49,115 nt of DNA. Source: Flavipsychrobacter stenotrophus. Lineage in GTDB: Bacteria > Bacteroidota > Bacteroidia > Chitinophagales > Chitinophagaceae. The notes below the pieces were generated by a model that ran no database searches, was not told the origin of the DNA, and saw only the letters and a list, made by a program, of their open reading frames with translations. Positions 1 through 49,115 of this stretch are shown here, piece by piece. Made by a program: the position numbers and the translations under genes. Where the stretch lies: NCBI GenBank assembly GCA_945902755.1, contig CAMDNC010000003.1, positions 1 to 49,115 of the forward strand, given 5' to 3'. Numbering within the stretch: position 1 is the stretch's first letter; the number at the start of each line of letters is the position of its first letter.

Positions 1-1100
1 ACTGTAGTAACACTCGATGTCTGGAAATACACAGTGCTTGCTGTACCTCCTGTGTAAGGAATAGTTGCTGCAGCGTTGGTATACAAATTAGTAGTAGGCG
101 ACCAGGTAGCAGCCGTAGAAGATGACAAAGCAGTAACACTACCATTACAAACACTAGTAGTAGCAGGAGTAATAGTAGGTGTAGCAGGCACAGGATTGAG
201 GCTAACTACAGTAGTGGCACTCATGGAGCAGGTACCATTAGTAGCGACAAGTGTGTAAGTACCAGCAGTGGCAGCAGTAACTGGAGCGACCACTGGTGTA
301 AGCGAAGTAGAAGTAAAACTGGCAGGACCTGACCAAGAATAAGAAGTAGCACCACCTCCTACGGTACCTGTGAGCGTAACAGTGCCCCCGGGACATACTG
401 CACCGCTGTTAGTAGCAGTAACTGTAACAGGACAAGGAGACCACCTGTAAACCTGATTGACAGAAGGAAATCCAAAACCTACACCTGATGGAAATGCAGT
501 AGTAGGTACGGGAGATGCACCGTAGTTAGGCAAGGTTCTCACATCTGCGGCTGTATTGGTTATACCAATAGTACCAGAGGGAGAACCGTAAGAATTAGTA
601 CCATAACAAAAATCGATCATATTGGAACCTTCGTACAATTTAATTTGAAGATTACCATTACCTGAAGTACTAAAGTGATGAAAATTGTTCCATTCGAAAG
701 TAAAAATCCTATTAGGGGCTGTGCCAGTAGTACTGTAATATGCAGTGTGACCAGAACCATGTAAATCATCCCAAAATGGCAATAGCCATCCAGCACTAGA
801 AATATTACCCAATACATTGGTAAAAGGGGCTACTCCGGTGTTCGAAAGGTTGACAAACCCATTTGAACAAGCTGCTAATTGAGTGTAGTTAGTTCCACAA
901 TAGTTAAATGTAAATCCTATTGGTATATTTGTTTGAGTAATATCATCTGCACTTATTCCACCAGTTGCTGTACCTGTAGAAGAGATGCTAGTATATGTAC
1001 TGCTGAATGCAGAAAAGAAGTAAGACGCCGTGGTTTGGGAATAACCTTTGCTGCCTAAGAGTAAAAAAATAAGAAAAGCGAGTAACGTAATTTTTTTCAT
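1..1100 (-). CDS. Large secreted repeat protein, N-terminal part (runs off left edge)
   Basis: Not in the ORF track because it is open at the window edge. Reading the minus strand from an ATG at 1100 gives an uninterrupted frame of about 366 codons. It begins with a signal peptide (MKKITLLAFLIFLLLGSKGYSQ) followed by a globular region of about 215 residues containing the motifs YCGTNYTQL, SNGFVNL and LPFWDDLHG, a pattern typical of N-terminal domains in Bacteroidota surface proteins. After that come Thr/Ser/Pro-rich Ig-like segments (CPGGTVTLTG, GTYTLVATNG). By analogy the missing C-terminus probably carries a T9SS sorting domain, but this cannot be seen. It is likely an exported adhesin-like protein; no enzymatic motif is visible. 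Confidence 0.85.
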   Translation of the reverse strand, partial: MKKITLLAFLIFLLLGSKGYSQTTASYFFSAFSSTYTSISSTGTATGGISADDITQTNIPIGFTFNYCGTNYTQLAACSNGFVNLSNTGVAPFTNVLGNISSAGWLLPFWDDLHGSGHTAYYSTTGTAPNRIFTFEWNNFHHFSTSGNGNLQIKLYEGSNMIDFCYGTNSYGSPSGTIGITNTAADVRTLPNYGASPVPTTAFPSGVGFGFPSVNQVYRWSPCPVTVTATNSGAVCPGGTVTLTGTVGGGATSYSWSGPASFTSTSLTPVVAPVTAATAGTYTLVATNGTCSMSATTVVSLNPVPATPTITPATTSVCNGSVTALSSSTAATWSPTTNLYTNAAATIPYTGGTASTVYFQTSSVTT

Positions 1101-1447
1101 ATTGCCTTATCAGAAAATTAATTGTTGAGGAACACAATGCCTAAAGTAACACAGTCGTAAATTTAGAACATTAAGCAAGAGTTACAAAAAAATATTTTTA
1201 TTGTGACCAATTTGGAATCAATGTTATCAGTGAACTAATTGTAATAAAGCATATAGCAACCTATTAGAAAGCCTTACCAAAAATGTCAAAACACTAGATA
1301 ACACAAATTCTATAACTGCTTAGCAAAAGCAATACTTGAATGGCAACAAAAAAAATAAAAATGTTAGGCACAGCTAGAAAAAAAGAGGCAGAAATAAGGT
1401 AGAAACAGAAAAAATAATATTATTTAGTTTCGTAACAAGCCTGAAGA
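1101..1447. other. Intergenic gap, no gene seen
   Basis: About 350 AT-rich bases between the start of the left-edge secreted protein and the end of the GNAT gene, both on the minus strand. I see no convincing ORF, hairpin terminator or RNA gene. It presumably holds the promoter of the left-edge gene, but no clear minus-strand TAnnTTTG element is present close to 1100. Confidence 0.5.
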
Positions 1448-2038
1448 TTAATAGACGATGGATGTTACAAGATTTGACTTAACTACTTGCCACTCACGAT
1501 CGATTATGCTAAAAACAGCGGTGTTTCGATATGCCCCATTAGCTCGAATTCTCTCGTTTCTGAGAATGCCCTCAAATGTAGCGCCAATACCGATTATTGC
1601 TTTTCGACTACGAAAGTTATTTTCATCAGTAACAAATTGAACTCTTATCGCATTTATTGTTTCGAAACAATAAGACAATAATAATAATTTACATTCTCTG
1701 TTATACCCTGTTCGCCAATAGGACGGATCGTACCATGTCCAACCAATCTCTAATTTCCTGTGCTCGGAAAATATATTATGGAACATTGTACTACCTATGA
1801 CATTCCCCGTGCGATTACAGATAACTGTAAACGGATATTGCTCACCATTGGCGCGTTTGAGCATTGCACTTTCTAGGTGCAATTTCAATCTTTCAGAATC
1901 GGCACCATTTATAGAAATAAACTCCCAAATAGAAGGATTTGCACCTACACGCAATAGTTCGGGAAAATGAGCACGTTCTAGAGGCACTAATTTTACAAGT
2001 TTTCCCTCCAAAACAACAGGATGATTGATCCAATTCAT
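1448..2038 (-). CDS. GNAT family N-acetyltransferase (RimJ/RimL type)
   Basis: A 196-residue protein of the usual length for RimJ/RimL-like acetyltransferases, which transfer an acetyl group from acetyl-CoA to an amine. The opening VVLEGKLVKLVPLERAH matches the typical N-terminal strand of this group. NVIGSTMF and LEIGWTWYDPSYW form the central sheet, and RTGYNRECKLLLL sits where the acetyl-CoA pyrophosphate loop is expected. The late NNFRSRKAI..GATFEGILRNE is the conserved helix and final strand of the family. The substrate (ribosomal protein N-terminus, antibiotic or small amine) cannot be deduced. It is monocistronic, between two secreted-protein genes. Confidence 0.88.
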   Translation of the reverse strand: MNWINHPVVLEGKLVKLVPLERAHFPELLRVGANPSIWEFISINGADSERLKLHLESAMLKRANGEQYPFTVICNRTGNVIGSTMFHNIFSEHRKLEIGWTWYDPSYWRTGYNRECKLLLLSYCFETINAIRVQFVTDENNFRSRKAIIGIGATFEGILRNERIRANGAYRNTAVFSIIDREWQVVKSNLVTSIVY

Positions 2039-2126
2039 TATGCAATGTAAAAAATATAGTTAGGATGAATTACGAAACAACCTACTTGAAAGAATGACAA
2101 AGAAAACGATGATTGATTGATAGCAT

Positions 2127-2153
2127 AAAAAAAGCGGGCTAAAGTAAGCCCGC
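2127..2153 (-). terminator. Rho-independent terminator of the 2174-3082 gene
   Basis: GCGGGCT and AGCCCGC form a perfect 7-bp GC-rich stem around a 6-base loop, followed on the minus strand by seven T residues. It lies 20 bases after the stop codon of the T9SS cargo gene. Confidence 0.9.
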
Positions 2154-2173
2154 ACGTTGCCATGATATAAAAA

Positions 2174-3082
2174 TTAGTCAACAAATAACTTTTGTTGAAC
2201 ATTGCTTTCAGCATCGTTAACTTGAATCATGTACATTCCTTTAACCAATCCTTTAGTATTCATTACAAAGTTATTCTCGCCTGACAAAGCCCGAAAAATT
2301 TGTGAGCGGAGTTGTTTACCAGAAAGATCAGAGACAACTACCTCTACTTGGCGAGCAGAAGCACTGTGATAATAAACAGTAACTTGGGAGTTAGTTGGAT
2401 TTGGGAAAAGTTTGAGAGTAGAATGCACAGCTTTTAAGGTAACTACACCTGTTGGTACTGTACCGATAAAAGCTAGATCATCTGCATAAAGATAGCTACC
2501 ATTAACCGCAGCTGCGGGATCTGCGCTAGACATGAGCACCACAATTCCAGTATCGGGATTAGCACCAGACATATAAGTTAGAGGGATTGTAAAATCGGAC
2601 CACGACATTGCCATACCCGTAAGAGTAGAATCGGCCATTGCAACAGTATCTCTAGTGCTGGTTACCGTGTTCCATTTAGTAAATATAACCCCTACCCTTC
2701 CATGGTCAGTACCTGATCCCATATGCTGCCATTTGCCTGTAAGACTGGCAGAACGAGTAGAGTGCGCAAAGCCACCTGAAAAATCGACAGAAAGTGGAGT
2801 GAGAACCACATTGAGCTCACCTGTAACGGCAACCCCAGGAGCTACTAATGCAAGTGCTGTTTTAGAGGTAAGTTTGATAAAAGCACTACCTGAAGGTGCG
2901 CCAGTAGTTCCTTTTTCGCATGTATAAACAGAAAATGTACTAGTAGTTGAATTTAGATTTCCCCAACCAGTAGGGCTATCATATGAGCCAGAAGTCCAGG
3001 TTTCAAATCCTGGATTAGGAATCTGAGCAAATGCAGCAAATGTTAGAAAAAGCAAAAAGAAGGTAGTAGAATATTTCTTCAT
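2174..3082 (-). CDS. T9SS-exported protein with type A sorting domain
   Basis: The track starts this ORF at 3148, but the signal peptide MKKYSTTFFLLFLTFAAFAQ begins at the internal ATG at 3082, and a TAnnTTTG promoter element lies at 3115-3122, inside the longer reading. The mature protein (302 residues with signal) opens with IPNPGFETWTSGS, then a roughly 200-residue beta-rich domain ending in YLYADDLAFIG. The last 75 residues (LKLFPNPTNSQVTVYY, LSGKQLRSQ, LVKGMYMIQV) are a type A T9SS C-terminal domain, which directs outer-membrane translocation and removal or anchoring. The N-terminal domain resembles carbohydrate-binding or PCMD-like modules, without proof. The product at 35789 is a paralogue. 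Confidence 0.88.
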   Translation of the reverse strand: MKKYSTTFFLLFLTFAAFAQIPNPGFETWTSGSYDSPTGWGNLNSTTSTFSVYTCEKGTTGAPSGSAFIKLTSKTALALVAPGVAVTGELNVVLTPLSVDFSGGFAHSTRSASLTGKWQHMGSGTDHGRVGVIFTKWNTVTSTRDTVAMADSTLTGMAMSWSDFTIPLTYMSGANPDTGIVVLMSSADPAAAVNGSYLYADDLAFIGTVPTGVVTLKAVHSTLKLFPNPTNSQVTVYYHSASARQVEVVVSDLSGKQLRSQIFRALSGENNFVMNTKGLVKGMYMIQVNDAESNVQQKLFVD

Positions 3083-3114
3083 TTGTTTCTTATTTAGAGG
3101 TATAAAACAAAGAA

Positions 3115-3122
3115 CAAAATTA
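3115..3122 (-). promoter_or_regulatory. Putative Bacteroidota -7 element
   Basis: TAATTTTG on the minus strand matches TAnnTTTG, 32 bases upstream of the ATG at 3082. No good TTG -33 element lies at the preferred distance, so support is partial. It favours the 3082 start. Confidence 0.45.
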
Positions 3123-3258
3123 CATAAATAAAAGTAGTGTATCACCATAACAAACGGCTAATTTTAATTGAAGTCACTATTAAGCATAAATGAACAATTA
3201 CTTTTGTTAAGTAAGCAATTGCAGGACACAAGTAATAACTAAAAAGTACCACATAAAA

Positions 3259-3648
3259 ATGAACGGAAACGAAATACTACATCAAAAGAAAAGCTATCGC
3301 TGGCTTGAAAACCTACACATATTACTATGGCTAATTAAAGACACCTGCTGGGCTATGGAGTGGAAAACTGGAGCAATAGCTATGATAATACCAACTATTG
3401 GTGTAGCAATCTATCTACTATATAAAAGTAAGAAAAATAAGACAGAATTGTATCACAACGCAGCAGTGTGTATGTGGATTATTGCGAATTCAACATGGAT
3501 GATAGGTGAGTTTGCGAACTATGACATGAGAACATTGGCTGCAACAACATTTGGTATAGGACTGGCGATACTAGCTGTTTACTATTTGGTTTATTTTAAA
3601 AACGACAGAATGGAACAACATAGAAAAGAAAACAAGTCAGGAGACTAG
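3259..3648 (+). CDS. Small membrane protein, unknown function
   Basis: A 129-residue protein that I cannot assign to a named family. After a hydrophilic start (MNGNEILHQKKSYRW) it has three hydrophobic segments likely to span the membrane: around residues 37-55 (TGAIAMIIPTIGVAIYLLY), 68-85 (AAVCMWIIANSTWMIGEF) and 95-112 (TFGIGLAILAVYYLVYF). It ends in a charged cytoplasmic-type tail. It is transcribed convergently with the DUF4294 gene, with only 7 bases between the stops. Coding is supported by the coherent membrane topology and by the lack of a better overlapping ORF. Confidence 0.7.
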   Translation: MNGNEILHQKKSYRWLENLHILLWLIKDTCWAMEWKTGAIAMIIPTIGVAIYLLYKSKKNKTELYHNAAVCMWIIANSTWMIGEFANYDMRTLAATTFGIGLAILAVYYLVYFKNDRMEQHRKENKSGD

Positions 3649-3655
3649 CAAATAG

Positions 3656-4309
3656 TTATTTAGCGACTGTTTTGGGGAGTTTTTTCATCATCTCTGCCTG
3701 TAAGTAAAGCTGATACCGATAATTAGCTGCTCCTTCTAATATCTGCACTATGGCTTCCATTTCTTGATCTCGACCGGTGGGGTCATAATTTTGACGAAGG
3801 TTATTGTTGAACATCAAACCAACTGACTGCCAAACAACGGCAGAAAAACCGCTTTTTAGTTCGCGAATTATGCTATAACAATTTTGACCTGTTTGTCGGT
3901 TAATCAATTTTATGAGGACGTGCCCTTGATTGACTGTTAGATTTTTGAGTGGTTCTTTGAAAGATGCATCGAGTTGTCGATCAATTTCTTTGAGATACCG
4001 CCTTCTATCTCTGCGACCATCGAGCGTGTCGAGTGTATGGCTTACGTCTTTAAGAATGGCTGCGGCAGTAATTGCATATGGATATGCAATGTATATATCT
4101 CGGCGCAGCCTGTCGCGCCGAAGTCTGTCGGTAGGATTGATGAAAGTACTGGTAATTTCCACCTCTGGAAGAAAAGCGGTAGGATAGTTGATGCCATTGA
4201 TCACAGTCGCACCTACCCTGATGGTATCGTAAATGGAATATTGTGCCAAAGTAGTTTGGGATACAAACACTGCAAACACAAAGAGGCGAAATTTAAGCAG
4301 GTATCTCAT
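3656..4309 (-). CDS. DUF4294 domain-containing exported protein
   Basis: A 217-residue protein with an N-terminal signal peptide (MRYLLKFRLFVFAVFVSQTTLAQ). The body carries the DUF4294 pattern: a strand ending in LPEVEI, then YPYA, a charged RRDRRRYLKEIDRQL helix, LTVNQGHVLIKLINRQTG, and SIIRELKSGFSAVVWQSV followed by NYDPTGRDQEMEAIV. The family occurs in Bacteroidota, is predicted to be periplasmic and has no established function. DRLRRDRLRRD near residue 60 is a short internal duplication. It is monocistronic and convergent with the small membrane protein gene. Confidence 0.85.
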   Translation of the reverse strand: MRYLLKFRLFVFAVFVSQTTLAQYSIYDTIRVGATVINGINYPTAFLPEVEITSTFINPTDRLRRDRLRRDIYIAYPYAITAAAILKDVSHTLDTLDGRRDRRRYLKEIDRQLDASFKEPLKNLTVNQGHVLIKLINRQTGQNCYSIIRELKSGFSAVVWQSVGLMFNNNLRQNYDPTGRDQEMEAIVQILEGAANYRYQLYLQAEMMKKLPKTVAK

Positions 4310-4438
4310 GAAATTACAATGTAAATTTCTTGATTTTTGTTGATATTAAACCTAAACCAATGATAAAATATTGCAAACAAAGAATGTTAATTTTAGAGTT
4401 ACACCAAATTATACCTGTCAGAGTGACTAATGGTAGTC

Positions 4439-4446
4439 TAACTTTG
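4439..4446 (+). promoter_or_regulatory. Putative -7 element of the small lipoprotein gene
   Basis: TAACTTTG matches TAnnTTTG exactly and ends 10 bases before the ATG at 4457, which would give a very short 5' leader. No clear TTG is seen at -33. Confidence 0.5.
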
Positions 4447-4456
4447 CCAAATAAAT

Positions 4457-4687
4457 ATGAAGAAGCTAATATTGACTATAATGGGAAGCGTGGCGTTGAT
4501 GACGTCTTGCAAAAAAGAAGTGAAAACTCAGTTGTCTAAAGAAGAAATACAAAAGCGAATAGACTCTATTTCGAGCGAAAAGATATTAGAAGTAGAGGAA
4601 TATGCAAAGAAGGAACTAGAATACAGAATAAAAATTGAAGTGAAAGTAAAAGCTGACTCGATAAGAGAAGCAACGAAAAATAAATAA
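4457..4687 (+). CDS. Small lipoprotein, unknown function
   Basis: A 76-residue product with a lipoprotein signal: MKKLILTIMGSVALMTSCKKE, with the lipobox Cys at about residue 18 followed by basic residues. The mature part is a single highly charged stretch (KEEIQKRIDSI..EVEEYAKKELEYRIKIEV) predicted to be helical and possibly coiled coil. A near-consensus promoter precedes it. A downstream gene (DCC-type protein) starts 43 bases later on the same strand and may be cotranscribed. The family is not recognised. Confidence 0.72.
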   Translation: MKKLILTIMGSVALMTSCKKEVKTQLSKEEIQKRIDSISSEKILEVEEYAKKELEYRIKIEVKVKADSIREATKNK

Positions 4688-4730
4688 AAGGTAGCGTATT
4701 GTGGAGCATATAAGGCTAAAAAAATGAAAC

Positions 4731-5144
4731 GTGAGAATAGAACTGCAACCAAAACCAATTGTATACTTTGACGGTGTTTGTAACTTGTGTAATAATGCCG
4801 TGCGATTTATTATGAAACATGACAAAAAACAGCGGTTTTTGTTTGCCACTCTTTCATCAGATGCAGGTAAAAATGCAATGGAACAAGTGAATAAAGGTGG
4901 CAGAAGAATTGACAGCGTAATAATCTACTACAGAGGGAAATATTACACCAAATCAAGTGCAGTACTCCTTGCATTTAAACTACTGGGAGGCGCATGGCAA
5001 CTGTTATATCCATTTATTATTTTGCCAGCATTTATCAGAAATGCTGTGTATGACTGGATAGGTAAAAACAGGTATAAGTGGTTTGGTAAAAAAAACGAAT
5101 GTACCCTACCCTCCGCCGAAATAATGAAGCGGTTTGTAAACTAA
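4731..5144 (+). CDS. DCC1-like thiol-disulfide oxidoreductase family protein (DUF393)
   Basis: A 137-residue protein with the family signature near the N-terminus: IVYFDGVCNLCNNAVRFIMKHD. The DGVCNLC CxxC motif is the presumed redox site and DxxCxxC names the family. Further conserved parts are FATLSSDAG, IDSVIIYY, YYTKSSAVLLAFKLLGG and a C-terminal YDWIGKNRYKWFGKK. The start codon is GTG: an in-frame TGA lies two codons upstream, and the ATG seven bases upstream is in another frame. Such proteins are probably cytoplasmic or membrane-associated; their physiological substrates are mostly unknown. Confidence 0.88.
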   Translation: MRIELQPKPIVYFDGVCNLCNNAVRFIMKHDKKQRFLFATLSSDAGKNAMEQVNKGGRRIDSVIIYYRGKYYTKSSAVLLAFKLLGGAWQLLYPFIILPAFIRNAVYDWIGKNRYKWFGKKNECTLPSAEIMKRFVN

Positions 5145-5200
5145 GAATTAGTGAAATAAATTTCACCCTTCAAAAAAGTATATCTACCTTAAATTTGGAT

Positions 5201-6655
5201 ATGGCAAACCTGAGATTATATTCAATTTTGTTGTTACTCACGTTCGTTTTCTTGGACGTAAGTGGGCAAGAAGTAACGTATACTGAATATGAAAAATTTG
5301 ACAATAGAACTGATGCCTATACTGTGGTAGGTATGACAGGTGGCCACCTGTATACGTATTTGCGAAATGAGGAAGGCTCAAGATTAGAATCCTACAACGA
5401 CTCGATGAAAAAAGTTGCGACGATTCTGTTAGACTTTTTTCCGCAGCGAATATATCAGGTTAAATTCATAACGTACCCAGATAAGATGATGGTGCTCTAT
5501 CAGGCACTAGAAAGTAATAAAGTAGTGCAATATGCGGCGCTGCTAGACGCAAGTGGGCTGCTAATAAACAAACCAATAGAAATAGGCCATACCAAAACCG
5601 GGATTTTCGGTCCTACAAAAAACTATTATTCATCATCGGTATCTGACGATAAGAAAACGATACTGGTGTATACCGCTGCTGATAAGAAAAATGAAATTTC
5701 TTTTGAAGGGAAATGGCTGGATGACAAAGGTGTAGTTTTCAAACGTTGTAAAGCAAGTTTTAAAACTGAGAACTTGCCTGAGCATGGAGAGGTGAATGTA
5801 GCTAACGATGGCACTGTTTACATGGCGGCCTATACCCCTATTGGGGCACAAGACTATACTGACCAGTATTGGATACTAAAATTAAAGCCAGGGTCGCTTA
5901 AGTTTGAGGGTAAGGAACTACAGTTAGGTGACAAATTTGCGACAGGAGGTTATACCAAAATAGACAACGTAAATAACAAGGTTTACTTCGGAGGATTTTA
6001 CTCGGATAAAAAGAACGGTAGATTTGATGGTTTTATCTATGCTGCTTTCGATATTGCTACTGACACCTTCAGTACCAGACGGTTTATACCATTTGATAAC
6101 GAAATAATAAGTAAGGCCAATAGCAACAAAAGAAACTACTCATTTGATAACTACATGGTGCGCCAATTAATTGTAAAAAATGATGGAGGTTTTGTATTGG
6201 TAGCAGAGTCGCAGTATGTAACTATGCGCAGCAGTTTCACTCCTGGATTTGGGTATTATTCGTTTTACAGTCCGTATATGAATTCATCAGTAAGAGAGTA
6301 TCACTATAACGATATAATGGCGTTGGCTTATAATAATGAAGGTGTGCGAGAGTGGAATACTATCATACCCAAACAACAGTACTCGCAGGAAGATGATGGT
6401 GTTTTTTCTTCGTATGCTTTACTAAATACTGGAGGAACGCTAGCATTTCTTTTCAATGATTTTGACACACGACACTCGAGAATACAATTGGCAACTGTAA
6501 CTGCTGATGGAAAATCGGATATACATGGACTTACTGCCGAAGGCAATGATTATCCTGATTGGTTGCCAAAATCGGCTAAACAAGTATCCGGCCGAGTGAT
6601 GGTGGTGCCCTGCTTCTACAGAAAACAGATATGCTTTGCGAGGGTTAGTTTTTAG
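5201..6655 (+). CDS. Secreted or periplasmic protein, unknown function
   Basis: The track ORF begins at 5099 inside the preceding gene. The signal peptide MANLRLYSILLLLTFVFLDVSGQ starts at the internal ATG at 5201, which I take as the start (484 residues). The mature protein is rich in aromatic and beta-forming residues with repeated strands (MMVLYQALESNKVVQY, TVYMAAYTPIG, VYFGGFYSDKK, GFVLVAESQYV, TLAFLFNDFD), suggesting a beta-propeller-like fold. No catalytic motif and no T9SS sorting domain is seen at the C-terminus (VVPCFYRKQICFARVSF). It follows the DCC gene by 56 bases. Confidence 0.75.
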   Translation: MANLRLYSILLLLTFVFLDVSGQEVTYTEYEKFDNRTDAYTVVGMTGGHLYTYLRNEEGSRLESYNDSMKKVATILLDFFPQRIYQVKFITYPDKMMVLYQALESNKVVQYAALLDASGLLINKPIEIGHTKTGIFGPTKNYYSSSVSDDKKTILVYTAADKKNEISFEGKWLDDKGVVFKRCKASFKTENLPEHGEVNVANDGTVYMAAYTPIGAQDYTDQYWILKLKPGSLKFEGKELQLGDKFATGGYTKIDNVNNKVYFGGFYSDKKNGRFDGFIYAAFDIATDTFSTRRFIPFDNEIISKANSNKRNYSFDNYMVRQLIVKNDGGFVLVAESQYVTMRSSFTPGFGYYSFYSPYMNSSVREYHYNDIMALAYNNEGVREWNTIIPKQQYSQEDDGVFSSYALLNTGGTLAFLFNDFDTRHSRIQLATVTADGKSDIHGLTAEGNDYPDWLPKSAKQVSGRVMVVPCFYRKQICFARVSF

Positions 6656-6811
6656 ATAGCCATATAGTCATTCTCTAGAATTGGCGAAGCTTAACAAAGA
6701 TGTGTGAATTTAAAACACTGTTCAACACAAAATATCACAAGTAAGTGTTTAGTTGCTCCCGTTTATTGGCTACTAAGTATTGTAAGTGAAGTTTGTAGGG
6801 AACAGAAATGT

Positions 6812-8224
6812 CTAACGTGTTTTTGAGATTCCACCTTGGTAGACTGACATGTATATGTTTTTGTTCTCGAGATAAAGCAAACTACCATTGGCATCCCACC
6901 GCGGTTTGATCTTAAATCTTGTAAAGGGCGCTCCAGATAAATCGTTATAGTCATCGTTAAAAATGGTGCCATACTGCCGCAGTAGGGAACCATACCAAAG
7001 CATGGATTCGTAGCCCCTCAAGACCATTTCAGATGGAACACCTGCAAATTCGTTTTTGTAGGTTCTTTTTAAAGCGTTGACCAAATTGCTGTCGGCCGAT
7101 TCATAGTTGGACGAACTGGTTACATTAACTGCAAGATTCTTATAACTATTGTTTTTACGTAAGCTTGGAAGATCACTCCAGGTGGGCATTCCATAAACAT
7201 TGAAATGTGTGTTAGGGAAGTACTTGGAGAGTGCTTTAAGTAGGCTGTCTGCAAACGACTGATTGAGAATACTAACTACCACGGCATTGGGCCGAGTTGT
7301 ATCAAACACAGTCATTAATTCTGCCTTGGTAGGCAATTTATTGCACAATAATTTACGAAAGGTAACATCACTATATAGATCATTGAGCATGTATAGCGCA
7401 GCGTTGTCATCGGCAAGGGCAGATGTGCGATAGAGTAATGCTACATTTTGTCCTGCATATTTTGCAGAAACATCGTCGATTATGTACTCACAATGGCTTT
7501 TTACAGACGGCAAAAGCATTGTAAAATATTGGTTGTCTTTGACCCATGCATCATAATTGGTAAGTGCAGATACGAAATTGATTCTTTTTTTACGGGCGTA
7601 TCCAGCTAATACAGGAATATCATGTTGTTCAACCGCACCGATAATGAGATCGGTGGAATCGAGTCGTCGCCTATTGATTAGCATTTCGGGAGATTCATTA
7701 AACGAACCTGCATCGTGAATGTGTATATCTAATTTTGCACCCGCTCTCCTGAGGCTATCGGCAGCCAACTTAACCCCTTGGTAAAAAGCCAAACCGTCAG
7801 CAGCTTTATCTGGCACTTTGTCTTTGAAAGTTACTGACTCACCTCTTACCAGCTCGTCGAGGTACAAAGGTAATATCACACTTATTCTGTATTTTTTCTT
7901 GAATTTAGAATCAGGATAAGCTATTTCTTGTTTTCTTTTTCCAGAGGTTTTTTTCTGTTGTGATGCCCGTTTATCATTATCGATTTCTGTAGATGTGGAA
8001 ACTGACGAATAATTATCTTTATTTTTATTTTTCCTGCGCTTTTTACTTTGCTTGTTGTTCTCCTCTTCGCTAATTGATTGATTAGTACCAGCAACTTCTG
8101 TTCTATTTGACTGTCTTGATTTCTTTTTGCCGAACAATTGAGCGTGGGAAGAGAATGCCAAACTAAGTAGCATAAATGAAAAACCTACAACTAACAAGAC
8201 AATCTTATTAAACCTAAAATTCAT
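6812..8224 (-). CDS. Type 1 periplasmic-binding-fold protein with basic linker
   Basis: A 470-residue protein. Residues 1-29 are a signal peptide (IVLLVVGFSFMLLSLAFSSHA). Residues 30-105 are a low-complexity Lys/Arg/Ser/Asn-rich linker (GKKKSRQSNR, KQSKKRRKNKNKD). From about residue 110 the sequence follows the receptor-type ligand-binding (branched-chain amino acid-binding-like) fold: YRISVILPLYLDEL, AFYQGVKLAADSLRRAGAKLDIHIHDAG, DLIIGAVEQHDIPVLAGYA, NVALLYRTS, PNAVVVSILNQ, HFNVYGMPTW, MVLRGYESMLW. Related Bacteroidota proteins often carry LysM peptidoglycan-binding repeats at the N-terminus; here the basic linker takes their place. No transporter genes are adjacent, so a sensory or cell-wall role is possible. 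Confidence 0.8.
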   Translation of the reverse strand: MNFRFNKIVLLVVGFSFMLLSLAFSSHAQLFGKKKSRQSNRTEVAGTNQSISEEENNKQSKKRRKNKNKDNYSSVSTSTEIDNDKRASQQKKTSGKRKQEIAYPDSKFKKKYRISVILPLYLDELVRGESVTFKDKVPDKAADGLAFYQGVKLAADSLRRAGAKLDIHIHDAGSFNESPEMLINRRRLDSTDLIIGAVEQHDIPVLAGYARKKRINFVSALTNYDAWVKDNQYFTMLLPSVKSHCEYIIDDVSAKYAGQNVALLYRTSALADDNAALYMLNDLYSDVTFRKLLCNKLPTKAELMTVFDTTRPNAVVVSILNQSFADSLLKALSKYFPNTHFNVYGMPTWSDLPSLRKNNSYKNLAVNVTSSSNYESADSNLVNALKRTYKNEFAGVPSEMVLRGYESMLWYGSLLRQYGTIFNDDYNDLSGAPFTRFKIKPRWDANGSLLYLENKNIYMSVYQGGISKTR

Positions 8225-8276
8225 TGGCTGCGTTTTCAGAAAATTTAGATTTGATTAAAAATATTGATATTATTTT

Positions 8277-9476
8277 TTATCCCCTTCTGGATGTTTTTAT
8301 GAACATCATTTTTCTTTCGATTTTCCCTTTAGTTAAGTACTTTTTAAGAAAATCTTTCTGCTCATTGAGTATGCTATTGGCTTGTTTCATGGATTTTTCC
8401 ATGGTAACAATCATAACATCTAGTTTATCATACTTGCCAAAAATAGCTTTTATGCTTTTTTCTGCTTTCCGCATTTTAGTTTCGGCATTCGTGAGCATTT
8501 CTTGAATATGAGCATCGGTTTTGGCTGGCGTAAACTGTTTATTTCTAAACTCAATAAATGTGTTGAGGTCGTTTGTACCTTCGTTAAACTCTGTAACAGC
8601 GGCATTGTAAATATCTACTATTTCATTTTGCTGGCTTATAACCTCATTTTTCTTTGACACCTCTACAAAACTTTTGATCTTGGATAGCCTGTCATAAATC
8701 ACAGCGTTATTGATTCCGTTTTTCTCGATTCTGTCTATTTCAGTTTCGAAACGTTCTACTTCTGTTTGGCGTTCAAATTGAGCGATAGAATCGATGTAAT
8801 GGAATATATTAGCATCTTTTGTGTGGGCTGACGTTAGATCTGAGAATTGCCTGTATGAAACTGGACGATCTAATAATTGCCACATGGGATCGAAAGGCAT
8901 ATGCGTCTTGATGAGTGATTCGGGGATTGCTTTAAAGAATTCGTTACTAATCTTACTGACAAATTTATTGTTTTCAATATATCCAGAACCCCAAGTAGGG
9001 TCAACCAACTGCCACTTGGTTGCAACCTTCACCACGCACCAGCCATGTGGTATAAAAGAAGTAAAACCATTCTGACGAGTATACCCAACTACAATATGTG
9101 CATTAAGACCACATTTTATGCACAAATCTTGAAAAACGGCAGCATAGTTTTCGCAGATGCCTTTGTGAGTTTTTAATACCCGAGCTATTTTATCTTCCTG
9201 TTTTTCGTTGAAATTGATTGCAAACATGTTTTCTACGTCATATTCGAAGTTTGTAGCGGTCCATATAAAAATGGCTCTAGCTTTTTCGTCATCAGTACTA
9301 AAGTTTGCGTTTATGTAATTGGCAATATCCTGTGTTTTTTTTGTTTTATCGGTGGGTATTGCAAGTGCGATTTTATCGATAGCAGTATAATCTGCAGTGA
9401 GATTTTGTCCCAGTGCGGTAAGTGAAATTGAAAAAGATATAAGCACTATATTCAATATGGGAGATAGTAATTTCAT
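8277..9476 (-). CDS. Transglutaminase-like domain exported protein
   Basis: A 399-residue protein with a signal peptide (MKLLSPILNIVLISFSISLTALGQ). Residues about 60-165 form a transglutaminase/protease-like core: RAIFIWTATNFEYDVE, then THKGICENYAAVFQDLC with the likely catalytic Cys108, PHGWCVVKV with His144, and LVDPTWGSG with Asp159. The Cys-His-Asp triad is complete, so an active thiol enzyme (amidase, protease or transglutaminase) is plausible. The C-terminal half is a long charged helical region (about 230-390) that looks like coiled coil. The next gene in the same direction starts 52 bases downstream, at 8224. Confidence 0.85.
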   Translation of the reverse strand: MKLLSPILNIVLISFSISLTALGQNLTADYTAIDKIALAIPTDKTKKTQDIANYINANFSTDDEKARAIFIWTATNFEYDVENMFAINFNEKQEDKIARVLKTHKGICENYAAVFQDLCIKCGLNAHIVVGYTRQNGFTSFIPHGWCVVKVATKWQLVDPTWGSGYIENNKFVSKISNEFFKAIPESLIKTHMPFDPMWQLLDRPVSYRQFSDLTSAHTKDANIFHYIDSIAQFERQTEVERFETEIDRIEKNGINNAVIYDRLSKIKSFVEVSKKNEVISQQNEIVDIYNAAVTEFNEGTNDLNTFIEFRNKQFTPAKTDAHIQEMLTNAETKMRKAEKSIKAIFGKYDKLDVMIVTMEKSMKQANSILNEQKDFLKKYLTKGKIERKMMFIKTSRRG

Positions 9477-9712
9477 TTGAAAAATCTATAAATTAAGCGC
9501 TGTGGTTACGGGTACTAAAAAACTATGGCAAGATAAATACTTTAATTACGATGAAAAAAATAAACTCGGCATACAAAGAAACTATAACAAAGTAACTAGG
9601 GACCAATAATAGACGAAGCATAAGTGAATGGCAGACTGTAAGTGATAACCCGACTGTAAAAAAGCAGCTAAAAATGTCAGATTTACCCCCTAAATAGCTA
9701 AAAATTGCAAAG

Positions 9713-9720
9713 TAAATTTG
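9713..9720 (+). promoter_or_regulatory. Putative -7 element
   Basis: TAAATTTG matches TAnnTTTG and lies 21 bases upstream of the ATG at 9742. No TTG is at the preferred spacing. Confidence 0.4.
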
Positions 9721-9741
9721 ATCATAAATTAAACATAAACA

Positions 9742-10173
9742 ATGAATAACTATCATTTAAATGAGAACATCACCCTATACACCATTACAGCAAGTAGTTT
9801 TCCTGAGGGTGTTGTGGCGGCTTTTGAAGAACTATACCAGCATGCTAGCCCTGAAGATGTGAGTGCATATTATGGAGTATCTTATGCAAATAAAAGCGGA
9901 GAAATAACCTATAAAGCAGCAATGGCTTTGAAAGAATCTGTAACTAATATACCTAAATTGGCAATTTTTATATTGTGTGCTGGGGAATATAGAGGGGAGG
10001 AGCTATTGAACTTCCGTGCTAAAATTGGAACAATTGGCAATACATTTCAGGAATTAATACATCAATCAGATCTAGATGAGCATGGATGCTGTGTAGAAAT
10101 GTATTATAATGATACAGATGTACGGTGCATGGTAAGAATAAAAGATAAAGTTGAAGAAGCCTCGAAACATTAA
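9742..10173 (+). CDS. Effector-binding-like (GyrI-like) small protein
   Basis: A 143-residue cytoplasmic protein without signal or membrane segment. Its pattern (ITLYTITASSFPEGVVAAFEEL, YYGVSYANKSGEITYKAAM, FILCAGEYRGEELLNF, IGTIGNTFQELIH, HGCCVEMYYNDTDVRCMVRI) follows a Bacteroidota family often annotated as predicted transcriptional regulator or GyrI-like, which resembles the effector-binding half of AraC-type regulators without a DNA-binding domain. Such folds bind small ligands; none is known here. It is monocistronic. The family assignment is from memory of related sequences and is moderate. Confidence 0.65.
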   Translation: MNNYHLNENITLYTITASSFPEGVVAAFEELYQHASPEDVSAYYGVSYANKSGEITYKAAMALKESVTNIPKLAIFILCAGEYRGEELLNFRAKIGTIGNTFQELIHQSDLDEHGCCVEMYYNDTDVRCMVRIKDKVEEASKH

Positions 10174-10341
10174 GATAAAGATACACCGTAACTGTGGGTA
10201 ACAGCTATTGGCAGCAACGATTTGCTAAGAAAATGCAAAAAGTGCCTAGAAATGAACGTGTTATGTGATTTTGTATAGCTGATGCAACAAAATTACACAC
10301 CTACGCAACATACTTTAACGAGACAGAAACGTGTGTGGTAT

Positions 10342-10349
10342 TAGATTTG
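10342..10349 (+). promoter_or_regulatory. Putative -7 element of the Ig-like lipoprotein gene
   Basis: TAGATTTG matches TAnnTTTG, giving a leader of about 65 bases to the ATG at 10419. No exact TTG is present at -33. Confidence 0.4.
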
Positions 10350-10418
10350 CAATGTGGTAAATACAATCAATAATGATTGACATTAACTATTAATTTCTAA
10401 TAACAAAAAACGCGACGC

Positions 10419-11894
10419 ATGAAAAAAACACAGATTTTAGTAGCCATGCTACTGGTGAGTTTGACCCTGATAGTAGGGTGCAAGAAAAACGATGACAATA
10501 ACAACAACAACGGTGGCGGATCTGGCACTGCAACTGCACTTGTAATAAAAACAGGTGCACAAACATTGGCACCAGGAGGAACAGTAAGTTATGAAGCTGT
10601 AGTTGTAGACTCGAAAGGAAATGCAACTCCAGCAACAGGAGTAACATGGAGTGTAAGTAATTCTTTGGGTGCGTTTGCAGGTAGTGTGTTTACACCATCG
10701 GTATCAGGTAGCGGTATAGTAACTGCTTCAACTACCATAAGTGGTAAGACACTAACAGCACAAGTACCAGTAGGAGTTTATCTCCCAGCAGTGTTCACTG
10801 TAGTACCTTCTGCGGTAATTTGGACAACTAATGCTGGTACAATACCACTCACAAGTGTGTATCTGGGTACTGGTACAGTGTCTGGCTATACATACACTTC
10901 AAGTAACACCAGCATAGCATCGGTTGATGGCTCAGGTACTATCACATTTAATGCTCCAGGTGAGTGCGTAATTACGGTAACTGCTAATGGCATATCTGAC
11001 AACAACAAGGTATATGTACCTGTATTGGTTGTAGGCACACCACCAGCTGCATTGCCAGTGGTAAGAGTAGCAGTAAATCCAGTAGGTAAAGAAATGTTCC
11101 GCAATGAAACATCGGCGTTTACTGCGAAAGCCTATAACAGCTCTAACACAGAAGTAGCAAGCACCTTTACATGGGCTTCACAGGATGCCAGTATTGCGAC
11201 TGTAGATGCTAATGGTACGGTAACCGCAAAAGGACTTGGCCACACCATTATTACAGCTACTGCTAGCGGTATTACTGGTCAGGCAGAAGTAAATGTGCTG
11301 CCAGATACTACGATCATAGTTACTCCAATAATGGCAAGCTTAGGAGCAGGTGCAACAAAACAGTTTACCGCACAAGCATATGCTGTAAATAAGACTACCA
11401 AAGCACTGAATGCAATTGCGATGCCTCCAGGATTGACATGGGAGGTGCCTACTACTGGTATACCAATATTTGACATCGCGACTGTAAATGCTACCGGTCT
11501 TGTGACAATGCGTTCTTCTGCTACTGTAGGGCTATCAACCGTTGTAGTAGCACACGTAAGCTCACCAACTATAGCAGAAGGTGCAGCACTAATAATGGTA
11601 AGCGACTGTAACTGCGGCACTACAACACCAGGAGTAACAGGTATAAACATCACAACAGGCTCTACACTAAGCGTTAGCCTTACAGGTGGTCCGGTAACTC
11701 TTAATGCTACTGCCGTAGATGCAAGCAACAATCCAGTAAGCGGCGCTACTATTAAGCTATGTTCAGATAATATAGCTGTATGTAGTATAGACCCTACAAC
11801 CAATCAGATTATTCCTGCTGGCCCGGGTACTGCTATTGTTACGGTATGTAACGGTTCGATATCTACACAGGTTACTGTAACAGTATCCTTCTAA
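10419..11894 (+). CDS. Lipoprotein with about five bacterial Ig-like (BIG2-type) domains
   Basis: A 491-residue protein. The signal MKKTQILVAMLLVSLTLIVGCKKNDDN ends in a lipobox Cys at about residue 21, followed by an Asn/Gly-rich flexible tether. The rest is roughly five Ig-like repeats of 80-95 residues, each with a xSIATVD-type strand pair: SNTSIASVDGSGTITF, DASIATVDANGTVTAKG, FDIATVNATGLVTM. The last repeat (NIAVCSIDPTTNQII) has paired Cys residues, as does the CNCG stretch before it. BIG2 domains are adhesive structural modules of surface proteins. It is likely anchored in the outer membrane with its repeats projecting. No enzymatic domain is present. Confidence 0.85.
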   Translation: MKKTQILVAMLLVSLTLIVGCKKNDDNNNNNGGGSGTATALVIKTGAQTLAPGGTVSYEAVVVDSKGNATPATGVTWSVSNSLGAFAGSVFTPSVSGSGIVTASTTISGKTLTAQVPVGVYLPAVFTVVPSAVIWTTNAGTIPLTSVYLGTGTVSGYTYTSSNTSIASVDGSGTITFNAPGECVITVTANGISDNNKVYVPVLVVGTPPAALPVVRVAVNPVGKEMFRNETSAFTAKAYNSSNTEVASTFTWASQDASIATVDANGTVTAKGLGHTIITATASGITGQAEVNVLPDTTIIVTPIMASLGAGATKQFTAQAYAVNKTTKALNAIAMPPGLTWEVPTTGIPIFDIATVNATGLVTMRSSATVGLSTVVVAHVSSPTIAEGAALIMVSDCNCGTTTPGVTGINITTGSTLSVSLTGGPVTLNATAVDASNNPVSGATIKLCSDNIAVCSIDPTTNQIIPAGPGTAIVTVCNGSISTQVTVTVSF

Positions 11895-11908
11895 ATTTCA
11901 ACAAATAT

Positions 11909-11957
11909 CAATATCAACAGCCCTGGTTGCTTATAGCTATCAGGGCTGTTGATATTG
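11909..11957 (+). terminator. 17-bp perfect inverted repeat, likely transcript end
   Basis: CAATATCAACAGCCCTG and its exact complement CAGGGCTGTTGATATTG flank a 15-base loop, starting 15 bases after the stop of the Ig-like lipoprotein gene. There is no U-tract after the stem, so it is not a classical intrinsic terminator. It may stabilise the 3' end or terminate by another route. Confidence 0.6.
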
Positions 11958-11963
11958 TAGCCG

Positions 11964-11994
11964 TTGTATGATGGCTTCAAAAAATGTAGCTTTG
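11964..11994 (+). promoter_or_regulatory. Bacteroidota-type promoter of the glycosyltransferase gene
   Basis: TTG at 11964-11966, a 20-base spacer, then TAGCTTTG at 11987-11994. This fits the TTG-N17-23-TAnnTTTG consensus and ends 12 bases before the ATG at 12007. It would lie inside the track ORF starting at 11968, which argues for the later start. Confidence 0.7.
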
Positions 11995-12006
11995 CAATCA
12001 ATTACC

Positions 12007-13164
12007 ATGACACAAAAAAAAGTCTTATTCCTTACTTTAGTTCACCCAGTATTTTTGCCGCCTGTATGGGCCATGGCGCAGGTACTGAAGGATGAGGGAT
12101 ATGCTATCCATATTCTCACCTTCGACCCTCACTTAGAATCAGAAATATTTGAAACCGATGGAGTAGTACTGGAGTCGGTAGGTAAACATCACGGCATTGG
12201 GTTATTGCAACGATTGACTATAAGAAGAAAATACACTGCAAGAGCCAAACAGATTGTGTCTGAAAACACAACAGCCATCATTTCATTTTGTGCTTTCTCT
12301 TACCTGTGCGGGTTAAAAGTGAGGAATCAACAACCTATTGTATATCATGCACTGGAGATGGCAGACTTTATATGGAGCTCATTGCCCCGCTCTCCCCTAT
12401 CCCAAATCAATAATTTTTTGGCACTGCAAAAAGTACATAGAGCAAGTTTGGTATCTACGCCATCTGCACAGCGATCGGCATGGCTAGCGGGAAGATGTAA
12501 GCTGAGTTTTTTGCCAGAAACTGTTCAGAATACCAATTATGTTCCATCAGTAGTAACTACAAACTATTCGGAAATTATTAAAAAGCTAGTACCAGAACAG
12601 CACCTCAACAAAACTGCTCTACTATACATGGGCTCTGTAAACCCGCTAAATTGTGTAGCCGAGTTGGTAGAAGCATTTTGTAAAATAAAAAATGAGCAAA
12701 CCGTACTACTAATTGCTGGCATGAAGGATAACAAATATTGTAATGAAATAAAGCAATATGCTGCCAGTCAGGGGGGAACTAACTGCATATTATTCTACCC
12801 ATACATAACAGGTGTAGAAAAAGAAGCATTGCAGCAATATGCGTCAATAGGAATTAGCTTAACCAAAGAAAACAAAGCAGACATAGAGTCTAAAATGACA
12901 GCACCCAACAAAGCTGGTGAGTATTTGGCAAAAAAACTGTACTTGATAGGAACTGAAACAGAATACATGAGACAGTTCAAATTTTCGGGAGTTGCATCAT
13001 TGGTAAGTTCACCTACCACTGAAAACATAACAACTGCAATTAATGAATCGCTTACAATTGCAACATCAGGCCACTACAAAAACAAAATAGAGGATATGGT
13101 AAATAGTACATATAGTATGCAGCAGCAAATGAAACCAATTACTAATTTACTTAAACAATTGTAA
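12007..13164 (+). CDS. Glycosyltransferase, GT-B fold (family 4-like)
   Basis: I place the start at 12007 (MTQKKVLFLTLVHPVFLPP), giving 385 residues, because the promoter lies just upstream. The N-terminal Rossmann half reads KVLFLTLVHP, QVLKDEGYAIHILTF and IISFCAFSYLCGLKV. The C-terminal half has ALLYMGSVNP, QTVLLIAGMKDN and CILFYPYITGVEKEALQQYASIGISL. The donor-site motif TAPNKAGEYLAKKLYLIGT resembles the PNKxxEYxA nucleotide-sugar-binding loop of GT4 enzymes. It probably transfers a sugar to a surface glycan or lipid in the cytoplasm. No other glycan gene is adjacent, so donor and acceptor are unknown. Confidence 0.82.
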   Translation: MTQKKVLFLTLVHPVFLPPVWAMAQVLKDEGYAIHILTFDPHLESEIFETDGVVLESVGKHHGIGLLQRLTIRRKYTARAKQIVSENTTAIISFCAFSYLCGLKVRNQQPIVYHALEMADFIWSSLPRSPLSQINNFLALQKVHRASLVSTPSAQRSAWLAGRCKLSFLPETVQNTNYVPSVVTTNYSEIIKKLVPEQHLNKTALLYMGSVNPLNCVAELVEAFCKIKNEQTVLLIAGMKDNKYCNEIKQYAASQGGTNCILFYPYITGVEKEALQQYASIGISLTKENKADIESKMTAPNKAGEYLAKKLYLIGTETEYMRQFKFSGVASLVSSPTTENITTAINESLTIATSGHYKNKIEDMVNSTYSMQQQMKPITNLLKQL

Positions 13165-13175
13165 GAAGTAAAAAA

Positions 13176-14045
13176 CTAGTCAACCTTAACTCTTTTTTCT
13201 TCGATTATTATATCCCCTTCCTTAAGTCTGATGTAGTAAAAACCAGCAGGTACATCTGCTGCCTCGAACTCCACCCCAAACTCATGACCTGTGGCAGGAA
13301 ACTCTCTGTCTTCGAAGACCGACTGTACGGTATTGCCCATATCGTTATATACACCTAAAGTGAGACGTTTAGATTCTTTTGTAATTATTCTGAATGTTGC
13401 CACAATTTTTAAAGGTTTGGGAACATAGGCAGGCATATCTGGTACTTGTTCAGAAGGTGCATTGATAGTGTAATAATCGGGCTTTTTCCTGCCCGTGGCA
13501 TTGCTTATTACATCTAGTAATTGACGGGCTACTTCTGGTCTATTGGCATCATAAATATTAGATAAGCTTGCATTGTTAGTTACAGCCCAAACTGCATATT
13601 GCCCTAAATCATCAAACAAATTGTTTGCCTTAACGAACTTCATTACTGTAACCAGCGTATCGCTGCCTATTCCAGAATATCTAAACCCATGCCCTGAAGA
13701 AGGACAAGCCTTGGGGCTGTTACCACAAAATGTTTGAACTAGCATACTGGCTGAGCCTGATGGCTGTAGCACCAGCAATTCCTCTCCTGCCAATATTATG
13801 GGCTGATAGGAACTACTGTCTGGCGTAAGTACTGTACCAACATCAATTTTCACCTTCAGTAAGTCTCTACTAGTGTTAACAAGCACAATTGTGGTTGTTT
13901 TGCCCTGATAAGCTCCGGTAGTGTTGGATGCTGAAAACTTTACCATTTTAGTCTTAATGGCTTCATTCAGACTTAGTATACCTACAGCAGCCCGTAACTG
14001 CACAATCGGTATAAACAAAATAATGGCTAAAAAAGAACGCAGCAT
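13176..14045 (-). CDS. Secreted protein of unknown function, third gene of the protein-glutaminase operon
   Basis: The internal ATG at 14045 (MLRSFLAIILFIPIVQLRAAVG) starts a signal peptide, giving 289 residues rather than the track's 304. The N-terminal two-thirds contains a beta-sandwich-like segment (TTTIVLVNTSRDLLKVKIDVGTVL, EELLVLQP) followed by VQTFCGNSPKACPSSGHGF with a Cys pair, then DDLGQYAVWAVTNNASL, a helical motif I have seen in uncharacterised exported proteins. The final 75 residues (LTLGVYNDMGNTVQSVFE, FYYIRLKEGDIIIEEKRVKVD) resemble a short beta-sandwich sorting-type domain but lack the usual LYPNP. It starts 52 bases after the standalone prodomain gene and is probably cotranscribed. 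It may be a partner or target of the enzyme. Confidence 0.72.
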   Translation of the reverse strand: MLRSFLAIILFIPIVQLRAAVGILSLNEAIKTKMVKFSASNTTGAYQGKTTTIVLVNTSRDLLKVKIDVGTVLTPDSSSYQPIILAGEELLVLQPSGSASMLVQTFCGNSPKACPSSGHGFRYSGIGSDTLVTVMKFVKANNLFDDLGQYAVWAVTNNASLSNIYDANRPEVARQLLDVISNATGRKKPDYYTINAPSEQVPDMPAYVPKPLKIVATFRIITKESKRLTLGVYNDMGNTVQSVFEDREFPATGHEFGVEFEAADVPAGFYYIRLKEGDIIIEEKRVKVD

Positions 14046-14097
14046 GGATTGTAAATTGAGATAATAAAAATTGATATTCGCTTTACACAAACGATTA

Positions 14098-14466
14098 TTA
14101 CTTTTTCCTTCTTACTCTGAGTATAATATCAGAATATTCATTAGCACGCTTTACTAATACTGGTGTATTGGTTTTTTCAGACATCCTGAGTAACTCCAAG
14201 TATTCGGGAGCTGCATTCTTGGGTATTTTGTAAAACCTTGCTGACTCATTGAAGTTAACCTCTATATATGCATCATCACCAGCAGGCGGGTTGATAGCTG
14301 CTACAGTAAGGGCATACTCTACAGGTACTTTACCATTATTGTCAACTTTATTCTTTTGTACCAATGCGCAAGATGGAAATGCAATAGCCAGAAAAAATAA
14401 ACCCAACATGTATGTGGTACAAGTTGAGTTTACAAACAATTTACTAAACGACTTTTTTATGGACAT
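14098..14466 (-). CDS. Standalone protein-glutaminase prodomain-like lipoprotein
   Basis: A 122-residue lipoprotein (YMLGLFFLAIAFPSC, lipobox Cys33). Residues about 50-118 align with the pro-region of the adjacent protein-glutaminase: AYIEVNFNESARFYKI against SAIEVVFNENTEFFTV, followed in both by a helix and TPVLVKR against KPLQISF. It also resembles the pro-region of the Chryseobacterium protein-glutaminase as I recall it (IKVSFMLTAQFYEI). There is no catalytic domain. The start overlaps the enzyme's stop by 10 bases, implying translational coupling. In characterised enzymes the pro-region keeps the mature enzyme inactive, so this gene may encode a trans-acting inhibitor, chaperone or immunity protein. 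The function is inferred. Confidence 0.78.
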   Translation of the reverse strand: MSIKKSFSKLFVNSTCTTYMLGLFFLAIAFPSCALVQKNKVDNNGKVPVEYALTVAAINPPAGDDAYIEVNFNESARFYKIPKNAAPEYLELLRMSEKTNTPVLVKRANEYSDIILRVRRKK

Positions 14467-15578
14467 GTAATTAAGTTCCTGTAATTGTAAAGGGTATTGT
14501 TTGTGGCAGAAAAAGTAGGATCTGTAGAGAATACTAAACCAGATGTACCAGAAGGAGCATAAGAAGCTGTAGGGCGGATGTTATACATCGTAACCTTTGG
14601 TATGAAGGAACCAGAGCATACCGGATTTTCTTGTGCATGTAACCACACAGACAAGAGAACAGGTTGATTAAACATTGCGGGGTCAAATACATAAGCTTTA
14701 GGTCCGGTAGGAGTTTTTACTGTAACTAATGGCGCAACATGATACCACCAGCGAATGCAGCAACCACCCCATTTTTGGCCTTGCACAGACAACTTGTAGG
14801 TTGAGGTAGGAGTGGCGAAACTGAATACTTTTTTAGTTCCATATTTATATCTTTTATTAATAATCCAACACATTTTGTGGGCGCGAGCATAACAACCATC
14901 TATACAGTATTGGAATGGGATACAGTAATCAATAGCATAGGGACCGGGTATAGCACAGCATTGTTTAGCTATGTAATTGAACATGAGTTGAGCTGTAGCA
15001 AAATCTGGTATTAGATTATTTAGTCCTGTGTCTGATAAATTGATTGTCCCTAGCTCTGACGGGTTGTCAATAACTTCGTCGGTAATAGTAGATGCTCTCA
15101 ATGATACAGCTGTCTCAGCACCTTTGTCTAAAACACGTCCACTTAGTGCTTCGGCCTGCTGACCTGTGGCATATTCGGCTTTTAGCAACGTACCCTTCCA
15201 AGGATTGAAAGATATTTGCAAAGGTTTGCCGTTGCTAAAAGCTTCTTTTACAACAGCTACAGTTGCAGGGTCATTAACTGTAAAGAATTCCGTGTTTTCA
15301 TTAAATACTACCTCAATTGCTGAACTACCTTCAACACCATTCATGTCAGCCACAGTTACAACACTAGTGAGAGTACGTTGAGGTTCGTTTTTACCTACGT
15401 TGTTATTCAATGCGGCACTATCATCGGTAGGAGCATAACAATTTGTTGTAGTAACTTTTGAACTGTTCTCCCCCTTTTTATTGCAGGAACTAAAAGTAAA
15501 AGAATAACCCATAAAGGCAACCAAAGTAACAACAGAGGCCAGTTTGGATATACGATTGAACATAAATTTGGGATGCAT
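14457..15578 (-). CDS. Protein-glutaminase (protein-glutamine deamidase), lipoprotein precursor
   Basis: From the ATG at 15578 the product is 373 residues; the track start at 15605 falls within a promoter element. The signal (MFNRISKLASVVTLVAFMGYSFTFSSC) ends in lipobox Cys32. A pro-region covers about 75-136. The catalytic domain matches Chryseobacterium protein-glutaminase: NLIPDFATAQLMFNYI, then DGCYARAHKM with nucleophile Cys229, CCIRWWYHVAPLVTV with His280, and YVFDPAMF with Asp299, ending in NTLYNYRNLITCP. The enzyme (EC 3.5.1.44) deamidates glutamine side chains in proteins to glutamate. Several Cys pairs suggest disulfides outside the cytoplasm. It is the first gene of a three-gene operon. 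Confidence 0.88.
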   Translation of the reverse strand: MHPKFMFNRISKLASVVTLVAFMGYSFTFSSCNKKGENSSKVTTTNCYAPTDDSAALNNNVGKNEPQRTLTSVVTVADMNGVEGSSAIEVVFNENTEFFTVNDPATVAVVKEAFSNGKPLQISFNPWKGTLLKAEYATGQQAEALSGRVLDKGAETAVSLRASTITDEVIDNPSELGTINLSDTGLNNLIPDFATAQLMFNYIAKQCCAIPGPYAIDYCIPFQYCIDGCYARAHKMCWIINKRYKYGTKKVFSFATPTSTYKLSVQGQKWGGCCIRWWYHVAPLVTVKTPTGPKAYVFDPAMFNQPVLLSVWLHAQENPVCSGSFIPKVTMYNIRPTASYAPSGTSGLVFSTDPTFSATNNTLYNYRNLITCP

Positions 15579-15602
15579 AATGTCCTTGTATTTGATGATT
15601 GA

Positions 15603-15610
15603 CAAAACTA
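15603..15610 (-). promoter_or_regulatory. Putative -7 element of the protein-glutaminase operon
   Basis: TAGTTTTG on the minus strand matches TAnnTTTG. It overlaps the track start at 15605 and lies 24 bases upstream of the ATG at 15578, supporting the shorter start. No TTG is at the preferred spacing. Confidence 0.5.
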
Positions 15611-15748
15611 TTTAACTCTAATGTACGCAGCTTTTTTCTATAAATCAACAAATAGTAGATTTTTTATTTTTTCGGGCTATCACCTAGTACTATTCACAAA
15701 AATCATTAACTTTAATTGATCATAGATTTCACATACTCATTTCTGGTT

Positions 15749-17209
15749 ATGAAAAACACTATTACAATAGCTTTATTTTTATTTCTTGGGTTGAGCGCTA
15801 ATGCGCAGTACAAGAAAAAACATATGACTGTTGAAGGTCATAATCGATTTATAAGCGCATTATTACAGCAAAACAATGTAGAAAACAGTAAGGCTAAAGC
15901 AACCGCTGGAGTACCCACACAACGTGTGATAGCGCAAAGTACGAGAGACAATGCATTAGGAACGCTTTCGGACTCAGTGAAACTTAAATATAGCGGTATG
16001 AGAAAGTCAGCATATGACTACAACAACATGTTGTTTGCTTACAATTATACCTACAGCACATCTCCGATGTTTGATTATGCAGGCATTTTTACAGTACCTC
16101 AAGTAAAGTATGATACTTATTTGCATTGGACAATGGATCCGTTCAGTTTGCCTTCATTTGTATTTTATGAGTCTAATATTGCGGCTTATGATACTAACAG
16201 TAACCAAACTAGCTTTCAGGAAATATTCCCCGACACATTAAATGATGATCGTAAATACTTCAACACATTTAATACTAACAACACTATAAACAGTGGATTA
16301 TGGACAAACTTTAATACTGGTATCCCAGATAGTGCTTACAAACAGTTTTTTAGCTACGGAACTACAGGTAAGCTGATAAAAGATAGCGTTTACGAATACC
16401 ACATGGGGACTTGGAAACAAGTAGCAAAAACAACCTACTCCTATAGCGGCACGGGGAATTTACTGCAGATTGACCATTTTGCAAATCTAACCGACACGAC
16501 TTTTTCGTTACCACTCATACAGCAGTTGAAATATGTAAATACCTATGACGCTAGTGGTAGGCTTTTGACAGTGCAAACAAGTTTTTATGATGGTACTGTA
16601 TTAGGAGAATATGTAAGGGACACTTTTAGTTATAGTGGTTCATTGACCTTCCATAACTCTTGGAAACAACACCAATATGACCCAATACATGGCACTTGGT
16701 GGCCACAATACAATATGTCTAAACATATTACAGGCTCAAAACCAGATACGGTGTTTCATAAAGGATGGGATAGTATTGCAAATGCTTGGTCGCCTACATC
16801 CATGCAGATAGTAGGTTATAACACCAATAATGACCCAGATACTATTCTGCAATACCTGTACAATTGGACTTCATATTCGTTAACTCCAGACTATACTACT
16901 GTGTATTATTATGAAACATTTTTGGACACAACTCCTGTATTGAGCAATAATAATCTGCCTACTATTGAAGGATCTAGAATACTGCTATATCCCAACCCAG
17001 CAACAACAGAAATTCACGTAGCACTTGTAGAAAAAACTAATAAACTTAGTGCAACAATTTACAATATGAATGGCCAACTGCTATCGAAGCAAGAATGGTA
17101 TAATACTATTCATGAAACTTTGGACGCTAGCTTCTTACCATCAGGTGTCTATATTGTAGAAATTGCCAGTGACAACAATAAATATACCAAACAGTTTATA
17201 AAGCAATAA
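15749..17209 (+). CDS. T9SS-exported protein with type A sorting domain
   Basis: The signal peptide MKNTITIALFLFLGLSANAQ begins at the internal ATG at 15749, giving 486 residues. The central region is Tyr/Asp/Ser/Thr-rich with repeated strands reminiscent of YD-type repeats (TTYSYSGTGNLLQIDHF, KYVNTYDASGRLLTVQTSF, RDTFSYSGSLTFHNSW). The C-terminal 75 residues (ILLYPNPATTEIHVAL, IYNMNGQLLSKQEW, LPSGVYIVEIASDNNKYTKQFIKQ) are a type A T9SS sorting domain. It is probably surface-exposed or released. It diverges from the protein-glutaminase operon; no other sign connects the two. Confidence 0.88.
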   Translation: MKNTITIALFLFLGLSANAQYKKKHMTVEGHNRFISALLQQNNVENSKAKATAGVPTQRVIAQSTRDNALGTLSDSVKLKYSGMRKSAYDYNNMLFAYNYTYSTSPMFDYAGIFTVPQVKYDTYLHWTMDPFSLPSFVFYESNIAAYDTNSNQTSFQEIFPDTLNDDRKYFNTFNTNNTINSGLWTNFNTGIPDSAYKQFFSYGTTGKLIKDSVYEYHMGTWKQVAKTTYSYSGTGNLLQIDHFANLTDTTFSLPLIQQLKYVNTYDASGRLLTVQTSFYDGTVLGEYVRDTFSYSGSLTFHNSWKQHQYDPIHGTWWPQYNMSKHITGSKPDTVFHKGWDSIANAWSPTSMQIVGYNTNNDPDTILQYLYNWTSYSLTPDYTTVYYYETFLDTTPVLSNNNLPTIEGSRILLYPNPATTEIHVALVEKTNKLSATIYNMNGQLLSKQEWYNTIHETLDASFLPSGVYIVEIASDNNKYTKQFIKQ

Positions 17210-17264
17210 CACTTTAAATCATTTTTAAGTAATAGCAATTTGGCAGTAAAGCCAGGTAACACTC

Positions 17265-17483
17265 ATGCGATCGACTTATCTAAAAATTCTTGTAGTTTCA
17301 ATAGCATTAACGGCATTATACTTCTTTTTTGAAGACAGACCGGCTTATCTCACTTGGCAAGAAGATATAGAAGATATGCTGTTTTATGGGGTGATCTATG
17401 TATTGCTACTTTTTACTACGATTTCCGTGATTTACAACTACATTAGAAAAGAAAATATTTCTAGTAGTAAAAGAAGGAAATAA
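17265..17483 (+). CDS. Small two-helix membrane protein
   Basis: A 72-residue product with two predicted transmembrane helices, residues about 6-22 (LKILVVSIALTALYFFF) and 41-60 (FYGVIYVLLLFTTISVIYNY), joined by an acidic loop (EDRPAYLTWQEDIED) and ending in a basic tail (RKENISSSKRRK), placing the C-terminus in the cytoplasm. The family is not recognised. It lies 55 bases after the T9SS cargo gene and runs toward the rplQ terminator. Confidence 0.6.
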   Translation: MRSTYLKILVVSIALTALYFFFEDRPAYLTWQEDIEDMLFYGVIYVLLLFTTISVIYNYIRKENISSSKRRK

Positions 17484-17517
17484 AAAAACCGGATAACAAC
17501 TTGAAATTGTTATCCGG
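17482..17517 (-). terminator. Rho-independent terminator of the ribosomal alpha operon
   Basis: CCGGATAACAA and TTGTTATCCGG form a perfect 11-bp stem with a 7-base loop, followed on the minus strand by seven T residues, 25 bases after the rplQ stop. Confidence 0.92.
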
Positions 17518-17541
17518 CACAAAAAATGAATACCTAGTAAA

Positions 17542-18165
17542 TTAAGCGTTATTCTCTTCTGCAGCAGTTTCAGTTGATTCAGTAGCAGTTTCAGTTGATT
17601 CAGTAGTAGTTTCAATTGATTCAGTAGTAGTTTCAGTTGATTCTGCAACATCTGTAATTTCAACAACATTTTCCTCAGCTTGAACTTCTGGCATAGTGTT
17701 TACTACAGATTCAGTTGCAGTTTCTACTGTAGATTTTGCTCCAGAGCTTCTACGGCTACGGCGTGTTTTCTTAGCTGCCGCAACCTCTGTGTCTCTACCG
17801 TAAATGGTATTGAAATCAACTAACTCAATCATCGCCATATCAGCCGCATCGCCTATACGACGAGGCAACTTTATGATACGAGTATAACCACCTGGACGAT
17901 CAGCAACTTTGTCGCTTATAACACCAAATAGTTCTTTAATGGCTTCTTTATCTTGCAAATAGCTAAACACGATACGACGATTGTGCATATTGTCGTTTTT
18001 GCTACGAGTAATAATTGGCTCAGCATAGACGCGTAGCGCCTTAGCTTTAGCCAAAGTAGTAGTGATACGCTTGTACTGTATCAGTTGGCAAGTAAGGTTG
18101 GAAAGTAACGCTGCACGATGTGAAGCTGTGCGACTTAAATTTTTGATTTTGTCTCCGTGACGCAT
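17542..18165 (-). CDS. rplQ: 50S ribosomal protein L17 with long acidic repeat tail
   Basis: Residues 1-120 are a standard L17 ([78 protein letters not shown]), a large-subunit protein near the exit tunnel. After a basic patch ([13 protein letters not shown]) the protein continues for about 70 residues of Thr/Glu/Ser-rich sequence ending in a 7-residue repeat of the type TESTETA. Total length is 207, against roughly 120 in E. coli; C-terminal extensions are common in Bacteroidota L17. It is the last gene of the alpha operon, before a strong terminator, separated from rpoA by 124 bases containing a terminator-like hairpin. Confidence 0.96.
17564..17643 (-). repeat. Tandem 21-bp repeat in the rplQ 3' end
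   Basis: Almost four consecutive 21-base units (plus-strand form GCAGTTTCAGTTGATTCAGTA) with few substitutions encode a Thr/Glu/Ser heptad in the L17 tail. The number of units may vary between strains. Confidence 0.8.
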
Positions 18166-18235
18166 GACATTTGTGTTTTAAGCCCTCATACCGTGTCAGG
18201 ATTTATGAGGTTGTTATAAAATGAAAAATGTAGAT

Positions 18236-18280
18236 AAAAAAGGTCAGTATTCACTTACCGCATGGTTAAGAATACTGACC
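18236..18280 (-). terminator. Terminator-like hairpin between rpoA and rplQ
   Basis: GGTCAGTATTC and GAATACTGACC form a perfect 11-bp stem with a 17-base loop, followed on the minus strand by CC and six T residues, 10 bases after the rpoA stop. It may partly attenuate transcription into rplQ. Confidence 0.7.
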
Positions 18281-18289
18281 AGAAAAATA

Positions 18290-19288
18290 TTAATCTTCTC
18301 CTCTGCGGAATTTGTTGATATCCATACCAAAGTGCAAACCGCGTTCGTGGAGCACTTGTTCGATTTCAGAAAGCGATTTCTGACCGAAATTACGGAATTT
18401 CATAAGTTCTTCCTGAGTGTACTGTACTAGTTCGCTCAGAGAGTTGATTTTTGCAGCTTTTAGGCAGTTGAAAGCACGGACAGAAAGTTCTAGATCTTCG
18501 AGTGGAGTGTTCAATACTTTGCGGACAAGAAGTGTTTCTTCGTCTACAATAGTTTCTTTCTCCTCACGTCTTGTATCCAACGAAATATTCTCATCAGTGA
18601 TGATCATGAGGTGCTGGATAAGAATACGTGATGCTTCTTTTACAGCCTCTTCAGGATGAATAGTACCGTCGGTAACTACCTCCATGATTAACTTTTCGAA
18701 ATCCGTACGTTGTTCAACGCGGGTATTTTCGATGTTGTACTTTACATTTTTGATAGGAGTGAAGATCGAATCAATAGCTATTAAACCCAATGGTCCATCT
18801 TCAGGACGATTTTCTTCTGCCGGTACATATCCACGACCTTTGCCAATGTGAACCTCCATTTGAAAACCAGTACCTGGATGCAAGTTGCATATAACTAAAT
18901 CAGGGTTCATTACTTGAAAGTCAGGTAATGCTTCACCTATCATACCAGCGGTAAAGATTTCTATCCCCTTAACGTTGATGTCTACTTTGTGACTTACAAA
19001 ATCGCCAACTTCGCCAATGGCTTTAAGACGAACCTGCTTTAGATTGAGGATAATTTCTGTAACATCCTGAAAAACACCCTTGATAGTAGCAAACTCATGA
19101 TCTGCACCGGGGATTCTGATTGCAGTGATTGCAAAACCTTCTAGAGAAGACAGCAAAACACGGCGCAATGCATTACCTATTGTAACGCCATAACCAGGTT
19201 CTAAAGGACGAAACTCGAACTGCGCTTCAAAATCGGTTGTTTTCTGAAGAGCTATTTTATCCGGTTTTTGAAAATTCAATATGGCCAT
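18290..19288 (-). CDS. rpoA: DNA-directed RNA polymerase subunit alpha
   Basis: A 332-residue protein, normal length. The N-terminal assembly domain shows FEFRPLEPGYGVTIGNALRRVLLSSLEGFAIT and VKGIEIFTAGMIGEALPDFQVMN. A linker follows, then the C-terminal helix-hairpin-helix domain (LSVRAFNCLKAAKINSLSELVQYTQEELMKFRNFGQKSLSEI), which contacts upstream DNA and activators. It is the scaffold for assembly of the core enzyme. It sits in the alpha operon between rpsD and rplQ, as is standard. Terminator-like hairpins flank it on both sides, so its dosage could be tuned separately from the ribosomal proteins. Confidence 0.98.
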   Translation of the reverse strand: MAILNFQKPDKIALQKTTDFEAQFEFRPLEPGYGVTIGNALRRVLLSSLEGFAITAIRIPGADHEFATIKGVFQDVTEIILNLKQVRLKAIGEVGDFVSHKVDINVKGIEIFTAGMIGEALPDFQVMNPDLVICNLHPGTGFQMEVHIGKGRGYVPAEENRPEDGPLGLIAIDSIFTPIKNVKYNIENTRVEQRTDFEKLIMEVVTDGTIHPEEAVKEASRILIQHLMIITDENISLDTRREEKETIVDEETLLVRKVLNTPLEDLELSVRAFNCLKAAKINSLSELVQYTQEELMKFRNFGQKSLSEIEQVLHERGLHFGMDINKFRRGED

Positions 19289-19341
19289 ATTGATATTTGT
19301 TTGATATTTATTTGTGTACTGAATATTGTTACTGGTAGGCG

Positions 19342-19373
19342 AAAAACAACATAGCAGAGTGAAACACTCTGCT
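19342..19373 (-). terminator. Hairpin between rpsD and rpoA, weak terminator or attenuator
   Basis: AGCAGAGTG and CACTCTGCT form a 9-bp stem with a 3-base loop, 15 bases after the rpsD stop. On the minus strand TTTTT follows six bases beyond the stem, so termination is probably incomplete. Confidence 0.5.
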
Positions 19374-19388
19374 GTTGATATGACGTTA

Positions 19389-19994
19389 TTACTTAGAGTA
19401 CAACTCTACAATCAGCTGCTCCTTAATGTTCTCGGGAACTGCTTCACGTTCTGGGTGGGCTATGTATGTTCCAACCAAATCTTTTTCGTTGAAATCTAAC
19501 CAGCTGATACGTGTATTCTTTGGACGAATCATAGCTGTTACCGTATTGTTAGCCTTGCTTTTAGGTTTCAATTCTATTACATCCCCTGGTTTCAGCGTGT
19601 AAGAAGGTATGTTAACAACATGGCCGTTAACCATAACATGCTTGTGAGATACTAACTGACGAGCAGCAGGACGTGTAGGGGCGATACCCATACGGAATAC
19701 TGCATTATCTAAGCGTGCTTCCAACAATTTGATAAGGTTTTCACCTGTTGCACCTTTAAGGCGTGAAGCCTCAACATAGGTGTTTGCGAACTGCTTTTCG
19801 AGCAAGCCATAGGTGTATTTGGCTTTTTGTTTTTCTTTCAGCTGCACAGCATATTCGCTTGGAGCCTTACGCTTGCGAGTAGGTCCGTGCTGACCTGGAG
19901 GGTTACTGTTTTTAGAAAGGCTTTTGCCTGATCCAAGAATCGGCTCTCCGAAAATGCGGCAGATTCTGTTTTTGGGTCCTGTATAACGTGCCAT
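19389..19994 (-). CDS. rpsD: 30S ribosomal protein S4
   Basis: A 201-residue S4 beginning MARYTGPKNRICRIFGEPI, with the S4 RNA-binding core RLDNAVFRMGIAPTRPAARQLVSHKHVMVNGHVVNIPSYTLKPGD at about 95-140. It initiates assembly of the 16S rRNA 5' domain and in several bacteria represses the alpha operon. The four-Cys zinc site found in some S4 proteins is absent. The 5' leader contains a 9-bp hairpin at 20011-20056, which is a candidate for autoregulation by S4. It is the third ribosomal protein gene from the 3' end of the operon. Confidence 0.97.
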   Translation of the reverse strand: MARYTGPKNRICRIFGEPILGSGKSLSKNSNPPGQHGPTRKRKAPSEYAVQLKEKQKAKYTYGLLEKQFANTYVEASRLKGATGENLIKLLEARLDNAVFRMGIAPTRPAARQLVSHKHVMVNGHVVNIPSYTLKPGDVIELKPKSKANNTVTAMIRPKNTRISWLDFNEKDLVGTYIAHPEREAVPENIKEQLIVELYSK

Positions 19995-20010
19995 GACGAT
20001 TTTTGTTTTA

Positions 20011-20056
20011 GCTGCTCCGTCTCCTTTAAAAATCGTAAAATCCGATCCGGAACAGC
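20011..20056 (-). promoter_or_regulatory. Structured leader hairpin upstream of rpsD
   Basis: On the minus strand GCTGTTCCG pairs with CGGAGCAGC (9 bp, one G-U) around a 28-base interior holding AAAGGAG and a smaller ATCG/CGAT stem. It ends 16 bases before the rpsD ATG. It is a possible S4-binding or translation-control element; this is an inference from position and pairing only. Confidence 0.45.
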
Positions 20057-20128
20057 ACTTGTTATTAAAATTATTGAATAATGATTTTTAACTGAACAAT
20101 TGCAATGAAATGCAAATGACGCAATAGA

Positions 20129-20530
20129 CTAAACTCTACGTTTTTTGGGAGGGCGACAACCATTGTGTGGCAGTGGGGTAACATCCTTTATCGACGTAAC
20201 TTCTATACCAGAATTATTGATGGAACGTATAGCACCTTCGCGACCAGAACCTGGTCCCTTAACATACACATCTGCACGTTTCATACCAGCATCAACTGCA
20301 ACTTTAGCGCAGTCTTGAGCTGCCATTTGGGCAGCATATGGTGTGTTCTTTTTTGAACCACGGAAACCCATTTTACCCGCAGATGACCAAGATATAACTT
20401 GTCCACTTTTGTTGGTGATACTGATGATGATGTTATTGAATGTTGCACTGATGTGCACATCACCATGTGTGTCTACTTTAACGATTCGTTTTTTTGCAAC
20501 GACTTTCGCTGATGCTTGCGCTTTTGCCAT
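20129..20530 (-). CDS. rpsK: 30S ribosomal protein S11
   Basis: A 133-residue S11 with the usual core: [73 protein letters not shown] and the conserved C-terminus [18 protein letters not shown]. It is part of the small-subunit platform and contacts the mRNA exit region. It lies between rpsM and rpsD in the canonical order. The 104-base gap to rpsM holds an unusual GC-rich hairpin element (20588-20626). Confidence 0.97.
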
Positions 20531-20587
20531 TTTAGTTTTTTAATAAAAGGTAATCACTGAAAATTAACCGGCCACAGCCAGCCCACA

Positions 20588-20626
20588 CCACTCCTCCCCA
20601 TTGCGCCACAATGGATCTGGCAGTGG
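20588..20626 (-). promoter_or_regulatory. GC-rich nested hairpin between rpsM and rpsK
   Basis: On the minus strand CCACT/AGTGG encloses CCATTG-TGGCG-CAATGG, and the adjacent GCCAG and CTGGC offer an alternative pairing. The region is much richer in GC than its surroundings. It lies in the intercistronic gap and could regulate translation or mRNA processing; function is inferred. Confidence 0.45.
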
Positions 20627-20634
20627 AATAGATT

Positions 20635-21015
20635 TTATTTTTTTGGCGCTTTTTTCTTACCTGCAACTGTCTTACGCTTTCCTTTACGAGTACGACTGTT
20701 TGTACGAGTACGTTGACCACGTAATGGTAAACCCTTACGATGACGGAGGCCACGGTAACAAGCGATGTCCATAAGACGTTTGATATTCATCTGCACTTCA
20801 GAACGCAGCTGACCTTCCACTTTAAACTCAGCGTTAATGATGTTACGAATCGCAGTTTGCTCTTCGTCATTCCATTCGTAAGCTTTTTTGTCATAGCTTA
20901 CTCCTGCTTTGTCAAGAATGTAGCGCGCAGTATTGTTGCCAATACCATAGATGTAGGTGAGCGCTATTTCACCACGTTTGTTTTTCGGAAGGTCAATACC
21001 AGCTATACGAGCCAT
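20635..21015 (-). CDS. rpsM: 30S ribosomal protein S13
   Basis: A 126-residue S13 starting [26 protein letters not shown], with the helix-two-turn-helix region [18 protein letters not shown] and the rRNA-binding C-terminus [40 protein letters not shown]. It sits in the 30S head and contacts the P-site tRNA and the S13-L5 bridge. It lies directly downstream of rpmJ, in canonical alpha-operon order. Confidence 0.97.
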
Positions 21016-21134
21016 TGAAAATTGAATTTTTAAACTCTCAGCCCCTAAATGGGTGGCAGAGTATTTTACTAATTATTGTTATGCAATTTATTTTGTAGCT
21101 TCTTTGTGAAGCATCCTATCAAACAGAGAAAAGA

Positions 21135-21251
21135 TTAACCTTGTCTTTGTTTAAAACGAGGATTTTTTTTGTTAATGATGTACAGTTTGCCTTTACGACG
21201 TACAATCTTACAATCAACACTACGCTTTTTTATAGCTGCTCTTACTTTCAT
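21135..21251 (-). CDS. rpmJ: 50S ribosomal protein L36
   Basis: Too short for the ORF track. The minus strand from the ATG at 21251 reads [20 protein letters not shown], continuing [18 protein letters not shown] and ending in TAA, 38 residues. This is the classic L36 length and sequence. Of the usual zinc-binding Cys/His set only Cys14 remains ([13 protein letters not shown] replaces the C and H positions), so it is the zinc-free (C-minus) form. It lies between infA and rpsM as in most bacteria. Confidence 0.95.
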
Positions 21252-21297
21252 GATATTGTATTTTGCTCTTTTGTTTTATATAAACCCAAAGGGTAAT

Positions 21298-21516
21298 TTA
21301 CTTGTATCTGTATATTATTCTACCACGACTAAGATCGTACGGACTCATTTCCACTCCTACTTTATCTCCTGGCAGTATACGAATGTAGTGCATGCGCATC
21401 TTACCTGATATTGTTGCTAATATTTCGTGCCCATTTTCTAAACGGACCCGGAACATAGCGTTAGATAGTGCTTCAACGATAGTACCGTCCTGCTTAATGA
21501 GTGATTGTTTGGCCAT
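21298..21516 (-). CDS. infA: Translation initiation factor IF-1
   Basis: A 72-residue OB-fold protein, exactly the usual length: [72 protein letters not shown]. It binds the 30S A site with IF-2 and IF-3 during initiation. Here it is the first gene of the alpha operon; secY and map, which usually precede it in Bacteroidota, are missing, and a -7 promoter element lies just upstream. Confidence 0.97.
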
Positions 21517-21532
21517 ATTTTTTTAAGGACTG

Positions 21533-21540
21533 CAAAGGTA
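21533..21540 (-). promoter_or_regulatory. Putative -7 element of the infA-rplQ operon
   Basis: TACCTTTG on the minus strand matches TAnnTTTG exactly, 16 bases upstream of the infA ATG. No TTG is at the preferred -33 spacing. Its position agrees with infA being the first gene of this transcript. Confidence 0.5.
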
Positions 21541-21711
21541 GTAAAAACTTTTTATTTAATAGAAAAATTTTTCGGCAAATTAATTTTCACGTAATTCAAC
21601 GATAAACAGCAGCAATATTACTAGCCTAGACACCTAGAAAATGACCAAAGAAAGTAGCAAATAACAAACAACTATTACCAAGTGATAAAGCATCTCTATA
21701 AGTGGTTTTAG

Positions 21712-21719
21712 TACATTTG
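21712..21719 (+). promoter_or_regulatory. Putative -7 element
   Basis: TACATTTG matches TAnnTTTG, 48 bases upstream of the ATG at 21768. The -33 element is not clear. Confidence 0.4.
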
Positions 21720-21767
21720 CACTTTCGTATAACTAGAAGTCTTCAGGGGCTTTCATTTTAACAATTC

Positions 21768-22328
21768 ATGCACGAAATTGAACCATTTTATAATTGGCGA
21801 CATCTTTACATTGCTGAAGAAGATGAGTTTTCCCCTTTTTATGGGGCAGAACATAGTGAGTTTGAATATTCTAATACTATTTATAACTATTATATACACC
21901 CACAATGGGATGACTTCGGGTCAAGGACTCTATACCTAAAAGTTCTATTTGTTGATTATGACTATAATTTTGCGATTATTGAACTAATAGGTGAATGGAA
22001 TGACGCTGTTGAGAACGACATTATGCAACTGAAACGATCTGTAATAGACCTTATGGTTGCAAAGGGTATCTTTAAGTACATACTAATAACAGAGAATGTA
22101 CTGAATTTTCATAGTAGCGACACAGACTATTATCAGGAATGGAGCGAAGATGTGAGAGATGATGGAGGATGGATAGCAAGTATAAATATGCCAGAGCAAT
22201 CTCAATATGATTTTCACAAAAGCCATATCGATTATTATGTGCACCTACTTGAAAGTCCTAACTGGCGTACATTTCAACCAAATGATTTTTTCCAGTCAAT
22301 AGACAACCAAATGCTTCGCCTAATGTAA
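21768..22328 (+). CDS. Conserved hypothetical cytoplasmic protein
   Basis: A 186-residue acidic protein, rich in Tyr, Trp and Asp, with no signal peptide or membrane segment. It starts MHEIEPFYNWRHLYIAEEDEFSPFYG and includes SNTIYNYYIHPQWDDFGSRTLYLKVL, FAIIELIGEWNDAVENDIMQLKRSVID and ILITENVLNFHSSDTDYYQEW. I recall close homologues widespread in Bacteroidota, all uncharacterised. The function is unknown. It is divergent from infA and has its own promoter-like element. Confidence 0.82.
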   Translation: MHEIEPFYNWRHLYIAEEDEFSPFYGAEHSEFEYSNTIYNYYIHPQWDDFGSRTLYLKVLFVDYDYNFAIIELIGEWNDAVENDIMQLKRSVIDLMVAKGIFKYILITENVLNFHSSDTDYYQEWSEDVRDDGGWIASINMPEQSQYDFHKSHIDYYVHLLESPNWRTFQPNDFFQSIDNQMLRLM

Positions 22329-22335
22329 CAAGCAT

Positions 22336-22512
22336 CTACATGCCTGATAGTTTCCTCATTAGGTTTACCCCACCCTTCTTATTAGAGTTTGCTGATGCTT
22401 TTGATGCTACTGAGCCTTTTTTGCCTTTGGGTTGGTTGCCAAAAACTATTTGTTTAGCTGGGAGTTTAGAAGGGCCAGCTTTTTTATTTGTATTGTTTTT
22501 TGAATTTTCCAT
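22336..22512 (-). CDS. Small basic protein, unknown function
   Basis: From the internal ATG at 22512 the product is 58 residues (MENSKNNTNKKAGPSKLPAK, then IVFGNQPKGKKGSVASKASANSNKKGG, ending in VNLMRKLSGM). It is strongly basic and Lys/Ser/Asn-rich, with no hydrophobic core, so it may bind nucleic acid or be disordered. The 22 extra track residues upstream look non-coding. It is convergent with the conserved hypothetical gene, 7 bases from its stop. Coding potential is moderate. Confidence 0.5.
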   Translation of the reverse strand: MENSKNNTNKKAGPSKLPAKQIVFGNQPKGKKGSVASKASANSNKKGGVNLMRKLSGM

Positions 22513-22709
22513 AATGCAAGGTATGTTATTTATTGATTTAGTCAATGAAATACGCAAAAAAAACCAACTGAAAAACAATACAATATAATATTTGTTAGCT
22601 AATGTAAATAAATTACCCTATCTAATGTTACCAATTTCACAGAATATTATGTAATATTGTGGTCCTATCTACTCCTTTGGGTAAAAAAATCATCACTAAA
22701 TAGAAAACG

Positions 22710-24626
22710 ATGTCATACAAAGTACGCATCCTCCCCAGGTGGTTGGTCTTTTTATTAGACCTTTTTCTGGTATGCTTTTGCATTTTTCTATCAAGAATGC
22801 TGAAGCTGAACTTCAACTGGGATCAAATCGGTGTTGGTCTTCGCTTCATGATGGGCGTTGCATTTCTTTTGAATGCTGCACTTTTTTACATTTTCAAAAG
22901 CTACGCAGGTATTATCAGATACACCAATCTTGAGGATACCTCCCGACTGGTAATGGTGAATGCAATTGCCGCCTTCTTCTATTTGGTACTAAACATCTTC
23001 TTCCTAAAATCTGGCAACTATTTCACCCTTCAAATAGTTGCGATTAATTTTTTCATTACCAGTTTTGTAATCATATCGTACAGACTCACAGTTCGTTATG
23101 TATTCAATTTTTACAAAACGCTATCTCATGGTGGTGTTAAAGTCCTAAAGAAAAAAGTAGTTGTTCATGATACATCTGCAGATGGGCTTCATATTAAAAA
23201 AGTAATGAACAGTCTGCCTGATGGAGATATGCAAGTGGTTGCATTTCTAGATGATTCGTTTATCACTACAGGTAAGCTACTGGAGGGTATACCGATCTAT
23301 AGCACGCAAGAAAACAGTCTTGCAAAATTGAGCGCGGAGGGGGTAGAGATATTAATTATGGCCAGTAAGGTAATAGACACCAGAAAATTAAATGAGCTGG
23401 TAGATAATTGCCTTAAACATGGTATTAAAATTCAGCAAGTACCCGCAATGCGCGACTGGCTAAATGGAAAATTGGACACCCAACAACTTCAAAATATAAA
23501 CATTGAAGATTTGTTGGAACGGGAAGTGATCAAAATTCACAATGAGGCAATATATAGTGAACTAAAGGGTAAAAAAATTCTAGTTACTGGTGCAGCAGGC
23601 TCTATAGGAAGTGAACTTGTAAGGCAATTGCTTAACTATCGTCCATCGCTTCTTATATTGTGTGACAAAGCAGAAACGCCCATGCACGAGTTTATGCTAG
23701 AAATACAGGAAAAATTCAACAATCCTGTCGTAAAGGCATACATGGGAGACATTTGCGACAAAAACCGAATGGAACATCTTTTTGAAATATATAATCCGCA
23801 AATTGTGTTTCATGCTGCAGCTTACAAACATGTACCGCTGATGGAAGATAATCCATCTATTGCTGTAATAAACAATGTAGGGGGCACTAAAACGTTAGCT
23901 GAATTGGCAGTAGCCAACAATGTTGAGAAGTTTGTTATGGTATCGACCGACAAAGCTGTGAACCCTACGAATGTGATGGGTGCGTCTAAGCGTATTGCCG
24001 AAATATTTACGCAAAGCTTTTTCAAACAGCTGTCTATTTCTAATGAAAATAATCCTAATGCTAAGATAACCAAATTTGTAACGACCCGTTTTGGCAATGT
24101 TTTGGGTTCAAATGGTTCAGTTATACCTAGATTCCAGAAACAACTTGAGAAAGGTGGTCCTATAACCGTTACCCACCCAGATATTACCCGTTACTTTATG
24201 ACTATACCAGAGGCTTGCTTATTAGTCATAGAAGCTGGCGTAATGGGCCAAGGTGGCGAGATATTTGTATTTGATATGGGCGAACCCATAAAAATAGCTG
24301 ACTTGGCTAGAAAAGTGATTAAACTTTCAGGTAAAGAGCCTGATAGGGACATCCAAATAGTGTACACAGGGCTTAGACCAGGTGAAAAATTATACGAAGA
24401 ATTATTAAGTAGTGCAGAAAATTCAAGACCCACCTATCACGAAAAAATTCTGATTGCTGATGTTCGTCAGTACGACTTTAATGTAGTAGAGAAAAAAGTG
24501 AATAAACTTATTAGTAGCGCTAGTAGACATTATACGCTAGAAACTGTATCATTGATGAAAGACTTAGTACCCGAGTTTGTAAGCAATAACATAGCTTACG
24601 AAAAAATTAATGCTAAAATGAAATAA
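22710..24626 (+). CDS. Membrane nucleotide-sugar 4,6-dehydratase (FlaA1/CapD/PglF type)
   Basis: A 638-residue protein with the full two-part layout of the family. Residues about 10-135 hold four transmembrane helices (RWLVFLLDLFLVCFCIFL, GVAFLLNAALFYIF, LVMVNAIAAFFYLVLNIFF, IVAINFFITSFVII). A CoA-binding-like domain follows (VVAFLDDS, EILIMASKV), and then the dehydratase domain from about 288: KILVTGAAGSIGSEL, YMGDICD, FHAAAYKHVPLMEDNP, VSTDKAVNPTNVMGASKR, TRFGNVLGSNGSVIP, GLRPGEKLYEELL. The likely reaction is NADP-dependent 4,6-dehydration of a UDP-N-acetyl sugar for capsule, O-antigen or glycoprotein synthesis. No glycan cluster lies next to it in the window. Confidence 0.92.
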   Translation: MSYKVRILPRWLVFLLDLFLVCFCIFLSRMLKLNFNWDQIGVGLRFMMGVAFLLNAALFYIFKSYAGIIRYTNLEDTSRLVMVNAIAAFFYLVLNIFFLKSGNYFTLQIVAINFFITSFVIISYRLTVRYVFNFYKTLSHGGVKVLKKKVVVHDTSADGLHIKKVMNSLPDGDMQVVAFLDDSFITTGKLLEGIPIYSTQENSLAKLSAEGVEILIMASKVIDTRKLNELVDNCLKHGIKIQQVPAMRDWLNGKLDTQQLQNINIEDLLEREVIKIHNEAIYSELKGKKILVTGAAGSIGSELVRQLLNYRPSLLILCDKAETPMHEFMLEIQEKFNNPVVKAYMGDICDKNRMEHLFEIYNPQIVFHAAAYKHVPLMEDNPSIAVINNVGGTKTLAELAVANNVEKFVMVSTDKAVNPTNVMGASKRIAEIFTQSFFKQLSISNENNPNAKITKFVTTRFGNVLGSNGSVIPRFQKQLEKGGPITVTHPDITRYFMTIPEACLLVIEAGVMGQGGEIFVFDMGEPIKIADLARKVIKLSGKEPDRDIQIVYTGLRPGEKLYEELLSSAENSRPTYHEKILIADVRQYDFNVVEKKVNKLISSASRHYTLETVSLMKDLVPEFVSNNIAYEKINAKMK

Positions 24627-25111
24627 TAGTAGATTGATATCAAATTCTGCTCCAATCCTCTAATCAGTTCTTACTTAATTGCAATAACTAACCTATCGAA
24701 CTTTCTTTCGGTGATAACAAAGTCTTACATACAATAGTATTGATGCTATAGTAGGTACAGTACCTCTGTAATTCTGCCAAATAGGAGGGATTAAATTTAG
24801 CCATTGCTACACAACAGAAGCTCATTAAATAACTTTGGTACTGTACATCGCTAGATTGGTGATTTGCTTGCTTCTTAATCCAACCACTTCGACAAATTAT
24901 GGCATACTAAAATTAATATTGGGGGAGCTAGTTGTAAAAATTGGAAAATACTTTTACTATTCGTTTCTTGTTATAGTTGTCTCACTCTATCAACAAAAGT
25001 TCACCTGATTCTAACTGCAATTTGAGTGTACAATATTTATTTTATTACATATACTTATATATATTTTTTTCTTGGAAACATAGGTTACGTAACTGAGGCA
25101 AAGAAAAATAC
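24627..25111. other. Long intergenic gap, no gene seen
   Basis: About 485 AT-rich bases between the convergent dehydratase gene and the large PKD protein gene. There is no convincing ORF in either strand. A short AGGTAC-A-GTACCT palindrome occurs near 24753 and a related GGTACTGTAC near 24837, possibly by chance. Confidence 0.5.
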
Positions 25112-25146
25112 AAAAAATGAAAGCCACCCAAAAGAGTGGCTTTCAT
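25112..25146 (-). terminator. Rho-independent terminator of the PKD surface protein gene
   Basis: ATGAAAGCCAC and GTGGCTTTCAT form a perfect 11-bp stem with an 8-base loop, followed on the minus strand by a T-rich tail, 20 bases after the stop. Confidence 0.88.
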
Positions 25147-25165
25147 TTCATTATTATCCCATACT

Positions 25166-28100
25166 TTATCTTAAGATAGTAACATTGCCTTTATGTTGTT
25201 CTATCTGACCATCTTTGAAAGTGACATCAATTACGTAAACATATACTCCAGAAGGCTGAGGAACACCATTTAAGGCACCATCCCAACCTTGTCCGTCAGT
25301 GCTGGTGGTTTCGTATATCTGCTGTCCCCAACGGTTGTAAATGTTCATTCTGAAAGTGGTAACACCTCTAGATAAGAATTTACGAGGGAAGAAGAAGTCA
25401 TTTACTCCGTCATTATTTGGAGTGAATACGTTAGGAACATCAACGTAGCAATCTTTGTTCACAAACACTGTATCAGTGGTAGCACAACCATCAATAGTAA
25501 CAGTAGCAATGTAGGTACCAGGTTTAGTAACTACCAAACTAGACGAAGTTTGACCAGTATTCCAACGCCAACTAGCCTTCGGATTTAAATTATTTCTATC
25601 ATCCTTGAGCTGAATTGGGTTACCACCGGGGCATATTGCCGTATCTGGTCCCAAATACAAACCTGGCACATCGAACACATAAATTCTGAGTGATGCTGAT
25701 TTTTCTGGACAGGCTCTAAACTTGGCATCAAAAGTTACATCCATAGGTCCTACTCCTTCAAACGAATGCATTACAGGATTGGCATTGGTCATTTCAAAAC
25801 CATCGGTCATTGTCCATTTGTTGCCAGTATCGCCACTAGTGGTGTATATCGCACTCAGTGTTACCGCCTGACCACGACATATAGCTGTTACATCGCCAGA
25901 AACTTTAAGCGTCAATACACTGTTCGAGTCAACAACAATTGATTTTGTCATCGTATCGTAGCAGTGCTTACCTTTTGTAATATTGTGTACAACCAAAGAT
26001 GTGTTATAAGTACCCATATTAGTGTAAGAATGCACCACGTCCATGTTTTGGTCTACCCTACCATCGGCAAAATACCAAGTATAATCAAGACCAGTACCAG
26101 TGGATGTGTTAGTGAACGTAACGCTATCGATCTGACACAAGAATTTTTCAGGATTCATTGTAAAGTCCGCATTCTGAAAATGATTCAGGTTAAGTGTAAG
26201 TATAGAACTATCTACACATCTTGTATTTGTAGCAAACAACTTGATGATATAAGAAGAAGCTGTAGTATTGGTGTAAACATGGACGGGATTGATTTGGGTA
26301 GACGTACCACCGTCACCAAAATCCCAAGTATAGGTCAGTTCTCCTGCCGGGAATGAATTGTTTGTAAGAATCAGTGTGTCACCTTTACATCCATAATTTA
26401 CCAGTGTATCGAAACGCGCACCGATAGGCGGGGCTGCTAGCGTAGCAATAGAGGTTAACGTAGCTGTGCATACGCCAGCAGTTCTTACAGTGAAAGGAGT
26501 GTAGACCCCTTCACACAATGTAGAAAGCGTAATGGTACTATCTGAATTGATATAAAACGATAACGGTGTTTGGGCTACTCCATCTTTACTATAAGTAACT
26601 GTATCCAACTGATCTGGGTGTAGACCATCTAATTTGATCCAACCATCACAGTATCCACATTTAGAAGGATTCTGACTGGTTACTGCAGTAAGAGTAAACG
26701 GAGGATCTACTAAAGTAACTGGACCTATTGGATCGGCTGTACAATATCCATACCTGACAACAATATTGGAATATATTCCTGCTCTCAAATCAGGAATAAC
26801 CAACGTGCCTCCTGGAGAAACAACACCTATAATAGGAGGTTGAGGTATACCAAATTTATCATAGGTTACCGTATCTATACCACCGGGGTTAAGATTGCTA
26901 AGTAATATAGAACCATCATTTTTTCCACAATGACTTGGGTCAACGCCTTCAGCAATTGGCAAAAGTTTTGACGGCACCACCAATCTTATGGTATCAAACA
27001 AAGCACATTCAGTAGAAACGGACGTAAAAATAGTAGAAATATACAAACCAGGGCCAGGTAGTGGACCCGGCTCAAATAAATCAGTAAATGCTACAGAATC
27101 CACATAGGTAGCGAAAGTATCAGTTCCTACAGGTAAGGCTGGATTTGAAACTTTGATGGTCCAAGGCTGACCAGAACCGCCAGGAACTATGCGTACTACA
27201 GCCTTTGTGATGCAAGTTGCTTCTGCAATAACATTGTGGCTGATTGTAGGTACGGGATAAATACTGATTGTGTAAGCTATAGTATTGTTCCCATTTAAAG
27301 GACAGGCATCATCGCGAAGATTCAAGAAGAAAGTATAAACACCAGGAGTCATTAAAGAAGCATTACCGCTAAAAACACAAATTGGATTCGGGGTACCATT
27401 GTTAGTTACAGAAAAACTCATACCTGTAGGTAGACCAGTAGCGGTGCAAGTAACGTTTATAACAGCAGGCGTAGTAGTGTCTGGCCTTGGACGCATAGTT
27501 AAAGTAAATGAACCTTCATCACCACAAACGTGAAATGCTCTGGGACCATCAACTTCAATAACGCCACCAGTATCTACAGTACCGACTGTGGGGGCATTAA
27601 CTAAACAACCACGAACCAAAAATGTCATTTCTCTTTGCATGCTGCCTACCAAAGTACCACCACGAAATTCTTTGATTTCGTAAACCACAACACTCCTTTG
27701 AACGAAATTAGGATTGAAACATACCTGACCGTTTACAGGACTGAAACTGAAGCTGCCCGCCACGCATCTGAGTGGTGTAGTAGCAGAAACAGCTGTAGCT
27801 GGAGGTGTCCAAGCGGTACCAGTGTATGCTACATCAGCACCTGAAGTTGCACAATCTGATGTTGCATTTTTAGCAGGAATTAGTTCAAATCTCAAGCTGT
27901 CATCCTCTGGATCGATAGCACCAGGTGTGTAACAAATAGGTGTATTGAGACAGAAAAATGGTGTAGGTACAACTGTAAGGCTAGGGTTTGTGTTGTTATA
28001 TACAGTGTTGTTCAGTGTCGCAGTCAACTCCATCAATGTACCACCGGCACCTACTATATTAGTTATTGCAGCTGCACGACCAGCAGAAGAAGCTCCATAA

Positions 28101-28537
28101 GTTGAGTTAAAAACAAAGCGCCAATTTGCAGAGGTATACGGCAATGTGTAGTTTATCGAATACACAAACTTTTTGATACCTGGGATAGAGTTTGATGTAT
28201 TGGTACACTGGGTACGAGCCAATGAATCTGGACAAACTGGAGTAATTTCAACACCAGCGGATGGGGGGTTGACCGTGCATATCAATGTAGTTACTGGTGT
28301 TGCACCATCATAAACGCATACTCTTGGCGAACCGCCTGGAAGTGTTGCAAAAGCGCCAGCACTTGCAGGACCGCAATCACCATACAACACTACGGTAACC
28401 CTGTAAGTGCTACCAGATAGCCATGTGTAATAAATATCTCCTCCCACTACGTGAGATGCAAATGAACCTTTTGCACCAAACATCAGAACAAACACTAACA
28501 CGAGACTGCGTAAAAATACAGGTATCGATCTTCTCAT
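25166..28537 (-). CDS. Large PKD-domain surface protein with type B T9SS sorting domain
   Basis: A 1123-residue exported protein with a signal peptide (VFLRSLVLVFVLMFGAKGSFA). The N-terminal half (SHVVGGDIYYTWLSGSTYRVTVVLYGDC onward) is a motif common in large Bacteroidota gliding-associated proteins. Several beta-sandwich segments follow, including repeated PSHCGKNDGSILLSNLNPGG and PSKCGYCDGWIKLDGLHPDQ units and two PKD domains (YTWDFGDGGTSTQINPVHVY and YTWYFADGRVDQNMDVVHSY). The C-terminal 90 residues (VPNVFTPNNDGVNDFFFP, NIYNRWGQQIYETTSTDGQGWDG, PSGVYVYVIDVTFKDG) are the type B, gliding-motility-associated sorting domain. It is probably a surface adhesin or filament component exported by the T9SS. 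Confidence 0.92.
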   Translation of the reverse strand: MRRSIPVFLRSLVLVFVLMFGAKGSFASHVVGGDIYYTWLSGSTYRVTVVLYGDCGPASAGAFATLPGGSPRVCVYDGATPVTTLICTVNPPSAGVEITPVCPDSLARTQCTNTSNSIPGIKKFVYSINYTLPYTSANWRFVFNSTYGASSAGRAAAITNIVGAGGTLMELTATLNNTVYNNTNPSLTVVPTPFFCLNTPICYTPGAIDPEDDSLRFELIPAKNATSDCATSGADVAYTGTAWTPPATAVSATTPLRCVAGSFSFSPVNGQVCFNPNFVQRSVVVYEIKEFRGGTLVGSMQREMTFLVRGCLVNAPTVGTVDTGGVIEVDGPRAFHVCGDEGSFTLTMRPRPDTTTPAVINVTCTATGLPTGMSFSVTNNGTPNPICVFSGNASLMTPGVYTFFLNLRDDACPLNGNNTIAYTISIYPVPTISHNVIAEATCITKAVVRIVPGGSGQPWTIKVSNPALPVGTDTFATYVDSVAFTDLFEPGPLPGPGLYISTIFTSVSTECALFDTIRLVVPSKLLPIAEGVDPSHCGKNDGSILLSNLNPGGIDTVTYDKFGIPQPPIIGVVSPGGTLVIPDLRAGIYSNIVVRYGYCTADPIGPVTLVDPPFTLTAVTSQNPSKCGYCDGWIKLDGLHPDQLDTVTYSKDGVAQTPLSFYINSDSTITLSTLCEGVYTPFTVRTAGVCTATLTSIATLAAPPIGARFDTLVNYGCKGDTLILTNNSFPAGELTYTWDFGDGGTSTQINPVHVYTNTTASSYIIKLFATNTRCVDSSILTLNLNHFQNADFTMNPEKFLCQIDSVTFTNTSTGTGLDYTWYFADGRVDQNMDVVHSYTNMGTYNTSLVVHNITKGKHCYDTMTKSIVVDSNSVLTLKVSGDVTAICRGQAVTLSAIYTTSGDTGNKWTMTDGFEMTNANPVMHSFEGVGPMDVTFDAKFRACPEKSASLRIYVFDVPGLYLGPDTAICPGGNPIQLKDDRNNLNPKASWRWNTGQTSSSLVVTKPGTYIATVTIDGCATTDTVFVNKDCYVDVPNVFTPNNDGVNDFFFPRKFLSRGVTTFRMNIYNRWGQQIYETTSTDGQGWDGALNGVPQPSGVYVYVIDVTFKDGQIEQHKGNVTILR

Positions 28538-28894
28538 AAAAATTATAATATAAAAGTTTGAAGGTATAATCTCTTTGCTAACAATCTATAAAGACAGCAA
28601 ATCAATTAAAACAGTTTGCTTAACTGTAAAAATAATTTGTTTGGAGGAAATAAAAAATTAAACAGCTATATTTTTTCCCCACTTCAATACACAACCAAGA
28701 AAGTATAAAAATATACAAATATACCCCTATGCTTGAAACGAGGCTAAGGCATTTTTTTGGTGCAAAAAAAATGAAATGACGACATTGGCATACAATACAT
28801 TGTTATAACCAAAAGATTGCCTTCTAACTGTCGACCAAAGTGAATATTTCTATTTTAGTTTGTAGTGTAATTTCCGTTTTTGTTTAAGATGTGG
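28538..28894. other. Divergent intergenic region, no gene seen
   Basis: About 390 AT-rich bases between the starts of the PKD surface protein (minus) and aconitase (plus). I see no ORF or RNA gene. Apart from the aconitase -7 element at its right end, no strong promoter motif is evident close to 28537. Confidence 0.5.
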
Positions 28895-28902
28895 TAATTT
28901 TG
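28895..28902 (+). promoter_or_regulatory. Putative -7 element of the aconitase gene
   Basis: TAATTTTG matches TAnnTTTG, leaving a leader of roughly 25 bases to the ATG at 28932. The -33 element is unclear. Confidence 0.45.
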
Positions 28903-28931
28903 CAATCTAAATAAAAAATTAATCCCTCATA

Positions 28932-31202
28932 ATGGCATTTGATATCAATCTGATCCGGAAAGTTTACGAACAACTACCCGGCAAAGTAGCCGCCGCCCGC
29001 ACACTTTTGGGTCGCCCGCTTACATTCGCAGAAAAAGTACTTTATTCGCATGCTTACGAAGCACCTTCAGTAACTTTTGCGCGTGGTAAAGACTATGTAA
29101 ATTTTGCTCCTGACCGTGTAGCTATGCAAGATGCAACTGCACAAATGGCCTTATTGCAATTTAGCACATGTGGTCGTAGTCAGGTAGCTGTGCCTAGCAC
29201 AGTGCATTGCGATCACTTGATACAGGCAAAAGTAGGTGCTGTAGAAGATTTGGCTACTGCTGTAGATGTAAATAAAGAAGTATACGATTTCCTTGCATCA
29301 ATATCTGATAAATATGGAATAGGTTTCTGGCGTGCAGGTGCAGGCATTATACATCAAGTCGTGTTAGAAAACTACGCTTTCCCAGGGGGAATGATGATAG
29401 GAACGGACAGCCATACACCTAACGCAGGTGGTCTAGGTATGATAGCAATAGGAGTGGGTGGAGCAGATGCTGTAGATGTTATGGCAGGACTGGCATGGGA
29501 ATTGAAAATGCCTAAACTGATAGGCGTAAAGCTAACCGGTAAAATGAACGGATGGACATCTGCTAAGGACATAATACTAAAAGTGGCTGGCATTCTCACC
29601 GTCAAGGGTGGCACTGGCGCAATAGTAGAATACTTTGGTGAAGGTGCAGAGTCACTGAGTTGTACTGGCAAAGCGACTATTTGCAATATGGGTGCCGAGA
29701 TAGGTGCTACATGCTCAATGTTTGCTTACGACGAAAAAATGGCTGACTACCTTCGTGGTACCAGCCGTGCCGATGTGGCTGAGCTGGCAAATGGTGTAGC
29801 TTCTGAGTTACGTGCTGATAATGAAGTACTTGACAACCCTGCTGCATACTACGATCAGCTCATAGAAATTAACCTAGACGAACTGGAACCTTATGTAAAT
29901 GGTCCATTCACTCCAGACTTAGCTACTCCTATCAGCGAAATGGCTGCTGCCGTAAAAGAACATGGCTGGCCTGACCAAGTAGAAGTAGCTCTTATTGGCT
30001 CTTGCACCAACTCTTCTTACGAAGATATTTCTCGCTCGGCCTTTATAGCAAACGATGCTATGAGTAAAGGTCTGAAAGCGAAAAGTGAATTCACCATTAC
30101 TCCGGGTTCTGAGATGGTACGTTTCACTATCGAGAGAGATGGTTTCTTGAGAACTTTCGACAAAATGGGTGGCGTGGTGTTAGCAAACGCTTGTGGACCA
30201 TGTATAGGTCAGTGGGCGCGTCACGTGAGCGATCCAGCTAAGAAAAACACCATTGTTACCTCCTTCAACCGCAACTTTGCTAAACGTAATGACGGACTTT
30301 CTTCTACGCATGCCTTCGTAGCATCGCCCGAAATAGTTACTGCATTTGCTATTGCTGGAAGTTTGTCTTTCAACCCACTAAAGGATAAATTGACCAATGA
30401 AGCTGGTGAAGAAGTAATGCTTGATGAACCTCAAGGTTATGAAATGCCCCCAGCAGGGTTTGATGTAGAAGATGCCGGTTATGTAGCACCTGCGGAAGAT
30501 GGCTCGAGCGTACAAGTAAAAGTAAGCCCAACCAGCGATCGTCTGCAATTGTTGGCTCCATTCTCTGCTTGGGATGGCAAAGACTACTCTGGCCTCAAAC
30601 TACTCATCAAAGCTTTTGGCAAGTGTACTACCGACCATATATCTATGGCAGGTCCTTGGTTGAAATATCGTGGCCACTTAGACAACATATCTAACAACAT
30701 GCTAATAGGCGCAGTTAATGCCTTCAACATGGATACCAATAAAGTAAAAAACCAACTTACTGGCGAATATGGTGAAGTACCACAAGTACAACGCTCTTAT
30801 AAAGCGGCTGGACTAGGAAGCATAGTAGTAGGAGACGAAAACTACGGCGAAGGTAGCAGCCGTGAGCACGCAGCTATGGAGCCACGCCACCTAGGTGTTA
30901 ACGTAATATTGGTAAAGAGCTTTGCACGTATACACGAAACCAACCTTAAAAAACAAGGTATGTTGGCGATAACATTTGCTGACAAAAGCGATTATGATAA
31001 AATACAGGAAAATGACACTGTTGATGTAATAGGTCTTACCACCTTTGCTCCAGGTGTGCAACTAACTGTAGTATTCAACCATGAAGATGGTAGCAAAGAT
31101 GAAATAAAAGTGAACCATACATACAATCAACAACAAATAGAGTGGTTTATTGCTGGTGGAGCATTGAATGTTATAAGAGCGGAATTCGCAGCTAAAAATT
31201 AA
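28932..31202 (+). CDS. acn: Aconitate hydratase (mitochondrial-type)
   Basis: A 756-residue enzyme interconverting citrate and isocitrate in the TCA cycle. The three [4Fe-4S] cysteines are visible: Cys358 in [16 protein letters not shown] and Cys421/Cys424 in [10 protein letters not shown]. Other conserved segments are [40 protein letters not shown], and in the C-terminal swivel domain [22 protein letters not shown] and [18 protein letters not shown]. Length and motifs fit the mitochondrial-like (AcnM) branch found in Bacteroidota rather than AcnB. It is monocistronic, with its own promoter element and strong terminator. Isocitrate dehydrogenase is encoded 8 kb away on the other strand. Confidence 0.97.
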
Positions 31203-31220
31203 TACAGTTTTTTGTTCAAT

Positions 31221-31264
31221 AAAGTGGGCTGTCTCAAAACAAGAGACAGCCCACTTTTATTTTT
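31221..31264 (+). terminator. Rho-independent terminator of the aconitase gene
   Basis: AAAGTGGGCTGTCTC and GAGACAGCCCACTTT form a perfect 15-bp stem with a 7-base loop, followed by TATTTTTAA, 18 bases after the stop. It also separates aconitase from the convergent lipoprotein gene. Confidence 0.92.
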
Positions 31265-31300
31265 AACGTGAGTATTATTTTGTAAATGTATAGTAATGAC

Positions 31301-31675
31301 CTATTCCACTACGTTGATGTGGTAAGCAGTATCGGGCGTAGAGGTAAAAGCCAAACACATAGCACAATTCTGTCCAGAACTATTGGGAGCAATTAGACGA
31401 AATACTATATTGGATGATGTGTCTCTTTTGCCCCAAGTGCAAGGGTTTGCCACCTTAAATACCCTATCGTACACCTTACCACTATCCATTGGGTCATTCC
31501 ACCCAAACTGGCCAAAAGTGACACTTTCATTGGTAAACTGAACCATTATGTTACCACAAACGTCTTTGACGACTTTGCCTGCGTACACACGCTCTGGAGC
31601 CTCTACCCCATTTCTGCTGCAAGCACATAACTGAAGCATAACTAAACCGAAAATACCAAAAACCAAGAATCTCAT
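31301..31675 (-). CDS. Small lipoprotein, unknown function
   Basis: A 124-residue protein with a lipoprotein signal (MRFLVFGIFGLVMLQLCACSRNG, lipobox Cys about residue 19). The mature part of about 105 residues contains four further Cys residues (VCGNIMVQF, NPCTWGKRD, GQNCAMCLAF), suggesting disulfides or a metal site, and a predominantly beta-strand pattern. I do not recognise the family. It is monocistronic, convergent with aconitase and divergent from the hybrid kinase. Confidence 0.72.
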   Translation of the reverse strand: MRFLVFGIFGLVMLQLCACSRNGVEAPERVYAGKVVKDVCGNIMVQFTNESVTFGQFGWNDPMDSGKVYDRVFKVANPCTWGKRDTSSNIVFRLIAPNSSGQNCAMCLAFTSTPDTAYHINVVE

Positions 31676-31782
31676 ATTGGGGGATTATTTCAAAAATATT
31701 TTGTTACAAGAATTGTACCAGAAAAACGAGTTCTTCTAATTTTAATTTTCAGAAAACATGAAATATAATTACAGATAAGCGT

Positions 31783-31790
31783 TAAGTTTG
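31783..31790 (+). promoter_or_regulatory. Putative -7 element of the hybrid kinase gene
   Basis: TAAGTTTG matches TAnnTTTG, 37 bases upstream of the ATG at 31828. No -33 TTG is at the preferred spacing. Confidence 0.4.
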
Positions 31791-31827
31791 TTTTCGTAAA
31801 CAAATCAAACTCGAAGACCATATAGAT

Positions 31828-34800
31828 ATGAGGTATAATTTTTTCACAATAGCTATTGCTTTGTTACTGTTGATAGTTTTGCCAGCAAGCGCCCAAAAAT
31901 CGGGGCAGAGAAGTATTGACTCTTTGCTTAAAGTACTTTCGCATAGCAAAGAAGATACCAACAAGGGCAATATATATCATTATTTATCTAACGCATATTT
32001 CGGATCTAATAACGAAAAGGGAGCAACTTTTGCTCAGCAAGGTGCAGATCTTGCGATAAGACTGGGTTGGAAACAAGGTATCACAAAGCTTTGCAACACT
32101 ATGGGAAACTATAGTAGCATTAGACGTGACAATCCAAAAGCTATAGAATATTACCTTAAAAGCCTCAAAGCTGCTGAAGAAACAAATGACAAAAGGAATC
32201 AGATTGTAGCTCTAAAGAACATTGCCAATGTATATTCTTATAAAATTCGTGACTACCAAAAAGCGATAGACTACTACCAACGTTGCCTAAAGACAACTGA
32301 AGAGCTTGGCGACTTAAGAGAAATGGCCGATATATACGCAGAAATGGGCAGTGTATATCATGTACGCCGCGATTATGCCAAAGCTGTAGAACAATATAAA
32401 ATGGCTATGGGTAAAGGTGAATCATCGGGTGACAAAAAAATAGTGGGTGAGAATCTTGCAAATATTAGTGCAGTATACAATAGTCAGGCTAACTATCCCC
32501 AAGCTTTGGAATATGCACTACAATCGCAAAAATTTTATGAAGCTGCTAATGATAAAAAAGGCATTGCAAATGCATTACTGAAGACAGGATTAATATATAA
32601 CAATCAAAAAGACTATCAGAAAGCTTTGGATAATTTCTTAAAATCCCTGAAACTATCAGAAGAAAGCAATAAGAAAGACCTGATAACCGAAAACCTACAA
32701 AATGCTGCTGATGCATGTATAAGTATGGGAGATTACCCTAAAGCTATGCAATACTCATTAAGAGCATTACAAATAGCAGAAAATACTGGTGACAAATCTG
32801 CCATAGGTACAAATCTTGCCTATATCGGCAAATGTTATTATGAAATAGCAGAAAACAAATCTAAAGTACAGGTTCCGGATTCACTCACTGCGCTCAGTGT
32901 AGCTGTCCGACTACAGCGTTCATTCTATTACCTTGACAAAGCGGTAGATATCCTGAAAGAAACTGGCGACTACACACAACTGGAAGAATCTTACGAGGTA
33001 TTGTCTAAAGTACAATACCTACAGGGAGACAAAGAAGGTTCTAGGGAGAGTTTCAAACAACATAATGCATACCTAGAAAGTATGTACAATCAGGACAAGA
33101 GCAATGAGATAGCCCGAAAAGACATGCAATATGTGTTTAATAAAAAACAGGAAACACTAAAGCAAGAAAGCCAACAAAAAGAAGTGGCCATGCAAAAGGA
33201 AATGGAGATGAACGCACTGCGACATGAATATGAAATGAAGCAAGCTGCTGCAACCTCTGAAAAAGAAAGAGAGCAGCTAAGACTAGAAGAAGAACTGAAA
33301 CAAAGGCAAATAACAATGGAGTATGAGCAGAAACAAGCAGGATTAGAAGCTAAAGCAGCCATTGCGAAAGCTGAGCTTGAAAAAACAAATGCTCTGAATG
33401 AAATACAGATGAAACAAGCCAAAAAAGAAAGAGTCTTTTACATGGCTGGTTTACTGATGCTAGGAGTAATGTCAATAGTATGGTTCAACCGATTCACTCT
33501 AATGAAGAAAAACAAACTGCTACTTGAAGAGAAAAATAAACAAATAGCAGCTGAAAAAGAAACTGCAGACTTAATGAGAGAACGAGCGGAAAGCTCGGAA
33601 AAATTCAAACAACTTTTCTTGGCTAATATGAGTCATGAAATACGTACGCCCATGAATGCCGTAAGTGGCATGACTGAAATATTGATGCAAAAATCGCCTA
33701 GGCCTGACCAGCAAAGTTATTTACAAGCAATAAGTAAGTCGGCAGATGTGTTGCTTCATATCATTAACGACATACTTGACCTTTCCAAAATAGAGGCTGG
33801 GAAGATGGAATTGGAAAAAATTGACTTTTCATTGTCCGATACACTAAACCAAGTAAAAGATACGCTCACCCATAAAGCAGATGAAAAAGGACTACAAATC
33901 AATTTAAACATTCATGGCGATGTTACTGATGTCGTTGTTGGAGATCCATTCAGGCTAAATCAGGTACTAATAAATTTGGGAGGTAATGCTATCAAATTTA
34001 CAGAAAGAGGCGGCGTACATCTTGAGCTACATGCGGAAAAAACTGAAGATGATTTTGTCTGGATTAAATTTTCAATCATCGACACTGGCATTGGAATTCC
34101 CAAAGATAAAATTGGTAATCTATTTGGAAATTTCTCACAAGTAAACAGTTCAGACACACGTAAGTACGGAGGTACAGGTCTTGGATTATCTATCTCGAAA
34201 CAATTAGTAGAACTGCATGGTGGAACTATATCGGTGGATAGCACCCTAGGCAGTGGCACTACTTTCTACTTTACTATCAAGTACCCCAAAGGTTCACCAG
34301 AATTATTGGAAAAACGTCTGCAACAAGAGAAAAAAGCTGATGGAAGTGTACTAAATGGTTTAAAAGTGCTAGTAGTGGACGACAATGAATATAACAGAAT
34401 AGTGGTAAATGAAACACTGGAACTAAAAGCTGACCTAGAGATAGACAATGCGGTAAATGGACAGGAAGCGGTAGATGCGGTGCGCAAAAAACAATATGAC
34501 GTGATACTTATGGATGTACAAATGCCGGTAATGAACGGACTAGATGCTACCAAAGCAATACGTTTACTAAACTCCAAGCACAAAGATGTCCCAATTATTG
34601 CCCTCACCGCCAGCACACTAAGGGTAGATATTGATAAATGCCTAGAAAGTGGAATGAACTCCTATGTACCAAAACCGTTTAAGGCTTGGCAACTAATAAA
34701 CACAATGGCAGACGTAACTGGAAGAAAAAAAGGGGTGGAATACAAAGGCTCAGGAAAAAAACCAAAGCAACAAATAATGAATGACAGCAATTATATACCG

Positions 34801-35160
34801 CCTATGGCTCCCATTCCGGTTTCAGACCCGAATTCAGTGACAGATCCTCTGTACCTTCATAAGTTTTGTGAGGGTGATGAAAAAAGAATAAAAAAATACA
34901 TCACTATGTATCTTAAAGGTGTAAATCCTTTCTTGATAAAACTGCAAGAAGCAATAGACGCCAAGGATACAAAAGAAATTGCACTACGTATACACGCTTT
35001 CAAACCAAACTGGCTAATAATGGGAATGAAATCAACTGGTGAACTTGGTACTCAGCTAGAACATCAATGTGCTGAAAATGATGAGAATTTGTACAAAAAC
35101 ATCGAAGAACTCATAGCTCGCACCAAACAATCTGTAACTGAACTTGAAGGAAGGGTTTAA
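31828..35160 (+). CDS. TPR-containing hybrid sensor histidine kinase with receiver and HPt domains
   Basis: A 1110-residue sensor. It has a signal peptide (FFTIAIALLLLIVLPASAQ), then about eight TPR repeats up to residue 400 (NPKAIEYYLKSLKAAEE, YQKAIDYYQRCLKTTEELGD, YPQALEYALQSQKFYEA), a coiled coil (430-530) and one membrane helix (FYMAGLLMLGVMSIVWF, about 537-553). The cytoplasmic part has HisKA (MSHEIRTPMNAVSG, His603), HATPase (LINLGGNAIKFT, IDTGIGIP, GGTGLGLSISKQL), a receiver domain (VLVVDDNEYNR, phospho-acceptor Asp896 in ILMDVQMPVMNG, Lys in VPKPF) and a C-terminal HPt domain (RIHAFKPNWLIMGM, His1056). A full phosphorelay is thus encoded in one chain; no output regulator is adjacent. 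The signal is probably sensed in the periplasm. Confidence 0.95.
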   Translation: MRYNFFTIAIALLLLIVLPASAQKSGQRSIDSLLKVLSHSKEDTNKGNIYHYLSNAYFGSNNEKGATFAQQGADLAIRLGWKQGITKLCNTMGNYSSIRRDNPKAIEYYLKSLKAAEETNDKRNQIVALKNIANVYSYKIRDYQKAIDYYQRCLKTTEELGDLREMADIYAEMGSVYHVRRDYAKAVEQYKMAMGKGESSGDKKIVGENLANISAVYNSQANYPQALEYALQSQKFYEAANDKKGIANALLKTGLIYNNQKDYQKALDNFLKSLKLSEESNKKDLITENLQNAADACISMGDYPKAMQYSLRALQIAENTGDKSAIGTNLAYIGKCYYEIAENKSKVQVPDSLTALSVAVRLQRSFYYLDKAVDILKETGDYTQLEESYEVLSKVQYLQGDKEGSRESFKQHNAYLESMYNQDKSNEIARKDMQYVFNKKQETLKQESQQKEVAMQKEMEMNALRHEYEMKQAAATSEKEREQLRLEEELKQRQITMEYEQKQAGLEAKAAIAKAELEKTNALNEIQMKQAKKERVFYMAGLLMLGVMSIVWFNRFTLMKKNKLLLEEKNKQIAAEKETADLMRERAESSEKFKQLFLANMSHEIRTPMNAVSGMTEILMQKSPRPDQQSYLQAISKSADVLLHIINDILDLSKIEAGKMELEKIDFSLSDTLNQVKDTLTHKADEKGLQINLNIHGDVTDVVVGDPFRLNQVLINLGGNAIKFTERGGVHLELHAEKTEDDFVWIKFSIIDTGIGIPKDKIGNLFGNFSQVNSSDTRKYGGTGLGLSISKQLVELHGGTISVDSTLGSGTTFYFTIKYPKGSPELLEKRLQQEKKADGSVLNGLKVLVVDDNEYNRIVVNETLELKADLEIDNAVNGQEAVDAVRKKQYDVILMDVQMPVMNGLDATKAIRLLNSKHKDVPIIALTASTLRVDIDKCLESGMNSYVPKPFKAWQLINTMADVTGRKKGVEYKGSGKKPKQQIMNDSNYIPPMAPIPVSDPNSVTDPLYLHKFCEGDEKRIKKYITMYLKGVNPFLIKLQEAIDAKDTKEIALRIHAFKPNWLIMGMKSTGELGTQLEHQCAENDENLYKNIEELIARTKQSVTELEGRV

Positions 35161-35279
35161 TACACTGTTTAGAAAGTGGTGATTTTACCAACTTGTAAAT
35201 TATCAAATCATTACACTCTATCATTTTTTTGAAAACATCACTTATTGATCTAATTTCACTGCAAATAAAAAAACAAATA

Positions 35280-35747
35280 ATGGCAACACTACTTGGGCAA
35301 CAAGCACCTGATTTCACACTTCGCGACACAGAAAAAAACAAAGTTACACTCAGCGAACTTAAAGGTAAAAATATATTAATATTATTTTTCCCATTAGCTT
35401 TCACTAGCGTATGCACCAAAGAGCTTTGTATGACTCGTGACAACTTAACTATGTACAACGACCTTGAAACAACGGTATTGGGGATTTCTGTAGATTCTTT
35501 ATTCTCTTTGGGAAGATTCAAGGAAGATCAACAACTGAACTTTTCTTTACTTAGTGATTTCAACAAAACTGCATCTGCCGCATATGGTAGTTTGTATGAG
35601 CACTTCTTTAATGATATGGACGGAGTATCTAAACGCTCTGCTTTCGTTATAGACAAAGAAGGCATAGTACGTTATGAAGAAATACTAGAAAACGCAGGAG
35701 ACATACCAGACTTTAATGCAATAAACACTTGCTTGCAGTCATTATAA
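35280..35747 (+). CDS. Peroxiredoxin, AhpE/BCP-like
   Basis: The thioredoxin-fold domain begins at the internal ATG at 35280 (MATLLGQQAPDFTLRDTEKN), giving 155 residues; the 17 extra track residues look non-coding. LILFFPLAFTSVCTKELCMTRD carries the peroxidatic Cys in the PxxxTxxC motif, with a second Cys five residues later. Then VLGISVDSLFSLGRFKEDQQLNFSLLSDFN and SAFVIDKEGIVRYEEIL follow the peroxiredoxin pattern. The PLAFT sequence resembles AhpE. It reduces hydrogen peroxide or organic peroxides in the cytoplasm. It lies 119 bases after the hybrid kinase gene on the same strand; cotranscription is possible but not shown. Confidence 0.92.
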   Translation: MATLLGQQAPDFTLRDTEKNKVTLSELKGKNILILFFPLAFTSVCTKELCMTRDNLTMYNDLETTVLGISVDSLFSLGRFKEDQQLNFSLLSDFNKTASAAYGSLYEHFFNDMDGVSKRSAFVIDKEGIVRYEEILENAGDIPDFNAINTCLQSL

Positions 35748-35788
35748 TGAAATTACAAATCGACCATAACGCCTAATTTCAGTTTCAA

Positions 35789-36796
35789 ATGAAAAGAATC
35801 TACGCATCACTAACTGCCCTACTCATTTCAGGAGTTGCTTTCGCCCAAACTTTTGACAACAATGGTATGGAAACATGGCGCACAGGCTCAACTGGCGCTT
35901 CACCTATAATTGCTATTCAGGCACCTACACAATGGTACGGTCTTGACTCTATGGTTGTAGCATTAGGTCAGTCATTTGGTGCTATAATAGGGGCAGGTTC
36001 TGATTGGCACTCACAGTTGTTTCAAGAAAATACTCTGAAGAATTCTGGTAGTTCTTCAGCTAAAATAATGACACTTAAACAAGATACTCTTGGTTACTTT
36101 TCTGGTTTACTGTCGAATGCGGCAGTTAATGTAGATGTCGCGGCATTAGCTCTAGGAGGCGACCCAATGAGTGCTGTGAGTTTTGAGGGTGGCACACCAG
36201 TTTCATTACGTGTTACTAGTGTTAGTGCTTGGGTGGCCTATTTTGCTGGCAAAGACGAAGTAACAGGTATGATGGGCGGACCAGATGAAGGTTTGCTTAC
36301 AGTACAGGCTATTGCTCTCATAGGTGGTGTAGATTCGGTTATTGGGACAGGTTCCGTTACGATACCTCCATCTGCAACATTTACACAAGTTACTGCCAAT
36401 CTTACTTACACTACTACTGGATTTGACATCAATAAGGTGCGCGTACTATTCGCAAGTAGCGGCGGTTCAGGAAGCCAACTTGACAGTAGCACATTATATG
36501 TAGATGATGTAACTATGGTAGGCGTACCTCAATCTGTAGATAACATTAACGGAACCAATGATTTGGTGAAAGTGTTCCCTACACCCGCTAAAAACACCAT
36601 TTACTTCAGCGGTCGTGTCAAAGAAACGTTGCACTGTGTGATATCATCCGTAAGTGGTCAAGCAGTAGCCAACATAGAAGTTGATGGCGACACAAGCACA
36701 GATGTGAATATGCTACCCGCTGGTTTATACTTATACACTGTAACCAATAATGACGGGTCAGCAGTACAACGAGGAAAAATGTGTATTGTCCACTAA
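35789..36796 (+). CDS. T9SS-exported protein, paralogue of the 2174 gene product
   Basis: A 335-residue protein with a signal peptide (MKRIYASLTALLISGVAFAQ). The mature protein opens TFDNNGMETWRTGSTGASP, paralleling IPNPGFETWTSGS in the product at 2174, and both end the first domain with a YVDDVTMVG/YADDLAFIG strand. This points to a shared carbohydrate-binding-like or PCMD-like domain of about 230 residues. The last 75 residues (LVKVFPTPAKNTIYFSG, ISSVSGQAVANIE, LPAGLYLYTVTNNDGSAVQRGK) are a type A T9SS sorting domain with PTP in place of PNP. It follows the peroxiredoxin by 41 bases and has its own terminator. Confidence 0.85.
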   Translation: MKRIYASLTALLISGVAFAQTFDNNGMETWRTGSTGASPIIAIQAPTQWYGLDSMVVALGQSFGAIIGAGSDWHSQLFQENTLKNSGSSSAKIMTLKQDTLGYFSGLLSNAAVNVDVAALALGGDPMSAVSFEGGTPVSLRVTSVSAWVAYFAGKDEVTGMMGGPDEGLLTVQAIALIGGVDSVIGTGSVTIPPSATFTQVTANLTYTTTGFDINKVRVLFASSGGSGSQLDSSTLYVDDVTMVGVPQSVDNINGTNDLVKVFPTPAKNTIYFSGRVKETLHCVISSVSGQAVANIEVDGDTSTDVNMLPAGLYLYTVTNNDGSAVQRGKMCIVH

Positions 36797-36856
36797 TTGC
36801 TTTGCAATTAAATTTATTTTTAATCTTTATTTCAGTTTAACAATAGCTTGTACTTA

Positions 36857-36903
36857 CCCGCATGTATTCCTTTTATAAAGAGATAATATATGCGGGGTTT
36901 TTT
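36857..36903 (+). terminator. Rho-independent terminator of the 35789 gene
   Basis: CCCGCATGTAT pairs with ATATATGCGGG (11 bp, one G-U) around an 18-base loop, followed by G and six T residues, 60 bases after the stop. The T-tract runs into the promoter region of the next gene. Confidence 0.85.
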
Positions 36904-36915
36904 CAGGATAAATAT

Positions 36916-36923
36916 TATTTTTG
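36916..36923 (+). promoter_or_regulatory. Putative -7 element of the DPM1-like glycosyltransferase gene
   Basis: TATTTTTG matches TAnnTTTG, ending 9 bases before the ATG at 36933. This leaves an almost absent 5' leader and supports 36933 over the TTG start at 36921 used in the track. The -33 region falls on the T-tract of the preceding terminator. Confidence 0.45.
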
Positions 36924-36932
36924 CCCCCTGAT

Positions 36933-37685
36933 ATGCTTAATGGTAAAAAAATAGTGATCGTATTGCCTGCTTATAATGCAGCTCTGACCTTGGAACGTAC
37001 GTACAAAGAAATACCATTCGACATAGTCGACGATGTGGTTTTAGTAGACGACAATAGCCGCGATGATACAGTAGGCGAAGGTCGCAGACTAGGTATTAAA
37101 CATATTATAAAGCATGAAACTAACAAAGGCTATGGTGGCAACCAAAAAAGTTGTTATAGAAAAGCCTTGGAACTGGGTGCAGATATAGTAATAATGCTCC
37201 ACCCAGACTACCAATATACACCAAAGCTAATACACGCAATGTCTTCTATTATAGCAATGGACGTGTACCCGGTAGTATTAGCTTCACGCATACTTGGCAA
37301 AGGTGCATTGAGAGGTGGAATGCCCATGTACAAGTACATCTTTAATCGTTTCCTCACTTTGTTTGAGAATGTATTATTGGGGCAGAAACTGAGTGAATAC
37401 CACACGGGTTACAGGGCTTTTAGTGCAGATGTAATCCGGTCTATCAATTTCACACATAATAGCGATGACTTCGTTTTTGACAACGAGATGATATCGCAAA
37501 TCTTTATAAATGGTTATGAAATAGCTGAGGTTACTTGCCCTACAAAATATTTCGAAGAGGCATCAAGCATCAATTTTACCAGAAGTATGAAATACGGAAG
37601 AGGTGTGTTACGTGTTTCTATCACACATCGACTGCACAAATGGGGATTGATAAAAAGCAAATTATACCTCCCACCTACAGCGTAA
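36933..37685 (+). CDS. Glycosyltransferase family 2 (dolichol-phosphate mannose synthase-like)
   Basis: From the ATG at 36933 (MLNGKKIVIVLPAYNAALTLERTYKEI) the product is 250 residues. The GT-A core has VLPAYNA, VVLVDDNSRDDT (donor-binding acidic residues), HETNKGYGGNQKSCYRKAL, DIVIMLHPDYQYTP as the DxD-equivalent region, SRILGKGALRGGMP, and HTGYRAFSADVI with FDNEMISQI near the acceptor site. It lacks the C-terminal membrane helices of larger relatives, so it is a soluble cytoplasmic enzyme, possibly transferring mannose, glucose or another sugar to polyprenyl phosphate. A GtrA-like partner is not adjacent. Confidence 0.9.
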   Translation: MLNGKKIVIVLPAYNAALTLERTYKEIPFDIVDDVVLVDDNSRDDTVGEGRRLGIKHIIKHETNKGYGGNQKSCYRKALELGADIVIMLHPDYQYTPKLIHAMSSIIAMDVYPVVLASRILGKGALRGGMPMYKYIFNRFLTLFENVLLGQKLSEYHTGYRAFSADVIRSINFTHNSDDFVFDNEMISQIFINGYEIAEVTCPTKYFEEASSINFTRSMKYGRGVLRVSITHRLHKWGLIKSKLYLPPTA

Positions 37686-37688
37686 TAT

Positions 37689-37733
37689 TTCACAACTCAG
37701 AAGGTCAGTTTTACGAACCTTTTGAGTTGTGAA
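37689..37733. terminator. 17-bp inverted repeat between convergent genes
   Basis: TTCACAACTCAGAAGGT pairs with ACCTTTTGAGTTGTGAA (one G-U) around an 11-base loop, starting 4 bases after the stop of the GT2 gene and 13 bases from the stop of the SPOR gene. It is flanked by A-rich (plus) and T-rich sequence without a canonical U-tract. It probably acts as a bidirectional transcript end. Confidence 0.6.
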
Positions 37734-37745
37734 AAAAACTACCAC

Positions 37746-38258
37746 TTAGTACGTACTAATTGTTACAACATCTGGTACTATCATGCTTGGACTATACATT
37801 GAGTTGGCCTCTCTCAACATTCCTTCCGCATCTGTTCTGCTACGGTAATCTCCTACTTTCACTCTAAAATTAGGAGATATGTAAGATAAATAGGTATGGA
37901 CACCAGGGAACCGCCTCATAAACTCGGCCTTTACTTGCACCGCCTTGTCACGGCTAGAACCATTATATATCTGAACCCTAAAACCAGGTCCATTGTATAT
38001 CATCTTCAAATCATGATGTATGAGACCCGATGCTCCAACCGAAATATTATTGATAGTAGGTTTTGGTGGTGGCTCTATTATTTTTGCTACAGGATCAGGG
38101 TGCGACAACCTCACGTAGCTGTGATTTTTTCGTAGCAAAACAGCTAATCTTGCGTCGCTATGTATAACGACGTCACCTTTATCTCCTACCTGACTATAAA
38201 TAGCAGAAGTAGGGAACATTGATACTACAATAAATCCAATGAAGTATAATCTATTCAT
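37746..38258 (-). CDS. SPOR domain-containing exported protein
   Basis: From the internal ATG at 38258 (MNRLYFIGFIVVSMFPTSAIYSQ) the product is 170 residues with a signal peptide. A linker region includes PPPKPTINN. The C-terminal 75 residues form a SPOR domain (GPGFRVQIYNGSSRDKAVQVKAEFMRRFP, TYLSYISPNFRVKVGDYRSRTDAEGMLREA), the fold that binds denuded glycan strands in septal peptidoglycan. It probably associates with the cell wall at division sites in the periplasm. It is convergent with the GT2 gene; the upstream deoC is in the same direction, about 96 bases away. Confidence 0.87.
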   Translation of the reverse strand: MNRLYFIGFIVVSMFPTSAIYSQVGDKGDVVIHSDARLAVLLRKNHSYVRLSHPDPVAKIIEPPPKPTINNISVGASGLIHHDLKMIYNGPGFRVQIYNGSSRDKAVQVKAEFMRRFPGVHTYLSYISPNFRVKVGDYRSRTDAEGMLREANSMYSPSMIVPDVVTISTY

Positions 38259-38354
38259 TCTACACCTGCTATGCAATTTGTTGCTGTCTATATCAATTGT
38301 TCTATTAATTATTATCCCAACTACTATGCGAAAAAGACACTAGCAAACAGACAA

Positions 38355-39047
38355 TTACTTTTCAATTAAAGGGTTATCTGATTCATATTCACTAAATTCC
38401 CTCATTATTTGCATACTATTTGATGTACCTATTCTGGTAGCTCCAGCATCTATAAGCTCCTTTGCAAAAGCAAAAGTACGTATGCCTCCAGAAGCCTTTA
38501 TACCAATAGTGTCTGGCAAATGATGTCTCATGATTTGTACAGCTTGTAGTGAAGCTCCAGCCTCTGAAAAACCAGTTGAAGTTTTCATAAACTGAATATC
38601 GTATTGCCTGTACAACTCACAACATGCAACTAGTTCAGTATTAGTGAGCAACCCACTTTCTACTATCAATTTCATCACTTTATTTGCATCTTTTGCTGGC
38701 TGCAAACAAATTTCAATTTCATTTTCTAAATGTTGCCAATCGCCACTTTTAAGCGCACATAGATCTATGACCATGTCTAGCTCGTCAGCACCCATAAAAA
38801 TAGCATCCCTTATTTCCTTTAGTTTCACATGGGTGGCATTATAACCCATAGGAAAACTTATTACCGTAGCCACTTTTACATTGGTATTACCTAATAATCG
38901 TTTTGCACCAGCTACATATTTAGGGGGCACACAAACTGCCATAAACCCAGAAGAAGATGCCTCTACACAGAGTTTATCAATATCTGATGCTGTTGTAGAT
39001 TGTTTGAGAGCTGTGTGATCTATGTAAGACGCTAGATTTATGGACAT
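38355..39047 (-). CDS. deoC: Deoxyribose-phosphate aldolase
   Basis: A 230-residue class I aldolase that cleaves 2-deoxyribose 5-phosphate to glyceraldehyde 3-phosphate and acetaldehyde in deoxynucleoside catabolism. Visible family features are IDHTALKQ at the start, FMAVCVPPKYV, VISFPMGY, GADELDMVID, VMKLIVESGLL, the Schiff-base Lys155 in FMKTSTGFS, and Lys184 in IGIKASGGIRT, ending in RIGTSNS. Length and residues are complete, so it should be active. No other deo genes are adjacent. The next gene in this direction is the SPOR gene. Confidence 0.95.
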   Translation of the reverse strand: MSINLASYIDHTALKQSTTASDIDKLCVEASSSGFMAVCVPPKYVAGAKRLLGNTNVKVATVISFPMGYNATHVKLKEIRDAIFMGADELDMVIDLCALKSGDWQHLENEIEICLQPAKDANKVMKLIVESGLLTNTELVACCELYRQYDIQFMKTSTGFSEAGASLQAVQIMRHHLPDTIGIKASGGIRTFAFAKELIDAGATRIGTSNSMQIMREFSEYESDNPLIEK

Positions 39048-39199
39048 AAAGTGTATTTACTGAATCGAAAAGTAAATGTATACTATTAGCTAAAACTTAA
39101 AAAAACTTATTGCTGCCATTCCTAATGATTTAATTAAGAATAGCAACAATAAAAACAACTAACACATACCGATAAAATATTTAACTCGGAAGCTATTTG

Positions 39200-40483
39200 C
39201 TAACCTTCCATTACACCATTCTTTATGATTTCTTTTGCAAACTCACTTGTTTTAAGCAGAGTAGCATCTTTCATAAGGTTGTAAAAGTCTATTGTTACAC
39301 GTTTGCTGAGTATAGTAGCCGCCAGTGCATCTTCAATTAGTTTTGCAGCTTCATTCCAACCCATGTACTCTAGCATCATTACACCACTTAACAATAAAGA
39401 AGATGGGTTCATCGTATCTGTGTTGGCAAATCGTGGAGCAGTGCCATGTGTAGCCTCAAATACAGCGTGACCTGTAACATAATTTATGTTGGCACCAGGT
39501 GAAATTCCTATACCACCTACAGCTGCTGCAGCAGCATCTGATATATAATCACCGTTAAGATTCAGTGTTGCCACCACTGAATAGTCTTGTGGAGCTAATA
39601 ATATCTGTTGTAAAAAGTTGTCGGCAATTACGTCTTTGATGATGAGCTTACCCTGTGCCGTTTCGCTTTTCATTTTTGCATTTGCAGCTTCCTCACCTTG
39701 TGTTTTCCTTGCATTTTCCCACTGCCCCCAAGTGTATACCTTATCGCCAAACTCACGCTCTGCCAATTCGTAACCCCATATCTTAAAGCCCCCTTCGGTG
39801 AACTTCATTATGTTCCCTTTGTGTACAATAGTTACTGATGGCAATTTATTGTCTAGCGCATACTGTATTGCTGCTCTTATAAGTCGCTCAGAGCCATCTT
39901 TTGATACCGGTTTAATTCCAAACGCAGAAGATTCTGGAAATCTGATTTTCTTGCCAGCACCCAGTTCGTTTGTAAGAAAAGATAACAATTTAGCAGCCTC
40001 AGGGCTACCAGCACTGAATTCTATACCCGCATATATATCTTCCGTATTTTCTCTAAAGATAGTCATGTTGACATTTTCGGGATGTACCACTGGTGATGGC
40101 ACACCTTTGTACCACTTAATGGGACGCAAACACACAAAAAGATCTAATTCCTGACGCAATGCAACGTTAAGAGAACGTATACCACCGCCTATTGGAGTAG
40201 TAAGTGGGCCTTTTATAGAAATAAGGTATTCACGGGCTTTATCCAATGTTTCTATTGGCAGCCACTCCCCAGTTTTATTGAAAGCCTTTTCGCCTGCAAG
40301 TATTTCTAGCCATTCTATTTTGCGATTACCGCCATATGCATGAGCTATAGCCGCGTCTATTACTAGCTTGCTTGCCCCCCATACATCGGGTCCGATACCA
40401 TCACCTTCTATAAACGGAATAATAGGATTATCAGGTATATTCAGGCGCCCATCAGCCCCCATTGTTATCTTCTGCGTTGTCAT
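39200..40483 (-). CDS. icd: Isocitrate dehydrogenase (NADP-type)
   Basis: The track ORF starts at 40537, but the conserved start is [31 protein letters not shown] from the ATG at 40483, giving 427 residues. It converts isocitrate to 2-oxoglutarate and CO2. Motifs are [29 protein letters not shown] (substrate-binding Ser and Arg residues; the Ser corresponds to the phosphorylated serine of the E. coli enzyme), [40 protein letters not shown] and the cofactor loop [24 protein letters not shown]. It is a decarboxylating dehydrogenase of the E. coli Icd type. It is monocistronic. Confidence 0.95.
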
Positions 40484-40602
40484 TTGTGTTAGTTTTTTGA
40501 GATGTGCGAAGTTAACACTACATAGGAGTGAACCCAAACAAAAAGGCGAGAATAATCTCGCCCTAAATCAAAAAATTACTGAACGTTATATCTAAGCACG
40601 GT

Positions 40603-41016
40603 CTAGCAGTATGTTTCGAATGCCTGGATCAAATTTGCAGCTATCATTTGTGCAGATCTACCTTCAATGTTATGGCGTTCTATCATATGTACTACTTTTC
40701 CGTCTTTCAACAAAGCTATAGCAGGTGATGATGGAGGATATGGCAGCAAATAACTGCGCGCTTGTTTCACAGCATCTATGTCGAAACCAGCAAAACTTGT
40801 AGCCAGTCTGTCTGGTACTTTCGATGCGTTTTTCACAGCCATTATAACTCCAGGGCGTGCTGTACCGGCAGAGCAACCACATACACTGTTAATCATCAAT
40901 AACGTAGTACCTTCTTGTTTCAAAGTACTATCTACTTCTACTGGCGAGAGTAATTCTTTAAATCCCTGAGAGGTAAGCTCAGCCTTCATTGGGGATACTA
41001 TTTGTTCTGGATACAT
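40603..41016 (-). CDS. Bacilliredoxin (BrxA/BrxB, YphP family)
   Basis: A 137-residue thioredoxin-like protein beginning MYPEQIVSPMKAELTSQGFKEL, with the characteristic CGC motif (INSVCGCSAGTARPGV, Cys46 and Cys48). Later come LATSFAGFDIDAVKQARSYLLPYPPSSPAIALLKDGKVVHMIERHNIEGRSAQMIAANL and a C-terminal Cys (FETYC). In Firmicutes the family removes bacillithiol from proteins. Bacteroidota carry the family widely, and some use bacillithiol, so a related de-thiolation or thiol-redox role is likely. A good promoter lies upstream. It is the first of two minus-strand genes but icd has its own start region. Confidence 0.92.
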   Translation of the reverse strand: MYPEQIVSPMKAELTSQGFKELLSPVEVDSTLKQEGTTLLMINSVCGCSAGTARPGVIMAVKNASKVPDRLATSFAGFDIDAVKQARSYLLPYPPSSPAIALLKDGKVVHMIERHNIEGRSAQMIAANLIQAFETYC

Positions 41017-41037
41017 TATTTTATGTGTTTATTACGG

Positions 41038-41070
41038 CAAAGTTAGGAAAACTAGGTTCCCGCTGCCCAA
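41038..41070 (-). promoter_or_regulatory. Bacteroidota-type promoter of the bacilliredoxin gene
   Basis: On the minus strand TTG (41068-41070), a 22-base spacer and TAACTTTG (41038-41045) fit TTG-N17-23-TAnnTTTG. The -7 element ends 21 bases before the ATG at 41016. Confidence 0.65.
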
Positions 41071-41142
41071 TCTGCCAATAAGTAAATATTATACCCAATG
41101 GTGTGAGATGAAAAACAGCAGATAAGATCCAATACGCTGCAA

Positions 41143-41646
41143 TTACCTTAGCCCTTGACCAAAATAACGACAAGTATAGGAAGAAGTATCACGCTCTACT
41201 CTGTAATTAAGCCACAATGAATCGTTGCTGATTCGACCAGTACCAATATAAGTAAGACTGTTGTTGCTGCCTTGAAAAGTAAAAGAATCGACTCCTTGCA
41301 TAGTACACACCGCACTATCATCCATATCGTTAAGTATGTTTTTCATGGTCAACTCTCTAGGGTCTGTTAGCATAGCCCTGAAGTAGATAGGATATACAGC
41401 ATAAAAGGTAGTGTCTTTGTTACATGTATCTCTGCCATTAAATGTTTTTACGAGCTTATCGCGACTCAGCACCTCGCACCTGTCTCCTTCAAATCCTGTG
41501 GGACACACGCACTTTCCCCCGTCGCATGCGCCAAGGTTCATGCAAACAACATTTTCACAAGAATCTTTTTTGCAAGCTGTGTAAGTAATAGCAGAAAACA
41601 AGGCTATAGTAAGCAGAAATGTAAGTATGATATTTCTTTTTGGCAT
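41143..41646 (-). CDS. Lipoprotein with an EGF-like domain
   Basis: A 167-residue protein. The signal (MPKRNIILTFLLTIALFSAITYTACKKD) ends in a lipobox Cys at about residue 25. Right after it is a compact six-cysteine EGF-like module (DSCENVVCMNLGACDGGKCVCPTGFEGDRCE). The remaining 105 residues are beta-rich (AVYPIYFRAMLTDP, DSFTFQGSNNSLTYIGTGRI, SLWLNYRVERDTSS), a layout seen in a set of uncharacterised Bacteroidota lipoproteins. It is likely outer-membrane anchored. Function unknown; no operon partners are visible. Confidence 0.8.
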   Translation of the reverse strand: MPKRNIILTFLLTIALFSAITYTACKKDSCENVVCMNLGACDGGKCVCPTGFEGDRCEVLSRDKLVKTFNGRDTCNKDTTFYAVYPIYFRAMLTDPRELTMKNILNDMDDSAVCTMQGVDSFTFQGSNNSLTYIGTGRISNDSLWLNYRVERDTSSYTCRYFGQGLR

Positions 41647-42190
41647 CTCTTAGGTAATTTTGTACAGCTAAAATATTAAATGTTTACTCAAAGATAGCTT
41701 TCAGAATGATAATTTCCACACTTCGATTGGTAAAATATTCGCTACACGCAGGCAACGTCTATTTGCACCAATCCTAAAATGTTAATGCTTATAAAATGTA
41801 TAGCCCCGTTGTTTCGGGGCTATAAGTTATCACGGTGTCAGGAAACTGAGATATATAATATTAAATAGCCTGAGTTCGTTCTACAAATCTATACTAAATA
41901 GACATTGAAAGTACTAGAAAGTCATCAAAGTATCATACTTATGTTTCTTTTCACAAAGAGTATTTAAATTAAATTATAATAGCATAAGAATGAAATTAAC
42001 TCAGTGCGGTATAGCTGCATCAATATTGAATTCGTGATTGATGATGAATCAACTTATCATTTGTGTTTAAAAAATAGCATGATTATTTCATTTTTATTGA
42101 CCAGATTATGGTTGCAATACAGTTTTACTTACCAGGTACATACTGTATCTTCGTGTTTTGCGTTTAAGAAAGTTCAATCATTTTTTATTC
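41647..42190. other. Long intergenic region with an orphan hairpin
   Basis: About 540 bases between the EGF-like lipoprotein (minus) and porT (plus). The track ORF at 42004-42270 overlaps the porT start and looks spurious. The only clear feature is the hairpin at 41799-41824. No tRNA or promoter of consensus form is evident near porT. Confidence 0.5.
41799..41824 (+). other. Orphan hairpin, possible end of a small RNA
   Basis: TATAGCCCCG and CGGGGCTATA form a perfect 10-bp GC-rich stem with a 6-base loop (TTGTTT), far from any coding end. It lacks a following T-tract. Upstream, GATTGGT (41725-41731) can pair with ACCAATC (41767-41773). A structured small transcript is possible. Confidence 0.4.
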
Positions 42191-42892
42191 ATGCACTTCG
42201 GCAGGTTTGTAATATCATTGGCGTTGGTTATGGTTTGTACGCGGGCTACTGCACAACGCCATATGCTTAGCATGCCCGACCATGATGATAAATTATACTT
42301 CTTCGGAATAACATTTGGCATCAATACTTCCGTTCACCGTATCAACTATTCTACGTCTTTCGCCACAACCGACACATTCAGTCGAATACAACCTTTATGG
42401 CAACCTGGATTCAATTTGGGCTTGCTGGGCAATCTAAGGCTGACTCGCTTCATCGACTTTCGTTTTATTCCCTCTTTGGCTTTTGCCGAAAAGAGGCTGA
42501 TTTACGAATATGGTCCGCCGTCCGACAGTATTGCTAATAGAACTATCGAATCTATTTACATGCACCTGCCATTCCAATTAAAGTTTAAAAGTGACAGGAT
42601 CAATAATTTCAGATTTTATGCACTCACGGGCTTCAAAATTGATTATGATTTGGCAGCTAATGCCCGTTCTAAACGACCAGATGAATTTTTAAAAATCAAT
42701 AATTTCGACTACGGATTTGAACTGGGAGTAGGCTTTGACTTCTTCAACCCTAATTTCATTTTTTCTCCCGAGATAAAATTAAGCCAAGGCCTATCTAATC
42801 AGCTTTTCCCTGATAGAGGTCTACAGCTTACCAATGCCATAGACCGTCTTAGCACTCGCATGATAGTGATTTCAATACATCTGCAAGGTTAA
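42191..42892 (+). CDS. porT: Type IX secretion outer-membrane protein PorT/SprT
   Basis: From the ATG at 42191 (MHFGRFVISLALVMVCTRATAQ, a signal peptide) the product is 233 residues. The body is a small outer-membrane beta-barrel of the PorT/SprT family: MPDHDDKLYFFGITFGIN near the N-terminus, GFNLGLLGNLRLTRFIDFRFIPSLAFAEKRLIYEY, SIYMHLPFQLKFKSDRINNFRFYALTGFKIDYDLAANARSKRPDEFLKI, YGFELGVGFDFFNPNFIFSPEIKLSQGL and the C-terminal RMIVISIHLQG. PorT is required for T9SS protein export and gliding in this phylum. It fits the many T9SS cargo proteins in the window. The track start at 42158 is a TTG and less likely. Confidence 0.92.
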   Translation: MHFGRFVISLALVMVCTRATAQRHMLSMPDHDDKLYFFGITFGINTSVHRINYSTSFATTDTFSRIQPLWQPGFNLGLLGNLRLTRFIDFRFIPSLAFAEKRLIYEYGPPSDSIANRTIESIYMHLPFQLKFKSDRINNFRFYALTGFKIDYDLAANARSKRPDEFLKINNFDYGFELGVGFDFFNPNFIFSPEIKLSQGLSNQLFPDRGLQLTNAIDRLSTRMIVISIHLQG

Positions 42893-42919
42893 ACACTTTG
42901 CTTTAACATACCGTTCCAC

Positions 42920-42949
42920 TTTGCTACACAGCAAATACAATTACCTTTG
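42920..42949 (+). promoter_or_regulatory. Bacteroidota-type promoter of the thiolase gene
   Basis: TTTG at 42920-42923, an 18-base spacer and TACCTTTG at 42942-42949 fit the TTG-N17-23-TAnnTTTG consensus. It lies 38 bases upstream of the ATG at 42988. Confidence 0.68.
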
Positions 42950-42987
42950 CGACCTACACACAAACTAAATCAAAAAACTACACCGTT

Positions 42988-44196
42988 ATGATGAATGAAG
43001 CATATGTAGTGGATGGTATACGCACTCCCATTGGCAATATTCGCGGAACACTATCTGGTATCAGAGCCGACGATATGGCAGCACTGGTGTTGAAAGAACT
43101 TGTAACCCGCAACCCTAATATACCAGCTCAAGACATAGACGATGTAATATTGGGATGCCACAATCAGGCAGGTGAGGACAACCGAAACGTAGCCCGAATG
43201 GCTCTGCTACTAGCTGGTATACCATGGAGTGTACCTGGCGAAACCATCAACCGATTGTGTGCATCGGGCATGTCGGCAATTATCAATGCCGCTCGTGCTA
43301 TAAAGGCTGGCGATGGCGATGTATTTATTGCAGGCGGCATGGAGCACATGACCCGCAGCCCATGGGTAATAGCCAAAACTTCGCAACCTTTTGGTGGCGA
43401 TGCGCAGATGTTCGACAGCAGTTTTGGATGGCGTTTTGTTAATCCTCGTATGCACGAACTTTATGGCACAGACCCAATGGGTATTACTGCCGAAAATGTA
43501 GCTGTAATGTACAACATAAGCCGAGAGGACCAAGACCTTTTTGCCTACCGTTCGCAACAAAAAGCCGCTGCAGCACAGCAGTCTGGCAGGCTGGCAGAAG
43601 AGATAACTGCTGTAACCATGCCGCAGAAAAAGGGAGACCCAATAGTTGTGACCAAAGATGAGTTTATAAAACCCACAACTACAGTAGAAAAACTAGGTCA
43701 ACTAAAACCATCGTTTAGCAAAACTGGCACCGTTACCGCTGGCAACGCATCGGGGCTCAATGATGGTGCCGCCGCTGTCTACATACTTTCTGGCAATGCA
43801 CTCGATAAATATGGCGTCACCCCCAAGGCACGTATAGTAAGCTCGGCAGTAGTGGGCGTAGAACCCCGCATAATGGGCATAGGCCCAGTAGGTGCTACCC
43901 AAAAAGCGCTAGCCAAAGCTGGTCTTACACTCAATGACATAGATATCATAGAGCTCAATGAGGCATTTGCAGCTCAGAGCTTGGCTTGTACTCGGCTGCT
44001 AGGCATAGCCGATGATGACCCACGTGTAAATCCTAATGGTGGCGCAATAGCATTGGGACACCCACTGGGTATGACAGGGGCTAGAATAGTGCAAAGTGCC
44101 GCTCTTGAACTACACAAACAAGGAAAACGCTACGCACTGGCTACTATGTGCATAGGCTTGGGTCAGGGCTATGCAGTGATACTAGAGCGCGTGTAA
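42988..44196 (+). CDS. Acetyl-CoA acyltransferase, 3-oxoadipyl-CoA thiolase-like
   Basis: A 402-residue thiolase. Catalytic residues are Cys91 (INRLCASGMSA), His358 (GGAIALGHPLGMTGAR) and Cys388 (ATMCIGLGQG). Many segments match PaaJ/PcaF closely (DGIRTPIG, DDVILGCHNQAGEDNRNVARMA, GWRFVNPRM, ISREDQDLFAYRSQQ, ARIVSSAVVGVEPRIMG, RYALATMCIGLGQGYAVILERV). This favours 3-oxoadipyl-CoA thiolase, acting at the end of phenylacetate or beta-ketoadipate degradation, over a plain AtoB thiolase. No paa or pca genes lie alongside, so a beta-oxidation or biosynthetic role remains possible. It has its own promoter. An alternative start is the second Met. Confidence 0.92.
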   Translation: MMNEAYVVDGIRTPIGNIRGTLSGIRADDMAALVLKELVTRNPNIPAQDIDDVILGCHNQAGEDNRNVARMALLLAGIPWSVPGETINRLCASGMSAIINAARAIKAGDGDVFIAGGMEHMTRSPWVIAKTSQPFGGDAQMFDSSFGWRFVNPRMHELYGTDPMGITAENVAVMYNISREDQDLFAYRSQQKAAAAQQSGRLAEEITAVTMPQKKGDPIVVTKDEFIKPTTTVEKLGQLKPSFSKTGTVTAGNASGLNDGAAAVYILSGNALDKYGVTPKARIVSSAVVGVEPRIMGIGPVGATQKALAKAGLTLNDIDIIELNEAFAAQSLACTRLLGIADDDPRVNPNGGAIALGHPLGMTGARIVQSAALELHKQGKRYALATMCIGLGQGYAVILERV

Positions 44197-44202
44197 TAAC
44201 AG

Positions 44203-45225
44203 CTACCGGGTAGAAAAGTACACTATCACCGGAAAATGGTCGCTGTATCCGTTTATCCAATAGGTGCCTTTGAACGAACGATAAGGCTCCCCTTCTTTTC
44301 CTTTATACTTATCTATTATATAGTCTGGTTTAAAAACCTCTGCTCTGTCGTAGCAGAGGTTTTTGCATTGTACCAGTGAGCCCGACACAATTATTTGGTC
44401 AAACAGATTCCATTTTTTCTTATAAACCTCTGTACCTCCACCATTGTTATATATAGCCGCGTATGGGTTGTAAAATCCCTTATTAGCTACACTTTTTTTG
44501 TCTGCTACAGCCCCCAGTGTTTTTGTTACACTTTCATCATCAGGGTTATCATTGAGGTCGCCCATTACTATTACTTTCGCATTGCTATTTTTCTTCCACA
44601 GTGCCTCTGCTAGGTTCTTATTTACAATAGCCGCTATCTTTCTTTTAGGTGCACTAGCCTCATCGCCCCCCCTGCGCGATGGCCAATGATTTACCAGCAC
44701 AGTCACAGTATCACCACCCATCACTCCCGTGGCCTGCAGTGCATCGCGGGTCACTACCTTGCCACCGGTACCAGCGATATTGATGGACACGGGCTTGCTG
44801 TTAATGAGTCTGAACCTAACTGGGTCATACACCAATGCGACATTTATCCCCCTTGGGTCTGGCCCATCATACCATACATACTTGTACTTTCTCGCAGCTA
44901 TCTGTGGCTCATTTATCAGATCTCTCAGTACCTTACTATTTTCCACCTCCGCCAATCCTATTATAGCTAGTCCTTTTGGGTCACCCATGTCCTTTACCAC
45001 TCTGGCTATATTGTGTAGCTTCTGTTTGTATATACGTTCTGTATACTTATATTTTCCCTCTGGTGTGAATTCATCATCATCTTTCAGCGGATTATTTTCT
45101 GTGTCAAAAAAATTCTCACAATTATAAAATGCAACCCCAATAAGCTTGTTAGTTTGCTGTGCAATAGCCTCAAAACTGAAGAGAAAAAGGGCTAAAAAAA
45201 CAGATACAGAACGCACAAAAAACAT
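44203..45225 (-). CDS. Secreted endonuclease/exonuclease/phosphatase family protein
   Basis: A 340-residue protein with a signal peptide (VRSVSVFLALFLFSFEAIAQ). The EEP fold is shown by IGVAFYNCENFFDTE, LAIIGLAEVENSKVLRDLI (metal-binding Glu), VLVNHWPSRRGGDE (His), KVIVMGDLNDNPDDESV (Asp and Asn), and the C-terminal NGYSDHFPVIVYF (Asp-His pair). All key metal and catalytic positions are present. It probably acts outside the cytoplasm as a phosphodiesterase or DNase, perhaps in phosphate or nucleotide scavenging. It is convergent with the thiolase, 6 bases between stops. Confidence 0.9.
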   Translation of the reverse strand: MFFVRSVSVFLALFLFSFEAIAQQTNKLIGVAFYNCENFFDTENNPLKDDDEFTPEGKYKYTERIYKQKLHNIARVVKDMGDPKGLAIIGLAEVENSKVLRDLINEPQIAARKYKYVWYDGPDPRGINVALVYDPVRFRLINSKPVSINIAGTGGKVVTRDALQATGVMGGDTVTVLVNHWPSRRGGDEASAPKRKIAAIVNKNLAEALWKKNSNAKVIVMGDLNDNPDDESVTKTLGAVADKKSVANKGFYNPYAAIYNNGGGTEVYKKKWNLFDQIIVSGSLVQCKNLCYDRAEVFKPDYIIDKYKGKEGEPYRSFKGTYWINGYSDHFPVIVYFSTR

Positions 45226-45286
45226 AATATAATAGTGATTAGGGTGTTAAGAAAAATGTTTACTTTTCACAAAAATACACGCTACA

Positions 45287-45796
45287 ATGCCACTTAACGA
45301 ATCTTTGATCGCAGAATTAACGGAAGAAGCTGCAAACACCCGTAAAATACTACAACTGGTGCCCCTTGACAAAGCAGACTGGAAACCCCACACTGTGTCT
45401 ATGCCCTTGGGTGCGCTAGCAGTACACATTGCTGAAATACCAGGATGGACAGCTATGACACTGCATACGGATGGAATAGACTTTGCCAAAATGGACTTCA
45501 AACCAAGGAAAGCTGCAACTACCGAAGAGCTAATAAACATGCTTGAAGAAAATGTAGCAAAAGCAATGGCCGCACTACAAAACAGCAAAGATGATGACTA
45601 CGAAAAAAGCTGGACTATGCGCACTGGGGAAACCATTCACTTCGTGTTACCGAAAAGCACCGTAATACGCACCTATTCATACAACCACCTTGTGCACCAT
45701 CGTGCACAGCTTGGCGTTTATCTTCGCTTATTAAACATTCCATTACCTGGCTTTTATGGCCCCACTGCCGATGAGATGGCAGCTTTTGGGAAGTAA
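45287..45796 (+). CDS. DinB superfamily protein
   Basis: A 169-residue four-helix-bundle protein. The metal-binding histidines of the family are visible: ALAVHIAEIPGW and YNHLVHHRAQLGVYLRLL near the C-terminus. The start NESLIAELTEEAANTRKILQLVPLDKADWKPH matches DinB-like proteins, where the ATPKPD/WxPH element leads into the first His helix. Members are stress-induced in Bacillus and include thiol-dependent transferases; the substrate here is unknown. Cytoplasmic. It is divergent from the secreted nuclease gene and has a strong terminator. Confidence 0.9.
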   Translation: MPLNESLIAELTEEAANTRKILQLVPLDKADWKPHTVSMPLGALAVHIAEIPGWTAMTLHTDGIDFAKMDFKPRKAATTEELINMLEENVAKAMAALQNSKDDDYEKSWTMRTGETIHFVLPKSTVIRTYSYNHLVHHRAQLGVYLRLLNIPLPGFYGPTADEMAAFGK

Positions 45797-45814
45797 GCTT
45801 GATAATTTTTACAC

Positions 45815-45858
45815 AAAAAAATGGATCGTTTCTCTTTGCAGAACGGTCCATTTTTTTT
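45815..45858 (+). terminator. Rho-independent terminator of the DinB gene
   Basis: ATGGATCGTT and AACGGTCCAT form a 10-bp stem (one G-U), extended by flanking A7/T8 runs, with an 11-base loop, 18 bases after the stop. Confidence 0.9.
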
Positions 45859-45914
45859 GCAATACCATGTGAATGTACTAATTTCATATTTCAATTTTAT
45901 TTATCACCCACCAT

Positions 45915-47423
45915 ATGAAAAAAATCACCACCCTATTATTTTGTTTTTTTAGTGCATTGTTCGCCACTGCCCAAAACTACAACTGCATCCAGCCCGAACG
46001 CAAAAGCTATTTTATAAATGAAATAGGCTATTTAAGAGGCATACGTATTGATTCAGTAAATGAGCAACCAGAATATAAAATATTTTACCCCTTCCATACT
46101 CCACGCAAATACTGGGATATGTTTTTCGAATATGGAGTGGATGGTGCTGATGATACAGCAGGCGGTAGCTGGCTAGGCAAAAAAATTATTAGCCAAAACG
46201 ACGGCACATATTTATTCAATACATTCTTTGGTGATACAGTGGTTATAAAAACACAAGCCTCACTGGGAGAATCTTGGGTATTATTAAACGACACCAGTTT
46301 GATTTATTATAAAGCAACTGTCACATCTAAATCAGCAAGAATAATAAAAGGCACATTAGACTCAGTTAAGGTCATAACAGTAAGAGCATATCACCAGGTC
46401 ACAGGACTTATAGATAATGACCCAGTCAACAACCTGCGAATAATAATTAGCAAGAACTATGGATTTTATGAAGTCTTTGATTTGCATATGTTCCCACATA
46501 GGCTGGTAAAACCAAAAACACCTCCTCCCGGCGTTTACGACTACGATTATGATACTTACGACTATTTTTTTGAGCTTTCCGATAAACAACAATTCTATCT
46601 TACAGAATTATACATACCTAGAAATGAAGAATTTTACAATTACAAAGTAGGTGACATCTTGCAAACCAGTGAAAACATCACTACCACAATTTCCACAGAA
46701 TCAATTTATCTAACAAACGAAGTAATAAGAATTGACTCCACTTATTCCGATAAAATAATCTACACATACAACACAGTATCTCGCAGACAAAAAAGTGAAT
46801 GGGGAGTTCATTATTACATTGACACAACTACTTATTACGAAAGTGGTTTCGTTGCACATTTCGGTGTATCTACAATTTTCGACACCACACTTATGCCAGA
46901 AGAACACGGCAATTACTCTATTTATCATTATTTACCCAACGATAGCTCTTATTGCACAGTAAGCACAAAGTATTCGCGAACTACAGTGGAAAGAATTGCT
47001 TTCGGTGATGAATATACTGGATGCACCCAAAACCTAACATTAAAAATAGATGTAGGAGAAGTTAAATCTAGCAATTGTCAAAATGCTATATACTCTAACC
47101 AACATTTGATGTCAATAAAAAGAAATTCAGGACTATGTCAAGAATCTTCTACTACCCCTATTTCTACTGCTGTTGTAATTGCCAACAACAGCATCAAACT
47201 ATACCCAAACCCTGCCAACAAAGAAGTAAAGATTGACCTACCTGATAATGACATTTACAGCATTTCTATATCATCTTACGTAGGGCAAATAATGTACCAA
47301 AACGATAAATGCACTAACACCCACACCGTAAATACAGAAAACCTACCTACTGGTTTGTATGTGGTGTATGTAACCGACAAAAACGGCTCTAAAACCATTT
47401 CCAAACTATCTATTACACACTAA
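45915..47423 (+). CDS. T9SS-exported protein, first of a tandem paralogous pair
   Basis: A 502-residue protein with a signal peptide (MKKITTLLFCFFSALFATAQ). It starts NYNCIQPERKSYFINEIGYLRGIRID and contains WLGKKIISQNDGTYLFNTFFGDTVVIKTQASLGESW and ISKNYGFYEVFDLHMFPHRLVKP, followed by a beta-rich region with LMPEEHGNYSIYHYLPNDSSYC. The C-terminal 75 residues (IKLYPNPANKEVKIDLP, SSYVGQIMYQND, LPTGLYVVYVTDKNGSKTISKLSITH) are a type A T9SS sorting domain. The next gene encodes a homologue and starts 11 bases later. Function unknown. Confidence 0.88.
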   Translation: MKKITTLLFCFFSALFATAQNYNCIQPERKSYFINEIGYLRGIRIDSVNEQPEYKIFYPFHTPRKYWDMFFEYGVDGADDTAGGSWLGKKIISQNDGTYLFNTFFGDTVVIKTQASLGESWVLLNDTSLIYYKATVTSKSARIIKGTLDSVKVITVRAYHQVTGLIDNDPVNNLRIIISKNYGFYEVFDLHMFPHRLVKPKTPPPGVYDYDYDTYDYFFELSDKQQFYLTELYIPRNEEFYNYKVGDILQTSENITTTISTESIYLTNEVIRIDSTYSDKIIYTYNTVSRRQKSEWGVHYYIDTTTYYESGFVAHFGVSTIFDTTLMPEEHGNYSIYHYLPNDSSYCTVSTKYSRTTVERIAFGDEYTGCTQNLTLKIDVGEVKSSNCQNAIYSNQHLMSIKRNSGLCQESSTTPISTAVVIANNSIKLYPNPANKEVKIDLPDNDIYSISISSYVGQIMYQNDKCTNTHTVNTENLPTGLYVVYVTDKNGSKTISKLSITH

Positions 47424-47434
47424 TTACTATTTCT

Positions 47435-48964
47435 ATGAAACAACTATTTACACTTTTGGCAATCTTTATCGCATACACTGCCTCCGCACAAAACTATAAT
47501 TGCATACAGCCTGGTGCAATAAAACACTTCCTCAACAGCTATGGGTATGTGCGTGGCATAAAAACCGATACAGCTTTCGTTTCGCCCGACTCAATAGTAT
47601 GTCACCTATTTCGCACACCCAGAGGCTTATACCCATATGGCTCAGACAGTACTTATTCGCTCGACCCTGATGGTGCATCTTGGCTGGGCAAAAGAACGGT
47701 ACAATATGCCAATGGCACATTTATGACCAATAATATATGGGGAGATACCGTAGTCATACATACACAAGCCAATATAGGTGACACTTGGATTTTTTATAAC
47801 GATGCTTCGCAGCGCAAATATGTAGCCGAAATGATAGGTATAGGCTATATATCATTAGGCGCTCCCGATACTGTAAAAAAAATACTTATCACAGCTTACG
47901 ATGACTCAGGTATTGTATATTCAGATCCTTGCAATTTCATGCAAATACAGATTAGCAAAAATAATGGCTTTTACAAAGTTTTTGACCTCTATACTTTCCC
48001 CTATCGCCAGCCCAACAACGTTTATACAATGGGCAACGATTACTTTCTCGATAAGATTTGCTCAAAATCTACCCCTGCTATACCTAATGCAGAAAACTCA
48101 ATTTTCACACAAATTACGTCCTTTGCGAATCCATACTACAGCTACCTATATCAGTACACTACAGGGTATGAGTATCAGTATAGTATTTGTAGTAAAAGTC
48201 ATCCAGGCAACGGTATTTATCCATATCAATATCTTTTCTTTCGCATAACTAGCCAAACCTCCACACCTACTCACATACAATATAACTATTCAGGATGGCT
48301 ATTAAACCAATCATACACTGAACCATATGTATCCAACTTCAATTATCCATATACAAAAAGCGATGTAACAGGATCCACCTTCATTCCTCAGGGCACAGTA
48401 TTCAAACAACCTGATTTATTACCCGAAGAAACAGGACAAACAGAAATTATGTATTACTTCCCTACCAATAATGAGCTATGTAGTAGCACACCCAAATATG
48501 CCATACAAGTAAGCAATATGGTGGGTAGCACATGGTACAACCACTTTGATAGCTCTGCTGCCGAAAAAACCTATAAACTTAATCTGGGTTTGGTAAAACA
48601 CCTAGAGCGCAAAGGCATTAACAGACTACTAGATACTACGCTTGTTTATTACCGTAAGTCCACAACTTGCAACAAATTAATGTACCCCACTTCAATATCA
48701 ACAATAAACGAAGACAAGATAAACCTATACAGTATATATCCATCTCCCGCCGACGATGAAATAAATATTGCTGCAAAAACCACCGACAAATATGATTTGG
48801 CAATTTTTGACATTATGGGTAAATGTGTGCGAAACATCGTGGCTACCTATGGCGAAATAACGATTCCCACCCACGATTGGGCAAGTGGCATTTATGTAGT
48901 AAAAATAAAGTCAGGAAATGGCTACTACCAACAGACAATATCTATAAAACATGTTGTCAATTAA
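47435..48964 (+). CDS. T9SS-exported protein, second of a tandem paralogous pair
   Basis: A 509-residue protein with a signal peptide (MKQLFTLLAIFIAYTASAQ). It shares its layout with the preceding product: NYNCIQPGAIKHFLNSYGYVRGIKTD, WLGKRTVQYANGTFMTNNIWGDTVVIHTQANIGDTW, IQISKNNGFYKVFDLYTFPYRQP, LLPEETGQTEIMYYFPTNNELC. The middle region has diverged (Tyr-rich, YLYQYTTGYEYQYSIC). The C-terminus (YSIYPSPADDEINIAAK, IFDIMGKCVRNIV, WASGIYVVKIKSGNGYYQQTISIKH) is a type A T9SS sorting domain with PSP in place of PNP. The 11-base spacing suggests one transcript with the first copy. Confidence 0.88.
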   Translation: MKQLFTLLAIFIAYTASAQNYNCIQPGAIKHFLNSYGYVRGIKTDTAFVSPDSIVCHLFRTPRGLYPYGSDSTYSLDPDGASWLGKRTVQYANGTFMTNNIWGDTVVIHTQANIGDTWIFYNDASQRKYVAEMIGIGYISLGAPDTVKKILITAYDDSGIVYSDPCNFMQIQISKNNGFYKVFDLYTFPYRQPNNVYTMGNDYFLDKICSKSTPAIPNAENSIFTQITSFANPYYSYLYQYTTGYEYQYSICSKSHPGNGIYPYQYLFFRITSQTSTPTHIQYNYSGWLLNQSYTEPYVSNFNYPYTKSDVTGSTFIPQGTVFKQPDLLPEETGQTEIMYYFPTNNELCSSTPKYAIQVSNMVGSTWYNHFDSSAAEKTYKLNLGLVKHLERKGINRLLDTTLVYYRKSTTCNKLMYPTSISTINEDKINLYSIYPSPADDEINIAAKTTDKYDLAIFDIMGKCVRNIVATYGEITIPTHDWASGIYVVKIKSGNGYYQQTISIKHVVN

Positions 48965-49015
48965 TAACTGCGCCAAAAACCGCTTACTAGATGTTCCAAA
49001 TATTCATAACCCCAC

Positions 49016-49115
49016 CTATTCCTCCTCCCGCATTGCCTTCCATTCACTTCTATGCTTGCGAAGTGGATGCTGTTTCGATTTATTGAAAATCATCATGCCG
49101 TTTTCCCTACCGGCT
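49016..49115 (-). CDS. Possible C-terminal end of a gene entering from the right edge
   Basis: On the minus strand an open frame enters from the right edge and ends at TAG (49016-49018), reading AGRENGMMIFNKSKQHPLRK then HRSEWKAMREEE. The Lys/Arg/Glu-rich ending resembles a real protein C-terminus, and the direction would be convergent with the T9SS cargo gene. Only about 32 codons are visible, so this is tentative. Confidence 0.3.
   Translation of the reverse strand, partial: AGRENGMMIFNKSKQHPLRKHRSEWKAMREEE

What the first reader, a model, noticed from the sequence alone, without database searches (positions are those of the whole stretch)
14098..14466. Standalone protein-glutaminase prodomain encoded as a separate lipoprotein
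Seen directly: residues 50-118 of this 122-residue lipoprotein align by eye with the pro-region of the neighbouring protein-glutaminase (xIEVxFNExxxFxxI, then a helix and a strand) and with the remembered pro-region of the Chryseobacterium enzyme, but it has no catalytic domain. Known: in that enzyme the pro-region blocks the active-site cleft until it is cleaved. Inference: this gene could supply inhibitor, folding chaperone or self-protection activity in trans to a protein-deamidating enzyme, giving a two-part enzyme/antidote arrangement I do not know to be described.
Basis: partly seen in the sequence, partly recalled or inferred. Interest (0 to 1): 0.78.

Follow-up and report, generated by a model that had tools for sequence, protein, structure and literature searches.

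The report
Separate prodomain inhibitor for a glutaminase
The small gene encodes a free-standing copy of the plug domain that normally keeps protein-glutaminase (an enzyme that turns glutamine into glutamate in other proteins) switched off; it overlaps the enzyme's gene, recurs beside such enzymes in several bacterial phyla, and most likely makes a dedicated inhibitor or antidote that has not, as far as I could find, been described.

Summary
Residues 49-122 of the 122-aa protein (14098-14466, minus) are a protein-glutaminase (PG) pro-domain. A profile of four such proteins alone picks proPG as best of 177,635 PDB sequences (E 0.003; 41 proteins: 2e-7). The predicted fold (pLDDT 95) matches proPG residues 23-93 best of all PDB chains (Z 11.7, 1.3 A). 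The gene overlaps the PG gene by 10 nt; 32 of 33 sampled PG genes of this type in the family carry it.

Outside this lineage the pro-domain is either fused to the enzyme (27 genes) or encoded separately, nearly always directly downstream (42); both forms occur only here. In two Saprospiraceae toxin loci (DUF4280- and eCIS-type) it sits where an immunity gene belongs.

The residue that plugs the PG active site (Ala47 in proPG) is Ala or Ser in most separate copies. In this lineage it is only Ala (15) or Gln (17), inside an invariant S-x-R; Gln is the enzyme's substrate.

Most likely: a trans-acting, substrate-mimicking inhibitor/antidote co-translated with its enzyme, analogous to SpeB-Spi but for a deamidase. 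Inhibition itself is untested. Lipidation is plausible for the window protein but not general in the family.

The parts
14098..14466 (-). Standalone PG pro-domain protein, 122 aa: N-terminal export signal with lipobox-like FPSC (Cys33), then one pro-domain
14101..14322 (-). Pro-domain, residues 49-122; predicted b-b-b-a-b-b (OB-like) fold
   Evidence: model pLDDT 94.7; best PDB matches are proPG
14236..14244 (-). Ser75-Ala76-Arg77, predicted active-site plug; Ala76 corresponds to Ala47 of Chryseobacterium proPG
   Evidence: alignment; S75 and R77 invariant and position 76 only Ala/Gln in 32 relatives
14457..15605 (-). Protein-glutaminase precursor (382 aa from the TTG; Met10 at 15578 is a likelier start), lipoprotein-type signal (FSSC), catalytic Cys/His/Asp present
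   Evidence: Pfam PF18626 E 1.7e-25; PDB 3a54 E 2.6e-19; conservation
15162..15368 (-). The enzyme's own fused pro-region, poorly matching models built without this lineage
14892..14894 (-). Codon of the predicted catalytic Cys (DGCYARAHKM)
14739..14741 (-). Codon of the predicted catalytic His (WYHVAP)
14682..14684 (-). Codon of the predicted catalytic Asp (FDP)
14457..14466 (-). 10-nt overlap of the PG stop with the start of the small gene, kept in most family members

Best explanation
The small protein is a protein-glutaminase pro-domain encoded as a separate gene. It is co-translated with the enzyme, exported to the same envelope compartment, and holds the enzyme inactive in trans by inserting the loop S75-A76-R77 into the active-site cleft as a substrate mimic. 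It thereby protects the producing cell from its own protein-deamidating enzyme once the enzyme's own pro-region has been cleaved. Shown here: homology, fold, plug-residue conservation, gene pairing, near-exclusive fused versus separate forms across phyla. Inferred: binding, inhibition, export and the protective role.
For: Profile and structure matches to the proPG pro-region. 46 of 48 separate pro-domain hits lie beside a PG gene on the same strand, mostly with 1-10 nt overlaps. In 105 PG genes: fused only 27, separate only 42, both 4, neither 32. In this family 32 of 33 PGs of this type carry it. In Saprospiraceae it follows PG-domain toxins that lack a pro-region: a DUF4280 effector flanked by DUF4280-peptidase and DUF4280-GH19 genes, and an eCIS_core protein. 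Position 47 is Ala/Ser in 42 of 48 separate domains. Models without this lineage score the separate protein above the enzyme's own pro-region in all four genomes tested, 34/29/29/26 versus 5/14/22/9 bits. Published: the cleaved propeptide stays bound to PG (4 M urea needed in one study) and pro-PG of B. helcogenes is about 17-fold less active (PMC13139226). From memory of the abstract of Hashizume et al. 2011: the pro-region loop covers the active site with Ala47 above the pocket.
Against: No biochemical data. The enzyme already has its own pro-region, so the separate copy may be redundant or do something else. Two relatives outside the family (L018, L019) and one in the genus (G609, L144) have the PG without it. 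The model of the full PG (pLDDT 72) did not reproduce the docked pro-domain (inconclusive). Over half of the family copies carry Gln, a substrate residue, at the plug.
Confidence: 0.76

Rival explanations
1. It is a folding chaperone in trans: the separate pro-domain helps the catalytic domain fold during or after export, and inhibition is secondary.
For: Overlapping genes suggest coordinated translation; where the PG lacks a fused pro-region the separate copy could be needed for folding. Pro-peptides as chaperones are well known for subtilisins (general knowledge).
Against: Here the enzyme keeps its own pro-region. Conservation is high at the plug loop, which a pure chaperone would not need.
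Confidence: 0.12
2. It is a dedicated substrate or consumable timer: the enzyme deamidates Gln76 to Glu, which weakens binding and releases active enzyme after a delay.
For: 17 of 32 family copies have Gln exactly at the active-site position within an invariant S-x-R, only Ala or Gln occur, with about 5 switches on the enzyme tree. The A47Q mutant of proPG exists as PDB 3a54 and 3a55, described from memory as enzyme-substrate and acyl-enzyme states.
Against: The window protein and 14 others have Ala, which cannot react. No evidence of turnover.
Confidence: 0.08
3. It is a pro-domain-derived OB-fold protein with another job, such as enzyme localisation or binding of another partner.
For: OB-like folds bind many ligands; other OB-fold proteins follow the PG matches in the structure search.
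Against: Strict pairing with PG genes and conservation of the plug motif.
Confidence: 0.04

Closest known systems
Pro-region of Chryseobacterium proteolyticum protein-glutaminase (PDB 3a54/3a55/3a56)
   Same: Sequence profile, fold (Z 11.7, 1.3 A over 70 residues) and plug position
   Different: There it is part of the enzyme's own chain and is removed by proteolysis; here it is a separate gene product with its own export signal
SpeB-Spi of Streptococcus pyogenes (propeptide-analogue inhibitor encoded beside its protease; PMC2873492)
   Same: Small propeptide-like protein encoded next to the enzyme; self-protection proposed
   Different: Cysteine protease, not a deamidase; unrelated family
Propeptide-like protease inhibitors: I29 (CTLA-2alpha, crammer, BCPI; PMC4089206) and the malaria SUB1 propeptide-like inhibitor (PMC6993865)
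   Same: Free-standing copies of a pro-domain that inhibit in trans
   Different: Eukaryotic protease inhibitors; they inhibit peptidases, not a glutamine deamidase
Immunity proteins of DUF4280/PAAR-type and eCIS_core toxins
   Same: In L022/L044 and L028/L100 the pro-domain gene directly follows a PG-domain toxin
   Different: The window enzyme is a lipoprotein-type proenzyme with an export signal and without a toxin-delivery domain

Membership tests
PG pro-region domain | Significant profile similarity to known proPG pro-regions | tested here: met
PG pro-region domain | Same fold as 3a56 residues 23-93 | tested here: met
   Foldseek top four hits are PG; Z 11.7, rmsd 1.3 over 70
PG pro-region domain | Small residue at the active-site plug (Ala47) | tested here: met
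   Ala76 in the window; Ala or Gln in relatives
PG pro-region domain | Fused N-terminally to a PG catalytic domain | tested here: not met
   122-aa ORF, no catalytic domain: a pro-domain homologue, not a pro-region of a zymogen
Propeptide-like inhibitors (Spi-like arrangement) | Encoded next to its enzyme as a separate protein | tested here: met
Propeptide-like inhibitors (Spi-like arrangement) | Inhibits the enzyme in trans | not testable with these tools
   needs an assay; only indirect literature support (PMC13139226)
Toxin immunity protein | Gene directly downstream of a toxin with a delivery domain | tested here: not met
   not in the window (no delivery domain found in the PG); met in L022 and L028
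Bacterial lipoprotein | Lipobox with invariant Cys after an export signal | tested here: inconclusive
   FPSC (Cys33) in the window; 11 of 15 Ala-type and 3 of 17 Gln-type relatives have such a Cys; no signal-peptide predictor available
Annotated Pfam/NCBIfam/PHROG family | Match above the library's threshold | tested here: not met
   no significant family for the window protein or for relatives scanned with Pfam

The most novel reading that the evidence does not exclude
Across several phyla, protein-glutaminases are controlled by a family of separately encoded pro-domain inhibitors. In this lineage about half of them present a genuine glutamine to the active site, acting as consumable or covalently trapped substrate mimics, a natural counterpart of the A47Q laboratory mutant that would make release of the enzyme self-timed.
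Probability: 0.2. Interest if true: 0.86.

Novelty: new variant of a known kind. Interest (0 to 1): 0.72.

Why it matters
Propeptide-like inhibitors encoded beside their enzyme are known for proteases; this would extend the principle to a protein-deamidating enzyme and define an unannotated protein family in Bacteroidota, Bdellovibrionota, Pseudomonadota and others. It offers a route to the open question of what PGs do in nature and how producers survive them, gives an immunity-protein family for PG-domain toxins, and could yield a protein inhibitor for an enzyme used in the food industry. The Ala/Gln alternation at a crystallographically known active-site position is directly testable.

Tried and rejected
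Single-sequence search of the small protein against the PDB gave nothing; only profiles reach it. Pfam's weak Carbam_trans_C hit (E 0.18) is chance. Several weak hits of the first family search (L006-L017) had E above 0.01 and no PG neighbour where inspected (L006, L017). A link between Ala-type and lipobox looked strong by Fisher test (p 6e-4, in which L149 and L156 were misread) but has too few independent pairs on the tree to count. Docking of the enzyme's own pro-domain could not be judged from the model. OB-fold toxin B subunits in the structure lists reflect a shared common fold, with lower Z than the PG matches. The 'neither' class is an overcount: L049 has a visible but contig-truncated separate pro-domain, and L054's first PG precedes a second PG that is followed by one. 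Two loci first scored as lacking the gene (L150, L166) do carry it.

Full report
What is there. On the minus strand a protein-glutaminase (PG) gene (15605..14457) is followed, with a 10-nt overlap, by a 122-aa ORF (14466..14098). The PG matches Pfam Gln_deamidase_2 (E 1.7e-25) and PDB 3a54 (E 2.6e-19); [quoted passage not shown] it has a lipoprotein-type signal and its own pro-region. The small protein has no significant Pfam, NCBIfam or PHROG family.

Is the resemblance real? Three tests agree. First, an HMM of 11 fused pro-regions finds the small protein at E 4.4e-7 in 4,358 ORFs; four of those seeds come from its own lineage, but models with no sequence of that lineage still find it at E 4e-9 (all domains), 2e-7 (fused only) and 2e-5 (separate only). 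Second, a profile of only four small proteins from this family, searched against 177,635 PDB sequences, returns proPG first, at residues 36-91 (E 0.0034 and 0.0066, next 0.73); with 41 separate proteins E is 2.4e-7. hhalign gives 97.7%. Third, the model of the domain built from separate copies only (pLDDT 94.7) has as its four best Foldseek matches proPG 3a56 (two chains), 3a54 and 8z3i, and Z 11.7 with 1.3 A rmsd over 70 residues to 3a56 residues 23-93; the best non-PG chain has Z 9.1.

How widespread? A scan with the PG catalytic profile brought 80 loci from many phyla. Iterated HMM searches found 86 pro-domains. Of 48 separate pro-domain hits, 46 lie beside a PG gene on the same strand, usually with a short overlap. 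In 105 PG genes the pro-domain is fused in 27, separate in 42, both in 4, neither in 32 ('neither' is an overcount). The four with both are the window and three relatives. On the catalytic tree the label pattern is strongly clustered, and the 'both' genes sit inside the fused clade, so the separate copy here is probably a later addition. It clusters next to the Chryseobacterium pro-region rather than its partner's (57 columns, weak support) and scores higher than the partner's pro-region with the all-domain lineage-free model in all four genomes. So the canonical pro-domain is now carried by the separate gene while the fused one has drifted; the drift is also seen in L018 and L019, which lack the separate gene, so a hand-over is not proven.

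Toxin loci. In L022 (G431; same match as Saprospiraceae record L044) a DUF4280 protein with a PG domain and no pro-region is followed by a two-domain pro-domain protein, between DUF4280-M23 and DUF4280-GH19 genes; in L028 (same match as Phaeodactylibacter record L100) an eCIS_core protein with a PG domain is followed by a 101-aa pro-domain protein. This is the position of an immunity gene, an inference from gene order.

The family around the window. A profile search of 394 genomes of the same family found the protein clearly in 12, each beside a PG (with for the first relatives); within the genus, 29 of 35 genomes have a PG. Adding all loci gives 32 pairs and one PG of this type without a partner (G609, L144). 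In the 32 small proteins Phe72, Ser75 and Arg77 are invariant; position 76, which aligns with Ala47 of proPG, is Ala in 15 and Gln in 17 and nothing else (alignment; the pattern search in that call misread L149 and L156, which are Ala), with about five switches on the tree (3-5 in bootstraps). In separate pro-domains generally it is Ala 33, Ser 9, Gln 2 of 48. PDB 3a56 has Ala and 3a54 Gln at residue 47 (3a54 titled A47Q1 mutant). From memory of the 2011 abstract, which I could not open, Ala47 sits above the active-site pocket and A47Q crystals show enzyme-substrate and acyl-enzyme states.

Mechanism. Shown: homology, fold, plug conservation, pairing, alternation of fused and separate forms. 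Literature: after cleavage the propeptide seems to remain with PG, and 4 M urea was needed to remove it in one study; pro-PGB is about 17-fold less active than mature (PMC13139226). Inferred: the separate domain binds and blocks PG in trans and protects the producer. The closest functional analogue is SpeB-Spi (PMC2873492). Searches for a described PG inhibitor or immunity protein found none; subscription papers are mostly outside the library, so novelty is provisional.

Limits. No complex could be modelled; the full PG model was too weak to judge docking; lipidation is uncertain; loci were collected around PG genes, so separate pro-domains far from any PG were sought only in the same-family genomes, where the clear hits were all beside a PG.

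Noticed in passing
L004, L005, L130, L131, L153, L158, L159, L165 versus Ala-type loci: Read by eye, where the separate protein has Gln at the plug, the enzyme's own pro-region often has Glu at the matching position (about 8 of 16), never in Ala-type pairs; not corrected for phylogeny and not scripted.
   Followed up: partly
window 15716-17209 (+) and L018 2609-3352 (+): A gene divergent to the PG (Por_Secre_tail protein in the window) looks homologous by eye to the gene divergent to PG in L018: a conserved divergent neighbour.
   Followed up: no
L083 3498-3992 and L096 3234-3995: Inside the fused clade, two PG genes have the pro-domains in a separate ORF directly upstream: possible split or frameshift.
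   Followed up: no
L073 4510-5055 and L075 4525-5078: Two separate pro-domain genes in tandem behind one PG gene in Bacteriovorax.
   Followed up: no
L048, L053, L055: Herpetosiphon PG-domain proteins with a long N-terminal part are followed by a different ~186-aa lipoprotein-like protein, perhaps another immunity type; L051 joins an Rhs-like protein to a PG domain.
   Followed up: no
L026, L032-L040: A short PG-like family (~220 aa) without a detected pro-domain in the same bacterial family; function unknown.
   Followed up: no
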